Source of the DNA: a virus
Strand: one strand, 5' to 3'
Length of the DNA stretch: 51,506 bases
IMG/VR virus record: IMGVR_UViG_3300033984_000393
Coordinates: 1 to 51,506 of that record
In this document: piece after piece, positions 1 to 51,506 of the stretch
Layout: each line of letters starts with the position of its first letter
Position numbering within the stretch: the stretch's first letter is position 1
Notes under the pieces: generated by a model
Database searches by the model: none
Seen by the model: only the letters and a program-made list of their open reading frames with translations
Told to the model about the DNA's origin: nothing
Made by a program: the position numbers and the translations under genes

Positions 1-2506
1 GTATAACAGATAATTCACTAGTTAAATCTTGTATACGTTTTGCTGTCATGTCTGCTTTAATAGCATTCATTGCTATAATAGATATAGCTTCTTCTTGTGC
101 TTTTCTTGTATGATTTGCAATACCTCTATCTGATGTGCCAAGTTCATAACTTTCAGTATCTACTAATCTATTTTTTACACCTCTTGTAATATCTTCAATT
201 AACTTAGTATATTTTTGTAAATCACTTGCAACTTTTTCAGCATACTCTTGTGGTGTGTTATATTTAGTGTCAGTAATATTTATATTAAATTCTTTATTAA
301 AAGCTTCTGGACTATATTCTTTACCCATTTCTTTTAATGCATTTACAAAACCATCAATTGTGTTTGTTCTGTATGCTGCCATTGTTGCAGCAAGCAACGT
401 GTTATCTTTAGAATTTTGAAATTCATATTGTAATCCTTTAGCAGCAGCTTCTGTCATTTCAGCTGAACCAATAGTTTGAGCATTAAAATTTATTATTTTA
501 TTTGAAAAAGCATTTGGTCCTCCTGCCTTAAATACAGAATTAATCATTTGTATATCAGCCTTTAATCTTTCTTTAGATTGTGTTAAAGGATTTTGAGTAG
601 GGTTATCTTTATATTGACTATTATAATATTGTTCTTGACCTTTTTCTACTATATTATTTAATAACCTACTTGGTCCTTTAACAAGCATACCTGTTAATGC
701 ACCAGTAAGAAAAGTTTTTAAACCTTGTTTAGACCATTGATCTTTAAAACCTTGACCAAAATATTCAGACAAACTGTACTTTGTATTGTTAGCATATTTA
801 TCACTGTAATAGTTTTTCCATGCAGTTCCTGATGCTTCTTGATAAATTTCTTGTGCACCTTCTGCTACTTCAAATGATAATGAATTTCTTAAAATAGATT
901 TACCTAATAGTTTTGCTGCTTCTTTTTTACCAAATTCTGCTTTTACTTTACCTACTATCCCAAAGGTTCCAAAGAAACCACTCTTATCAAATATTTTAAA
1001 TGTACCTTTTTTACCTACACCTGCTACAGTTTTAGTAATCATTGTATCTTGTATAGCTTGTAATGTTTTATTTGCTGGTAGAAATTTATTAAATAAATTA
1101 CCAAATTGTAATTTGTTTGTGACTAATAGTATTGCAGTATTTGTATCATAGTTAGATGAACTTGCTTGCATAGCATAGTCACGCATTTTATTAAATTCTA
1201 AACCTTCTGGTAAATCTCCATTGTTAGAATCTTGATAATTTTTTATCATCATGTCAAGTGAATCACCATAAGAAGAAACAGATTCAAACATTGCTTCTGA
1301 CATTGACATGTTTAATTCTTGTGCTACACGTCTACTACCTTGTAAACCCATACCAAGTAATTCTGCTGTACCTGCACCTGCTTTATATGCAGCAATACCT
1401 TTCTCACCAAAGTTTACTGTAGTACCTAAAAGAGGAGTTCCTCTTAAAATATTTTCAGCAAATTCTCCAACACTTTTTGATTTTGCTATGTTTAATATGT
1501 TATTACTAAATATCTTTGTATATGAATTAAACACTTCTCTTCCTGTAGCAGTAGCGATTCTTGATGATGCCATTATCTCAGCTTCAGCAGCTTCTCTAAC
1601 CATAGGTTTAATTGCATCTAATGACTTGTCTGCCATTGATAAACCTTTTCCAAAATCTGCAAAAAAGTTTCTTTTAACTGCAAGTTCAACACCTTCTTTA
1701 GCTGCTGCTTTAAGTCCTAGTTTGCTTAATGCTCTTGCACCTGTAACACCAAAACTTCCTGCAGCACCTCCACCAGTAAGTCCAGTTATAATAACATCTG
1801 CTGCAAGTTCAGTTCCTATAGCAGCAATTGTACCATATGTAAAACCAACATTACCTAAAAATTCAGAAAAAAACTTTTTATTAAATATACCATCTTCATC
1901 TTCTTCAGGTACAAATACATAATTTTTATCAGCATTTTTTTGATCATCATAATATTGTCTAATCAATGCACTCTCTTCTGGTTTAACTGCATCCCAGTCA
2001 CCTTCTGATATAGCATCAAACATTTTACCATAATCAGAAAACCATGATGTATATGTGTTACCTGCATTATATAACATACTGTCAAACCCTTTTGCTAATG
2101 CTGAACCCCATGTTTCATTTTCAATAGCTTTTTGAGTATTAGTTTCATACATATAAGGATTAAACTCTAAAGGATTATATCCTTCTTGAGCTTTAAACTT
2201 GTTTACATATTGTGGACTAACAGATTTAACAGCACTACCAACAAAGTTTTCTGCTGTCATTGGTGTTGGTGTAGCCAATGAAGTTAAAAAATCAGAATTG
2301 TTTTTTTGTAATTGTTGATCTAATGTATTTTTGTTTTTTCTTTTAGGTCCTGGTCCTACACCATCTTGCATTTCTGCACTTTCATTTTCTAAGTATGAAT
2401 CTGTAGGATCAGTTAATGCATCTTTACTTTCAATAACAGAAGCATCATTTGATACTAAATTATTAAAAACATTATCTGTATCAGTGTAGTTGAAAAAATC
2501 ACTCAT
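1..2506 (-). CDS. giant virion-associated (cargo-like) protein, 5' part only
   Basis: An open frame runs leftward from an ATG at 2506 (MSDFFNYTDTDN...) to the window edge without a stop, about 835 codons, so the C-terminus lies outside the window. It begins 13 nt after the stop of the upstream gene, in the same operon. The N-terminal 120 residues are polar and Asn/Asp-rich. A Gly/Ala-rich hydrophobic stretch follows at about residues 215-250 (TYGTIAAIGTELAADVIITG), then long amphipathic helical sequence rich in Lys, Ala and Phe. I recognise no catalytic motif. Position after the other giant proteins suggests an internal protein ejected with the DNA; that role is inferred from context. The hydrophobic stretch could interact with membrane. 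Confidence 0.85.
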   Translation of the reverse strand, partial: MSDFFNYTDTDNVFNNLVSNDASVIESKDALTDPTDSYLENESAEMQDGVGPGPKRKNKNTLDQQLQKNNSDFLTSLATPTPMTAENFVGSAVKSVSPQYVNKFKAQEGYNPLEFNPYMYETNTQKAIENETWGSALAKGFDSMLYNAGNTYTSWFSDYGKMFDAISEGDWDAVKPEESALIRQYYDDQKNADKNYVFVPEEDEDGIFNKKFFSEFLGNVGFTYGTIAAIGTELAADVIITGLTGGGAAGSFGVTGARALSKLGLKAAAKEGVELAVKRNFFADFGKGLSMADKSLDAIKPMVREAAEAEIMASSRIATATGREVFNSYTKIFSNNILNIAKSKSVGEFAENILRGTPLLGTTVNFGEKGIAAYKAGAGTAELLGMGLQGSRRVAQELNMSMSEAMFESVSSYGDSLDMMIKNYQDSNNGDLPEGLEFNKMRDYAMQASSSNYDTNTAILLVTNKLQFGNLFNKFLPANKTLQAIQDTMITKTVAGVGKKGTFKIFDKSGFFGTFGIVGKVKAEFGKKEAAKLLGKSILRNSLSFEVAEGAQEIYQEASGTAWKNYYSDKYANNTKYSLSEYFGQGFKDQWSKQGLKTFLTGALTGMLVKGPSRLLNNIVEKGQEQYYNSQYKDNPTQNPLTQSKERLKADIQMINSVFKAGGPNAFSNKIINFNAQTIGSAEMTEAAAKGLQYEFQNSKDNTLLAATMAAYRTNTIDGFVNALKEMGKEYSPEAFNKEFNINITDTKYNTPQEYAEKVASDLQKYTKLIEDITRGVKNRLVDTESYELGTSDRGIANHTRKAQEEAISIIAMNAIKADMTAKRIQDLTSELSVI

Positions 2507-2519
2507 TGGTTTTGATTAT

Positions 2520-5123
2520 TTAATTTGCATTAATTGTTGGTGTATTAACATCATTTAAAACACTCTTCTGATTATTTTTAATTGTAGAAATGTATTTACT
2601 AAAATTATTACTAAAATCATTTTCTAAATTTAAATAACCAGTTTTATCATCTTCAGCCATAGGAATAAATTGACTGTTAGCATCATTCCATTTACCTGTA
2701 GTATGATTTTTTGTAGAAATTGTAACATTTAATCCTTGCATTCCTTTATTGTTTTTTGTTCTTTGTATATCATATTTATATCCAAATTTCTCCATGTATA
2801 AAGGAGAACTAATATGACCATTAGGATTTTTATATAAATCTACAGCAATACCTAATGCTTTAGTATTCATTGTATTAGCTATTAAACCTGTTCTTAATCT
2901 TTCAGATGGTATTGTAGATGCTTCATCATAAGTCATTGTAAAAGTAACAGGACCACTGATTCCTAATTTTTTAGCTTCTGGTAATGTAGTATAAGGTTTT
3001 AAAGTAAAATTAACTGTTTTATCAACAGGATTAAATGTAACTAATGCTTCATTAGCAAATAATTTTTTAACCATTTCATCTGACACATTTGTAAAATCTT
3101 GACCATTAGATTTTGATCTTAATACATTTACAAGTTCAGCATTAGAAAGTTTACCAAAATTATATTGCGTACTTGTAACACTTCCTGTTTGAAATTGTTT
3201 TGATATAACACTAGATGCAAAGTTTTTAGCATCTTCACTTGCATTAGTAAAATCATAAATTGGTTTATTTTGAGATGTCCAACCAACAATTTTTACACCT
3301 TCAAATGTTGAATTAATTTTTCCTGTATTACCAGGTGATACAATATCAGCTATTGTATTATATGAATCATCAATAGTTTTATCTGTTTCTAATAATGTTC
3401 TTATGTTAGACTGTATAGATTGAAAAGCATCAGAGTTAGGTATACTACCAGCTTTAATTTGATTATCAATCATTTCACTTGAAGCTTTACCTATCATTGA
3501 TGCAGCAATATTTTTTAATAAACCTCTTGCTGAAGATGGATCTTTTGGATTAAAATCATAATCTTTAATACCAAATGTTACAAACATACTTTTTAAATTT
3601 TTAGTATCATCATCAGTTAAAGTTTGAGATTGATTATTTGATATTGATCTTAATTTATTTATTGTATTTGTCATTTTATTAAAAGTGTTAGGATTTGAAT
3701 ATATCATATCCATTACACCTCCTGCACCAAATGTGTTATCTAACAAATCAGTTGTAACTCTATCTTTACTTGCTTGTAAACTTAATATAGCTGGTAAATC
3801 TGCACCACCTACTTGACCTATATATTCTGTAGTTGGTAACTTTCCACTTGCTTCAAGTTCTGAAATTTTAAGTTTACGATTTGCTTCTTTATCATACATG
3901 TCAAATTGAAACTTTTCTCTATTAAAAGCCATGGTTCTACTAAACTGAGATTCTGATTGTGCCATTTTCCATTTGTCAATTAATACTTCATCAGCTTTCA
4001 TTTCAATTTTAGCTGTTACACCTGCTTGATTACTTGCCCATGTTGATGCTGCTGAACTTTTAAACTTATCAGATATTATATTAGCCATATTTGATATAAC
4101 ATACTCAACACCATTTGTACTTAAATTAGTCATATCAGTTTTTGATTTAGCTAATTCATTTACATAATTATTTCTTTCTGCAACTAACTTATCATATGCT
4201 GGTTTATTAACTATTCTTCCATTATTTTTATTTGCAATTTGATGAAATATTTCTAATTTTAAATCATAATCTTTTACTTTTTCATTTGATTGTTGATTTC
4301 TTACTGTTGCATCATTGATAAGTGATTTTGTCATATCAGTTGCCATAAGCTGTGTTGCTTCTGTTTTTGATATTTTATTTTTTGACATTAAATTATTGAT
4401 GCCAGATTCTGTTTGAACTTTACCTGCTTGATTAAAGTATCTATCATATTTTTTACCCATGGTTGATATTGCCCAGTTAGTAAAAGGATCAACTGCAATC
4501 TTGCCATTTTTAAAAGTTTTCATATAACCATCACCCATAGCTTGAGTAATTTCTACATCTAAACCAATTTCTTTAGCTGCGGCATTTAACATTGTAGCAG
4601 GGTTTTCATATGGAACAAATTCTCCTGGTTGTACTTGCATTATACTACCATCACCACGCTTAGCACTTTTTAATTTTTGTGATTGTTGTTGAATATCCAT
4701 TTCTGAATATTCATTATACATATCTCTTATTTCAGAATCAAAACTATTTTTTACACTGTCTAATTTAGAAGCTGCGTCTTGATTTTGTTTTGTAATTGAC
4801 ATGTCATATAATATTTCTTTGTCATTTACAATAGGGTCAAGTATACTCATAGCTTGAGCAACATTAGATTGATTAGATAAATCTAAACCTGCAGTAGATT
4901 TTAAATTACTTTGAATTTTTTTAAATATATCTTCTCTAGTTTTTTGATTTTCACCATTTGTCAAAACAGTATTTAATGCAGAACTAGCAAGATTTTTAAA
5001 AGCATTGAAACCTTTATCATATCTTGCTTGTCTTTGACCCATGGCAGTTGATAAAAAACCAAAGTCAGGAGTATATAATTCTTGTTCAAATGTATCTGTA
5101 ACGCCTTGTATAAAAGTAGCCAT
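2520..5123 (-). CDS. large internal virion protein, crAss-like cargo type (867 aa)
   Basis: Complete 867-codon frame starting MATFIQGVTDTFEQELYTPDFGF and ending 13 nt before the next gene. The first 60 residues, with the pattern YTPDFGFL...RQARYDKGF, resemble the start of large virion proteins I associate with crAss-like phages. The rest is predicted mostly helical and polar, rich in Asn, Lys, Ser and Thr, with no membrane segment, no cysteine cluster and no catalytic motif that I can see. It lies between two other giant proteins with only 12-13 nt spacing, so it is probably co-expressed and co-packaged with them. An internal or ejected virion role is an inference from position and composition. 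Confidence 0.85.
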   Translation of the reverse strand: MATFIQGVTDTFEQELYTPDFGFLSTAMGQRQARYDKGFNAFKNLASSALNTVLTNGENQKTREDIFKKIQSNLKSTAGLDLSNQSNVAQAMSILDPIVNDKEILYDMSITKQNQDAASKLDSVKNSFDSEIRDMYNEYSEMDIQQQSQKLKSAKRGDGSIMQVQPGEFVPYENPATMLNAAAKEIGLDVEITQAMGDGYMKTFKNGKIAVDPFTNWAISTMGKKYDRYFNQAGKVQTESGINNLMSKNKISKTEATQLMATDMTKSLINDATVRNQQSNEKVKDYDLKLEIFHQIANKNNGRIVNKPAYDKLVAERNNYVNELAKSKTDMTNLSTNGVEYVISNMANIISDKFKSSAASTWASNQAGVTAKIEMKADEVLIDKWKMAQSESQFSRTMAFNREKFQFDMYDKEANRKLKISELEASGKLPTTEYIGQVGGADLPAILSLQASKDRVTTDLLDNTFGAGGVMDMIYSNPNTFNKMTNTINKLRSISNNQSQTLTDDDTKNLKSMFVTFGIKDYDFNPKDPSSARGLLKNIAASMIGKASSEMIDNQIKAGSIPNSDAFQSIQSNIRTLLETDKTIDDSYNTIADIVSPGNTGKINSTFEGVKIVGWTSQNKPIYDFTNASEDAKNFASSVISKQFQTGSVTSTQYNFGKLSNAELVNVLRSKSNGQDFTNVSDEMVKKLFANEALVTFNPVDKTVNFTLKPYTTLPEAKKLGISGPVTFTMTYDEASTIPSERLRTGLIANTMNTKALGIAVDLYKNPNGHISSPLYMEKFGYKYDIQRTKNNKGMQGLNVTISTKNHTTGKWNDANSQFIPMAEDDKTGYLNLENDFSNNFSKYISTIKNNQKSVLNDVNTPTINAN

Positions 5124-5135
5124 GTATTTATTTAT

Positions 5136-8100
5136 TTATTTACTGTCTGTATTATTCCAACCCATGTTACTTAATCCTTCAGCCATAGCTTGTCCAGGAT
5201 TATATGGGTCATAAGTATTATTTCTAGATTTTTTAGCCATTACCATTTTACTTGCAAGAGCATATGCCTGGTCTTTACTCATACCATTTTCTAAACCTTT
5301 ATTAGTCATAGCACTAAGTTCTTTCCAATCATCATCATCTAAATCATAATCAGCATATCCTTTTTTACCTTTAGCAGCTGAAGCAGCTGTTAATGGATTT
5401 ATATAAGTATCATATGTATGGTAATCTCTACCAACACCTGACCAACCTATATCACCACGCACTCTATCAATACCAACTTGTGGAAACATATCTTCTAGTA
5501 AGTTACCTTTAAATGAATTACCCCAAGCTTGATTATATGCTCTTGTCAATGAATCATCTTTACGATTAAGAGCATTAATACGTTGTTGACCATATATAGC
5601 ATTATCTCTATCAAATGCTGATAAAAGTTGTGTATTAGTTAATTGACCTTGGTTAAATACACCAGCTCCAAAACGTGATGCATCATTAGATGTACCAACA
5701 TTCATGTTACCATACTTACCTGCTATATCAGATACTCTATCTGCTCCTTGAGCTTGTACACCTATAGATGCATTTAATCCAACATTACCTGCCATTGTAT
5801 TCATAGCTTGATTGCTTAACTGATTAGCAGAAGATTGTACTCTTGCAATTTCAGATGCAGGACTTAATAAATTATAAGGACCAGACTCTAATGCAACTTG
5901 TCGTAAAGTAGGTGGAAAATTACCTGTTCTTCTACCAAAAGCATTTGCAAGATTTAACATGTCAGGTGTAAACCATCCTTTTGTTTTTCTTCCAATAGTT
6001 GGTGTAATAGCCTGTTGCATTATATCAGGTGCACCTCTTTGAATACTAGGTGTAGTTGTTGTTGTTTGTGCAACTTGTGCTGGAGCAGCTTTTTTAAATT
6101 TCTTAGTAGAAACCCATTCTGATCCAGGTACATCCCAATCTTCTACATTAGTATCAATTTGATCACCTACACCTGCTGCATTACTACTTTTATTTGCTTC
6201 TAACGCATAATATCTAGAAGCAGGACTTGCTGCACCTTTTGCTTTTATAATGTCATTTTTCCAAGCATCAACACCTTTTCCTGATGGTCCCTCATAATTA
6301 CTTAACTCATCTTTCCAATTAGTAGCAATTTCATTAAGAACTTCTTCACCCATAGGAAACTGTGCACTTTCATAAATTCCAGATTTAGGATTTGGTTTAA
6401 AACCTGTCTTAGATGTTTGCTCAGTAATATAAGTAATATTAGGTGCATACTTATTACCTATAACTTCATAATTTGCAGCTGCAGCTTTTTCTAATACATC
6501 TTTGTCTCTTACATTATATGTAGTACCTGTACCTTTATATGGTGCACCAATAGGTTTACCTTGTGCATCATAATTTTGATACATTCCTGTAGCAGAATTA
6601 AATCTTGGAGTACCTCCTACTTGCATTTTATATATTGATCCACCATATGCTTCTTTTTGTAGTTGTTCTTCATCAGAAGTATCAATTGGAATAAAAGGTA
6701 ATGCACCAACATCAACTGCTCTTCGTCTTGTAACTACAGCTGGTTTTTTACCTACTTTAGCATTTTTATCATCAATATCTTGACCAGTATCATTTTTTTC
6801 TTTCGCTGCTTCTTCTACAGCACTAAGTTTCATAATACCATCTTGGATCTTATTTAGATTTGTAACAAATCCACTTTTTATATCTTCAGATAATTGATTT
6901 AAATTTAATTCTTCAATTTTACCTGTAGTTAAATTTTTAGCACGTATTGATTCAAGATTTGGTAAAAAGTATCCTTTTGGTTCTACAAAGGGATTCATTT
7001 CTGATACACCATATTGTGTATCAAGTATTTGATATTTACCTATATCAGTTTCTAAAATATCGCCTTGATCAAATGTTTCATTATCATATATTCTTGTAGG
7101 TTGTTTAGTAGGTTTAGTTGAAAAATTATATTCTCTGTTGTCATCAGCTGTCCACCATGAACTTGCTGTTCTACCTTGTTTTTTAAATACAGGTACGTTA
7201 TTTGGATCTTTTGTATCTTTTAATTTTAAAAATTCTTCAGGTGTTAAATAATATTTTCTATTTTTATCATTATAATCTGTAGTACCACTTGGACTAAAAT
7301 ACACACCTTTAGGATCATTCATCCAATTAGGCAACCAGTCACCTGCACTTGATTTTTCAACTTCACTTATTTTAATAGGTTGATCATTTACATAATATTG
7401 ATCTCCTACGCGTGGTATTTTATAACCTCTTTGTACTGGTACTTCTGCTAATTCAATTGGTTCTGGTTCTGTTTCTGATTGCCAAAATGCTTTTCCATAA
7501 GGTGAAACTTTATAATCATCACCACCTTCTTGAGCTTTAGGTAATTGAGCACCACCATATTTTTGTTGAGGTTGTTCTTGTTCTCCTTCTTGTTGTTCAG
7601 GAGCACCACCACCACCCATCATACCTTCCATAACAGATTCTGCAATAGCAGGCACACCATCAGGGAATCCTTTCATAGATTCTTGCACAAGAGCAAGCAT
7701 TCCTAATTTTTTAAGATTGCTGTCTAACATTACTTGAGCTGTTTCTTTAGAGTACTTATCTTTAGTATCATCTTTAAGAATAGCCATGTAATCATTTACT
7801 TGATATTTCTTTGCTATCTCTGCAGGTGTGTATCCTTTTTTATTAGGAGACATACCAAACATAGTTAAAATTTCTGGATCTTTAATTCTAAGTTTATCTG
7901 TATCAGAAAATATAAAAGAACCTTCAGGTACATTAAGAGGTACTCCACCTTTACTGTGACGTTTACCTACTATAGTTTGATGTTCTAAGAATCCATCATT
8001 GTTTGTATCACCTATAATAGTTTCTCCACCTTCAGCTTCTATGTTAGCTTTTTCACGTGGTACTGCACTAATAGTATTTTTTACATCACTCTGAACTTGT

Positions 8101-8204
8101 GTATCTGGTTTTAAAAACAAAGTGTTTCTATCAACTAAACTGTAGTCTAGTTGTGAACCTGTTTTTGCTTTATTTGGTACTGATTTAATTTTGATATTGT
8201 ACAT
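5136..8204 (-). CDS. giant virion protein with crAss-like N-terminal EGGET...KRHSKGG domain (1022 aa)
   Basis: The 1022-codon frame has a conserved-looking N-terminal domain at residues 50-180: EAEGGETIIGDTNNDG, then KRHSKGGVPLNVPEGSFIFSD and IKDPEILTMFG. I recognise this block from large virion proteins of crAss-like phages. A Gly/Glu/Gln-rich linker follows at about 190-225 (MMGGGGAPEQQEGEQEQ), containing YGGAQLPKAQEGG. A second linker of the same style, AYGGSIYKMQVGG, lies near 520. The C-terminal third is Asn/Gly/Ala-rich. No enzyme motif is obvious. The gene has its own promoter-like box 53-60 nt upstream and is followed 12 nt later by the 867-aa gene. Likely role is an internal or portal-vertex-associated cargo protein. 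Confidence 0.85.
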   Translation of the reverse strand: MYNIKIKSVPNKAKTGSQLDYSLVDRNTLFLKPDTQVQSDVKNTISAVPREKANIEAEGGETIIGDTNNDGFLEHQTIVGKRHSKGGVPLNVPEGSFIFSDTDKLRIKDPEILTMFGMSPNKKGYTPAEIAKKYQVNDYMAILKDDTKDKYSKETAQVMLDSNLKKLGMLALVQESMKGFPDGVPAIAESVMEGMMGGGGAPEQQEGEQEQPQQKYGGAQLPKAQEGGDDYKVSPYGKAFWQSETEPEPIELAEVPVQRGYKIPRVGDQYYVNDQPIKISEVEKSSAGDWLPNWMNDPKGVYFSPSGTTDYNDKNRKYYLTPEEFLKLKDTKDPNNVPVFKKQGRTASSWWTADDNREYNFSTKPTKQPTRIYDNETFDQGDILETDIGKYQILDTQYGVSEMNPFVEPKGYFLPNLESIRAKNLTTGKIEELNLNQLSEDIKSGFVTNLNKIQDGIMKLSAVEEAAKEKNDTGQDIDDKNAKVGKKPAVVTRRRAVDVGALPFIPIDTSDEEQLQKEAYGGSIYKMQVGGTPRFNSATGMYQNYDAQGKPIGAPYKGTGTTYNVRDKDVLEKAAAANYEVIGNKYAPNITYITEQTSKTGFKPNPKSGIYESAQFPMGEEVLNEIATNWKDELSNYEGPSGKGVDAWKNDIIKAKGAASPASRYYALEANKSSNAAGVGDQIDTNVEDWDVPGSEWVSTKKFKKAAPAQVAQTTTTTPSIQRGAPDIMQQAITPTIGRKTKGWFTPDMLNLANAFGRRTGNFPPTLRQVALESGPYNLLSPASEIARVQSSANQLSNQAMNTMAGNVGLNASIGVQAQGADRVSDIAGKYGNMNVGTSNDASRFGAGVFNQGQLTNTQLLSAFDRDNAIYGQQRINALNRKDDSLTRAYNQAWGNSFKGNLLEDMFPQVGIDRVRGDIGWSGVGRDYHTYDTYINPLTAASAAKGKKGYADYDLDDDDWKELSAMTNKGLENGMSKDQAYALASKMVMAKKSRNNTYDPYNPGQAMAEGLSNMGWNNTDSK

Positions 8205-8256
8205 AAACTTCTAAAGTTTAAAGGTTTGATATTAAACATCTTATATTTAGAAGATA

Positions 8257-8264
8257 CAAATATA
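8257..8264 (-). promoter_or_regulatory. Bacteroidota-type -7 promoter box (TATATTTG)
   Basis: The 82-nt gap between the 628-aa and 1022-aa genes has TATATTTG on the minus strand, a full match to the Bacteroidota -7 consensus TAnnTTTG, 53 nt upstream of the ATG at 8204. No clean TTTG -33 box is visible at the usual distance; a TTG lies closer, about 12 nt upstream of the -7 box. It would restart transcription for the last three giant genes. Confidence 0.5.
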
Positions 8265-8286
8265 AGTTGTTTTGTGCAATTATATA

Positions 8287-10173
8287 TTATAAAAATTCAA
8301 TTTCTGCGCCATCACGTAATAGTTGTAATAACTGATCATGAGATACTTTGTATTGTCCACCTGATGCAAAATTCATTTGACCACCATTTCTAGCTATCAC
8401 ATTTCCTCTTGTACCATAATCTTGTATAGCAGTATACCTATTAGGAATATATTCATTTCCACCACCTTGAACATTTACTGTATTTACACCTGTATAGTTT
8501 AAAGGATTGTTTAACATACCTGCTTCAAATTGTCTATTAACTTGTCTGTTGTTCATTGTTTCTGCACCACCTGGTCCTAATGAATCATTAAGTATTGATA
8601 ACTGTAATAATGAATTATTAGCTATTTGTTGACCTGATATATTGTTAGCAACTTTATTATTTACTTTAGGTTGATTAACTTTTGTATATGGTGTAACACC
8701 CTTTCCATATGCACTTGCTGGAGTCATAGTAGTTTGTTTAGGTACTTGACGATTAACACCATCTTCAGCATATGGATCTCCATAACTTAATGATGCATTG
8801 TCATTTATACCAGAACCTATATTAAAGCTGTTAAGTTTATCATAATCTATATTAGGATTTTGTTTAACATATCCTCTTGTATCTGCATAGTTAGCAGTGT
8901 CTCCAAATCTTGGAGATTGCATTCCAAAAGGATCACTAAAATCAAAGTCTCCAGGTATACCAAATTGTGCTTCTGGTAATCCACCATACTGCATGTATTG
9001 ACCATATTTTTTTTGTGTCTTACCATATTTGTTCCACATGTTACTAGCTTCTGTACCTGCACCAGATTTACCATATGTGTTATTTACATAAGTTGCTTGT
9101 GCATCAGTAATAGGATTTTGTTGAATTGATTTTGGATCTTTATTAAACAAACTTCTATATCCTTGTATAGAACCTGCTAATGCACCAGCTCCTGCCATAA
9201 TACCTGCAATAGGTTTTAATGCTTTTATACCTGTAGCAGACATAGCTGCAGCTGGTTGTGCTAACATGTTAACATCTGTCATTGCATTATTAAAAGCATC
9301 TTGTGGTAAGAAATCACCATAATATTTTTTATCAGCATAAATACCACCATAAGGATATTTTGCAATACCTCCATATTTCATACCTTGTTGCATAGGTTCT
9401 TCCATGCCTTGTTCTTGCATCTGCTCTTGTGGATTTTCTTGTTCTTGTCCAGCACCCATTTGTTGCATTACTGCTTCAACTGCTTGAACTACTTGTTCTT
9501 GAGGCATGCCAAGTTGTACAAATATCTGCACAACCATTTGTGGATCTACCTGAGCTTGTAATAACTGAGCTATAACTTCTTGAGGTTCAACACCTTGTTC
9601 TAACATTTGTTGTATTTGCTGCATCAACTGTTGTTCATTTCCACCTTGTTGTTCTTGAGGAGCTTGTTGCATTTGAGAAGGATCACCACCCATTTGCATA
9701 GCTGGTTGTTGAGATACACCTTGAACTTGTTTTACAATTTCTTGTATAGCCTGTTGTTGTTGTTCAGGTTTCATTTGTTGCAATTGACCCATAACTTCTT
9801 GATAAACTTTATTAGGATCTTCACCTGATTCTTGTGCAAGCATTTGTGCATATGATTGTATCATTTGCATCATTTGATCATTACCTTGATCACCTTGTGC
9901 TACACCACCTTCTTGATGTTTCCACTTAGATGCATTTTTTGCAAAGTTTGCTTTCTTTACCATTGCTGAAGAATAGTTATCTTTATTTGCTAACACTTGA
10001 CTAGCAAATGCTTGTACTGATTTACCATGTTTAGTAGCAGCTGCAGTAAAGGTTCCTTTTTTAGAATCTTTAATATGTATCCCACCACCTTCTTTATAGT
10101 CATATATATCATGAATGTTTGCTGGTACATAACCATTCATAAATTCCATTTGTGCTTTGTTAAGTCTATCCAT
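8287..10173 (-). CDS. Gln/Met-rich giant virion protein (628 aa)
   Basis: Frame of 628 codons starting MDRLNKAQMEFMNGYVP. Residues 95-265 are extremely rich in Gln, Met and Glu (runs such as QEQENPQEQMQEQ), probably a disordered or coiled-coil region. Gly-Gly linker motifs recur: YKEGGG near 27, HQEGG near 87, KYGGIAKYPYGG near 267, QYGG near 397, and NGGQMNFASGGQYKVS near the C-terminus. A short Ala/Gly-rich hydrophobic segment (PIAGIMAGAGALAGS) lies near 325. The last residues (LLQLLRDGAEIEFL) look like a small folded tail. No catalytic motif. It sits between the 2184-aa and 1022-aa genes and shares their linker style, so a co-packaged internal protein is the best guess. Confidence 0.8.
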   Translation of the reverse strand: MDRLNKAQMEFMNGYVPANIHDIYDYKEGGGIHIKDSKKGTFTAAATKHGKSVQAFASQVLANKDNYSSAMVKKANFAKNASKWKHQEGGVAQGDQGNDQMMQMIQSYAQMLAQESGEDPNKVYQEVMGQLQQMKPEQQQQAIQEIVKQVQGVSQQPAMQMGGDPSQMQQAPQEQQGGNEQQLMQQIQQMLEQGVEPQEVIAQLLQAQVDPQMVVQIFVQLGMPQEQVVQAVEAVMQQMGAGQEQENPQEQMQEQGMEEPMQQGMKYGGIAKYPYGGIYADKKYYGDFLPQDAFNNAMTDVNMLAQPAAAMSATGIKALKPIAGIMAGAGALAGSIQGYRSLFNKDPKSIQQNPITDAQATYVNNTYGKSGAGTEASNMWNKYGKTQKKYGQYMQYGGLPEAQFGIPGDFDFSDPFGMQSPRFGDTANYADTRGYVKQNPNIDYDKLNSFNIGSGINDNASLSYGDPYAEDGVNRQVPKQTTMTPASAYGKGVTPYTKVNQPKVNNKVANNISGQQIANNSLLQLSILNDSLGPGGAETMNNRQVNRQFEAGMLNNPLNYTGVNTVNVQGGGNEYIPNRYTAIQDYGTRGNVIARNGGQMNFASGGQYKVSHDQLLQLLRDGAEIEFL

Positions 10174-10232
10174 GATTGTAAGTTTTTGATATTGCTATCA
10201 TTATAATTTAGTGATTTTTATTGAGATATGCA

Positions 10233-13200
10233 TTATGAGTTAATCCAACCTAATGCTTTCTTTTGTTTTGTTACTGTAGTACCACCTTGTTTTTTTCTAG
10301 ATAATTTATCTGTATACTTGTTTATATGTGCACGTGAAGTATTTGACCAAGTTTCAGGATTTATTTTAGTTGATCTTAAAGCTTCTAAAACTTTTTCACC
10401 TTCTTGCCCTTTAATTGCATAATGTGAAAAAGGATCTAATTTACCAAAAAGATTTTTTCCAAAAGATTTCCACACATCAGCGTCACCATATACACCTTTT
10501 ACCACATCTTTTAAAGGTAAAACATTATAATAATTTTGTGTTAAATCTTTTTTATTTTGTAAATACTTTAACTGCATTTTATCAAAAAAATTAGGAACAT
10601 CTCTTACAAAAGGATCATCACTTATTGTATGTTCACGAAACTTTGCATCAGTTTTATATTTTAAATCATCAATTAAATTATGATGTTTTTTCCAAGAGGC
10701 ATGTGCTAATTCATTATATAATGCTTCTTTTTCTTTTACTGCAGCTTGAAGTTCAACCATTTTATTAGGATCTCCTGTTATAGCAAGAGTTTCTCTAAAG
10801 TTTGTTGGAAATCTTTTTATATAATCATTTTTAACAATACCTTCTCCAAAAGGAGAACCTTTAAAACCAAGGTGTACATCAAAATCATTAGTTGTCAACC
10901 AATCTTGTCTATTTGGTGATGAAAAATCTGTTGGTCTTTTTACTTTAACAATATAACCATTCCCATATGTATATCCTTCTGCAGTTGGAACTGAGTTTGA
11001 CAAATACAATGCGTTTTCACCTTCTTTTAAACCAAATCTACCATACCCTGTATTTATAGGTTCATGTGAACCCATATATTCCGCAGCTGCTTTAGAACCT
11101 TTTTCTGTTCCAAGATTAAAACCTTTACTTTCAAGATGTGTAATTATTTCTGGATTTTTTTGTGCAATAACTTCCCAATTAGTACTTACTCCTCTAACAA
11201 AAGTATTATGTCTATTAGCCAACCCTCTCATGGTTTTGTTAGTAAGTTCTGTAGATTGAGCAATTCTTTCAAAATTTTCTGGTAATTTATATCCATATTG
11301 TTTTGCCCAATTTTTTGCATAATTTAAGTCTCCTAAATTTTTAGTAACATTACCAGTATTTTCAACAACACTTGTAGATAATGGTAATCCTTTATAAGTA
11401 TCAGATATTACTTGATTAGTTGGACTTTTTCCAATACCTAAATCAATAATTTGAAATCCTTTTTTAGGATCATAAAAAACATTAGACTTACCACCACTGA
11501 TATCTATAGACAAACCTAAATTATCTAACTCAGCTTTATCTTTCCAAAAATTATCAATATGTTCTTTTGGCATATTTTGAAAATCTGTTTCAGATAATTT
11601 TGTTATAGGTGTACCTGTTGCTTTATTTTGAACTTGATAAACTTTACCATCTATTTCTTTAACTTGCAATGTTTTTCCTGTTCTGGGTGATTTAATTTTG
11701 TCTGCATAATTAACTAATCTACTTGAGTCATCATAACCATGAGCACTTAATCTAGCTACATAATTATCACCTAATTCAAAAACTCCTTTGTTATTTGTTC
11801 CACCATCAGATATATTTTTACCTAATTGATTTTCAGATTTTAATATATTTTGTTGTGGAGTATTTACAATTTCTTGTTTAATATTATTATCTCTTAATTG
11901 TTTTTCTAAAGCATTTCTAGACTCTAATAATTTATTTGGATTTAATTGTTTTGCACCAGATGTATATTCTTCTGCTGTTATATTACCATTTTTATAATTT
12001 GCGTATAATGCTTTTCTAGACTCTTCAGCTAAAGTTTCTTGTTGTTTTAAAGCTGCTATTTCAGACTCTAACTTAGGAGCTATGTTTCTTATATTTTGTA
12101 ATTTTGCTAATGCACTTTCTTCAGTAGTTAATGCTCTTCTTGTAGCAGATATTCCTTCACCCATCATTTTACCTGCAGGTCCTACAATAGGAGCTATTTC
12201 TAAAGCATCCATTGCAAGACTGCCAGCATTACTCCATGTTGGATTTTTATACATTGCTGCAGCATCAGGTGCAACATTAGCCAAACCATGTCCTGCAAAT
12301 CCTGCAGTAATAACATTACCAACAGTTGCTCCAGGAACAGCTGCTAAACCAGGCAGTTGACTAGCTAATGCACTTGTAATATATGGTGCAGCTGCAGCAC
12401 CCACTGCTTCTAAACCAAGAAGACCTAATCCTCCAGTAGCTATAATACCTGGTGCATACCATAAAGGACTTTTATATACTTCATCCCATTGATCACTAAC
12501 AAAGCTTTTTCTACGCTTTGTACTTGCTGCATAAACAATATCTTGTTGCCATTCAGGTAATTTTTTAATTTGTGCAAGTTGAGACTCAGTATTAAATCCA
12601 TAAGGTGCTTGTAAATCATAGTATTCCTTACTTCCTATAAACTGATCTTCTTTGCTTAATCCTTTTACAGGTTTCTTTAAAGGAAAAGTTCCTCCTGTAG
12701 TAGGATCAAAACCAAACTTGCCAGAATCAATTTGTTTATTAATCCATTCATCTGATCTTTGATCACCTGTAAAAGAAATTCTATTACCACCTTTAGTAGT
12801 AGATGTTACATATCCTTCTGGTGTTAATGTATTACCTAACCATTTTTTTACAGTCCCTGCTTTTTGGTACTTAATAAGACCTCCTTCATTTTGTTTAGGA
12901 ATTTCTTTATATCCTTTTAACCAATGTTCTTTATACAATCTAACTGCATTGTCATTGGTTTCTAAATTGCCATATTTCCCCCATACATCTTTATCTTTTC
13001 CTAATTTTATTAATTCTTCTTGTATTTCAGGAGAATTTTTAAAAGCATCTGTCATTGCGTGTTTATTCCATGCATTATCTGCCCATCTTCTTTCCACCAT
13101 ATAAGGACCTTTATACCCTCCAGGACTACCTGCTTTAATTAGTTCTTCTGAACTTAATCTATTTGGGTTTAATGGTAACCCCATATTAAAATGAGCATCT

Positions 13201-16200
13201 CCATAAACTCCATTTTCCACTGCCCTAATTTCTCCAGAATTTATAGCATCTAAATATCCTTCTTTTCCACCAATCATTCTATAAGCAGATTCAGGATTAG
13301 GTTTAAACGCCAAAGGATTATATTTATATGCATTAGATAATAAACCTGATTCTTTACTTGCTGCTAATTTAGCAAGAGCTTTTTCTTTAGTTAGTAAACC
13401 AGCCCCAACTAAGTTTGCAGGATCAGCAATAGCATCAACTGTCATTGCTCCCCAAGGATTTTCTATATCCATTGCTTCAGATGGTCTTTGCATTTCACCT
13501 GTAAATGCTTTCATCATTGCTAATTGTGGAAGACTAAATACAGCAGATATAGGAACACCTACTGCAGCACCTAATGGTCCAGTATCTTTATTTTCTTCTA
13601 CTATTTTATCTCTATATTGTTCCCAGAATCCTCTAGGTCTTTTGTAATTATTTTGAACAACTACTTCATCTAATGCTATTGGAGAACGTACACCTTCATC
13701 TGTTACAACTTCTCCTTTATTGTATGCTTCTGCATATTCTGGTGTACCATATTTTACAGTACCTGCAGTTTGATAACTAACAAGTCCACCAGCACGTTTC
13801 CTTTGACCACTCTTATCTTCATCAGTATAAATACAACCAGGACCAAATGGATTTAATTTACCTAAAATACCTGACCCACTTACAGCACTAGATTTTGATT
13901 TTTTACCAATACCTTCTAATCCTTCTTGTTCAACATTAGGGCGTGAAGCAAGTTCTTTTACAATTTTATCATATTCTCTTGTATCATAAAAACCTTGCTG
14001 AGTATTTTCTGGATTGTTTTTCCAAATATTAAATGCTTGTTGTTCAGGACTATATGCTTGTTTTTGGTCATTCCATATATCTTGATTATATGCAATTTGA
14101 TTACGTGTTAATGGTTTACCAAATTCATCAACTCTACTTACTTTTTTAGAAGCTGAGAATAATGCACCATCTACATCTCTATCACCTCTATCTCTATAAC
14201 TTAATGGATAACTTCCTTGAGATGGTACTATCATAGGATTTCCTGAAACATTAAACATGTTTTCACCTCCAAGTTGTTTTTGTACTACTGCTTCAGGTAA
14301 GTCTATTGCACCTTCTTCATTTTTAACTATGAACCTATTAAGATTATTTCTCCAATTCTGTTCAACCTTATCAGGATAACTTCTAGGATCTTTTGTATAT
14401 TTTATATTTGTTTCTTCATCTGTTTTTAAAGATGTATTGTTTGGTGAAGTTTTTTCATTAAAAGGTTTCCAATCATTTTTCCCAGTAGTAAATGTATTAT
14501 TTGCTATAGATGAATATTGATTACGCAAGTATGGAGAATATCTACCAACAGTATTATTAATTTGTGAATCATCATTATTAAAAGCTGGCAAATCTTTAAT
14601 TGTAAATCCATCACCTACAGGTACATTACCTTTACCTTCTACCCATTGTGTTTCAACAGGATTTGTAAATCCAAATAAATTTTGAGAAAGTTTATTTTGT
14701 TTACCCCATTCTTCTAAAACTTGTTTATCTTTTAAATCCATTGCTGCCATTAAAGGCAACACTTTATCCACATCATATAAATCATTTGGAGAATTTATAT
14801 TATATGCTTTTTTTAAATCTTTTGGAATACTATTATATTTAATCTGACCTGGACCAACTGATAAATTTTTACCACTTCCTAATTCAGTAATCACACTTTC
14901 TGCAATATTTTCTAATCTTGAACCAAGTCCTTTTCCTTTTGAAGTTGTCCAATTGTTTTCTGCACCAAGTTCACCAAATACATTTAACAAACTATCTTGT
15001 ATCTCTGTTTTAGATCTGCCTGTTTTTTTTACTAAGTCATTAATCTTTTCAGTATTATTTGCAAAAGATACAAACTTATCCATAACATGTTTAGTATTAG
15101 TGTTATAGTCTTTTGCATTTTTTGCAATTTCCCAATCATAATCTTTTTTAGAGTTTGAATCAAAGGCAATTGTTTCTTGTTTTGAATCATACTTTTCTTT
15201 TTCTTCAGGTGTAAGATTAAAAGGGTTACTGTTATTATAAGGGTTAACTTTAAAAATAACAGCATTAGGTTGATTATCATTTTTTTTAGGATCTAACCAA
15301 TCTTTAATTTCATATTCATCAAACAGTTGTTCACTTTGTGCTTGATTGTCAAAAAATTTATATTTGTTATTAGAATCTATTCCTAAAAATATTCTTGAAT
15401 GAGAAGGATAATATTTACCATTTTCATTTACATTATTTTTATACTGAACAACATCTCCAGGTTCTAAATTATTAAGACCTTTTAATCCCCAACCTTGATT
15501 TGCAGTAAAGCCATATTCATTTGCATTTTTTGCAAAGTCAGTATTAGACCAGTTTATATTAGACATTGCACCTGCATCTTTTAATACAGTACACACACCA
15601 CCAATACATGTAAAAGGTTCTTTACCTTCTCTTGTTGATGCATCTCTTACATTTTGTGGAATGTCAGTAACATAATTATTATTTTTAATTCTTTCTTCAG
15701 CAAGTGATACTACTTTTTGTGCATACTCTTTACGTTTAGGATCATCAGTTTTTAAACCACCTAATTGATAGTTTCTATCAGCATACATCATACCTGTTCC
15801 ACCCATTTGTGCAACAGGCATTTCATTTTCATTACCACACTTGTGACATGTAGTAATATCATTACCACCATCAGCAGCTTTCCATGACCAACCACAATTG
15901 GAACACTTAATAGTTTTAGTTAATAGTGTACCACCCTTAGCTTTTTTAGGCATAAACTTTGGATTGTTTGAATCAAATGATTTGTAATCATTAGTGTTAT
16001 GAATACGACCATACCATGTATCATTGTAATCACTACTTGGAACTCCAGGAGCAGGATTGTTTATATTTTTGTAATACCAATCTCTTCCTTTATTCATCAA
16101 AATTCTTCTTTGATTTTCTGGAAGTTTACCTATTGTGTTACTATATTCTTGATCAAATGAATATGGTGCATTTTTTCTACCTGACCATTTACCATCAACA

Positions 16201-16787
16201 TCTAATTTGGATTTATCATTTTGTCTGTAATATTCTTGTAATGCAAAAGCTCTTGGATCTTTAGTTATTTTATTATTATCCTTATCCCAACCAGCATTAA
16301 AAATAAAATCCATTGCTTCTCCTGATTCCATTGCACTTGCATTAGGCATTATCTTTTGGACTTCTGGATAAATATTATTCATTAACATATTCATGTATGC
16401 AGGATTACTATACCCTGACAAAGGTGTACCACCAGGACCTCCTCTTAGTTGTTCATACTTTAATATTTTATCAGCTTGATGTGCAACACTATCTCTAACT
16501 GTTCCTGCACGTTGATACACAGGTGTTTCTTTTACTTCAGGACCAGAAAAAAAATGTGTACCACTATTAGGTTCTAATATTTCACTTGTTTTACCATCAG
16601 TAACATGCAGTCTTTGACTTACACCATCCATGGTAATAGGTGTACCTTGAGGTGTACCCTGTATAATGTTAGAAGGATTATTTCTATAAGGAGAATTATC
16701 TTTATACCCTTGCTTAGATATATCATCTTGAAGTTTTTGATTTTGAGTATTAATAAACTTCATTAAAATTTCTCTATTGTTTTTCAT
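10233..16787 (-). CDS. 2184-aa multidomain virion protein: peptidoglycan-hydrolase-like modules, zinc ribbon, kinase-like and ART-like segments
   Basis: Parts in order: a lysozyme/muramidase-like segment at about 110-250 (AMDFIFNAGWDKDN near 159); a zinc ribbon at 294-322 (CSNCGW...CHKCGN); an NlpC/P60- or CHAP-like cysteine peptidase segment with candidate Cys near 392 (FTCIGGVCT) and His near 462 (PSHSRIFLGI); an SLT-like segment with candidate Glu near 607 (GELGAENNW) and SVGPGQIK near 643; Ala/Gly-rich hydrophobic stretches near 1130 and 1450; a protein-kinase-like segment at about 1675-1790 (VARL..., SGGKSNVFYDPKKGFQIIDLG); and an ADP-ribosyltransferase-like segment at about 1860-1960 (FVRGVS, ALYLSNSVPTAEGY). 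GG linkers separate several parts. The ATG overlaps the end of the 2022-aa gene. It is probably packaged and ejected, opening the cell wall and possibly acting on host proteins. The frame is certain; the domain calls are motif-level. Confidence 0.75.
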   Translation of the reverse strand: MKNNREILMKFINTQNQKLQDDISKQGYKDNSPYRNNPSNIIQGTPQGTPITMDGVSQRLHVTDGKTSEILEPNSGTHFFSGPEVKETPVYQRAGTVRDSVAHQADKILKYEQLRGGPGGTPLSGYSNPAYMNMLMNNIYPEVQKIMPNASAMESGEAMDFIFNAGWDKDNNKITKDPRAFALQEYYRQNDKSKLDVDGKWSGRKNAPYSFDQEYSNTIGKLPENQRRILMNKGRDWYYKNINNPAPGVPSSDYNDTWYGRIHNTNDYKSFDSNNPKFMPKKAKGGTLLTKTIKCSNCGWSWKAADGGNDITTCHKCGNENEMPVAQMGGTGMMYADRNYQLGGLKTDDPKRKEYAQKVVSLAEERIKNNNYVTDIPQNVRDASTREGKEPFTCIGGVCTVLKDAGAMSNINWSNTDFAKNANEYGFTANQGWGLKGLNNLEPGDVVQYKNNVNENGKYYPSHSRIFLGIDSNNKYKFFDNQAQSEQLFDEYEIKDWLDPKKNDNQPNAVIFKVNPYNNSNPFNLTPEEKEKYDSKQETIAFDSNSKKDYDWEIAKNAKDYNTNTKHVMDKFVSFANNTEKINDLVKKTGRSKTEIQDSLLNVFGELGAENNWTTSKGKGLGSRLENIAESVITELGSGKNLSVGPGQIKYNSIPKDLKKAYNINSPNDLYDVDKVLPLMAAMDLKDKQVLEEWGKQNKLSQNLFGFTNPVETQWVEGKGNVPVGDGFTIKDLPAFNNDDSQINNTVGRYSPYLRNQYSSIANNTFTTGKNDWKPFNEKTSPNNTSLKTDEETNIKYTKDPRSYPDKVEQNWRNNLNRFIVKNEEGAIDLPEAVVQKQLGGENMFNVSGNPMIVPSQGSYPLSYRDRGDRDVDGALFSASKKVSRVDEFGKPLTRNQIAYNQDIWNDQKQAYSPEQQAFNIWKNNPENTQQGFYDTREYDKIVKELASRPNVEQEGLEGIGKKSKSSAVSGSGILGKLNPFGPGCIYTDEDKSGQRKRAGGLVSYQTAGTVKYGTPEYAEAYNKGEVVTDEGVRSPIALDEVVVQNNYKRPRGFWEQYRDKIVEENKDTGPLGAAVGVPISAVFSLPQLAMMKAFTGEMQRPSEAMDIENPWGAMTVDAIADPANLVGAGLLTKEKALAKLAASKESGLLSNAYKYNPLAFKPNPESAYRMIGGKEGYLDAINSGEIRAVENGVYGDAHFNMGLPLNPNRLSSEELIKAGSPGGYKGPYMVERRWADNAWNKHAMTDAFKNSPEIQEELIKLGKDKDVWGKYGNLETNDNAVRLYKEHWLKGYKEIPKQNEGGLIKYQKAGTVKKWLGNTLTPEGYVTSTTKGGNRISFTGDQRSDEWINKQIDSGKFGFDPTTGGTFPLKKPVKGLSKEDQFIGSKEYYDLQAPYGFNTESQLAQIKKLPEWQQDIVYAASTKRRKSFVSDQWDEVYKSPLWYAPGIIATGGLGLLGLEAVGAAAAPYITSALASQLPGLAAVPGATVGNVITAGFAGHGLANVAPDAAAMYKNPTWSNAGSLAMDALEIAPIVGPAGKMMGEGISATRRALTTEESALAKLQNIRNIAPKLESEIAALKQQETLAEESRKALYANYKNGNITAEEYTSGAKQLNPNKLLESRNALEKQLRDNNIKQEIVNTPQQNILKSENQLGKNISDGGTNNKGVFELGDNYVARLSAHGYDDSSRLVNYADKIKSPRTGKTLQVKEIDGKVYQVQNKATGTPITKLSETDFQNMPKEHIDNFWKDKAELDNLGLSIDISGGKSNVFYDPKKGFQIIDLGIGKSPTNQVISDTYKGLPLSTSVVENTGNVTKNLGDLNYAKNWAKQYGYKLPENFERIAQSTELTNKTMRGLANRHNTFVRGVSTNWEVIAQKNPEIITHLESKGFNLGTEKGSKAAAEYMGSHEPINTGYGRFGLKEGENALYLSNSVPTAEGYTYGNGYIVKVKRPTDFSSPNRQDWLTTNDFDVHLGFKGSPFGEGIVKNDYIKRFPTNFRETLAITGDPNKMVELQAAVKEKEALYNELAHASWKKHHNLIDDLKYKTDAKFREHTISDDPFVRDVPNFFDKMQLKYLQNKKDLTQNYYNVLPLKDVVKGVYGDADVWKSFGKNLFGKLDPFSHYAIKGQEGEKVLEALRSTKINPETWSNTSRAHINKYTDKLSRKKQGGTTVTKQKKALGWINS

Positions 16788-19700
16788 TATCTTGGACTGT
16801 TTAACATTTTACTATTTACAAGTTTCAACAACATTTTTTTATCACCACTTTGTGTTTTTCTAAGTATGATCTTATTACCAAAGTGTCTAAACTTTTTATG
16901 TTCAGTAGGTGCTTTTAATACATTTACATAATTAGGATTAATGCTTTTATGATAACCATCAGGTGCTGTAATAAACATTGGAACAATTAGAGTAGCACTT
17001 GGATACTCATGTCTGTCTTTTGTTATATCATAAAAATTATTAAATCTATATTTGTTTTCTTCTTTAGAAGCTAATATTTCTGTTGTTACAGAATTTACAA
17101 TAGGATACAACAATACTTCTAAAGGATTATTTTTATCTTTTATTTTTAATGATAAAAGAGGAGATACCTGTTCAGAATTATATATAATAGCTCTATTAAA
17201 ATTTTCATCTAATATATGAAACATATCTTTACCATCATTATAATATTTATAAGCTTCCATATAATACTCAACACTTCTTAAAGTTGTTATTTGATTTGGA
17301 GTTACAATGTTATATTCTACTTCCCAACCATAGTCTTTAGTAATGTCAGCATCATTAATGTTATAGTAATTTGTAAAACTGTCAAATCTTTCATTATGTT
17401 TCCAAAAACTATTATCTTTAATTGTAAAAAAGTGACTGTATGATGGTATCATAAATGTAGGATGCCAATCATGAAAACTTACCCACATTTTACTTTTAGG
17501 ATCATAACTTATTGTCCATTCAATTTTTTCAAAAAACTTAGTATCATCTAAACTAATTGCAGTTAATACTGGTGTAATGTTAGGAGTCACTTGTTCCAAA
17601 CAACTACACAAACCATCAACAACTTCACAAGTACCACATTGTGTTGGCACTGAACTAATTGAACAAACACAATTTGCATTAATACCATCTGGTACTATAC
17701 TACATGTAGGATCACATACTAATAATGCAGGTTGAGTTACCATACATCTGCATTGTGTTCCAACAAGTGTACAGCCTGAAGGACAAGTATAAGTATTAAC
17801 TGTGCTACATATTGCAGGTTTAAATGTGCTTGATGGTAATGTTACAAGATCATCTATTAAAGCATCAGCAAGAGTTTCTGCATTACTGTCATTAATTATA
17901 TAAGGTGCACCAGCACTTCTGACATCAGTATAATATGTCATTCTTTGTGCATTAGTTTCACCTGATCTTGTAGCAGTATCTGCAGCAACAAATATTTCTA
18001 ATGAAGGAAGATTTTGTATAAGACACTTTGCTTGATTAACAGATGTTCTCATAGCTTGAGAAAAGAAAATACTATTTGGATAATGTCCAGTTGCAGGTGG
18101 AACAGGATAATCATTTGTATTATTTGCAACACATGTACCAAAAGCAGGTGTAAAGTTTATACCATTGTTTAAATAATCAGGAAAATCTGTAACAAGTATT
18201 ATAATTTTTCTTACATTTGTTCTAGATGGTTGAGTTAGTTGATTAGCTGAACCTGTTAAAGGTCTTATAATTGACTCTGCAGTGTGTAGTTTATCAGCAG
18301 CATATGTCAATCCTTGATAAATTATATTTTGTTGATTACATTGAGTAGCATTATCATAAGCAATTGATTTAAAATAACCTGCTGTTCCACCAGGAACACC
18401 TTGCCAATCTCCAGGTCCAGAAAATAACTTTACTGTTTGACTAGTACTACTTGCACCCATAGTTAATACTTGTAATCTATAATCACCTGTAGTACTATTT
18501 AACCCTACTGCAATGTTATCAATTAATCTATTTATGAATTTTTTTCTACGTATAGTAGGATTAGTACCTGGGCAAGGACTAATAAGAATTATAATATCAG
18601 CTCTACATGATGTTACAGGTGTCGCTGTTGCAGAAGAAGTATTAATTTCACTACATGTATTAGTTGCAGCATCATATGTCCAACCTGGTTCACATAATGC
18701 AACTGGTTCATCTGCAGGAGGTTGACATTCCCACAAGTCTGTTTCTGAATTAAATACTAACACATATCCTGGAGCACATGCTGGTGATGTAACAGTTCTT
18801 TCACACTTGTTAGTTACAGGATTATAAACATATCCCTGAACTTCATTGCATGATACAATATTATTATTTGGTGAACATGAATTATAAAAACCAAAGTTAG
18901 GATCATAACCTACACAATCAAGTGGTTTATAATCTTTTTTAGTAAAATATAATAATTCATACTGTGCATCAAATACTGCTTGTACAGCAATACCACTAAC
19001 AGGATTATCATATTCTGTATAGTCTGGAAATGCTTCTAATAATTCAGATGGTAAATTTTGAAGAAACCAATTCTTCATACCTGATTTAGATATTTCATTC
19101 ATACCTTCTCCACCATACTGAATAATTTTACCAGCTTTTTGTGATACAAAAAATAATCCATAAGGAGTATTTAAGGTTGCTCTGTTAGAAATACTTGCTC
19201 CATACTCCATAACATCTTCTGCATTTACAAGAGATTGTATATTGTTAGCAAATAAACCACCATCACCTATAGTAATCTTAGTACCACCTGTTTCAGTTTT
19301 AAGTGTATCAACACCAACAAATTGTGTAGGACTAAAGTCTTCATAAAGTATTAATGCTCCACTAGAGTTAATAGCTTTAATATTAGTAACTACTCCTTCA
19401 AAGGTATAGTAGTTAAGAGGTAAAAAGTTTCTCCAGTTATCTCTTTTAAGTCCATCTTGTTGTTGTAATGAATATATACCTCTGTATGGAAAGTATTCAT
19501 AACATGATTCATACAGTGCTGGGTCATAGTCTGGTGGTAACAATAGTCCCCAAGATATGAAATTGTTGTAGAGTTTTGATGTGCTAAGTGATAAGTCATA
19601 TTTATAAAATACTGGTTTAGTTATTATATCTGATCTAAACATTGTTTGAAGATCATTAAAAGAAGTTCCATATACATCATAGAATTTTTCCCAATCATTT

Positions 19701-22700
19701 TCTCCATAATCTCTAAATGCCATGTTTAATTCTGATTCAGCAAAAAAGTCTTTTACTCCATTATTAAATAAATACATCCATGAATTATTAACTGCAAAAC
19801 TAACTCCTTGTGTAGAACCATAAAAATGATGTTTATCACTAGGCGTACCAATATCCATACCAGGAGGAGACCAGTCTATACCAACAGTAAAATCTGAACG
19901 TATATCATATTCTTCAAAATTTGCCCAGTATGTTGCTTCTGGACCATTAAAATAATTTTGATAATTAAACTCTATGCCATTTGGTTCATTTATTAACCAT
20001 GTATTAAAAAAGAAATATGAATTTTTATCTGTATATCTATTTACATATACATCACCTCCAAATATAGGTTCAGTAAAATCTGTTGTGTTTAATTGTGCTA
20101 ACGTTGGGTATACACATGAGTCTGTTGGAATTTGTACTATAGAATTTAATTGACCATATTGATTTTCAAAATCAAGTTTTAATGCTCCATAATATGATGC
20201 TATATCTGTATTTTTAATATTAAAAGGACTTCCTGTAGTAACATGAACTTTTGATTTATCAGCATTAGTACCTACTATATCTGGTAATGTAGCACCAGTG
20301 ATCAAATTAAGACAAACATATTTACCTCTAAATAAATTATTTATTCTTTTAGTTGCATTAAAATCTTGTATACCTGTTCCTATATATTTAAGACCACCTG
20401 AAGAAATTGTTCTATTAAAAGAAGGATTTATTCCTGTAGGTAAATTTGTGTTTGTAACATTTCCATGACTATTATAAAAACCATGACTGTTATATTGAAC
20501 TACATAATTTCTATAAGGAATAAGTTTTCTAATTATTTCTATTAATTGTTGTGTAGCTTGATACCAATAAAATGCAGCAGTAGTTATATTTGTTACAGCT
20601 GTTACTATATTTCCTATAGTAGCCAATGTTGCTCCTGCTGTTGCTCCTGTAGTGCCTATATTTGAAATACCTTGTGCAAGATAACCAACAAGATTGCCTG
20701 CTGCTGAACCTGCATTACCTTCAGTACTCATTCCAACACTATTGCTAAAATTTGATAAAGGGTTTCTCGTTACATGACTGCTTTCAAGTGTATTGCTTCC
20801 GCCAGCAGCTGTAGTAACCCATGGAATTGTAGTATTTTTTATTTCTCCTACAAAAGGTAAAGTAGTATGCCCAGTGTTATTTGTAGTAGTACTTGTTTTA
20901 CCCATTATAGATAAAAGAGCTATACCTAACCCAAATACTGCACCAACTGCAAAAGCAGTATCTGTTATAACTTTAAACTTAGGATGATTGTATGGAATTT
21001 CATATGCACCTGTAGCAACACCATATTGTTCTTTATATATTCTAGCATACACACCTCTACCTAAATAAGGTTTAACAAATGCTATTTCAGGTGAGTTAAA
21101 AGAAAAATAATCATTAAGAGGTTTTATTCCAGAATTTAAAAAAGGATCAGGGCGTAAGTCATTATATGGATAATTTTGAATTAATCCTTTTCTTGTACCT
21201 GCAGTAGCTCCAGGTATATCATATTCAAGCATATTATTAAATAACCCTTTTGCTACAATTGTTCTATTACCTTCTCTTGAACCTCTGAGTATCTCATATC
21301 CTGAAATATCAGTAAGAGGATTACCTTGATTATCAATAGGATGTAATATATTATTAAATTGTACAGCAAGTATGTTTATAAAATTACCTGTTGAATCATG
21401 TATATGCGTAGTTTCATTAGAAGGCATCTTGTGATGTCTAATAGGTGTATTACATAAGTCACCCCAAATTTCAGGATGATTGTTAGGATACTCTTGAGTA
21501 GACTCCCAGTATGCCATGTTACCTTTAGCAATTATAACACCACCATCAGATAGTGTACCTGATAAACCTGCTGCTGTAGCTGTATCATATATTTGCCATA
21601 CTTTATTTTTTCCTGGTAGTAAATCAGGATTAGATAATGATAATTCTATTAAGTCAGAAGGTAATGATGATCTACCAGGAATATGGAATGATGCTGATCT
21701 AGCACCTGTTTTATATACCCATCTAATAAAAAATGAATATACTTCATCACGCATGTATCCTGTTTTATTACCACCTTTCCAATAGTAATCTGCAGGATAT
21801 TGTACAGCAACCCATTCTGTTCTTATTCTATTTGCAAAAGGTTGATAATTAAAATAAGGTTGTGTTGTTACACTTGTTCTTATAAGATAGTTATTAAGAG
21901 AAAACATCTTTTTACTTTTCTCATACACCTGTGATTTTAAAGGAATTAAAGATAATGGTATTGTTTCTAAACTTTCTAAGTATTGATCTAAATGCACTTT
22001 AGTTTGTGATACACTATAGTTACCTATTTTTTTAGCAACAGTTTGTTGAGCAATGTTTGAAATTATAACAAGTTCATATTCTTCAAAATTAGTATCTAAT
22101 CCTGAAATAAAAATATCAAGTGAACCACCAAATGAACTATGATCCCATAAAGCTTGTGGTGTAGATGGTGTAAAATAATCAGTAAGTTTTATACCATTAT
22201 GTGAATATGCAACAACTGCTTGATAACTACCATTTTGTAATTGACCTGCTCCTACTGAAGTTTCTACAGTAACACATGGTTGTTCTACAAAAGGATGTAA
22301 TCTAAGTTGATCACAATCTAATTCATTTGTACAAGTTTCTTCACCACAACTGTCAGCAATAGGATTACACATATAAGGAATACGTGCTATATCCAGAATC
22401 ATTGTTCTATCTGGATTATTATTATCTGCCCAATATGCAGAATATGAACAGTCTGCATTATATTTTACAGCTCCTGTAATTAAATATTTAGTATTAAAAT
22501 TTAAACATGGATCATTTATTAAAACTGTATAAGAACAATTAGATTCATCAAATATTCCTATTTCAGAATTTACATTATTTGTTGAAAATACTACCCATTC
22601 AGTTTTATATTTATGGAGCAATCCAATGATTGAATATGTTGAAGATGTACAATATAAATTTGATTGTTCATTACCAATGTTACCTTCATCACCTTTATGA

Positions 22701-22855
22701 GATGTATTAATAGCATTGATTGCATTAGTCCATACACCTTCTGGTATATAAATTTCAGAATAATCCTTAACCATTCCTTTTGCAAAACTATTTGTTTTAC
22801 CTGTACTGGTTCCTTGAGACGGTGTGTTATCTTGGTTTGTTGTATCTTCAGCCAT
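16787..22855 (-). CDS. crAss-like tail muzzle/stabilisation-type protein with inserted vWA and Cys-rich region (2022 aa)
   Basis: The N-terminal block (NSFAKGMVKDYSEIYIPEGV, then GNIGNEQSNL) and the C-terminal block from about 1750 (IEWTISYDPKSKMWVSFHDW, then HNERFDSFTNYY and NRAIIYNSEQ) match what I know of the large conserved tail protein of crAss-like phages, the muzzle that caps the short tail. A hydrophobic Gly/Ala-rich region lies at about 630-780. Between the blocks sit Cys-rich repeats at about 1320-1400, a von Willebrand A-like domain at about 1418-1615 (ADIIILISPCPGT, KIIILVTDFPDYL) and a second Cys-rich stretch at about 1620-1720. The MIDAS DxSxS pattern is not intact. The gene overlaps both neighbours by one or a few bases. 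The muzzle assignment is from remembered similarity. Confidence 0.8.
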   Translation of the reverse strand: MAEDTTNQDNTPSQGTSTGKTNSFAKGMVKDYSEIYIPEGVWTNAINAINTSHKGDEGNIGNEQSNLYCTSSTYSIIGLLHKYKTEWVVFSTNNVNSEIGIFDESNCSYTVLINDPCLNFNTKYLITGAVKYNADCSYSAYWADNNNPDRTMILDIARIPYMCNPIADSCGEETCTNELDCDQLRLHPFVEQPCVTVETSVGAGQLQNGSYQAVVAYSHNGIKLTDYFTPSTPQALWDHSSFGGSLDIFISGLDTNFEEYELVIISNIAQQTVAKKIGNYSVSQTKVHLDQYLESLETIPLSLIPLKSQVYEKSKKMFSLNNYLIRTSVTTQPYFNYQPFANRIRTEWVAVQYPADYYWKGGNKTGYMRDEVYSFFIRWVYKTGARSASFHIPGRSSLPSDLIELSLSNPDLLPGKNKVWQIYDTATAAGLSGTLSDGGVIIAKGNMAYWESTQEYPNNHPEIWGDLCNTPIRHHKMPSNETTHIHDSTGNFINILAVQFNNILHPIDNQGNPLTDISGYEILRGSREGNRTIVAKGLFNNMLEYDIPGATAGTRKGLIQNYPYNDLRPDPFLNSGIKPLNDYFSFNSPEIAFVKPYLGRGVYARIYKEQYGVATGAYEIPYNHPKFKVITDTAFAVGAVFGLGIALLSIMGKTSTTTNNTGHTTLPFVGEIKNTTIPWVTTAAGGSNTLESSHVTRNPLSNFSNSVGMSTEGNAGSAAGNLVGYLAQGISNIGTTGATAGATLATIGNIVTAVTNITTAAFYWYQATQQLIEIIRKLIPYRNYVVQYNSHGFYNSHGNVTNTNLPTGINPSFNRTISSGGLKYIGTGIQDFNATKRINNLFRGKYVCLNLITGATLPDIVGTNADKSKVHVTTGSPFNIKNTDIASYYGALKLDFENQYGQLNSIVQIPTDSCVYPTLAQLNTTDFTEPIFGGDVYVNRYTDKNSYFFFNTWLINEPNGIEFNYQNYFNGPEATYWANFEEYDIRSDFTVGIDWSPPGMDIGTPSDKHHFYGSTQGVSFAVNNSWMYLFNNGVKDFFAESELNMAFRDYGENDWEKFYDVYGTSFNDLQTMFRSDIITKPVFYKYDLSLSTSKLYNNFISWGLLLPPDYDPALYESCYEYFPYRGIYSLQQQDGLKRDNWRNFLPLNYYTFEGVVTNIKAINSSGALILYEDFSPTQFVGVDTLKTETGGTKITIGDGGLFANNIQSLVNAEDVMEYGASISNRATLNTPYGLFFVSQKAGKIIQYGGEGMNEISKSGMKNWFLQNLPSELLEAFPDYTEYDNPVSGIAVQAVFDAQYELLYFTKKDYKPLDCVGYDPNFGFYNSCSPNNNIVSCNEVQGYVYNPVTNKCERTVTSPACAPGYVLVFNSETDLWECQPPADEPVALCEPGWTYDAATNTCSEINTSSATATPVTSCRADIIILISPCPGTNPTIRRKKFINRLIDNIAVGLNSTTGDYRLQVLTMGASSTSQTVKLFSGPGDWQGVPGGTAGYFKSIAYDNATQCNQQNIIYQGLTYAADKLHTAESIIRPLTGSANQLTQPSRTNVRKIIILVTDFPDYLNNGINFTPAFGTCVANNTNDYPVPPATGHYPNSIFFSQAMRTSVNQAKCLIQNLPSLEIFVAADTATRSGETNAQRMTYYTDVRSAGAPYIINDSNAETLADALIDDLVTLPSSTFKPAICSTVNTYTCPSGCTLVGTQCRCMVTQPALLVCDPTCSIVPDGINANCVCSISSVPTQCGTCEVVDGLCSCLEQVTPNITPVLTAISLDDTKFFEKIEWTISYDPKSKMWVSFHDWHPTFMIPSYSHFFTIKDNSFWKHNERFDSFTNYYNINDADITKDYGWEVEYNIVTPNQITTLRSVEYYMEAYKYYNDGKDMFHILDENFNRAIIYNSEQVSPLLSLKIKDKNNPLEVLLYPIVNSVTTEILASKEENKYRFNNFYDITKDRHEYPSATLIVPMFITAPDGYHKSINPNYVNVLKAPTEHKKFRHFGNKIILRKTQSGDKKMLLKLVNSKMLNSPR

Positions 22856-24000
22856 TATAAATAGTTTTTAAACATATTGTAATAATTATGATATTGTGCT
22901 TTTCTATTCATATCATGCATTTTTTTCATTTCTGCAAAGTCAGGAGTATTGACATATGATAATGCATTATTTCTAGCAAGTCTTAACTGTCCACTCATTA
23001 ATTGTAAATGATTTTGCACAGGTTCACCAGCCATAAATAAGTTTTCAAATATTCTTTGCTTTAAAGCATATTCATAATATTCATTTGTATATGGATTATC
23101 TAATATAAGCAAGTTACCATCATCATCTTCCATGATTGATTGATAATTTAAAAACACAACACCTTCATCAAAGTTTACATGTAGAAAACCATTTTTTAAA
23201 TAAGCATCATAATAATTACCTTTCTTCATACCTAGACCAGTTATAAAACTGTCATCCATTCTTGCATCATAATCTTCTCTAGGTTCAGGTGATAATGATT
23301 CTGCTTTATGTATATGTAATCTAACAGGTTGTCTACTTTCAGTTCTTCTACCATTTGTAGTATAATGAACTCTTGGTGTACCATCTGCAGCACAATCAAG
23401 TAATGCAGGGCATGTTCCTGATCCTGTACCTACAGTGCTTATTTTAGCACCCATTACAATTATCTTAACTCCAATAAGAGTTTCAACTGATTCAGAATAT
23501 AGTCTAACATTATCCATGTCTAAAACAGTAACATCAAAATCTAACAAACTACCATCTGTATTAAAAGCTTGAATCACCACATTCATTGTATGTAACTGAT
23601 GATTAATTATATTCATACCTAATGTTACATCAGTGTATATAGTAGATTGATTAACAAACCTTGGCTCTAAAAAGTTTTGAGCTAGTATTACACCTTCAAG
23701 TATACCTTCAGTATATGTTTTATTATAACTTGGTATTTCAGATACCAGTCTATCTTCACATACTAATGCAAAATTTAAAACATCTAAGTTATCAGGTAAT
23801 CTACCTTTTCCTTTTACAATATCAATAACTCTAGATTTTTGCATATTAATACGCAAACCTAAATCATAGTTGCAACGCATTGCAACCTTAATCATTTGTT
23901 GAGGATTTAAAAGACCTTCAAGATCATAAGTGTATAAGTCAAGTTTAACACTATCCATTAAGTCATCGAAAGTTCTATATTTTGGTTCAGCTAATGGCAT
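22855..24000 (-). CDS. crAss-like ring/tail-tube type structural protein (381 aa)
   Basis: Frame of 381 codons starting MPLAEPKYRTFDDLMDSVKLDL. The first 100 residues (KYRTFDDL..., NYDLGLRINMQKSRVIDIVKGKGRLPDNLDVLNFAL) strongly resemble a structural protein found next to the muzzle gene in crAss-like phages, one of the proteins forming the ring stack or tube under the portal. No catalytic motif. A single CxxxxCxxxG segment lies near 190-200. The stop overlaps the start of the 2022-aa gene, and the upstream gene ends 6 nt before its ATG, giving a tight tail-assembly operon. Which ring or tube protein it is cannot be settled from sequence alone. Confidence 0.75.
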   Translation of the reverse strand: MPLAEPKYRTFDDLMDSVKLDLYTYDLEGLLNPQQMIKVAMRCNYDLGLRINMQKSRVIDIVKGKGRLPDNLDVLNFALVCEDRLVSEIPSYNKTYTEGILEGVILAQNFLEPRFVNQSTIYTDVTLGMNIINHQLHTMNVVIQAFNTDGSLLDFDVTVLDMDNVRLYSESVETLIGVKIIVMGAKISTVGTGSGTCPALLDCAADGTPRVHYTTNGRRTESRQPVRLHIHKAESLSPEPREDYDARMDDSFITGLGMKKGNYYDAYLKNGFLHVNFDEGVVFLNYQSIMEDDDGNLLILDNPYTNEYYEYALKQRIFENLFMAGEPVQNHLQLMSGQLRLARNNALSYVNTPDFAEMKKMHDMNRKAQYHNYYNMFKNYL

Positions 24001-24006
24001 AGTTTA

Positions 24007-24678
24007 TTATTTTAAAATATTTTTATTATCTTGTTGAGTATCTTGTGGTATATTAAGCATACCACTTAAATCTCTTATAACAAATTGTTCAATTTCAGCA
24101 TATAAATATTCAGGAATAGTAAACATTGTATCTTGTATATACGCACAGTCATCTGTAATATCACAATTATAAGAACTTATATCTCCTTCAAACAATCCTT
24201 CTATTCTTACAGCATCCCATTCTAAATTAGGAAAATAGACATATCCATCAAGATACCAATAATACTTTTTATTATTATACTTGAAAGTTTTTTGATTTAC
24301 CATTTTTTGAAACACAGAAGGGAATGTAGGCACTAATTCTTCAGAAAGGTCTATAGACATCACTGATCTAAATAAAGGTCCAAATACACCTTCAAATGCA
24401 CGTGGCACTTTTTCTTTTGTACGTTTGAATGTACAACCAGAAGTAATACAATGACATTGTGATTCAGCTCTATCTACTTCAATCAGTTCTACAAAATTCA
24501 ATACTTGAAAAACAGCATTAAATTTCATAATTTTATTTTGTACATCTTGCCTTCTAATAAGCATTTTAGCATGTTTCATTACCATAGAATATAAAAATCT
24601 ATCAGTAAGAAAAGCATCTTGCTTTACACCTTTTACTTGATTACGTATTCTTGATAAAACTTCACCTATTGGTATCAT
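24007..24678 (-). CDS. crAss-like neck/ring-type structural protein (223 aa)
   Basis: Frame of 223 codons starting MIPIGEVLSRIRNQVKGVKQDAF. The N-terminal helical segment (FLTDRFLYSMVMKHAKMLIRRQD) and overall size fit a head-tail connector or ring protein. I recall similar proteins beside the ring/tube gene in crAss-like genomes. A small Cys/His pocket, CHCITSGCTF near residues 70-78, is visible but is not a standard zinc motif. It sits between the 194-aa and 381-aa genes with 5-6 nt gaps, so it is co-translated with tail parts. No enzymatic motif. Function is inferred from neighbourhood and partial resemblance. Confidence 0.65.
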   Translation of the reverse strand: MIPIGEVLSRIRNQVKGVKQDAFLTDRFLYSMVMKHAKMLIRRQDVQNKIMKFNAVFQVLNFVELIEVDRAESQCHCITSGCTFKRTKEKVPRAFEGVFGPLFRSVMSIDLSEELVPTFPSVFQKMVNQKTFKYNNKKYYWYLDGYVYFPNLEWDAVRIEGLFEGDISSYNCDITDDCAYIQDTMFTIPEYLYAEIEQFVIRDLSGMLNIPQDTQQDNKNILK

Positions 24679-24683
24679 AACTT

Positions 24684-25268
24684 TTATATATCAAATTCAT
24701 TATATTCTTCTAAAAGAATCTTTGCTTCTTCTTGTCTTTCAAGTTTATAATTTTCTCTATTAAAGACTTTTGAAATTTTTACACGTGGATCTACTTCTAC
24801 ATATTTTTTCCAATTTTCAGAATATGTTGCACTTACTCTTCTACTAAAATCTCTAGTAGCATCAAATGCCCACAACTCATGATTTTTAAATCTATACTTA
24901 TTAGCAAAAGTTGTAAAAAATATTTTAGCAAGATGTTGATCACTTTCCCAATTTCTATGCTTTATTTTTTGCATGTACTCTAAGCTGGTTTTCATGTCCA
25001 TGTTATATCTTTTTTTAGGAGGAGGACATGTGCCAATAAATATGTGACCAATTTGTGATGGTAATTCAACACCATCTCTTACATCAATTACTGTTTTCCA
25101 TAAGTTTTCATTAAACTTATATATAATATTTTTTATTTCAGCATCTTCAATATGATTATATTGAGGAAATTTTAATCTGAATCCTTTTATAAAATCAACG
25201 TTCAGTGTATTAAAAACTTTTTTCCTAAATCTAGGAGCATTTAAATCTGGTTTTCTTATTTCATTCAT
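24684..25268 (-). CDS. conserved crAss-like tail-region protein (194 aa)
   Basis: Frame of 194 codons starting MNEIRKPDLNAPRFRKKVFNTLN. It is basic and rich in aromatic residues. The patterns KFPQYNHIEDAEIKNIIYKFNENLW and GHIFIGTCPPPKKRYNMDM resemble a small conserved protein I associate with the crAss-like tail region, but I cannot name its role. No membrane segment, signal peptide or catalytic motif. It heads the set 194 aa, 223 aa, 381 aa, 2022 aa, 2184 aa, all separated by six nucleotides or less or overlapping, so it may start a tail-assembly transcription unit. The 61 nt upstream is AT-rich and has no clear TAnnTTTG box. Confidence 0.65.
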   Translation of the reverse strand: MNEIRKPDLNAPRFRKKVFNTLNVDFIKGFRLKFPQYNHIEDAEIKNIIYKFNENLWKTVIDVRDGVELPSQIGHIFIGTCPPPKKRYNMDMKTSLEYMQKIKHRNWESDQHLAKIFFTTFANKYRFKNHELWAFDATRDFSRRVSATYSENWKKYVEVDPRVKISKVFNRENYKLERQEEAKILLEEYNEFDI

Positions 25269-25329
25269 ACAGTATACATTAAGAATTTACTAAAAATTAT
25301 GTACATATTAAAGATTTTTTAAAACTATA

Positions 25330-26598
25330 TTATATTGTAAATACAAATTCTGATATTAATCCTTTATTTGCTTCATGTATATGTACAATTGCAGCACGTT
25401 GATTTCCTGTCCATTTGTTATGATAATGATAATAATCAGATGAAGTCAATGCAGGAATTATTCTTGTGATAAAACCTTGTTCTTCATTTTCAGTAATTAC
25501 TTCTTTTGTTTTTCTACCATGATAATGTCCTGTATATAAAAATCTATGTTTAGAATTTCCCCATTCTTTTGAAAACTCTGTAGCAAATACTAAAGGGTTG
25601 TTTTTAGAAGATACATCCCCATGTTCTAATGCAATCATGTTAGTGTGATACATTATTACTTTTCTTTCTCTATAAGAAGTATTAAAAACAATATCTCCTG
25701 ATAATTTAAAAACTTGAGATACTGCATGTATCAAATGAAATGAAGATAATCTGTCATGATTCCCAGGAATAAATACTACTTCAAGTTTATCACAAAAATG
25801 TTTTATTTTTCCTATTGCCAAACACACTGCATCAAATGCTTTCATGTATGCTTTAGTTGCTGTTTCTGAATTTTCTACAAGTGTGCCTTTTGTTGTTGTA
25901 CCATCAAAGGTATCCATATTAAGAGTATCAGGTCCTATAACAAATATAACTTTTTCAAGATTATAATTTGCATATGCTTTTCCTATTAGATAACATATTG
26001 CTTTGTCTACTACAACACCCATGTTTTCATTACCTGGTTTACCAAAATGTAAGTCTTGTAAAGAAATAACCCCACATACTTTTTCTGAAGATGATTCATT
26101 TAAGTACACAGGGTTTATTTTATCGTAAACAGGAAGTTCATATTTTGATAACTCTTCAATAAAAGAATTTTGAACTATTTGTTCTTTTGGCAATCTAGTT
26201 ATTAATGCAGATACTAACCATTTATTATTTTGTTCTTTATTCCAAAACTGAGATAATTTCCATATTGTAGTATCAATTCCTAAAAGTTTAATTATCTCAT
26301 CAGGTGTCTTAGGTTCTGTAGTTGATATACCTGTTATCTTACTTGTACCTGTATCTAAGTTCTGATGTGTTTCAATTACTTTTGATTTTACATCATTTTG
26401 TTTAAGAAGGATGTTATCAATATTTGCAAAAAAAAGATCATCCATCATTTGATCTTCAGAAGTATTTTTAATAACCTCTAATGTTTTTTTCTTTATAAAC
26501 ATATAATCATTAAATGATAATCCTAATCGTTCTGCTTCTTTAGTGTTTGAATTTTTTCTTGTTAATCCTTGATAAACTAATTTACTAATAAGTCTCAT
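25330..26598 (-). CDS. calcineurin-like metallophosphoesterase
   Basis: I place the start at the ATG at 26598 (MRLISKLVYQGLT), giving 422 aa. The frame stays open to 26700, but that extension would run into the promoter and terminator. Metallophosphoesterase motifs appear in order: DLHFG near 181 (DxH), GPDTLN near 220 (a variant of GDxxN), GNHD near 277, EHGD near 323 and GHYH near 356. These are the metal-binding residues of the family, so the enzyme is probably active on a phosphodiester or phosphomonoester. The N-terminal 130 residues look helical and may bind DNA. Its own promoter and a preceding terminator separate it from the fibre gene, and the tail operon follows after 61 nt. Substrate unknown. 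Confidence 0.85.
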   Translation of the reverse strand: MRLISKLVYQGLTRKNSNTKEAERLGLSFNDYMFIKKKTLEVIKNTSEDQMMDDLFFANIDNILLKQNDVKSKVIETHQNLDTGTSKITGISTTEPKTPDEIIKLLGIDTTIWKLSQFWNKEQNNKWLVSALITRLPKEQIVQNSFIEELSKYELPVYDKINPVYLNESSSEKVCGVISLQDLHFGKPGNENMGVVVDKAICYLIGKAYANYNLEKVIFVIGPDTLNMDTFDGTTTKGTLVENSETATKAYMKAFDAVCLAIGKIKHFCDKLEVVFIPGNHDRLSSFHLIHAVSQVFKLSGDIVFNTSYRERKVIMYHTNMIALEHGDVSSKNNPLVFATEFSKEWGNSKHRFLYTGHYHGRKTKEVITENEEQGFITRIIPALTSSDYYHYHNKWTGNQRAAIVHIHEANKGLISEFVFTI

Positions 26599-26619
26599 AA
26601 TTAAATGGTTAAAGTTATA

Positions 26620-26650
26620 CAAATATACTAAAAGTTTTATAAAAAAAACA
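26620..26650 (-). promoter_or_regulatory. Bacteroidota-type promoter for the metallophosphoesterase
   Basis: On the minus strand a TTG (plus positions 26648-26650) is followed after 21 nt by TATATTTG (26620-26627), a full TAnnTTTG -7 box, 21 nt before the ATG at 26598. The -33-like TTG lies in the U-tract side of the preceding terminator, so terminator and promoter are nested. Confidence 0.6.
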
Positions 26651-26670
26651 ACCCTTGCATAACAGCAAGG
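26639..26670 (-). terminator. Rho-independent terminator after the 949-aa fibre gene
   Basis: Minus-strand stem CCCTTGC, loop TGTTAT, stem GCAAGGG (plus 26651-26670), a perfect 7-bp hairpin, is followed by TTGTTTTTTT. It lies about 47 nt past the stop at 26717. A second, weaker inverted repeat (CAGAAAATGG with CCATTTCTG) sits between the stop and this hairpin. Confidence 0.85.
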
Positions 26671-26716
26671 GAAGTTCCTCAGAAAATGGAAAACCAACAA
26701 ACCATTTCTGATAATA

Positions 26717-29566
26717 TTACATAAAATAATCAGCTATTGTTTTAACCATTATTGGATCAGTATTAATACCAATTGTTGTTGATCCTATATTAACTGTACC
26801 ATTTACATTAAGAACATAATAAGAATTTGTACCTGTTGAAAGATAATTATTTAAAACTCCTCCAAACAATACTCTATTATCATTTAATACTTTGATGTCC
26901 ATACCACTTCTGTAAAAAGTGTCATTAAGAGATTTAACCCATATGCTTGAAATATCTACAGTAAATGATGTATCAACTGTACCATTTGTATTAATTTTTA
27001 CAAGTGCATTTACACGTGAAGTATTATACATTCCAAAGTTTCCAGTAATTAATAATCCATTAATATGTGGTACAATTTTTTCAATACTAACAGCAAAATC
27101 ACCTTCTGAATATTGTGAAGCTTCTGTTGAAAATATTACTTTTTTCCAACCTGAATTGATACCATCTAATAAAAATCCACTACCAGAATTAAATTCTAAT
27201 GTTGGTGCTATGCTACCATTGTTTTTAATTTTTACTATATGATTTGCTGTTATTCCTTTATATGTATAAAAAGCACCTCCAGCATATATATCATTATTTG
27301 AATCAATGTGTACAGTTTTTACAAGTGAGTATCTATTACTACTATTAGCTCTTGTAGTTTGTAATGCAGAAAAACTTGTTCCTGATACAACAAATGTAGG
27401 ATCAAGAGTACCATCAGTTTTTAATCTTAATATATTATGTGCAGGTGTAGCAACATTTAAAATACTAGAAATTGAATTAAACAAACCACCAACTACAATT
27501 TTACCATTTCCATCAATTTGTATATCATAAACACCTTGGTGAAAATTTGAACTTCCAGGAAGACCACCTACTCCTATTTTAAAAGTTGAACTAGATATAA
27601 TAGCACCTGTTGTTGCATCTAAACAAACTAAATTTTTTGAACAATTTGCACCTTTATACATATCAAATCTTCCACCTACATAAAGTCTATTAGATGCACT
27701 ATCATATTTTATACTTCTTATAACAGGTACTACTCCAACTGCTAGATTAGCACTATTTACTGCAAACCCAACACCACCTAATGTGCTAGTAAGAAATGTT
27801 CTATTTATTGTTGTATAAGCTGTGCCTGTTCGTGATGAACAATTTAATTTAACAATACCACCACTTATAAAAAACCCAGCTTCATCAGCTAAACTTACAG
27901 GAGTTTTACCTGCAAGAAATAAACCATCATTGCATAATTCAGATGTCCAAAAGGTTGGAAAGTTATAATTACCACTACCAGGTGTAGAGTTAATAACAGG
28001 AAATGCTGATTCTATTGCACCAGTAGAAATATTAATTTTTAACAATGTTTCTTGTGGTGATTCAAAAGTTCCTGCTATTAAGTTTGTTATTTCTCCATTA
28101 CATGCTTCTGGTTGAGGGCAGTCTGGTATTTGAATAGTAAATGGTGTTGGTTCACTATCTAAAAGTGCACAAGTTGTAACAACAGTACCAGTATAAATTA
28201 CACCACACACCCATGGAAAACTAAATGAAGGTGATGAACTTACAAGAGATGTAGCTGTTCCTCCTGGATAATTATAAGTTAAAGTATAATTTGTTGCTCC
28301 AGATATAGCAGTAAATGTTATTTGAACATTTGCTCCAACTACAACTGCAATAGGACTAATTGGTTGACCACAACTTGGATCACAACATGATTGTTGTGTA
28401 GAAGGTGATGGATCACATGTTCCATTACCTGATGCAGGTGTAGTTATAGTACACACACGTGTTTGCATACATGATGCATTACAATCACCCCATTCTTCAC
28501 AAGTCCAAACACAATCAACATCAGCTGGTTGTGTACATGTTCCACCAAGTGCAGATGATATCATAAATGAACCAGGGTTTAAAGAACCAGCAACCCCTGT
28601 ACCAACAGGATAAATACTTGTTGCATTTAATAAACCTATATTACCTAATACATTGCTTGTAACTGTATAACTAGTATTGTTATATAAAAGTGTAATTGTA
28701 TGTAATGTTCCTAAAACATCAACCACATAAGAATACTTAGGATGACGATAAGTATCATATGGAGTATTAAACGCTGCAATACTATTAAAAAATTCATAAA
28801 CTCTTCCTCCAACAGTAAGTTGTAAATGAAAACAAATTAAATATGTAGGACAGGTAGTAAGAGTAGATTGTATAAGATCTAAATAATTTGTATCATCTTG
28901 TGGGTTATTCCACAACTGAGTAGTTGTGTTAGATACAGGATAATAATTATCATTATTGTCTAATGTAAAATCAGGAAAATCAGCAACACCCAGTGAAGGT
29001 GAAATACGCCATTTATCATCTACATTACTCCACCAAACTGATTGAGGATTTGTACATATAGTAAATGAGTAATAAGGTTTACCATCATGCATGCCTGAAG
29101 GAGCAACAGTAATTTGTGTTCCAAGAGGTTCTGTCCCACATATATCACTTCCAAAAGTAAAACATACACTGTTAACAGTACAGTCTTCATATTCTATTAA
29201 AGGTCCACAAGCAACACCACCATTTGAAGCAGGAGTAATAACAGTTTTTGTACGTGTTCTTCTACCACAAGTTAAAGTTTCACCTACATAGTAGCATTCA
29301 CATTCACTCCATGCACTCCAATTACTTAGTACACAATCTACAGGTGCACAACAACCACAATCAGGTAATGTATTATCAAATATATCTAGTATATCTAAAA
29401 AAGTCATTCCTGCTCTTATACCTAAACAAGTGATGTCTTCACCAGTATATATTACACAAGCAGCATTATATTCATCACCACACAATCCTGTTAAATCAGG
29501 AAGTGGTAAAGGTGTTACAGTACCAGGACAAGGTGAGCAATTATCGCAGTTATCATTTGGATACAT
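26717..29566 (-). CDS. adhesin/tail-fibre-like protein with TSP1-like, Fn3-like and beta-propeller-like parts (949 aa)
   Basis: Residues 30-67 hold the shared module (AACVIYTGEDITCLGIRAG) also present in the next two genes upstream. Residues 80-130 look like a thrombospondin type-1 repeat: SNWSAWSECEC, then CGRRTRT and spaced cysteines. A second, looser TSP1-like unit lies at about 350-394 (CEEWGDCNASCMQTRVC). A fibronectin-III-like stretch follows at 400-480. From about 490 to 940 there are repeated blades of the type DGTLDPTFVVSG...DIYAGGAFYTYKG, resembling short delta-60/DUF5122-style beta-propeller repeats. No signal peptide. The gene ends at a strong terminator. Receptor binding is inferred from domain type and position among structural genes; no protein partner is shown. 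Confidence 0.75.
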   Translation of the reverse strand: MYPNDNCDNCSPCPGTVTPLPLPDLTGLCGDEYNAACVIYTGEDITCLGIRAGMTFLDILDIFDNTLPDCGCCAPVDCVLSNWSAWSECECYYVGETLTCGRRTRTKTVITPASNGGVACGPLIEYEDCTVNSVCFTFGSDICGTEPLGTQITVAPSGMHDGKPYYSFTICTNPQSVWWSNVDDKWRISPSLGVADFPDFTLDNNDNYYPVSNTTTQLWNNPQDDTNYLDLIQSTLTTCPTYLICFHLQLTVGGRVYEFFNSIAAFNTPYDTYRHPKYSYVVDVLGTLHTITLLYNNTSYTVTSNVLGNIGLLNATSIYPVGTGVAGSLNPGSFMISSALGGTCTQPADVDCVWTCEEWGDCNASCMQTRVCTITTPASGNGTCDPSPSTQQSCCDPSCGQPISPIAVVVGANVQITFTAISGATNYTLTYNYPGGTATSLVSSSPSFSFPWVCGVIYTGTVVTTCALLDSEPTPFTIQIPDCPQPEACNGEITNLIAGTFESPQETLLKINISTGAIESAFPVINSTPGSGNYNFPTFWTSELCNDGLFLAGKTPVSLADEAGFFISGGIVKLNCSSRTGTAYTTINRTFLTSTLGGVGFAVNSANLAVGVVPVIRSIKYDSASNRLYVGGRFDMYKGANCSKNLVCLDATTGAIISSSTFKIGVGGLPGSSNFHQGVYDIQIDGNGKIVVGGLFNSISSILNVATPAHNILRLKTDGTLDPTFVVSGTSFSALQTTRANSSNRYSLVKTVHIDSNNDIYAGGAFYTYKGITANHIVKIKNNGSIAPTLEFNSGSGFLLDGINSGWKKVIFSTEASQYSEGDFAVSIEKIVPHINGLLITGNFGMYNTSRVNALVKINTNGTVDTSFTVDISSIWVKSLNDTFYRSGMDIKVLNDNRVLFGGVLNNYLSTGTNSYYVLNVNGTVNIGSTTIGINTDPIMVKTIADYFM

Positions 29567-29589
29567 ATTATATTTATTTAATAATTATT

Positions 29590-29838
29590 TTAAACATCTA
29601 CACAACATTCACATATTCTTGTTGCCAAAGTTTGAATAATAGTGTTTATAGTATCATTAGTTGAAATACCAATACATAAAAGATCAGGACCAGTATATAT
29701 TACACAAGCACCATCATAATGCTCAACACAATCTTCACCTATACATATAGGAGGTGTAGGAGGTGTAGGAGGAACAACTGGCGGGCAGCAATTATTACAA
29801 TTACATCCAGGATTACAGTTAGGGTTAGTACAAGACAT
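29590..29838 (-). CDS. small Cys-rich protein sharing the fibre N-terminal module (82 aa)
   Basis: An 82-codon frame starting MSCTNPNCNPGCNCNNCCPPVVPP. The first half is Cys-, Asn- and Pro-rich. The second half (GACVIYTGPDLLCIGISTN, ending RICECC) repeats the module at the N-terminus of the 949-aa and 533-aa neighbours. It consists of little more than the module, so it may be a free adapter, a small virion decoration, or the remnant of a fibre that lost its distal part. At the DNA level 22 bp around the TGP motif are identical to the 949-aa gene. It lies 23 nt before that gene's start and 22 nt after the 533-aa stop. Confidence 0.75.
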   Translation of the reverse strand: MSCTNPNCNPGCNCNNCCPPVVPPTPPTPPICIGEDCVEHYDGACVIYTGPDLLCIGISTNDTINTIIQTLATRICECCVDV

Positions 29839-29860
29839 ATTATTTATTATTTATTTATTA

Positions 29861-31462
29861 TTATAGACATACAGGTAAACCAGTATTAAATACTGTATAC
29901 ATATCTGATATTGATACTCCACAACTTATTGTTGTATTGACTGGTGTACATAATGCTGTACCACAATTATTAAATGTTTCTGCTTCATATATATACTCAG
30001 CAAAAGAAGCTCCAGGAAGAATAGGTATTGTGATATCAATATAAGCAGTTCCATAAAATGAACAACTTGTCACTTCATATCTAATAACCACATCAATATT
30101 ATATGCATAACCATTTGTTACAGGTAACAATGTAATTGCATTTACCAATTCTACTTTTGTTTTTACATTTGTTGCATCATAAGCAACTGGCAAACTACTT
30201 TCAGTACAATACACTGTGGTGTCTGGTTCTGCTGTGTCACCAAATTTAACTTTAAATAAAACTGTTGGTACTAACAAATCTGAAACTACAGGAGCACCAT
30301 TAGATTCACCACAACTATAAACAGCATGTACATATACAACATATTCAGTACCAATAACAATAGAACCACCACTTATGTTTGCTGTAAATGTTGTACCAGA
30401 ATATATATTATCATAAACAGAAGGTCCTGTAGGAGCTGTTCCTGTCCATTCAAAAACTTCAATTCTATATTGAAATGGTACTTCTAAACCTGCATAACTT
30501 GGTGCTGTCCATGTTACTGTTGAGTATGCAGTTCCAATTGTAAGAACAGTTACATTTTCTGGTACAGCTAAAACGCATGGTAATACTGGTGGTAATGAAA
30601 AATAATTTTCAACTTTAAATCTTAAATCACAAAGAGTCAACCATAAGTTAGTTATAGTATCTGCTACTGTAATAGGAGTATCTACCCATCCTGAAAGTTC
30701 ACTCATTAAAAATGATGGGTTGTTTAATTGTAAAGAACTTGCTAATGAAGGACATTGTCTATTTACTGCACTTATTAATAATGTTGAAATACCAACACTG
30801 CTTAACATGTTACAATATGATGCTTCTAAATTTGCAAATGCATCTTGTATTAATAGTGTTTGACCTACTGTTGGAGCACTTGCACATTGTGAAGTAATAA
30901 ATATTTCATAGTTAAATGCTTGTAAATCAGAAACTTGAATTTCTAAATTATTTACGCTATTGGTAAGTATGTTTATACTAGAATTAATGCTATTAATATT
31001 TATTATAATTGTACAAATATTAGTTGATAAATAAACTACATATTCACTTAATGGTAATGATACTACAAGATCTCTGTTATCATTTGTAAAATATAAACAT
31101 GGAGGAAGTGGTATATAAGGATCACCTACTCTAGAATTATCAACAGGAATAACTGCACCATCACCAACAATTGCTTCTAGTGTACATGTTTTATTTATGA
31201 TAAGTTGTAACAGTTGTAATAATGTTTGAGGATTTTGAATACCTGATTGTATAAAACATCCAAATTCTAAAGTTGTTACATCAAGAACATTTTCAGTAAT
31301 ATCACATAATATAGTTGCAAGTTTAAACACAACCTCATCAATTGAATCACCAGCACATAGATCTATACAAGGAATATTTGGTCCTTGCCATATTACACAG
31401 GATGTGGATATTTTAGGACAATTGTCTCTATTAGAACCTGGAGTGGTTATTGGTGTTCCCAT
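29861..31462 (-). CDS. fibre-like structural protein with shared N-terminal module and Fn3-like domain (533 aa)
   Basis: A 533-codon frame starting MGTPITTPGSNRDNCPK. The shared module is at residues 16-55 (TSCVIWQGPNIPCIDLCAGD). The middle, about 140-200, is Ile/Asn/Ser-rich with heptad-like spacing (INSINSSINILTNSVNNLE), suggesting a trimeric coiled coil. A fibronectin-III-like domain lies at about 292-400 (VPENVTVLTIGTAYSTVTW, YRIEVFEW). The C-terminal 130 residues are beta-rich with paired cysteines. This is the architecture of a trimeric tail or head fibre with a docking N-terminus. It starts 2 nt before the 74-aa gene ends. Receptor specificity cannot be inferred. Confidence 0.75.
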   Translation of the reverse strand: MGTPITTPGSNRDNCPKISTSCVIWQGPNIPCIDLCAGDSIDEVVFKLATILCDITENVLDVTTLEFGCFIQSGIQNPQTLLQLLQLIINKTCTLEAIVGDGAVIPVDNSRVGDPYIPLPPCLYFTNDNRDLVVSLPLSEYVVYLSTNICTIIININSINSSINILTNSVNNLEIQVSDLQAFNYEIFITSQCASAPTVGQTLLIQDAFANLEASYCNMLSSVGISTLLISAVNRQCPSLASSLQLNNPSFLMSELSGWVDTPITVADTITNLWLTLCDLRFKVENYFSLPPVLPCVLAVPENVTVLTIGTAYSTVTWTAPSYAGLEVPFQYRIEVFEWTGTAPTGPSVYDNIYSGTTFTANISGGSIVIGTEYVVYVHAVYSCGESNGAPVVSDLLVPTVLFKVKFGDTAEPDTTVYCTESSLPVAYDATNVKTKVELVNAITLLPVTNGYAYNIDVVIRYEVTSCSFYGTAYIDITIPILPGASFAEYIYEAETFNNCGTALCTPVNTTISCGVSISDMYTVFNTGLPVCL

Positions 31463-31464
31463 GT

Positions 31465-31689
31465 TTATATTGTATTTATTTTTTCTTCAATTTTTGCTAA
31501 ACTGCATGAGGCTGGCATAGTGCATGCACATGCTTCCATTTCTGTACCACGTATAAAAAGATTACGTAAGTCATCTGCAAGTTCTTCATCAATAAGTGCA
31601 GAACATGTTTTTAAACCATACCTTTTTCTTTTATACCTAGAGTATACAGCTTCAGCAAATACTTCATTTATGCGTATAAGAGCATCCAT
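31465..31689 (-). CDS. small hypothetical protein (74 aa)
   Basis: A 74-codon frame, MDALIRINEVFAEAVYSRYK..., ending 2 nt before the 533-aa fibre gene. The N-terminal 40 residues are charged and helical; the C-terminal 25 carry four Cys (MEACACTMPASCSL). Not recognised. Position in a run of very small structural-region genes suggests an assembly factor or minor virion part. Confidence 0.7.
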   Translation of the reverse strand: MDALIRINEVFAEAVYSRYKRKRYGLKTCSALIDEELADDLRNLFIRGTEMEACACTMPASCSLAKIEEKINTI

Positions 31690-31691
31690 AA

Positions 31692-31829
31692 TTATTTTTT
31701 AGTTTTACTTTCTAAAAGTTTTTGTTCATATGTGTTTAAACAATTTACACATACTGATGCACCATTAGATGCTTTTCTTGCTTGACAACCACAACTTAAT
31801 TGAGATTGACAATTTGTACATTGAGCCAT
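31692..31829 (-). CDS. 45-aa zinc-ribbon-like protein
   Basis: A short frame with ATG at 31829 and TAA at 31692-31694: MAQCTNCQSQLSCGCQARKA, then VCVNCLNTYEQKL. It has CTNC and CVNC pairs, a likely zinc site, plus CGC in between. It ends 2 nt before the 74-aa gene start and follows the 194-aa gene by 22 nt, so its placement in the operon supports it being real. Role unknown; a structural zinc protein or assembly chaperone is possible. Confidence 0.7.
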   Translation of the reverse strand: MAQCTNCQSQLSCGCQARKASNGASVCVNCLNTYEQKLLESKTKK

Positions 31830-31851
31830 TTGGTTTTAATATTTAAGGTTT

Positions 31852-32436
31852 TTAATTATTACATGATACACAACATCCAGTTAAATATTTTGCAAGAAGT
31901 TTTTCTGCATATGTATACATCTCTACTGCTTGTACTGGTGCGTGACAATATTCTGCTTTTGCTTTTGCTGCATCAATATACATTTTAATATATCTTAAAT
32001 CATGCATTTTTTGATGTTGTTCAGCATTTGGTTCACATGCTTGTAATTGAATTTTACACACTTCTCTGTAGTATGTATTCATTAAATGTGTTGTTCTTAA
32101 ATGATAATACTGTACAAAAACAATATCATTAGGTGATACACTATATCTAATAGTATACAAACCATCAGGAAATGTTCCAGGATCATCACTTGAATGAGTA
32201 ATTCCTAAATCACTTGTAGAAAAGTTTTTTACAAAACCTGGTAACAAAACTGTTGGAGGATCCAAAAGTGCATTATTTGTATAGTAGATAGGCATAGAAA
32301 AACCTGGTAAATATATGTCAAGTCTAGGACAATCAATATCTAGTCCTTCTCCATATACAGATGCATCCCATATTCTTATAATATTTTCACATGCTGTTTC
32401 TGGAATGTCTAATGCAAGGGTGTGTTTTATTGCCAT
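31852..32436 (-). CDS. structural-region protein of unknown role (194 aa)
   Basis: A 194-codon frame starting MAIKHTLALDIPETACENIIRIWD. The first 115 residues look beta-rich (LDIYLPGFSMPIYY, GLYTIRYSVSPNDIVFVQYY). The C-terminal 75 are helical with Cys and His (MHDLRYIKMYIDAAKAKAEY, ending CCVSCNN). I associate similar beta-then-helix proteins with the crAss-like tail/fibre region but cannot name it. It is the first gene after a terminator, and no full TAnnTTTG box is visible upstream. A tail-hub or fibre-attachment role is plausible but unproven. Confidence 0.6.
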   Translation of the reverse strand: MAIKHTLALDIPETACENIIRIWDASVYGEGLDIDCPRLDIYLPGFSMPIYYTNNALLDPPTVLLPGFVKNFSTSDLGITHSSDDPGTFPDGLYTIRYSVSPNDIVFVQYYHLRTTHLMNTYYREVCKIQLQACEPNAEQHQKMHDLRYIKMYIDAAKAKAEYCHAPVQAVEMYTYAEKLLAKYLTGCCVSCNN

Positions 32437-32491
32437 AACTAGTTTAATATAAGTATCATTACAATAAGAATTTACAAAAAATATTTTAATA

Positions 32492-32528
32492 AAACAAAAA
32501 GAGGAGAGACTTTTAATCCCTCCTCTTT
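32492..32528 (-). terminator. Rho-independent terminator after the 540-aa structural gene
   Basis: On the minus strand AAAGAGGAGGGA pairs with TCTCTCCTCTTT around a loop TTAAAAG (plus 32498-32528), nearly 12 bp, followed by TTGTTTT. It lies just past the stop at 32551 and separates the capsid/neck block from the fibre block. Confidence 0.85.
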
Positions 32529-32550
32529 AATATTTATATGCTTTGCAATG

Positions 32551-34173
32551 TTATGGTTGTAATTTAAGAGTTACATCATAGTTATTTGCAGAAGTTAACA
32601 AGTTTGTAAAGATGCCTTCAAATGTAGCATTACGTGCAGAACAAACTACTCTAACTAAGTATTGATCACTATCCATCATACCACTTGGATTGCTCTTACG
32701 AGGAACACTGTGTAAAATGTTGTAAACAACATATTTATTACCACGTGTAATTTCAGTAAAAGGATTATAATCAAGAACCTCTCTTAAACGTGGATCTTGG
32801 ATCCATGGTTCTTGTTGATATCTTTTAGCTAAAATCAACTCTCTAACAAGAGTTTCACCAAATCCTCTACCTTGAACTGCTTGTTGTAATTCAGCAGGAA
32901 CAAAACATGCAGCTAAACATTGGTTTCCTAATGGATCCAATGCTGTAATAGAAGCATAGATTTCAATTGGTTGCAATTCTACGTGATCTCTTGGAGCAAA
33001 AGAACAGTCACCAAATACAGTATCTACATATGCACCTACAATTTCTAAGAAAGAGTTTACAGTATCAGGAGCAGTAGCACCTGTTAAAGGAACATAAGTT
33101 GCAGAAGTAATAACACCAAAAAATTTAGGAGTGATACTTGTAGTTGTAAAAGCTGTAACAGCAGTTGTTAAACTTGATGTTTGAATAGTATTTGCAGCAA
33201 CTAAAGCAACAGCACCTGAACCTGTAGCAGCAACATAAGTTGAAGCAACATAAGCAATTACAGGAGTAACAGAACTAATTGTAGCAGAAGCAACAGTTTG
33301 AGAAATGTTAACTAAGAAAGTTGAACCTGTACCACCACCACCAGAAACTCTAGATACAATAGTTGTACCAACAGCAACACCTGTTCCAGTAAGAACTTGT
33401 CCTACAGAGAAAAGAGTAGTTGTAGCAGTACCTACTGTAAATAAATTACCAGCAATACTTGAAGTAGTTGCAGATGTAGCACTTGTAGGTGTAAACACAA
33501 CTCTTTGATTAGCAGCAATACCATCTCTTGTCATAGTAAATGCAGTTGCAGCTGTAGCAGCAGCCGTTGGAGCTGTTCCAGAAACAAGAACTTGGTTCCA
33601 TACAGTTCCTTGTACAAAATCTTTAACAGTTGGGTACAAAGCCAATCTGTCTGCCCATCCTAACAATACAATGTTTGGATCTACATTATTTGGTGCTGTA
33701 GCTGAATCACAACATCCAGTATCAGCATCTAATGTAAAGTAAGCATTGTGAGTTAAGAAACGTAATGCAGGAGAACCTTTAAGATCAAGTCTTAATCTGT
33801 AAGTAGTATTACAAGTAACAGAACATCCAGCAGTAGCAGATATTTGTTGAATATCTTGTACAGGGTTAGATGGTTCAGTTACATAGTATGCACTAATGTA
33901 CTTAGGGTTGATCCCTTTTGATTTTACTGATTCTTTGTAACCTCCATGAAAAGGTCCCAATTTATCAACAGTGTGATAACTTCCTTGTGCAAGATACACT
34001 AAAGGATTTACTTGATAAGCAGTTGTAGTTAATGTAGCGTCAACAGTTAAGTTGGTAGCAGCACTAAGTACACCTACTTGTCCAGCAGTTAAAGCAGAGC
34101 TTGCAATACCAGTAGTGGTTTGAAAACTTCCTGCAACGAGCATTTTCTGAAATGCATGTGGAAAATAAGCCAT
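32551..34173 (-). CDS. virion structural protein with low-complexity Thr/Ala/Val beta insertion (540 aa)
   Basis: A 540-codon frame starting MAYFPHAFQKMLVAGSFQTT. Residues 60-190 and 360-540 look like the protein's own fold (GPFHGGYKESVKSKGINPKY; RELILAKRYQQEPWIQDPRL). Residues about 200-340 are a Thr/Ala/Val/Gly-rich beta segment containing GQVLTGTGVAVGTTIVSR...GGGGTGSTF...SQTVASATIS, a repeat type I know from various phage tail and decoration proteins. It has its own terminator, and a TAACTTTAA motif lies 12 nt before the start. A sheath-like or head-exposed role is possible; a strong terminator suggests high expression. Not assigned to a named family. Confidence 0.65.
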   Translation of the reverse strand: MAYFPHAFQKMLVAGSFQTTTGIASSALTAGQVGVLSAATNLTVDATLTTTAYQVNPLVYLAQGSYHTVDKLGPFHGGYKESVKSKGINPKYISAYYVTEPSNPVQDIQQISATAGCSVTCNTTYRLRLDLKGSPALRFLTHNAYFTLDADTGCCDSATAPNNVDPNIVLLGWADRLALYPTVKDFVQGTVWNQVLVSGTAPTAAATAATAFTMTRDGIAANQRVVFTPTSATSATTSSIAGNLFTVGTATTTLFSVGQVLTGTGVAVGTTIVSRVSGGGGTGSTFLVNISQTVASATISSVTPVIAYVASTYVAATGSGAVALVAANTIQTSSLTTAVTAFTTTSITPKFFGVITSATYVPLTGATAPDTVNSFLEIVGAYVDTVFGDCSFAPRDHVELQPIEIYASITALDPLGNQCLAACFVPAELQQAVQGRGFGETLVRELILAKRYQQEPWIQDPRLREVLDYNPFTEITRGNKYVVYNILHSVPRKSNPSGMMDSDQYLVRVVCSARNATFEGIFTNLLTSANNYDVTLKLQP

Positions 34174-34206
34174 TTTATAAAATATTTAAAGTTAATAATA
34201 CATTTA

Positions 34207-34638
34207 TTATTTGAGGAATAGTAATTTATATTTAATACTATTCAGTGTACTTTTGATTGTATCTAGATCATTTACAATTTCACTATAAGGCATTGCTGTT
34301 TGTAATGTGTTAATCATCTGATATATATCTCTTATATAAGATAATGATTCTTCTACAGATTTCAAAACTATTGGAGAAAAATCTTCATATTCTAATAATT
34401 TTTCTACAGCACCTTGAAAACCTTCAGCTAAAGTATCAGCATGTCCAGGTAAAGCATCATATAATTCATTAAGTGCAATGTGTGCAGCATAAGATCCTTC
34501 TCCTGTAATTTTTAAATGCATTTTATGAAAACTTACTGCAGCATTTAATAATTCAGTAACACAAGCAGCAGTTTGTTTTTCTAATGAATTTATAGAAAAA
34601 AGTTCTTCTTTTTTTAATTTATATTTTTCTTCTTTCAT
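34207..34638 (-). CDS. Dps-like (ferritin-superfamily) protein
   Basis: A 143-codon frame whose ATG overlaps the ferritin stop (TAATG), so translation is coupled. Residues 22-80 match the first half of a Dps fold: LLNAAVSFHKMHLKITGEG, then HIALNELYDALPGHADTLAE. His41, His53, Asp68 and Glu72 reproduce the exact spacing of the inter-subunit ferroxidase site known from Listeria Dps (His31, His43, Asp58, Glu62; +12, +27, +31). The usual HW dipeptide is HL here. The C-terminal half is helical (SYIRDIYQMINTLQTA) and diverged, and the length is slightly short for Dps. Expected role: iron oxidation or peroxide detoxification, possibly with DNA. Identity rests on motif spacing. Confidence 0.75.
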   Translation of the reverse strand: MKEEKYKLKKEELFSINSLEKQTAACVTELLNAAVSFHKMHLKITGEGSYAAHIALNELYDALPGHADTLAEGFQGAVEKLLEYEDFSPIVLKSVEESLSYIRDIYQMINTLQTAMPYSEIVNDLDTIKSTLNSIKYKLLFLK

Positions 34639-35264
34639 TATCCTGCCATTTCAGTATCTAATAATCTTAATGCAATTTTATCAGTGCCAAAAGCTTCAAG
34701 CTTATCTACCCAAGTTTGCATTTTATCATGTTCTTCTACTTGTTCTTTTAAAAATCTAAGAGATAATTCATATAACATATGATCACCTTTTTTAAATGAT
34801 TCTGATGCCATTTGTTTACATTGTGTGCTAATTAATACTTCATGATCAAATGAATCTTGAATAATTTGAGGCAAACCAGTAAAGTTTTGCATTGGTTGAT
34901 CAAGACGTGGTGTTAAAGGTTGTAAACCAAAAGACAACAAATGTGTTCTTGACCATTCAGCATGTTTCAATTCTTCATCTGAATATGTTCTCCATAAACT
35001 AGCAGCACCACTATAACCTTTATTATTTAACCACATAGACATTGCTAAATATACTCTTGAAGAATATTCTTCTTGTTGTATTCTGTAATTTAAATAATCA
35101 ACACAATGCTCAGATATAAGAGGATTCATTGTTGTTTTAGAAGGTATTTGTGTACTTGCTCCTGCGCTAGGTTTTACTGTAGATACAGTATCTAATGGTG
35201 ATGTTTCTACACTTGCATCACTAGTTGTTCTTTTTAACATTCTTGTTACTGCACTATTGTCCAT
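34638..35264 (-). CDS. ferritin (non-heme, FtnA-like) with 45-residue N-terminal extension
   Basis: A 208-codon frame. From about residue 46 (MNPLISEHCVDYLNYRIQQE) it reads as a classical four-helix ferritin. The ferroxidase ligands of bacterial FtnA are in place: Glu65 (QQEEYSS), Glu98 and His101 (DEELKHAE), Glu142 (DHEVLIST), Gln175 and Glu178 (KEQVEEH). It should oxidise ferrous iron and store it in a 24-mer. The extra N-terminus (TSDASVETSPLDTVSTV...) is Ser/Thr/Val-rich and looks disordered; it could target the shell to another structure or be a start-site artefact, since Met46 is an alternative start. It lies 5 nt after the neck-like gene and overlaps the Dps-like gene by one base. Confidence 0.9.
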   Translation of the reverse strand: MDNSAVTRMLKRTTSDASVETSPLDTVSTVKPSAGASTQIPSKTTMNPLISEHCVDYLNYRIQQEEYSSRVYLAMSMWLNNKGYSGAASLWRTYSDEELKHAEWSRTHLLSFGLQPLTPRLDQPMQNFTGLPQIIQDSFDHEVLISTQCKQMASESFKKGDHMLYELSLRFLKEQVEEHDKMQTWVDKLEAFGTDKIALRLLDTEMAG

Positions 35265-35269
35265 AATGT

Positions 35270-35983
35270 TTAATTATTAGATGTTGAATTTTGTTTGTTT
35301 CTTTGATATTGATTCATTGATTCTATATCTCCTGCAAGAATAGAACATGTTTCATCTACCAGCATTTCTGTAATGTCATCTTTAAACTCACATGTAATAT
35401 CTGTAAATATTGTATTTCCTGTTGAAGGGTTTACACAATTTCTAAATTCTACTTCTCTAGGTTTTCTATAATAGTATAATACTGGACTTGCTAATTCAAA
35501 CTCATTATTAGTATATACTTTTATTTTATTACTTGAAAGTGTGCAAAAAGTTTCACCCCATTTAGCACTTGGTTGTTTAAAATTATCTATTAAAAGATTA
35601 TCAACATCTGCAACTTGTGCAAGATATACAATCATTATTCTTGGTTCTGTGCAACATTCTGAAATAGAGTTTACAGAAAATCTTTTAAAATATAAATAAT
35701 CTGCAGGTAAACTATTAGTTTCATAGTAAATGTTATTTTTTGTCATTACTACTGGAGTACTTAAAGTATCAGTAAGTAATAATTGAATATCATCAATGTT
35801 CATCTTAGAAGATTCATCACCTTCTTTGAATTGATTTGCACCATGTACTTGTCTACGCACCCATTCCAATTGCGCTTTATTAAATGCTTCACTAACTTGC
35901 CAGCATTCTATGTTATCATAGTCTAAGCTAGCAAGTTTGTTTAAGCGTTCTTTTATCTTTATTTGTAATAAAGCATTTGTCAT
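35270..35983 (-). CDS. crAss-like neck/ring-type structural protein (237 aa)
   Basis: A 237-codon frame starting MTNALLQIKIKERLNKLASLDYDN. The segments FNKAQLEWVRRQVHGANQFKEG and DDIQLLLTD recall a conserved structural protein of crAss-like phages near the capsid genes, which I take to be a head-tail connector or ring protein. Later parts are beta-rich (NSLPADYLYFKRFSV, LASPVLYYYRKPREVEF) and the C-terminal helix ends in a polar Gln/Asn tail. It is 2 nt from the 48-aa gene and 5 nt from the ferritin gene. No catalytic motif. The specific ring assignment is inference. Confidence 0.7.
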   Translation of the reverse strand: MTNALLQIKIKERLNKLASLDYDNIECWQVSEAFNKAQLEWVRRQVHGANQFKEGDESSKMNIDDIQLLLTDTLSTPVVMTKNNIYYETNSLPADYLYFKRFSVNSISECCTEPRIMIVYLAQVADVDNLLIDNFKQPSAKWGETFCTLSSNKIKVYTNNEFELASPVLYYYRKPREVEFRNCVNPSTGNTIFTDITCEFKDDITEMLVDETCSILAGDIESMNQYQRNKQNSTSNN

Positions 35984-35985
35984 GT

Positions 35986-36132
35986 TTACTTATTTTTAGA
36001 CTTTATTTTTTTCTCTTGTTTCAACATTTCAGCTGTAGGTTTTTTACCAGAACCCTTGTTGGCTCTTATATTATCCCAAAGACCTTTTTGAGAAGTAGAA
36101 CCATCTGCGCGTTTAATCATTTGCTTTGCCAT
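35986..36132 (-). CDS. 48-aa basic small phage protein (GLWDNIRANKGSGKKP type)
   Basis: A short frame with ATG at 36132 and stop at 35986-35988: MAKQMIKRADGSTSQKGLWD, then NIRANKGSGKKPTAEMLKQE. The pattern LWDNIRANKGSGKKP is one I know from very small basic proteins in many phage structural regions. A minor virion or DNA-associated role is likely but unknown. It is adjacent (2 nt) to the neck-like gene. Confidence 0.7.
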   Translation of the reverse strand: MAKQMIKRADGSTSQKGLWDNIRANKGSGKKPTAEMLKQEKKIKSKNK

Positions 36133-36146
36133 GATCTACATTCTTA

Positions 36147-36302
36147 TTAACAACCTCTACCACTTTTTTTAATACTACCACCCATCTTTTTTACATTTGG
36201 TGTAGCAATACTATTAAAAGGAGGTATAACATATGCTCTTTTGTTAATAGTCTTTTTTGATTCTAAAGAATCTTTGTCTAATTGTTTTTTATTGAATGAC
36301 AT
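36147..36302 (-). CDS. 51-aa basic small protein
   Basis: A short frame with ATG at 36302 and TAA at 36147-36149: MSFNKKQLDKDSLESKKTIN, then RAYVIPPFNSIATPNVKKMG and GSIKKSGRGC. It fills the gap between the 338-aa and 48-aa genes, with 14-16 nt spacers, and is Lys/Arg-rich at both ends. Not recognised. The position in a packed operon supports it. Confidence 0.65.
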   Translation of the reverse strand: MSFNKKQLDKDSLESKKTINKRAYVIPPFNSIATPNVKKMGGSIKKSGRGC

Positions 36303-36318
36303 AGTATATAAATTTAAG

Positions 36319-37335
36319 TTATGAGTTCCAATATTTTTCTGTATTTGTGATTACATCTAAAAGAATTTCTTCATTCAAAGGGTTCTTTAAATATAATAAT
36401 ATATCAGAAGGATTTTTACCTAACATAGAACCTGATTTCATATGATAGATATTACCATCACCTCTTGTTGCAATTAATTTATAAAAATTAGCATCTTTAA
36501 TTACAGCTCTTAATTTTAAAGTTTCCATATCTAATAAAGATATATCTAAAAACTTTTGTGCAGTTTGACGCTTATTTGTTTCAACTGTTTCTCCACTAAT
36601 ATATTTATCCATATTATCATATAATATATCTAATGGCGTAGATTTTTTATATTGTGTTGAATTTGGATCAACTACTTTACATACATAAAATAATTTATTA
36701 GCATTTTTGTCAAACATTTTTTGCAATTCAGCAAATGCTTTATTTTTAATTTTTTTAAGTTCTGTTTTAATAGATGCAGTTTCTTCAAACTTGTCTAAGT
36801 AAAATTTAAACTTAGGTGCTTCAGTTCTAGCATGTTGTAATGATTTTGCAACTATACTAAATCCACCATGCTCAATAGCTCTTAATTTAATAAGATCATA
36901 AGGATCATTTGAAGGATCTAAATACACAGGTTCATTACTAAATCTCATTGAGATCTTTCCCCAAAAATCATCATTATCTGGTCTAAGTAATTTTACTTTG
37001 TTCCAAAAGTCTACATCATTAACATCAATAACATTTGCAATTAATTCTTTTTCTAATTGAGCAATTGTACTTCTAATGTCTTTTACCATTGCTTCTCTTT
37101 CTTCTTGTGGAAGATTCTTTACTTCTGGTGCAAACTCATTTAATCCAGTTACGTATCTTTTAATACCATTATTCTCAAGACATATAATTTGTTCTTCATG
37201 AAAAATACCTTCAAATAAAACCATTTGATATTTTTCTAAACCCATGTTAGCTGTAGAGTTATCTACAAAAGGTCTGATTGTTAAACTACTGTTTCTTTTT
37301 AATGATTGATGTTTGTCAATAATTGAAATACTCAT
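36319..37335 (-). CDS. conserved structural-module protein of unknown role (338 aa)
   Basis: A 338-codon frame starting MSISIIDKHQSLKRNSSLTIRPF. It is mostly helical with charged segments (LPQEEREAMVKDIRSTIAQLEKEL; SIKTELKKIKNKAFAELQKMF). The position two genes after the major capsid gene and its size resemble a conserved capsid-region protein in crAss-like phages whose function I do not know. No metal, nucleotide or protease motif is visible. It is preceded by an unusual 170-nt region full of inverted repeats and followed after 16 nt by the 51-aa gene. Confidence 0.7.
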   Translation of the reverse strand: MSISIIDKHQSLKRNSSLTIRPFVDNSTANMGLEKYQMVLFEGIFHEEQIICLENNGIKRYVTGLNEFAPEVKNLPQEEREAMVKDIRSTIAQLEKELIANVIDVNDVDFWNKVKLLRPDNDDFWGKISMRFSNEPVYLDPSNDPYDLIKLRAIEHGGFSIVAKSLQHARTEAPKFKFYLDKFEETASIKTELKKIKNKAFAELQKMFDKNANKLFYVCKVVDPNSTQYKKSTPLDILYDNMDKYISGETVETNKRQTAQKFLDISLLDMETLKLRAVIKDANFYKLIATRGDGNIYHMKSGSMLGKNPSDILLYLKNPLNEEILLDVITNTEKYWNS

Positions 37336-37399
37336 TTGTTAATTTTTTAAATTGTTGTTTTTTCTTCTTTCTCTGTTTTTTGTAACTACTAGTATAAAG

Positions 37400-37494
37400 C
37401 TCCTAAACCACGTCAAGGTTGTTACATCTTAGGAGTACTTGCATTACTGCAAGCATGATTAATCATGTACAACAAATGTACAAAGTATTGTACA
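37400..37494. promoter_or_regulatory. cluster of inverted repeats and phased TGTACA sites
   Basis: In the 172-nt gap before the 338-aa gene: CTCCTAA/TTAGGAG arms (37400-37406, 37429-37435); CTTGCA/TGCAAG (37438-37443, 37448-37453); the perfect palindrome CATGATTAATCATG (37454-37467); and TGTACA at 37466, 37477 and 37489, spaced 11 and 12 bp. These could be operator half-sites on one DNA face or a structured leader/processing RNA. No poly-U follows, so it is not a simple terminator. Confidence 0.5.
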
Positions 37495-37507
37495 TAGTTG
37501 TTTATAT

Positions 37508-37690
37508 TTATTTGTATTTTGTAGGAGAAACAACAGCCTTAGCATTTTTTTGTACAGACTGAGGATTAGTAGCTGATTTAACAACTATGTGATTCCCCAT
37601 TTCTTTTAAATTTTTTGCTATAGATTGTGGATTAGTAGGATTCTTAACTACTATATGATTTCCCATTACTTTATCATTTTTACATGCCAT
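37508..37690 (-). CDS. 60-aa protein made of a tandem repeat
   Basis: A 60-codon frame just downstream of the capsid gene terminator. It contains two near-identical units: MGNHIVVKNPTNPQSIAKN and MGNHIVVKSATNPQSVQKN, followed by a basic tail (VVSPTKYK). Two copies of a 22-23 residue unit nearly fill the protein. Not recognised. It could be a repeated capsid-binding peptide or a small decoration protein. A TAACTTTAA motif lies 15 nt before the ATG. It precedes the inverted-repeat cluster, which may regulate or process its transcript. Confidence 0.7.
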   Translation of the reverse strand: MACKNDKVMGNHIVVKNPTNPQSIAKNLKEMGNHIVVKSATNPQSVQKNAKAVVSPTKYK

Positions 37691-37718
37691 GATTTCTTTA
37701 TGATTTTAAAGTTATTTT

Positions 37719-37761
37719 AAAAAAAGACCTGGGTGCTGTTCTGAAGGGAAGCAACCCAGGT
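37719..37761 (-). terminator. strong Rho-independent terminator after the major capsid gene
   Basis: Minus-strand ACCTGGGTTGCT pairs with AGCACCCAGGT (plus 37727-37761, one bulge), followed by CTTTTTTTAAAA. It is 14 nt past the capsid gene stop at 37776. A terminator here would limit downstream transcription relative to the capsid gene. Confidence 0.9.
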
Positions 37762-37775
37762 ACTATTTTTTATTT

Positions 37776-39425
37776 TTAGAATGAACCTCCTGTAACAGGA
37801 TTTCTCATTACAATTTTCAATACTTTAGTTGGATCTTTAACCCAGATACTTGGCATAGTTTGAGTCATAAATACTCTATAACCATTGAAGTTTCCAGAAG
37901 ATGCAAACCCTTGAGATCTACCCATATAGTCCATAGTACCATTTTGATAGAACCATTTCAATTGATTATCCCAAGATAATTTCAACAAGAAGATGTTGTC
38001 ATTTGTGTTATCAGTAATATCAAATACAATAAAGTTGTAAGAAGATAATGGATAACCATCTATAATAGGATTTTCAATATCATTTGTGTGAACATTGTCA
38101 AATGCAGGATTCAATACAAATTTAACATTTGCCAAGAAAGGAATGGTATAACTTGTAAAAGCAAAACCAAAATTCAAGTCCATTGCACTTTTTCCTGAAA
38201 TAGCACCAACACCAGAAGAATCCATGTTAGCAATTAATCCAGTAGAACCACCAATAGTTCCTGAGAAAGCTTCATTTTTAATAGCTTGATTCACCATTCT
38301 CATACCAGCCATACCAGTTTGAACAATAATTTGTCTATTAGGATCTGGTCCTTTGAATTCAACTTTACCATTGTAGAAGTTAAAAATCTCAGATCTAAAC
38401 AACTCTAAGTTGAAAGAACCTTTGTTGTAGATTCTCTTATAAGAGTTATCTAACTGAGACCAAAGACCTACAGACAATCTAATATCATCTGGACCATCTT
38501 GTTTAATTCTACCACCTTGTCCCCACATTAAGTAAGTCTCAATGTCATTAGCTACTTTAGATAAGTGAGCTGCTTCAAGATTAGTTACAAATGATCTGGT
38601 TAAATTACCATTATCATATGATTTTTTAATCCAATCTTTACCCATTGACTTAACCATGTCATCTATCTTAGTAATAGAAGGATCAAGATTTTTATCAAAT
38701 GATCTCCAGATTTCTGTTACAGGAACTGTACCATCTGCATTAAGACCACCTTTCATCATCATGTCAGCACGAGAAGAAATAGAATAGTGTACGTGAGCTT
38801 CAGCACCTCCAACAAAGTTGTAGTACTCTCTGAAACCATTTTGCAATTCTCCAATGTCAGAGAATTTTTCACCATACTCACCTCTTGCAGAACCTTTTCT
38901 GAAAAATTTAGTACCTGGTTTAAGATACTTTTTATCTAAAGTTGCAGTGTTGTTGTTATTTACAAGTTGTACTGTATAGATAAATCCATCTCCAGAAGGA
39001 AGAATGTCTTCACTAGGTACAATGTAAAGTTCAAGACCTTTATATTTGTCATAAGTGATGATATCACCTGATCCAAACATACGTCTGTTAATTTTGATTT
39101 TGAAGTTTGTACCATCAGCTCCTAAAGCTGTTTGTGTAGGTTCAACATCTTCTACAATGTATGGAAGATCTTGTACAATTGGCGTTTGCCATTTATACTC
39201 TCCACGTGCATTGTCTACCATTATGGTGTTTTTACCACCAAAAGATGCCATCTGATAAAGAGGCATTTCAACCTTTTGCGTCATAGCCCATAAATCAACA
39301 GGTCCTAAATCCATAGGTTCTGAAGTTTTAAGCATATTTTGCAAATGGTATGAATCTACATGCGAGCTTACTTTATAAGTAGTGTCACGCAAAAAGAGAC
39401 CATTGTTTAAAACTGGTGTGCTCAT
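37776..39425 (-). CDS. major capsid protein
   Basis: A 549-codon frame starting MSTPVLNNGLFLRDTTYKVS. It is the expected size for a crAss-like HK97-fold capsid protein and lies in the canonical order terminase, portal, scaffold-like, capsid. Internal features fit: SFGGKNTIMVDNARGEYKW early, RRMFGSGDIITYDKYKGLEL, a long helix-and-sheet middle (WGQGGRIKQDGPDDIRLSVG), and a C-terminal GYRVFMTQTMPSIWVKDPTKVL. A strong terminator directly follows. HK97 fold is from family knowledge, not shown here. No proteolytic site was identified. Confidence 0.85.
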   Translation of the reverse strand: MSTPVLNNGLFLRDTTYKVSSHVDSYHLQNMLKTSEPMDLGPVDLWAMTQKVEMPLYQMASFGGKNTIMVDNARGEYKWQTPIVQDLPYIVEDVEPTQTALGADGTNFKIKINRRMFGSGDIITYDKYKGLELYIVPSEDILPSGDGFIYTVQLVNNNNTATLDKKYLKPGTKFFRKGSARGEYGEKFSDIGELQNGFREYYNFVGGAEAHVHYSISSRADMMMKGGLNADGTVPVTEIWRSFDKNLDPSITKIDDMVKSMGKDWIKKSYDNGNLTRSFVTNLEAAHLSKVANDIETYLMWGQGGRIKQDGPDDIRLSVGLWSQLDNSYKRIYNKGSFNLELFRSEIFNFYNGKVEFKGPDPNRQIIVQTGMAGMRMVNQAIKNEAFSGTIGGSTGLIANMDSSGVGAISGKSAMDLNFGFAFTSYTIPFLANVKFVLNPAFDNVHTNDIENPIIDGYPLSSYNFIVFDITDNTNDNIFLLKLSWDNQLKWFYQNGTMDYMGRSQGFASSGNFNGYRVFMTQTMPSIWVKDPTKVLKIVMRNPVTGGSF

Positions 39426-39450
39426 TTGTAATAATTAATTAAGGTTAATG

Positions 39451-40707
39451 TTATCGTTTAAATATATTTGTTTGTCTTGTAATTTTTCTTGATGCTGGTT
39501 TAATATCATCTTCATCTTCATCTCTTGTATAAGAAGAGATCTTACGCGATTCTTCTGTTTTAAGTTTTCTAACTGTTTCAGCTACAACTTCATTTTTTGC
39601 TTGTTTTCTAATGTTTTCTTTATAATCTTCTGGATCAGAAAGTAACCACAATGTTTCTGCAATCAAATCATATCTTGGTTGTTTACCAAACTGATAGTCT
39701 TCTAAAAGTTTACCTAACATATTTGTAGGTCTTCCTGAGATACTTTCATACTTAACAGTTGTAAGTTCATCCCATAACATTTTTTGTCTTTTAGAATCAA
39801 TCTTTACACCATTTAAATCACCAGGTTTTAAAGTTTCATATATGTTGTGCATATATGCTTCTTTTTTTTCTTGCTGTTGTTGTTTAAAATATTCTTGTTG
39901 TGCAAGTTTACCTTTTAACATTTCCTCTTGCAAGTCATCTAGTTTTGGTTTAAATTGATTTGCTTTCTTTTGCAAGTTACCACCATCAATCCATTCTTCA
40001 ATTTGATCTTCAATTAAAGCCTGATCATTGTTACCAAATCCTGTAGCTTGTAAATATTGTCTAACAATCATTTCTTGATGTTCTGGTTGTCTTACATCTA
40101 ACTCACGTACTTCTTCTACATGTGCTAATGCTCTAAACAATCCTTTTAAATCTTGTCCACCTTTAGCAACATACTCTGCAGCATATTGTAATTCTTCTGG
40201 TAGAGATTCAAAAAACTCTTTTGGAGTATTTGCTGCTACATCATTTTTAATACTATCAACATTTGCTGACCACAACTCTTCTACATCTTTTTCAGATAAG
40301 TTTCCTAGATAGTCATCTAATGATTGTTTCTTTTCATCATAATCATCAAAAGCAAACATCTCATTATTCTCAATTCTTTTCTTTAAGAATGATACTAATC
40401 CACTTTTATCTGTTTTACTTCTACCACCTTTTTTCTTAGGTTCATCATCTTCATCAAAATCATCTCCTACTTTAAGTGTTGTATCTAAATCATCTAATGC
40501 TTCATCAGCATCTTCTTTGTCACTCTTCTCATCATTTTTATCTAAAAAATCAAGATTGACTGGTTTGCTATTTGCAGTAAATAAGTTTGGTTTACTTTCT
40601 TCATCATCTGAAGTTACCACACTATCTGCTCCTGGCATAGGTAAAAAATCATCAATGTTATCAATAACAATGTCTTCTACTTGTGATCTGTTGTTTTCTG
40701 TACTCAT
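39451..40707 (-). CDS. scaffold-like acidic protein upstream of capsid gene (418 aa)
   Basis: A 418-codon frame starting MSTENNRSQVEDIVIDNIDD. The first 110 residues are highly acidic (DEEDADEALDDLD-like runs, DDFDEDDEPKKKGG). The rest is predicted helical with coiled-coil regions (LAQQEYFKQQQQEKKEAYM) and ends in a basic tail (ASRKITRQTNIFKR). Position between portal and capsid genes, acidity and helicity are typical of a phage scaffolding protein. The basic C-terminus would bind the capsid shell interior. The function is inferred from position and composition; no scaffold-specific motif exists to confirm it. Confidence 0.7.
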   Translation of the reverse strand: MSTENNRSQVEDIVIDNIDDFLPMPGADSVVTSDDEESKPNLFTANSKPVNLDFLDKNDEKSDKEDADEALDDLDTTLKVGDDFDEDDEPKKKGGRSKTDKSGLVSFLKKRIENNEMFAFDDYDEKKQSLDDYLGNLSEKDVEELWSANVDSIKNDVAANTPKEFFESLPEELQYAAEYVAKGGQDLKGLFRALAHVEEVRELDVRQPEHQEMIVRQYLQATGFGNNDQALIEDQIEEWIDGGNLQKKANQFKPKLDDLQEEMLKGKLAQQEYFKQQQQEKKEAYMHNIYETLKPGDLNGVKIDSKRQKMLWDELTTVKYESISGRPTNMLGKLLEDYQFGKQPRYDLIAETLWLLSDPEDYKENIRKQAKNEVVAETVRKLKTEESRKISSYTRDEDEDDIKPASRKITRQTNIFKR

Positions 40708-40819
40708 GTGTTTACGTTAATTAAATTCTTGTTCTTCTTCATATATAATCTACCAATTAAATCTGAAAGATTTAAGAGTGTGTAATATTTATTTTTACAT
40801 TTTTAATACTATAACGCTA
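40708..40819 (-). promoter_or_regulatory. 112-nt intergenic leader between portal and scaffold-like genes
   Basis: AT-rich gap containing a small inverted repeat AAATCT/AGATTT with a 3-nt loop about 60 nt upstream of the scaffold-like start. No poly-U run follows and no full TAnnTTTG box is seen. It may be a leader or processing site between portal and scaffold transcripts. Confidence 0.3.
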
Positions 40820-43552
40820 TCATTGCTTTTTGTCATATTTATTTTTATTTATTGCTGCAACTTGTAATTGCTTATTAGCAATATTTTCACGCACCTGTAG
40901 TTCTTTATTTTTTAAATTATTTTTTTCTTGATTATTAATTTGCTGATTAATCTCACGTGTTCTATTTAATGACTGATCAACTTCTTTTGCATTTTTCTTA
41001 TCAAGATATTCTAATGTGTCTACATAATCTGATTGTGCATTTGCATTAAGATCCTGAGTAGCAGTATTAACTGCTGCTCTAACTTCAGCCACACGTTCAT
41101 TAGATTCTCTATTAAACTGATTTTGTTCAGCTTCAAATTTCATCTTAGCATCTTGTCTTTCAGTTTCTGCTTGCTCTTGCATTTGAATATTTTGTTGTTG
41201 AGCTTGTTGATCTTCTTGACGTTGTTTGTTAACTTTTTCCTCAATAGCTTTAAGAGTATGATCAATTTCAGCAAGTGAATCAGCTTTAATAAGATTACCT
41301 AAATCATAGATAGATGCACCAGCAGTATTATTTGATATAGCAAGTGATCTTATTTGCTCAGTGATTTGTTTTTGATTTACCTTGGTTGATGTAAACACAT
41401 TTAATTCTCTGGCTAATAAATCTGTACCATTAATTTGAAAATTAACTTTTTCATCAAGAGATGTTACATATTGTAATCTTAAACTAGGTTTTGTACTATT
41501 ATAATATTGAGCAAGATCAGTACGCATCTGATGTACTCTTGGCATTAAATATTCAGAGTGGTTTACAAAATACATTTCTGTTTGAGAGTAACTCATATTT
41601 ATTGCTTGCTCTACACCTGTAGCAGTTTCTTGTGCATTTGTTGCACCCATACGCTGAGGTGTAAGACCTATTACTTCAAATGCTTGTTGTTTAAAATAAT
41701 TAGATAATTGTATTCTTGACATTAATCTATTTGTCTGTTCAAGGTTAAGAACTTGGTAATGCTGGAAGTTTAATCCATTTTCAGTATTTGTAATAGATGT
41801 ATCTAAAGGTAACATTTGAAAATCTTTCATTGCTACATATGCTTTAGCTAAATTGTTCTTACCCCAATCTTCACCCATTGAGTGACGTGGTAATGCATTC
41901 TGATCTAACATAATTACTGTACCTAATTCGTCTACTAGGATATCTGCTATTTGATTGTTAGTAAGATTGTATCCAATTTGAAATGGTTTCATTTTATCTA
42001 CCATGGATCTTGATCTACTGTTTCTGTCATGAAACACTGAACCTTCTACTGGTAACTTGCAACCATATAAAGTGTTATCACCTTTAAATTGAAATCTAAG
42101 TGGATGAACATTTAAGTATAATGGTTTGAATCCCATGTTATCATTGTTACCATAGAATGATGGTCTATTAGGACCAATCTTAACACCACCCCATACTTGG
42201 TTAATCCATATCCAATCTACATGATCACCAAACATAAGTGTATCTTTAGATTTTCCTTTTATAACAGAGTTGTCATATAAAGGTTTTTCAGTTGCTTTAA
42301 AATTCTCATCAACAATCATTTGATGCATCATACCTTGTTCATCAATAGTAGTCAAATGTCCAAGCATTCTTTGAGATTTCCAATATGCAGTAGTAACACG
42401 TAGTAATGAATAATTACTAAAGTCCATTAAATCTTCAGACTCATTAAGTATTCTATAAATAATATCATCTCCTGTATTAAGAGTAGCATCTCTATGTGCT
42501 AAGAATTGACGCATGCCTAATGAAGGACCTTCAACATTCCAGTCATGTGATCTTGTAGAGTCATAAAATGAACCATCATTTTGTACACCAGGTAAAGCAT
42601 AACCTGCAGATTTTACAGGATATATTGCTTCTAATTGTTGTAATTCATCTTTATCCATCATGTAACCATATCTATCAACAATGTCAGATATAGTCATTAA
42701 GTCTACTCTACCTACCCAGTTAGATTGAGATACATATCTTGCTTCAGGTGATTTGTGATAAAAAGTTAAAACAGGATTCCATACTTCAACATCATAATCA
42801 TCTTCATTCATTTTTAAATGCCAAAATTCTCTATCAGTAATAAGCATATCTCTAAATGCCATATTCTCTAACTCTTTCATGTAGAACCTTTCAGTATCAA
42901 CAGCATGCTGATGACCTGCCCATTGTTCAATCATTGATCTATAATCTTTTTTAAAAAATTGTTCAATTTCAGGAAGAGTTTTAATGCTGTCTGGCGATGA
43001 CATTTGTTGTGCTTGTTGAGCTTGCTCAGGATCATTAAAATCTAATCCCATTTTAGAAATGTTCTCTTGCATTTTTTGTTCACCATATGCCATAAGAGTT
43101 TCTTCTATCATTCCTCTTTTAGCATCAAGCATCTCATTAAAAGAAGTATCATCTACTGCACGATAAGTAATTTTATCATTTCTTTTAGCAAACTCTCCTG
43201 TAAGTACATTAATAACATTAGGTATAATAGGAAAGAATTTTAATTCAAATGCAGATACATCTTCTTGTGTAAGTGTATCAATTAAATCAGCATACTCATT
43301 ATTTTCTTCAACAATATAATCTGTCTTGTCTATAATACCATTTGCTAATTTATAGTTTTTAAGCAGTCTTCTTGCATTACGTCTAATTTGTTTAAGACCT
43401 TGCATTTCCAACCAGTCAAGATTCCATGCTGCCCATTGTTCATTTTTCTGAGAAGCTAATAAAAATTGTACAGGTTGAGTAAGTGTACCCATTCTGTTAT
43501 ATTCTGTAGTTGCTCCTGCTTTAAGTTGTAATGCATTATATAATTTTGGCAT
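40820..43552 (-). CDS. portal protein
   Basis: A 910-codon frame directly downstream of the terminase gene (11 nt), in crAss-like order. The length fits the large portals of this group. The N-terminal half shows portal-like features (QWAAWNLDWLEMQGLKQIRRN; LTGEFAKRNDKITYRAVDD). The C-terminal 150 residues, about 760-910, are a long Gln/Glu/Asn-rich coiled coil (KQRQEDQQAQQQNIQMQEQ), consistent with the helical barrel and crown seen in some podovirus portals. No catalytic residues. The assignment rests on gene order and size plus general composition. Confidence 0.8.
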   Translation of the reverse strand: MPKLYNALQLKAGATTEYNRMGTLTQPVQFLLASQKNEQWAAWNLDWLEMQGLKQIRRNARRLLKNYKLANGIIDKTDYIVEENNEYADLIDTLTQEDVSAFELKFFPIIPNVINVLTGEFAKRNDKITYRAVDDTSFNEMLDAKRGMIEETLMAYGEQKMQENISKMGLDFNDPEQAQQAQQMSSPDSIKTLPEIEQFFKKDYRSMIEQWAGHQHAVDTERFYMKELENMAFRDMLITDREFWHLKMNEDDYDVEVWNPVLTFYHKSPEARYVSQSNWVGRVDLMTISDIVDRYGYMMDKDELQQLEAIYPVKSAGYALPGVQNDGSFYDSTRSHDWNVEGPSLGMRQFLAHRDATLNTGDDIIYRILNESEDLMDFSNYSLLRVTTAYWKSQRMLGHLTTIDEQGMMHQMIVDENFKATEKPLYDNSVIKGKSKDTLMFGDHVDWIWINQVWGGVKIGPNRPSFYGNNDNMGFKPLYLNVHPLRFQFKGDNTLYGCKLPVEGSVFHDRNSRSRSMVDKMKPFQIGYNLTNNQIADILVDELGTVIMLDQNALPRHSMGEDWGKNNLAKAYVAMKDFQMLPLDTSITNTENGLNFQHYQVLNLEQTNRLMSRIQLSNYFKQQAFEVIGLTPQRMGATNAQETATGVEQAINMSYSQTEMYFVNHSEYLMPRVHQMRTDLAQYYNSTKPSLRLQYVTSLDEKVNFQINGTDLLARELNVFTSTKVNQKQITEQIRSLAISNNTAGASIYDLGNLIKADSLAEIDHTLKAIEEKVNKQRQEDQQAQQQNIQMQEQAETERQDAKMKFEAEQNQFNRESNERVAEVRAAVNTATQDLNANAQSDYVDTLEYLDKKNAKEVDQSLNRTREINQQINNQEKNNLKNKELQVRENIANKQLQVAAINKNKYDKKQ

Positions 43553-43563
43553 AACTTTATTTT

Positions 43564-45777
43564 TTATTTCATGTTTTTAAATGGACTGTGTGGTTTTTTC
43601 ATCTTGTCATCTTTACTAAATAATTTACCACTTTCTCTACCCATATGACGAAAAGGGCTCACTTGTAATTTAGCATAATTATTTGACTTTTGCAAATTAT
43701 CATCTTCTCTTTCAACACGTTTAGTATATCCTCTATTAGATTCTTGCACTTTTGCAAATGCAACCATTGCACAAAATGCAACTAATCTATCCACGTTGAG
43801 TCCTTCTCTATATGCTTGCATTTCTTTTAACAACATTATATCAGGAATCCTTTCAATACCATATGTAGTTTTTACAATAGTACCATCTGGTTTTGTTTCA
43901 TGATCAAGTTCTTCTTCTATAAATTGCTGGGCATATGATACAAGATTTGTTTTAAATAATGTACTAACATTTCTCCAACCATATTCTTGAAATACATTTG
44001 TATTACTTTGCAATTCTTTTAAGAATAATATTTGACTTTTTGGTACTAAATATTTTTGCTTACGTTTAGCAATCATATATTGAATAAACAAACTAATATT
44101 ATTTTCTACAACTGTCCAAGCATTATACCATTCTATAATTAATTCTAATCTCTCATGTGTTTTATTTAAATCATCAAATCTACCACACCATGCTGCAACA
44201 ATTTTATCACGTTCTATGTATGAATCTATTGAACCATCAGCTTTATGTTTTGTAATTTCTTGTGATGTCTTGTATACAAAGATGGAACATAGTGAGTCTG
44301 AGGTAGTTGTCTTTCCTTCTGCAACAGGGTCAATAGATGCATAGTACATTCCAAAAGTAGGATCTTTTGCAGGTCTTTCCCAAACTACCAGTACACCTTC
44401 TTTATTTTCTGTTTTTGCTGATATAGGAAATTCTGCTATAGGAATCTTTTTAGATTCTTTTGCAATAATTGTATTAGTTTCATCTCTTGATAAATCTAAA
44501 AATTCTTTAAAATATGCACCATCTTCAATTCTTCTTATTTGTGATACAACTAATGCAGGATTAAATTTAGCAGCTTTTCTACTAGCAAACGCTTCTTCAA
44601 TATTAGTAGGGTGTTGAGAAATACGTAATTGATAATCATCAGGTTTAAGATCTTTTTTCCATTGGATCCTTGCATTTTTAATCATCTCTAAAGCTTCTTC
44701 TACTTTAGAATTACCATAGGTATCTATACATGGCATCATTGACCATTGTTCTGGAATAAATAAACCACATTGACCTATGGTTCCTTTATCATCTAAAAGA
44801 TTAGTTTCAACAGCTAATATATCTTTACTGTTTGGCATCATTAACATTTCTCTTAGTGGCTCACATTGTTCTAAGTTTCCCACAGATCCTGCTGCAACAA
44901 ATTGTCCAGTATAGACCATACCAGATTTCATAGCAGGCAAAAGATATTCTAATGTTTGATTCATTTTAGGAGCAATACCTGCCTCCTCATGAAAGAAAAA
45001 AGTACAAGGACCTCCTACACCATTTGTAGGATCTTTGTCTAGTATAAGTCCTAAGATTACAGATTTTAAACCTATATCTCTTTTTCTACCACCTTGATTT
45101 ATTTCAATCTTTTGTTCCCAGTTAAAAATCTTATCTGGAGTACATGGTCTATACCAAGCAGTATATGTATTAAGAAAGTTTCTGTATTCTTCAAGAAATC
45201 TCCATGTACCTTTTTCACCAATATAATCTTTTAAAGATCCTGCCATTTTATTAATAGAACCTTCTTCAAACCAAAAGTAATTTATCATTTTACCACCATG
45301 ATAATAACTAGAAGCTATCTGACGTTTTTTTAATATCAATGCATGTTTAGAACTATGTTTACCAATTTCTTCATACAATGCCATATGATACTGTACATCT
45401 CTAACATCAGCAAATCCAAATTTAGATATTTCTTTATTATATATAGGTAAAAAATTTAACCACATGTAATAATCTCTTGAGAGATACCATGTATTTTTTG
45501 CATTCTTATATATAACACCATATCTACATTTAGCTTTTTCAGCATCCCAGTATGTAATATAATCTTTAGAACGCATAGGTGCAAAACAATACACCTTGTT
45601 ATTCTTATCAAAATTTTTTGATTGTTGATTAAACTTTAATGATGTTTCATCAAAGTTATATTTACCTGGTTCTTTAAATAAAGACCACATAAATTTTACA
45701 AATTCTTCTCTTGTTTCAAAATCAGTTTGGGACCATACATCTATAGCATCATCATATGTTGGTACAGATATATACAT
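43564..45777 (-). CDS. terL: terminase large subunit
   Basis: A 737-codon frame. The ATPase part has a Walker-A-like KKRQIASSYYHGGK near 152 (atypical, without a classical GxxxxGKT) and a Walker-B-like TFFFHEEAG near 260. The nuclease part begins near 479 with SIDPVAEG (first RNase H-fold Asp), then VVENNIS and a late Asp/Glu set (NVDRLVAF near 662). It packages DNA through the portal encoded just downstream. The stop of the 63-aa gene overlaps its start by one base. The conserved order with portal and capsid makes the call secure, though the unusual Walker A deserves alignment. Confidence 0.9.
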   Translation of the reverse strand: MYISVPTYDDAIDVWSQTDFETREEFVKFMWSLFKEPGKYNFDETSLKFNQQSKNFDKNNKVYCFAPMRSKDYITYWDAEKAKCRYGVIYKNAKNTWYLSRDYYMWLNFLPIYNKEISKFGFADVRDVQYHMALYEEIGKHSSKHALILKKRQIASSYYHGGKMINYFWFEEGSINKMAGSLKDYIGEKGTWRFLEEYRNFLNTYTAWYRPCTPDKIFNWEQKIEINQGGRKRDIGLKSVILGLILDKDPTNGVGGPCTFFFHEEAGIAPKMNQTLEYLLPAMKSGMVYTGQFVAAGSVGNLEQCEPLREMLMMPNSKDILAVETNLLDDKGTIGQCGLFIPEQWSMMPCIDTYGNSKVEEALEMIKNARIQWKKDLKPDDYQLRISQHPTNIEEAFASRKAAKFNPALVVSQIRRIEDGAYFKEFLDLSRDETNTIIAKESKKIPIAEFPISAKTENKEGVLVVWERPAKDPTFGMYYASIDPVAEGKTTTSDSLCSIFVYKTSQEITKHKADGSIDSYIERDKIVAAWCGRFDDLNKTHERLELIIEWYNAWTVVENNISLFIQYMIAKRKQKYLVPKSQILFLKELQSNTNVFQEYGWRNVSTLFKTNLVSYAQQFIEEELDHETKPDGTIVKTTYGIERIPDIMLLKEMQAYREGLNVDRLVAFCAMVAFAKVQESNRGYTKRVEREDDNLQKSNNYAKLQVSPFRHMGRESGKLFSKDDKMKKPHSPFKNMK

Positions 45778-45968
45778 TATGATTTATTTGGAAATTCAAA
45801 ATCAAATAACTGTATCAGTAAACTTTCAAAAGAAGGGTCTCTATATACTCTGTGTGTAGGCTCAGTACCATTCCAATATGCTGAATGATCATCTCTATTA
45901 AATGCTGTCCAAACTTCTGTGTTGTGATTATAATGAAATAACCAGTTGTATAATTGTTCTTTTTCCAT
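45777..45968 (-). CDS. 63-aa hypothetical protein before terminase
   Basis: A 63-codon frame, MEKEQLYNWLFHYNHNTEVW..., rich in Trp, Tyr and Asn and acidic overall. It overlaps the terminase start by one nucleotide and follows the 171-aa gene by 5 nt, so translation is likely coupled. Size and place might suit a small terminase-associated factor, but I recognise no DNA-binding motif. Confidence 0.65.
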   Translation of the reverse strand: MEKEQLYNWLFHYNHNTEVWTAFNRDDHSAYWNGTEPTHRVYRDPSFESLLIQLFDFEFPNKS

Positions 45969-45973
45969 AATAT

Positions 45974-46489
45974 TTACATTTGATCGTATCCTAAGTTTTG
46001 TCCTCCTCTTACAGAACCTTGTTGTTCTTCCATTAAATCTTTATAAGCTCCTCTAAATGAAAGTCTTATATTTTCAAATTTTGCAGCAGCATTTACAATA
46101 GAGTTTATATTTCCATCTCTACCATCTGTTATTTCATTAGTACCCATGTAACTGGCTAGTTTATCTAACATAGCTTTAATACCCATGTATGCACGAAATG
46201 TTGGAGTTTGGTATAATGTTTCACAAAGTCTTTTAGCATCAATAACAGCATCATCCTCCAAACTAAAAGTGATAGCAAGCTGCGAGAGTATAAGGTCTTC
46301 TTTTTCATGTTCAATTGTGTCAAAAAATGGATTTAAATCTGGATTAGGACAAGTCATATAAAATAAGTATGCATACACATTATGATAGTCTTCTGGATAA
46401 TAATCCATTATGACTTTAAGATCTTTTAATGTGTAACAATGTTCTGTTGGTACTACTGCACCATTTTGTATATCAAATAATTTTATCAT
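45974..46489 (-). CDS. 171-aa protein next to terminase, unknown
   Basis: A 171-codon frame starting MIKLFDIQNGAVVPTEHCYT. It is mostly helical, with a C-terminal Gly-rich tail (EEQQGSVRGGQNLGYDQM). It resembles a T4-like/crAss-like small structural-region protein of similar size but I cannot name it. Its ATG overlaps the stop of the PD-(D/E)XK nuclease gene. A terminase small-subunit role is possible from location but there is no HTH evidence. Confidence 0.6.
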   Translation of the reverse strand: MIKLFDIQNGAVVPTEHCYTLKDLKVIMDYYPEDYHNVYAYLFYMTCPNPDLNPFFDTIEHEKEDLILSQLAITFSLEDDAVIDAKRLCETLYQTPTFRAYMGIKAMLDKLASYMGTNEITDGRDGNINSIVNAAAKFENIRLSFRGAYKDLMEEQQGSVRGGQNLGYDQM

Positions 46490-47334
46490 TATTTTTTCTT
46501 TACTTTATCTTTATTAGTTTCATACCATTTAAGTACTGCCATTACTTCATTTTTTAAATAAGGCATTTCATATATTTCAATTTCTCTAATGATAGGTTCA
46601 TTGTTTTCTGACAGCTTTGTGATAGGATATCCAAATTCATCTGGTTGATCTTCTTCTTCAAAACTTATATGGTGTATAATAAGATTTCCTGCTTTTAAAG
46701 TAGGGTTATGCTTCAATATAATATACATATAAATACTGAGTTGTAAATTATAATGGTTTAAATTACAATCATCCATGTGAGCTACAGGACCTATCATTTT
46801 TTTTGATATACCTTCCCAGTTTACAAAAGAAGTTTTATCTATTTTTTTATTAGTCTTGTAATCAGTTATATGCACAGTATCATTCACTACCTCTACTAGA
46901 TCAGATTGACCGCATATGCCAGCAGACTTTAAGTATACCATATGCTCAGGATATATACCATTGATTAACTTCTGTAAAGGAGCTAACTTTTTTCCTGTAC
47001 CATCTAACAAAGGTTTAATAACAGGAAGTTCTACTTCATGTCTAACAATAGTATTACATCCTACTATGTCTTGTTCTCTTTGATCATGATACCAGTTACC
47101 TAATGTACATGCTCTATCTGATTCTTTTTTCCAAGCTTTTTGTATAGCTTCTACAGTCATGCCTTTCCACTTGTTATCTTTCTTTCTATTTAATGAACAT
47201 CTTTCTGCAATTGCTTTAGAATCAAAAGGTTGTTTTAATACTCCAAGTAACGTAGTTACAGATACCCATTTAGTTTTATCTTCTGGATCTAATGACACAT
47301 ATGAATGTGTTTCTGCTTCAAATATTATTGCCAT
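46489..47334 (-). CDS. PD-(D/E)XK (RecB/Cas4-like) nuclease
   Basis: A 281-codon frame. Motifs in order: His near 82 in LGNWYHDQRE, Asp near 143 in GQSDLVEV, DYK near 156-158 in HITDYKTNK, and a QxxxY-type helix NLQLSIYMYI near 194. This set is typical of the PD-(D/E)XK exonuclease superfamily, and nucleases of this type are known in crAss-like genomes near the terminase. It probably works in DNA processing or recombination around packaging. It ends overlapping the 171-aa gene and is preceded by 2 nt from the 161-aa gene. Confidence 0.85.
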   Translation of the reverse strand: MAIIFEAETHSYVSLDPEDKTKWVSVTTLLGVLKQPFDSKAIAERCSLNRKKDNKWKGMTVEAIQKAWKKESDRACTLGNWYHDQREQDIVGCNTIVRHEVELPVIKPLLDGTGKKLAPLQKLINGIYPEHMVYLKSAGICGQSDLVEVVNDTVHITDYKTNKKIDKTSFVNWEGISKKMIGPVAHMDDCNLNHYNLQLSIYMYIILKHNPTLKAGNLIIHHISFEEEDQPDEFGYPITKLSENNEPIIREIEIYEMPYLKNEVMAVLKWYETNKDKVKKK

Positions 47335-47336
47335 AT

Positions 47337-47822
47337 TTATTTATTTTTTAAAATTAAATCATAGTAATCTATTGTCTCTTTTGTACCTATAGGGTTTGTC
47401 ATTCTGCTCCAAGTTTGTGGTGCTTCTTTGCGACATTGAGTTATTCTTTCTGCTACAGTATTAGATTTATCTGTATCTCTAGTATAATATAACCAAGACT
47501 CCCAGTAATGATCAGCATGTGGTGCTACAAATGTAACTGCTATTTGCCATTTAAAAAATACAAAACTAATCATTGGATTAAATTCAAATCTATAATAATC
47601 ATACTTAGTCTTCCAACCTAGAGGGACAAAATCAAAACCTATTTTTTTAGGAGATACACTTAAATATCCTGGTTTGTTTTTATTATTTTTCCAAACTCTT
47701 GGAAAGAAATATGGAGTACCTAAAGCTATCTTTCCACAATACCACTTTAACTTCAATGGTTTAAATGGAGAGTTATAGGCTCTTAAATAATCAAACCCTT
47801 TAATAAAATATTTTAATTCCAT
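47337..47822 (-). CDS. 161-aa phage protein of unknown function
   Basis: A 161-codon frame starting MELKYFIKGFDYLRAYNSPF. It is rich in Trp, Tyr, Phe and Lys (WYCGKIALGTPYFFPRVW; KTKYDYYRFEFNPM; FFKWQIAVTFVAPHADHYWE). Proteins of this aromatic type occur in T4-like and crAss-like phages, but I do not know the role. No membrane segment of typical length is visible. It is 2 nt from each neighbour, so it belongs to the pre-packaging operon. Confidence 0.65.
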   Translation of the reverse strand: MELKYFIKGFDYLRAYNSPFKPLKLKWYCGKIALGTPYFFPRVWKNNKNKPGYLSVSPKKIGFDFVPLGWKTKYDYYRFEFNPMISFVFFKWQIAVTFVAPHADHYWESWLYYTRDTDKSNTVAERITQCRKEAPQTWSRMTNPIGTKETIDYYDLILKNK

Positions 47823-47824
47823 GA

Positions 47825-48136
47825 TTAAGATATTTTAAGTTGTTGATTTACAATAGCTTCTTCTTCTTCAGTAAGTTCTGCTTCCCAAAATCCTTTAGGA
47901 CAATCAGAAGATAAAGATCTAGTCTTTAGTTTTAAAGAACATCCACACTCTCCACAACAAGGTTGTGTTCCAGGTATAGCACATTTAGAACCTACAGTGT
48001 CTATAAATTCACAAACTCTACATATTTCATTTCTAAAAAATGCAATATCTTCTACATGTTTAGTTTTGAAGATGTTGTTCTTTACACCTTCTGCAATCTT
48101 GTTGCGTTCTTTCCAAATTCTAATCAAGTTTCCCAT
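47825..48136 (-). CDS. 103-aa Cys-rich zinc-binding-type protein
   Basis: A 103-codon frame. A run of cysteines at about 38-75 (CRVCEFIDTVGSKC, then CCGECGCSLKLK and DCPKGFW) fits one or two zinc ribbons. A helical N-terminus (IWKERNKIAEGVKNNIFK) precedes it. It overlaps the HU/IHF-like gene by 17 nt. I recall similar Cys-rich proteins near this spot in T4-like and crAss-like phages, without function. Nucleic-acid binding or a packaging accessory role are plausible guesses. Confidence 0.7.
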   Translation of the reverse strand: MGNLIRIWKERNKIAEGVKNNIFKTKHVEDIAFFRNEICRVCEFIDTVGSKCAIPGTQPCCGECGCSLKLKTRSLSSDCPKGFWEAELTEEEEAIVNQQLKIS

Positions 48137-48512
48137 CTTTGTATATTTGTTTTTTAAGTTTAACTTCTTCTTTTCTGTCTTGTTCTTCTTTCATTTTGTT
48201 TTGCAATTCTACAAGTTGCTCAATATCAGCACGTTTCTTTATGATTAATTCATAAGTATGTACAGATATATGATCATCTTTTTCAATTTTGTTTACAAAG
48301 TTTTGATGCTTTGTAATCATTTCAACTAATGATTTTTTCTTAACTACAAATGTTCCTAATCTGGGAACTGTTATATATGGATAATCTGCAACAGATAATT
48401 TTTTTTGTAATGTCAAATAATAATGTGACACAACATCATCAATAATATCTATTGAAATATTTAACTCCTCTGAAGTTAACTGTATTATATTTTTACGCTT
48501 TACTGGTATCAA
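48120..48512 (-). CDS. HU/IHF-like DNA-bending protein
   Basis: A 130-codon frame. Residues 14-65 (SEELNISIDIIDDVVSHYYL, then DYPYITVPRLGTFVVKKKSL) match the HU/IHF pattern of paired helices followed by the beta strands and the GTF motif (RLGTFVVKKK) leading to the DNA-binding arm. IHF-like subunits are a known feature of crAss-like phages near the terminase. The extended, charged C-terminus is unlike host HU. It overlaps both neighbours (17 and 20 nt). Expected role: DNA bending in packaging or nucleoid shaping. Confidence 0.8.
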   Translation of the reverse strand: MIPVKRKNIIQLTSEELNISIDIIDDVVSHYYLTLQKKLSVADYPYITVPRLGTFVVKKKSLVEMITKHQNFVNKIEKDDHISVHTYELIIKKRADIEQLVELQNKMKEEQDRKEEVKLKKQIYKDGKLD

Positions 48513-48888
48513 GTGCTAAATAATTATAGTCTAATAAAATATTACCTTTTGATTGTATGTCTATATCAGGATTAAGAACAATTACTTTTCTACCTGTTTT
48601 AGATTTTATAATAATATTTCTTTTTTCTAGTTTAACAATTCTGTTTCTAATGTTTTGCGCACGTGTAGATAACTCTTCAGGTAATGATTTAGGATATATA
48701 ACTTTAGCTGCAGATGCACAAAAGCCACCTAATTCAATAGGTCCCCACATAACTAATAGTGTAAGGATCTCTAAATCAGAAGGTATAAGATATTCATTTT
48801 TAAAAAAAAGTATTTCTGTTAGAAGTTGATACCTGACTATATCAGATGTAGATAACCTTAACTTTTTATTAATTTTCTTTACTTCCAT
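48493..48888 (-). CDS. winged-helix-like protein (131 aa), unknown role
   Basis: A 131-codon frame starting MEVKKINKKLRLSTSDIVRY. The region LEKRNIIIKSKTGRKVIVLN (about 85-105) looks like the recognition helix and wing of a winged-helix domain, preceded by helices (NRIVKLE). I recall a protein of this type beside the IHF-like gene of crAss-like phages. It overlaps the HU-like gene by 20 nt and heads the operon after the 30-bp repeats. A transcriptional or packaging-associated DNA-binding role is inferred. Confidence 0.65.
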   Translation of the reverse strand: MEVKKINKKLRLSTSDIVRYQLLTEILFFKNEYLIPSDLEILTLLVMWGPIELGGFCASAAKVIYPKSLPEELSTRAQNIRNRIVKLEKRNIIIKSKTGRKVIVLNPDIDIQSKGNILLDYNYLALDTSKA

Positions 48889-48911
48889 TTTCTCTTTTTA
48901 ATGTTGGTTAT

Positions 48912-48981
48912 ATTATACAAAATGTATAATATATTAGTTATTTTATACATAATTATACAAAATGTATAATATGTTAGTTAT
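48912..48981. repeat. two 30-bp direct repeats with internal palindrome, promoter/operator-like
   Basis: Copies at 48912-48941 and 48952-48981 are identical except for one base and are spaced exactly 40 bp apart. Each contains TTATACA AAA TGTATAA, an inverted repeat. They sit between tmRNA 3' end and the gene at 48888. On the minus strand, TACATTTTG resembles a TAnnTTTG box with one extra base. Likely a regulator-binding or tandem promoter element for the packaging operon. Confidence 0.65.
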
Positions 48982-48984
48982 ACT

Positions 48985-49337
48985 TTGTGGAGGTGAGGAG
49001 AATCGAACTCCTGTCCAAACTACTTTCATTAATACAATTTATACAGCTTTTGTCCCTACACTTATTTAATGAGTCTGCAAGAATACTCAAGGGTCAATTG
49101 CTTGACGAATCCACCATCCTATTTATCTAATAGGCAACTCTTTATGCTTATGCAGCTATTTCTAGCTCTTCAACATCTGCGTTAATTAATGAAAAAACTT
49201 TGCTCATGTTAGCACTAACTTGGTCAGCATCTAACGAAATAGTATTGTTGTCATTTAATTAAATTCACCTTAGTTTACAGTTATCTCTCTGGCTGATTGT
49301 ACTAACTATTGGTAACCTGTCAAAACCAGTCACCCCC
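48985..49337 (-). ncRNA. ssrA: tmRNA (transfer-messenger RNA)
   Basis: The minus-strand 5' end GGGGGUGACUGGUUUUGACA (from 49337) is the conserved tmRNA start and pairs as a 7-bp acceptor stem (one G-U) with CACCUCC at 48989-48995; the discriminator A is at 48988. The T-arm AGGAG-UUCGAUU-CUCCU is perfect. The CCA is not encoded (CAA follows). Between the ends is a tag frame (49148-49213), GCU to UAA, ending DVEELEIAA, the Ala-Ala end typical of degradation tags. It rescues ribosomes stalled on broken mRNAs by trans-translation, using host SmpB and alanyl-tRNA synthetase. It lies in a stable-RNA cluster downstream of the GroES-like gene. A complete-looking copy; phage tmRNAs are known but uncommon. 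Confidence 0.95.
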
Positions 49338-49350
49338 TTGTTAATCTTAG

Positions 49351-49422
49351 TAGCGTGTTGTGGATTTGAACCACCCCTCTGGGTTTATGAGACCTGTATG
49401 CAACCATTTACACCTTCACGCA
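49351..49422 (-). tRNA. probable tRNA-Met (CAU), with mismatched stems
   Basis: A cloverleaf can be drawn: D-stem GUGU/GCAU with loop AAAUGGUU, anticodon loop CUCAUAA (anticodon CAU), variable loop of 4 nt, T-loop UUCAAAU with a T-stem GGUGG/CCACA. Acceptor pairs 2-6 are good. Mismatches occur at 1:72, 7:66, 27:43, 28:42 and 49:65, and position 8 is A rather than U. The 1:72 mismatch recalls initiator tRNA, but 5 broken pairs may also mean decay. It lies 13 nt upstream of the tmRNA. Elongator Met, initiator or Ile (lysidine) cannot be separated. Confidence 0.55.
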
Positions 49423-49554
49423 ATATTGTAGTTTTTGAATACCCCCAGAACTACTAACTGTGCTAACCTACGATTTAGAGACTCAGTGGAAAGTGTATTA
49501 CACTTCAATTGTCTGTCTTCGATACTTACCAGTGCACTGGCAGAGGTCTATATA
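49423..49554 (-). ncRNA. structured gene-free segment, possible degraded tRNA or novel RNA
   Basis: The 132 nt between the GroES-like stop and the tRNA contain no convincing frame. It carries a perfect palindrome CCAGTGCACTGG (49529-49540), a hairpin AAGTGT-ATT-ACACTT (49491-49505) and GUAGUU...AACUAC arms at about 49428-49454. A GGGGGUAUUCAAAAAC stretch mimics a T-arm but does not pair well. AGACCUC/GAGUCU could close a multibranched fold at 49481-49550. I cannot assign it to a known RNA family. Confidence 0.4.
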
Positions 49555-49845
49555 TTACCAAACAATTGCAATGTCATAGTCTGACAGCATAAGTCTTAAT
49601 GCACCATCAACTTCCAATATCTCTGCATTTTGTAATGCCAATGTTGAAATATAAACCTTTTCACCTACTTGATGTTCAGTAACATCTTCTCCTACTGCAT
49701 ATATTTCAAGTGCTGTCCAACTTTTCATTGCATCAGCATCTAATGATGCACTTGCTTCTGGAGACAATTCAATTAAAGATTCTTTTCTTACAGGTTTAGT
49801 AATCAAAATTCTTCTTCCTTTTAAAGACTTAAATGGCTGTGACAT
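49555..49845 (-). CDS. GroES-like co-chaperonin
   Basis: A 96-codon frame aligned over its length with GroES: start GRRILITKPVRKESLIELSP, centre EIYAVGEDVTEHQVGEKVYI, end LRLMLSDYDIAIVW (compare the GroES SESDILAIV end). The length matches the family. Between them is a region where the GroES mobile loop should be (ELSPEASASLDADAMKSWTA), rewritten. It would form a heptameric lid on host GroEL and may help fold the capsid protein, as T4 gp31 does. It is 2 nt from the 83-aa gene and is followed by the stable RNA cluster. Confidence 0.85.
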   Translation of the reverse strand: MSQPFKSLKGRRILITKPVRKESLIELSPEASASLDADAMKSWTALEIYAVGEDVTEHQVGEKVYISTLALQNAEILEVDGALRLMLSDYDIAIVW

Positions 49846-49847
49846 AA

Positions 49848-50099
49848 TTATTTATTAAAGGTTAATGCTTTTACTACTGCCATTTGTGCTTCTACAATTT
49901 TCATTATTGCATGATCAACAATCTTACCATGCATAGGAGCAATTTGTTGATTGTCAAAATTATTTGCTAATGCATCAATTAAGCTTGCACACATCATCTT
50001 AGTAGTATCTACTTCAGGCATAGATGATGGATTAAAATTTACACCAATGATCTGTTGACCAAATGTTAATTCTTGTTCTGTTTTTTCTTCTGTACTCAT
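49848..50099 (-). CDS. 83-aa protein upstream of GroES-like gene
   Basis: An 83-codon frame starting MSTEEKTEQELTFGQQIIGV. It is rich in Met, Asp, Ala and helical (MMCASLIDALANNFDN; AIMKIVEAQMAVVKALTFN). Similar small proteins occur in T4-like and crAss-like phages, often near chaperone genes, but function is unknown to me. It overlaps the upstream 133-aa gene by one nucleotide. Confidence 0.65.
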   Translation of the reverse strand: MSTEEKTEQELTFGQQIIGVNFNPSSMPEVDTTKMMCASLIDALANNFDNQQIAPMHGKIVDHAIMKIVEAQMAVVKALTFNK

Positions 50100-50500
50100 T
50101 ACTCTTTTTTTAATTTTCTTACTGGTGTTTCATCATCTTCCTTTGGCATAGCTACTTGATCTTCAGGTAGTGGTTTTTCAGTAATACCTACTATATCACC
50201 AACTTGAATACCTTGTTCAGCTAACTCAGGATTATTATCTAAATCTTCTTGTGTAACAGTATGTTGAATTACTCCTTCTGGGAATTCATCTGTTTTAGGT
50301 AACTGTTGACCGCCACCTTTTGGTCCAGCAAAATGCGCTTGTTTAGCAATTGCTTCTACTCTTCTTGCATCAAACTCTGCAGTTTGACATGCAAGTTCTG
50401 CTAACTGAGCTCTAAGTTTTGCAACTTCAATTTGATCAGTATAAAAATTAATTACTTCTTCCTTAGTAGGAACCTTTTTTTCTTTTGCTTCTGCACTCAT
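50099..50500 (-). CDS. 133-aa crAss-like small protein
   Basis: A 133-codon frame starting MSAEAKEKKVPTKEEVINFY. Residues 15-55 form a helical, Ala/Gln-rich segment (AKLRAQLAELACQTAEFDAR) and the C-terminus is acidic/basic mixed (EDDETPVRKLKKE). I recall similar proteins at this location of crAss-like phages. It is the first gene of the minus-strand operon after the divergent promoters. Function unknown. Confidence 0.65.
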   Translation of the reverse strand: MSAEAKEKKVPTKEEVINFYTDQIEVAKLRAQLAELACQTAEFDARRVEAIAKQAHFAGPKGGGQQLPKTDEFPEGVIQHTVTQEDLDNNPELAEQGIQVGDIVGITEKPLPEDQVAMPKEDDETPVRKLKKE

Positions 50501-50527
50501 TTTTTATATAAATTAAAATTATCATTA

Positions 50528-50575
50528 CAAATATATAAATAAAAGTTTAACTTTTACAAATTTATTTTATATTTG
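50528..50575. promoter_or_regulatory. divergent Bacteroidota-type promoters
   Basis: Minus strand: -33-like TTTG (plus 50557-50560) and TATATTTG (50528-50535) with 21 nt between them, driving the 133-aa operon from an ATG at 50500. Plus strand: TATATTTG (50568-50575), 27 nt before the thioredoxin ATG, with a weaker TTTA upstream. Both -7 boxes match TAnnTTTG. The two promoters overlap and may share control. Confidence 0.7.
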
Positions 50576-50602
50576 TATATTAATAATTAAATAACAAATA
50601 TT

Positions 50603-50926
50603 ATGAGTATACAAGTTTTAAAGTTTTATGCAGATTGGTGTGGACCATGTAGAGTACTTTCTCAAAGATTAGAAGGTTCTGAAATAACAGAAATAGACAT
50701 AGAAAAAAATCATGAAACTGCAATCAAATATAAAATAAGAAACATACCAGCATTGGTATTTCTTAAAGATGATGTAGAAGTTTACAGGTCAGTTGGTTTA
50801 ATAACTAAAAATGAATACAACAATATACTAGATGAGATTAAAACTGATAAAGATATTGACACAGCTAAAATAAATAACATAGATGTTCAAGCAGAAGAAG
50901 TACTAAACAATATAAAAGAGAAATAA
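50603..50926 (+). CDS. thioredoxin
   Basis: A 107-codon plus-strand frame. The active site WCGPC is at residues 12-16, after the usual short beta strand (VLKFYAD). The cis-proline loop RNIPALVFL follows near 46-54, and a C-terminal helix KNEYNNILDEIK ends the fold. It is a cytosolic dithiol oxidoreductase: it could reduce phage or host enzymes such as ribonucleotide reductase or act as a polymerase processivity factor, as thioredoxin does for T7. It overlaps the next ORF by one base. The C-terminal extension (about 20 residues) is charged and extra to the core. Confidence 0.9.
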   Translation: MSIQVLKFYADWCGPCRVLSQRLEGSEITEIDIEKNHETAIKYKIRNIPALVFLKDDVEVYRSVGLITKNEYNNILDEIKTDKDIDTAKINNIDVQAEEVLNNIKEK

Positions 50927-51135
50927 TGGGAATTATAGTAAGATGTAAATTAGATTTTGGACAAATTGTATATGTCAAAACAGATATAAATCAAGATCCT
51001 AGACAAGTAATAGGAGTACAAGCAACTGCTGATGGAGGAATGCTAATTAAACTTACTATAGATGGCGATGCTACATGGCATTATGAATGTGAAGTAAGTG
51101 AAGAGAAAGATGTAATGTTATCAATAAATAATTAA
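50926..51135 (+). CDS. 69-aa hypothetical protein
   Basis: A 69-codon frame starting MGIIVRCKLDFGQIVYVKTD. It has a beta-rich, SH3/OB-like look (IIVRCKLDFGQIVYVKT, GGMLIKLTIDGDATWHYECE). The start overlaps the thioredoxin stop (TAATG) and the next gene starts 2 nt later, so it is coupled. Not recognised by name; probably a small early or accessory protein. Confidence 0.7.
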   Translation: MGIIVRCKLDFGQIVYVKTDINQDPRQVIGVQATADGGMLIKLTIDGDATWHYECEVSEEKDVMLSINN

Positions 51136-51137
51136 TT

Positions 51138-51398
51138 ATGGCACAGTATAGAAAAAAACCAGTAGTAATTGAAGCAGTAAAATGGACTGGAAATAATAGT
51201 GAGATAGAACATATGAAATACATTTGGGGACAAGACTTTATTTTATCTGCTATTAACCACGAAGACTATTTTGGAATAGCAACACTTGAAGGAGTAATGA
51301 ATATATCTCTTGGAGATTTTATTATCAAAGGAGTACAAGGAGAATTTTATCCATGCAAACCAGATATCTTTGAATTAACTTATGAAGTAGTAGAATAA
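51138..51398 (+). CDS. YRKKPVVIEAVKW / GDFIIKGVQGEFYPCKPDIF small phage protein
   Basis: An 86-codon frame. The start YRKKPVVIEAVKWTG and end SLGDFIIKGVQGEFYPCKPD belong to a widespread small phage protein (often annotated only as phage protein). It is a single domain with a central TLEG segment. Function is not established in what I know. It ends the plus-strand operon, 4 nt before the tRNA-like fold. Confidence 0.85.
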   Translation: MAQYRKKPVVIEAVKWTGNNSEIEHMKYIWGQDFILSAINHEDYFGIATLEGVMNISLGDFIIKGVQGEFYPCKPDIFELTYEVVE

Positions 51399-51402
51399 CA
51401 AA

Positions 51403-51494
51403 AAGCCATTTGGTGTAAGTGGGAATAAATACCACAGTAGATAAACATGTCAATTAACTTTGATGGATAAGAGTTAGAATCTCTTAATGGCTTA
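51403..51494 (+). other. tRNA-like fold near window edge, anticodon arm unresolved
   Basis: Arms AAGCCAU (51403-51409) and AUGGCUU (51487-51493) pair as a 7-bp acceptor (8 with the next pair). A perfect T-arm AAGAG-UUAGAAU-CUCUU lies just inside the 3' arm. A hairpin UCAA-UUAACU-UUGA (51450-51463) sits where a long variable arm would be, and GGUG/UACC could be a D-stem with an overlong loop. No anticodon stem forms, and T-loop position C56 is A. It could be a decaying or unusual tRNA. Confidence 0.4.
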
Positions 51495-51506
51495 TAAGAA
51501 CCCTGG

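Follow-up and report, generated by a model that had tools for sequence, protein, structure and literature searches.

Ferritin-family genes, and only these, fill one fixed slot of the late virion-assembly operon in a group of crAss-like phages. The occupant has been swapped repeatedly between a Dps-like protein with a strictly conserved ferroxidase site and a ferritin, and both carry an N-terminal tag that is shared with the C-terminus of a probable scaffold protein. The reading that we favour, and to which we give somewhat better than even chances, is that catalytic ferritin-family cages are recruited to the procapsid via this scaffold-like peptide, as an in-virus parallel of the iron cargo of encapsulins.

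A Dps-like protein and a ferritin in a crAss-like virion operon

The window, by which we mean the whole stretch of 51,506 nt that was analysed, is the virus record IMGVR_UViG_3300033984_000393 of a crAss-like phage. It carries genes for terminase (phrog_6681), portal (phrog_6547), the crAss-type major capsid protein (PF23898) and the ring proteins 1 (PF24228) and 2 (PF25702). On the minus strand, to which all coordinates of the operon refer, the gene order is terminase, portal, a 418-aa protein, the capsid protein (37776–39425; PF23898 E 6e-30, phrog_11589 E 6e-31), a gp33-like 338-aa protein, a ring-like 237-aa protein, ferritin, the Dps-like protein and a 540-aa protein.

Elsewhere in the window, a DNA repair exonuclease (phrog_704; 25330–26700) lies among the virion genes immediately before the ring genes; the TTG listed as its start probably lies upstream of the true one. 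The 949-aa product of 26717–29566 contains a DUF5122 beta-propeller, has a TSP1_spondin-like match below threshold and is possibly a receptor-binding protein. Among genome contigs, only one match to this phage module was confirmed, on a contig of 7.9 kb (L228) assigned to a MAG of the Sphingomonadaceae. By capsid protein, the nearest isolate is the Leptolyngbya phage Lbo-JY46 (PP438436; 28% identity over 99%), whose host is a cyanobacterium and not one of the Bacteroidetes that crAss-like phages usually infect.

The sequence-only reading had singled out the open reading frame at 34207–34638, and this frame (143 aa, ATG start) was confirmed, as was its one-base overlap with the ferritin gene, base 34638 being common to ATG and TAA ('TAATG'). 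The protein belongs to DUF5856 (PF19174; 52.1 bits against a cut-off of 34.6, E 1.4e-13) and to PHROG 858 (phrog_858, E 5.8e-20). Its match to PF00210 is weak (E 0.006) and covers aa 27–72, i.e. the first two helices; the match to the PDB Dps 1n1q is of similar size (E 0.007). Since its scores as a Dps proper fall below the cut-offs, both for PF00210 (17 bits, cut-off 24.5) and for PRK09448 (13 bits, cut-off 114), we filed the protein as Dps-like and not as Dps. In keeping with the proposed fold, AlphaFold2 run on 60 relatives gave a confident monomer model (pLDDT 86, pTM 0.82) in which four helices form a bundle and the BC helix is short. Dps proteins were the best structural matches in Foldseek (TM 0.66) and VIA-align (MsDps2, Z 15.5 over 128 residues). 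As helical bundles generally score high, the site is a stronger argument than the fold match.

The proposed ferroxidase residues H41, H53, D68 and E72, encoded within 34423–34518, do have the +12/+27/+31 spacing that had been read from the letters. All four belong to a set of positions (H38, H41, H53, Y60, D68, E72, Q75, G76, N123, D126 and Y137) that do not vary among 119 distinct relatives, the most divergent of which are 26% identical. Moreover, H38, H41, H53, Y60, D68, E72 and D126 are also kept in five outside DUF5856 proteins, namely those of the unrelated phages RB49, P19250A, zth2-2, ctEw122 and cta1H496. In the model, helix placement fits such a site: H41 lies towards the end of helix A, while helix B has H53 close to its start and D68/E72 close to its end. 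In Listeria Dps, the counterparts of D68 and E72 are D58 and E62, and W32 stands where the 143-aa protein has L42. The numbering of the Listeria histidines, H31 and H43, appears in the PDB titles 2bk6 and 2bjy. On the basis of the model and the conserved site, the 143-aa protein is predicted to be a Dps-type mini-ferritin that would form cages, oxidise Fe(II) and store ferric oxide.

The adjoining gene (34638–35264) encodes a bona fide non-haem ferritin of 208 aa with a 48-aa N-terminal tail (PF00210 74 bits, E 1.5e-20; PDB 3qz3 E 8e-23) in which the FtnA-type site residues are present, so that the original observation of a Dps-like protein with a complete ferroxidase set next to a true ferritin in a phage holds. 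Nine FtnA-type catalytic and site-C positions are invariant in 48 ferritins, slot and non-slot. They were assigned by comparison with E. coli FtnA, in line with the finding that the PDB matches of the window ferritin are of FtnA type. Slot ferritins have N-terminal extensions of about 15–48 residues, whereas the non-slot ferritins (L130–L147) start with the ferritin domain and have no tail. These tail-less ferritins belong to a different set of viral contigs, in which they are flanked by two giant genes of about 1000–2000 aa each (e.g. 6001–6441 in L140).

Occupancy of the slot

Upstream, the slot is bordered by the 237-aa tail ring protein (35270–35983), which matches crAss001 gp34 (E 1.7e-4) and the phi17:2 'structural protein' gp064 (E 6e-22) in profile comparisons. 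In the solved crAss001 virion, gp34 forms the tail rings R4 and R5 (PMC10172136). The downstream border is the 540-aa protein (32551–34173), which is syntenic in the surveyed loci and corresponds in position to the phi17:2 structural protein gp063. Two ring-anchored surveys were pooled with the others and made non-redundant by ring protein, which left 190 distinct loci with the same flanks. A DUF5856 gene alone was present in 111 of these, a ferritin gene alone in 28, both in 2 and neither in 49, in a pool that is biased towards loci found with the ferritin and Dps-like proteins. Taken alone, the ring-anchored surveys showed a Dps-like gene in most slots near the window and an empty slot in most loci around L226. 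A set of 80 loci fetched with the ring protein mostly held a Dps-like gene and in few cases a ferritin or both. Where the arrangement is the usual one, a median of 5 bp separates the ring gene from the start of the Dps-like gene. Among the best 80 IMG/VR loci by the Dps-like protein, the ring-like and 540-aa neighbours were kept and a ferritin was found in 2, which are sister contigs. A search with the ferritin returned many loci with a ferritin gene at the same place and without a Dps-like gene.

The sequence-only reading had proposed a dedicated ferritin/Dps pair translated together, and this was not borne out: of the 113 DUF5856-bearing slots, 2 also hold a ferritin, those of the window phage and its sister, the only ones with both genes among the 190 loci. 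Cross-searches of contigs gave the same picture, as the Dps-like gene is absent from near-complete ferritin-only contigs of 100–119 kb, and no ferritin above the cut-off was found in 23 Dps-like contigs of 95–136 kb, where the weak matches are DUF5856-sized frames. On these two grounds we rejected a dedicated pair. The slot ferritin and the Dps-like protein are no pair but ALTERNATIVES; they look like substitutes that stand side by side here.

By parsimony on a tree of the ring proteins (FastTree), at least 14 switches between the Dps-like and ferritin states took place, 8 of which follow necessarily, for the ferritin label, from branches with good support, and the slot state changed at least 22 times overall. 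A general insertion hotspot was rejected, since no clean slot of more than 400 bp held an unrelated gene. That many relatives have an empty slot indicates that the function is optional or dispensable. Given the survey and the mutual exclusion of the two genes, the window phage appears to have gained a ferritin in a slot from which the Dps-like gene had not been lost. In the window, the tag of the Dps-like protein is eroded and that of the ferritin canonical, which would fit a replacement in progress.

Two extra open reading frames in L191 and L203 are alike at their start and similar to each other. In another crAss-like lineage (L116, L118, L119, L125 and L126), ferritin and/or Dps-like genes lie between the portal gene and the homologue of the 418-aa protein, in differing order; in L125 of this separate lineage, both the ferritin and the Dps-like protein beside the portal start with MALDINK.

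A tag shared with the probable scaffold

The 418-aa protein (39451–40707), encoded between the portal and major capsid genes, is probably the scaffold, judging from its position before the capsid gene, its acidity and its helicity. A low-confidence AlphaFold2 model (pLDDT 64) has an acidic disordered N-terminus, long helices and a disordered basic C-terminal tail. In phi17:2, gp067 has the same position and no structural annotation, whereas its neighbours are annotated as structural. The 418-aa protein had no family match, a fold search with it returned nothing useful (E >3), and no profile link was found between its family and crAss001 gp31 or phi17:2 gp067. Its C-terminal peptide, RKITRQTNIFKR in the window (39454–39492), is conserved across relatives (example: RKIPRPANIFKR) and ends in [IFM]F..[RK] in 135 of the 136 relatives scored. 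The peptide is kept also where the slot is empty, which indicates that it has a role of its own and that the cage proteins share it. If the 418-aa protein is the scaffold, this basic peptide is probably its coat-binding element.

The slot ferritins and the Dps-like proteins have in common an N-terminal tag with the approximate consensus (R/K)(M/K)LKR(P/D), as exemplified by the ferritin start MEKNRMLKRPETK and the Dps-like start MEKPRMLKRDAMT. In the window, the ferritin tag is RMLKRT (35226–35243; motif score 17.1). The Dps-like tag is degraded to YKLKKE (34606–34623; motif score 10.8), where its sisters have YKLKRP, and the C-terminus of the 418-aa protein passes only a looser LxR..IF pattern. 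Swapped relatives retain the tag, for example as NNVLKRTLK in L070 and NANVLKRTLK in L122.

The likeness was assessed by using the termini of one protein to predict those of another against composition-preserving shuffles, with redundancy reduced by shared 3-mers and not by a tree, so that binomial values calculated for these matches are on the optimistic side. A motif derived from the Dps-like tails matched 55% of the slot-ferritin tails (n=29; shuffled 2.1%) and 75% of the 418-aa C-termini (n=24; shuffled 3.4%). It matched 0% of the ferritins elsewhere and at most 4% of the other sets. In the reverse direction, a profile of the 418-aa C-termini matched 49% of the non-redundant Dps-like tails, compared with 2.5% of shuffled ones. 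For the slot ferritins this reverse test was weaker (20% versus 4.7% shuffled); almost all other sets gave 0–4%, and a set of capsid N-termini (n=9) gave one match.

An N-terminal SLKR is also present in the gp33-like protein (36319–37335; profile match to crAss001 gp33 E 1e-6, motif score 12.8 at residue 10). About 4% of the gp33-like family reached the threshold, and this candidate was set aside. C-terminal lookalikes of the tag, VRKLKKE or VRTLKRK, occur in small proteins of the window (50099–50500) and of L063 (2897–3118), L079 (3244–3486) and L080 (3064–3285). In the unrelated podovirus ctEw122, a DUF5856 gene directly follows the portal gene (L323, 1154–1962 and 3679–4304); the DUF5856 tail contains TLLYG, the next protein ends in NALYGGG, and two small proteins end in TLIGS and TLLGA. 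At most, these termini hint at a possible tag system in that phage.

Proposed cages in the phage head and comparison with known systems

A Dps-like protein or a 24-mer-type ferritin fills the slot interchangeably, with a flexible N-terminal tail bearing a short basic-hydrophobic tag that resembles the C-terminal peptide of the probable scaffold. As we picture it, this tag would attach to the inside of the coat or to the partner of the scaffold, and cages displaying many tags on their outside would thereby be recruited into the procapsid. Inside the head, the cage would remove Fe(II) and, in the case of Dps, also peroxide near the packaged DNA, and iron may travel with the virion in such cages. 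A possible role in protecting DNA within the capsid, which had been put forward from the start, gains indirect support from the position in the morphogenesis module and from the scaffold-like tag. A bolder version holds that a crAss-like clade packs active cages into HK97-type capsids filled with DNA, having copied onto them the peptide by which its scaffold binds the coat, with Dps-like protein and ferritin as interchangeable cargo, and that its virions carry mineralised iron; we regard this as tentative, its chances being a little below even. Against capsid loading it can be said that a cage of 9–12 nm could not exit via the tail, which weakens a benefit after ejection, and against the scaffold-tag reading that the tag is short and that basic tails could bind DNA instead. 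As far as tested, neither gene is present in the isolates Lbo-JY46 and phi17:2, the sole counterpart in crAss001 is gp7, located elsewhere, and in the literature searched we found no report of a ferritin or DUF5856 protein in crAss-like virions.

Conceivably, the place of action is the infected cell and not the virion, with the cages forming a late-expressed stress module that buffers iron and peroxide and merely sits where a junction of virion genes tolerates insertions. Dps and Mn-catalase genes of gut phages have been read as aiding hosts against oxidative damage (PMC8008677). Slot presence and absence also varies between close relatives, and both crAss001 gp7 ('DpsA') and RB49 rI.-1 lie outside virion modules. 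However, a role in the cell leaves unexplained that the slot takes ferritin-family genes only, and that both proteins share with the 418-aa C-terminus a tag absent from ferritins elsewhere. We consider this explanation unlikely, but it is the one among the rivals that survives best.

E. coli Dps binds DNA via a lysine-containing N-terminal tail, and the tails described here are likewise basic and flexible. On this reading, the protein would coat the phage DNA, which the scaffold-like C-terminus would also touch. Yet charge-keeping shuffles lose the motif (2–3% versus 49–93%), which requires ordered L/I and R positions and is found also on ferritins, as a rule not DNA binders. This makes DNA-binding tails an improbable account of the motif. 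A co-translated pair, for instance with mixed cages or a two-step chain of iron handling, would agree with the one-base stop/start overlap and with the adjacency of both genes in L116, L118, L119 and L125, but with both in 2 of 190 slots and each elsewhere without the other, we give it very little credence. Least probable of all is that the shared 5′ coding stretch is a mere recombination foothold for allele swaps without targeting function. At the protein level, the first dozen codons are indeed largely common to swapped relatives, but neither the same motif at the distant 418-aa C-terminus nor the conservation of the tag within non-swapping lineages is explained by this reading.

If recruitment of the cages to the procapsid is indeed what happens, ferritin-type enzymes would be a natural cargo of phage heads with a nameable recruiting peptide, and a large set of hypothetical late genes of crAss-like phages would gain a function. 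The 'Ferrojan horse' hypothesis of iron-bearing virions, which as cited in PMC11705849 concerns tail fibres, would gain a concrete iron store.

Among known systems, the Dps mini-ferritins of Listeria innocua and M. smegmatis (MsDps2) share with the 143-aa protein the four-helix fold, the short BC helix and the H-H-D-E spacing. Identity to them is only about 8–21% in structural alignments, and the 143-aa protein differs in sitting in a virion module and in having a scaffold-like tag in place of the known Dps tails. Phage proteins of DUF5856/PHROG 858, such as RB49 rI.-1, are of the same family and have identical site residues, but those inspected have no LKR tag; most of them lie outside virion genes, the ctEw122 protein being an exception. 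The crAss001 gp7 and the DPS of Gratiaviridae (PMC8008677) are also Dps-like proteins encoded by phages of Bacteroidetes, in the case of gp7 by a crAss phage; gp7, however, lies among tRNA genes and is weakly related to the 143-aa protein (E 0.0013).

Encapsulins take in ferritin-like cargo such as EncFtn and IMEF via terminal targeting peptides (PMC6668986), and here, too, a ferritin family, an HK97-type shell and a short terminal recruiting peptide would come together, linking phage capsids to iron stores of the same shell fold. The tag common to both slot proteins would be a targeting peptide in this sense if the shell binds it. Encapsulins, however, are cellular compartments with a C-terminal cargo peptide, whereas in the present case the shell would be a phage head filled with DNA, and the tag is N-terminal and resembles the C-terminus of a probable scaffold. 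As the operon contains no encapsulin shell gene, its shell gene encoding a crAss-type phage capsid protein, the slot proteins would work like encapsulin cargo without being such cargo. Finally, cargo is loaded into P22 capsids by fusion to truncated scaffold, residues 141–303 (PMC9962691), so that a scaffold-derived segment brings cargo into a phage capsid there as well. The P22 system is engineered, whereas the crAss-like cages would be a natural case and, as such, a natural model for scaffold-fusion loading.
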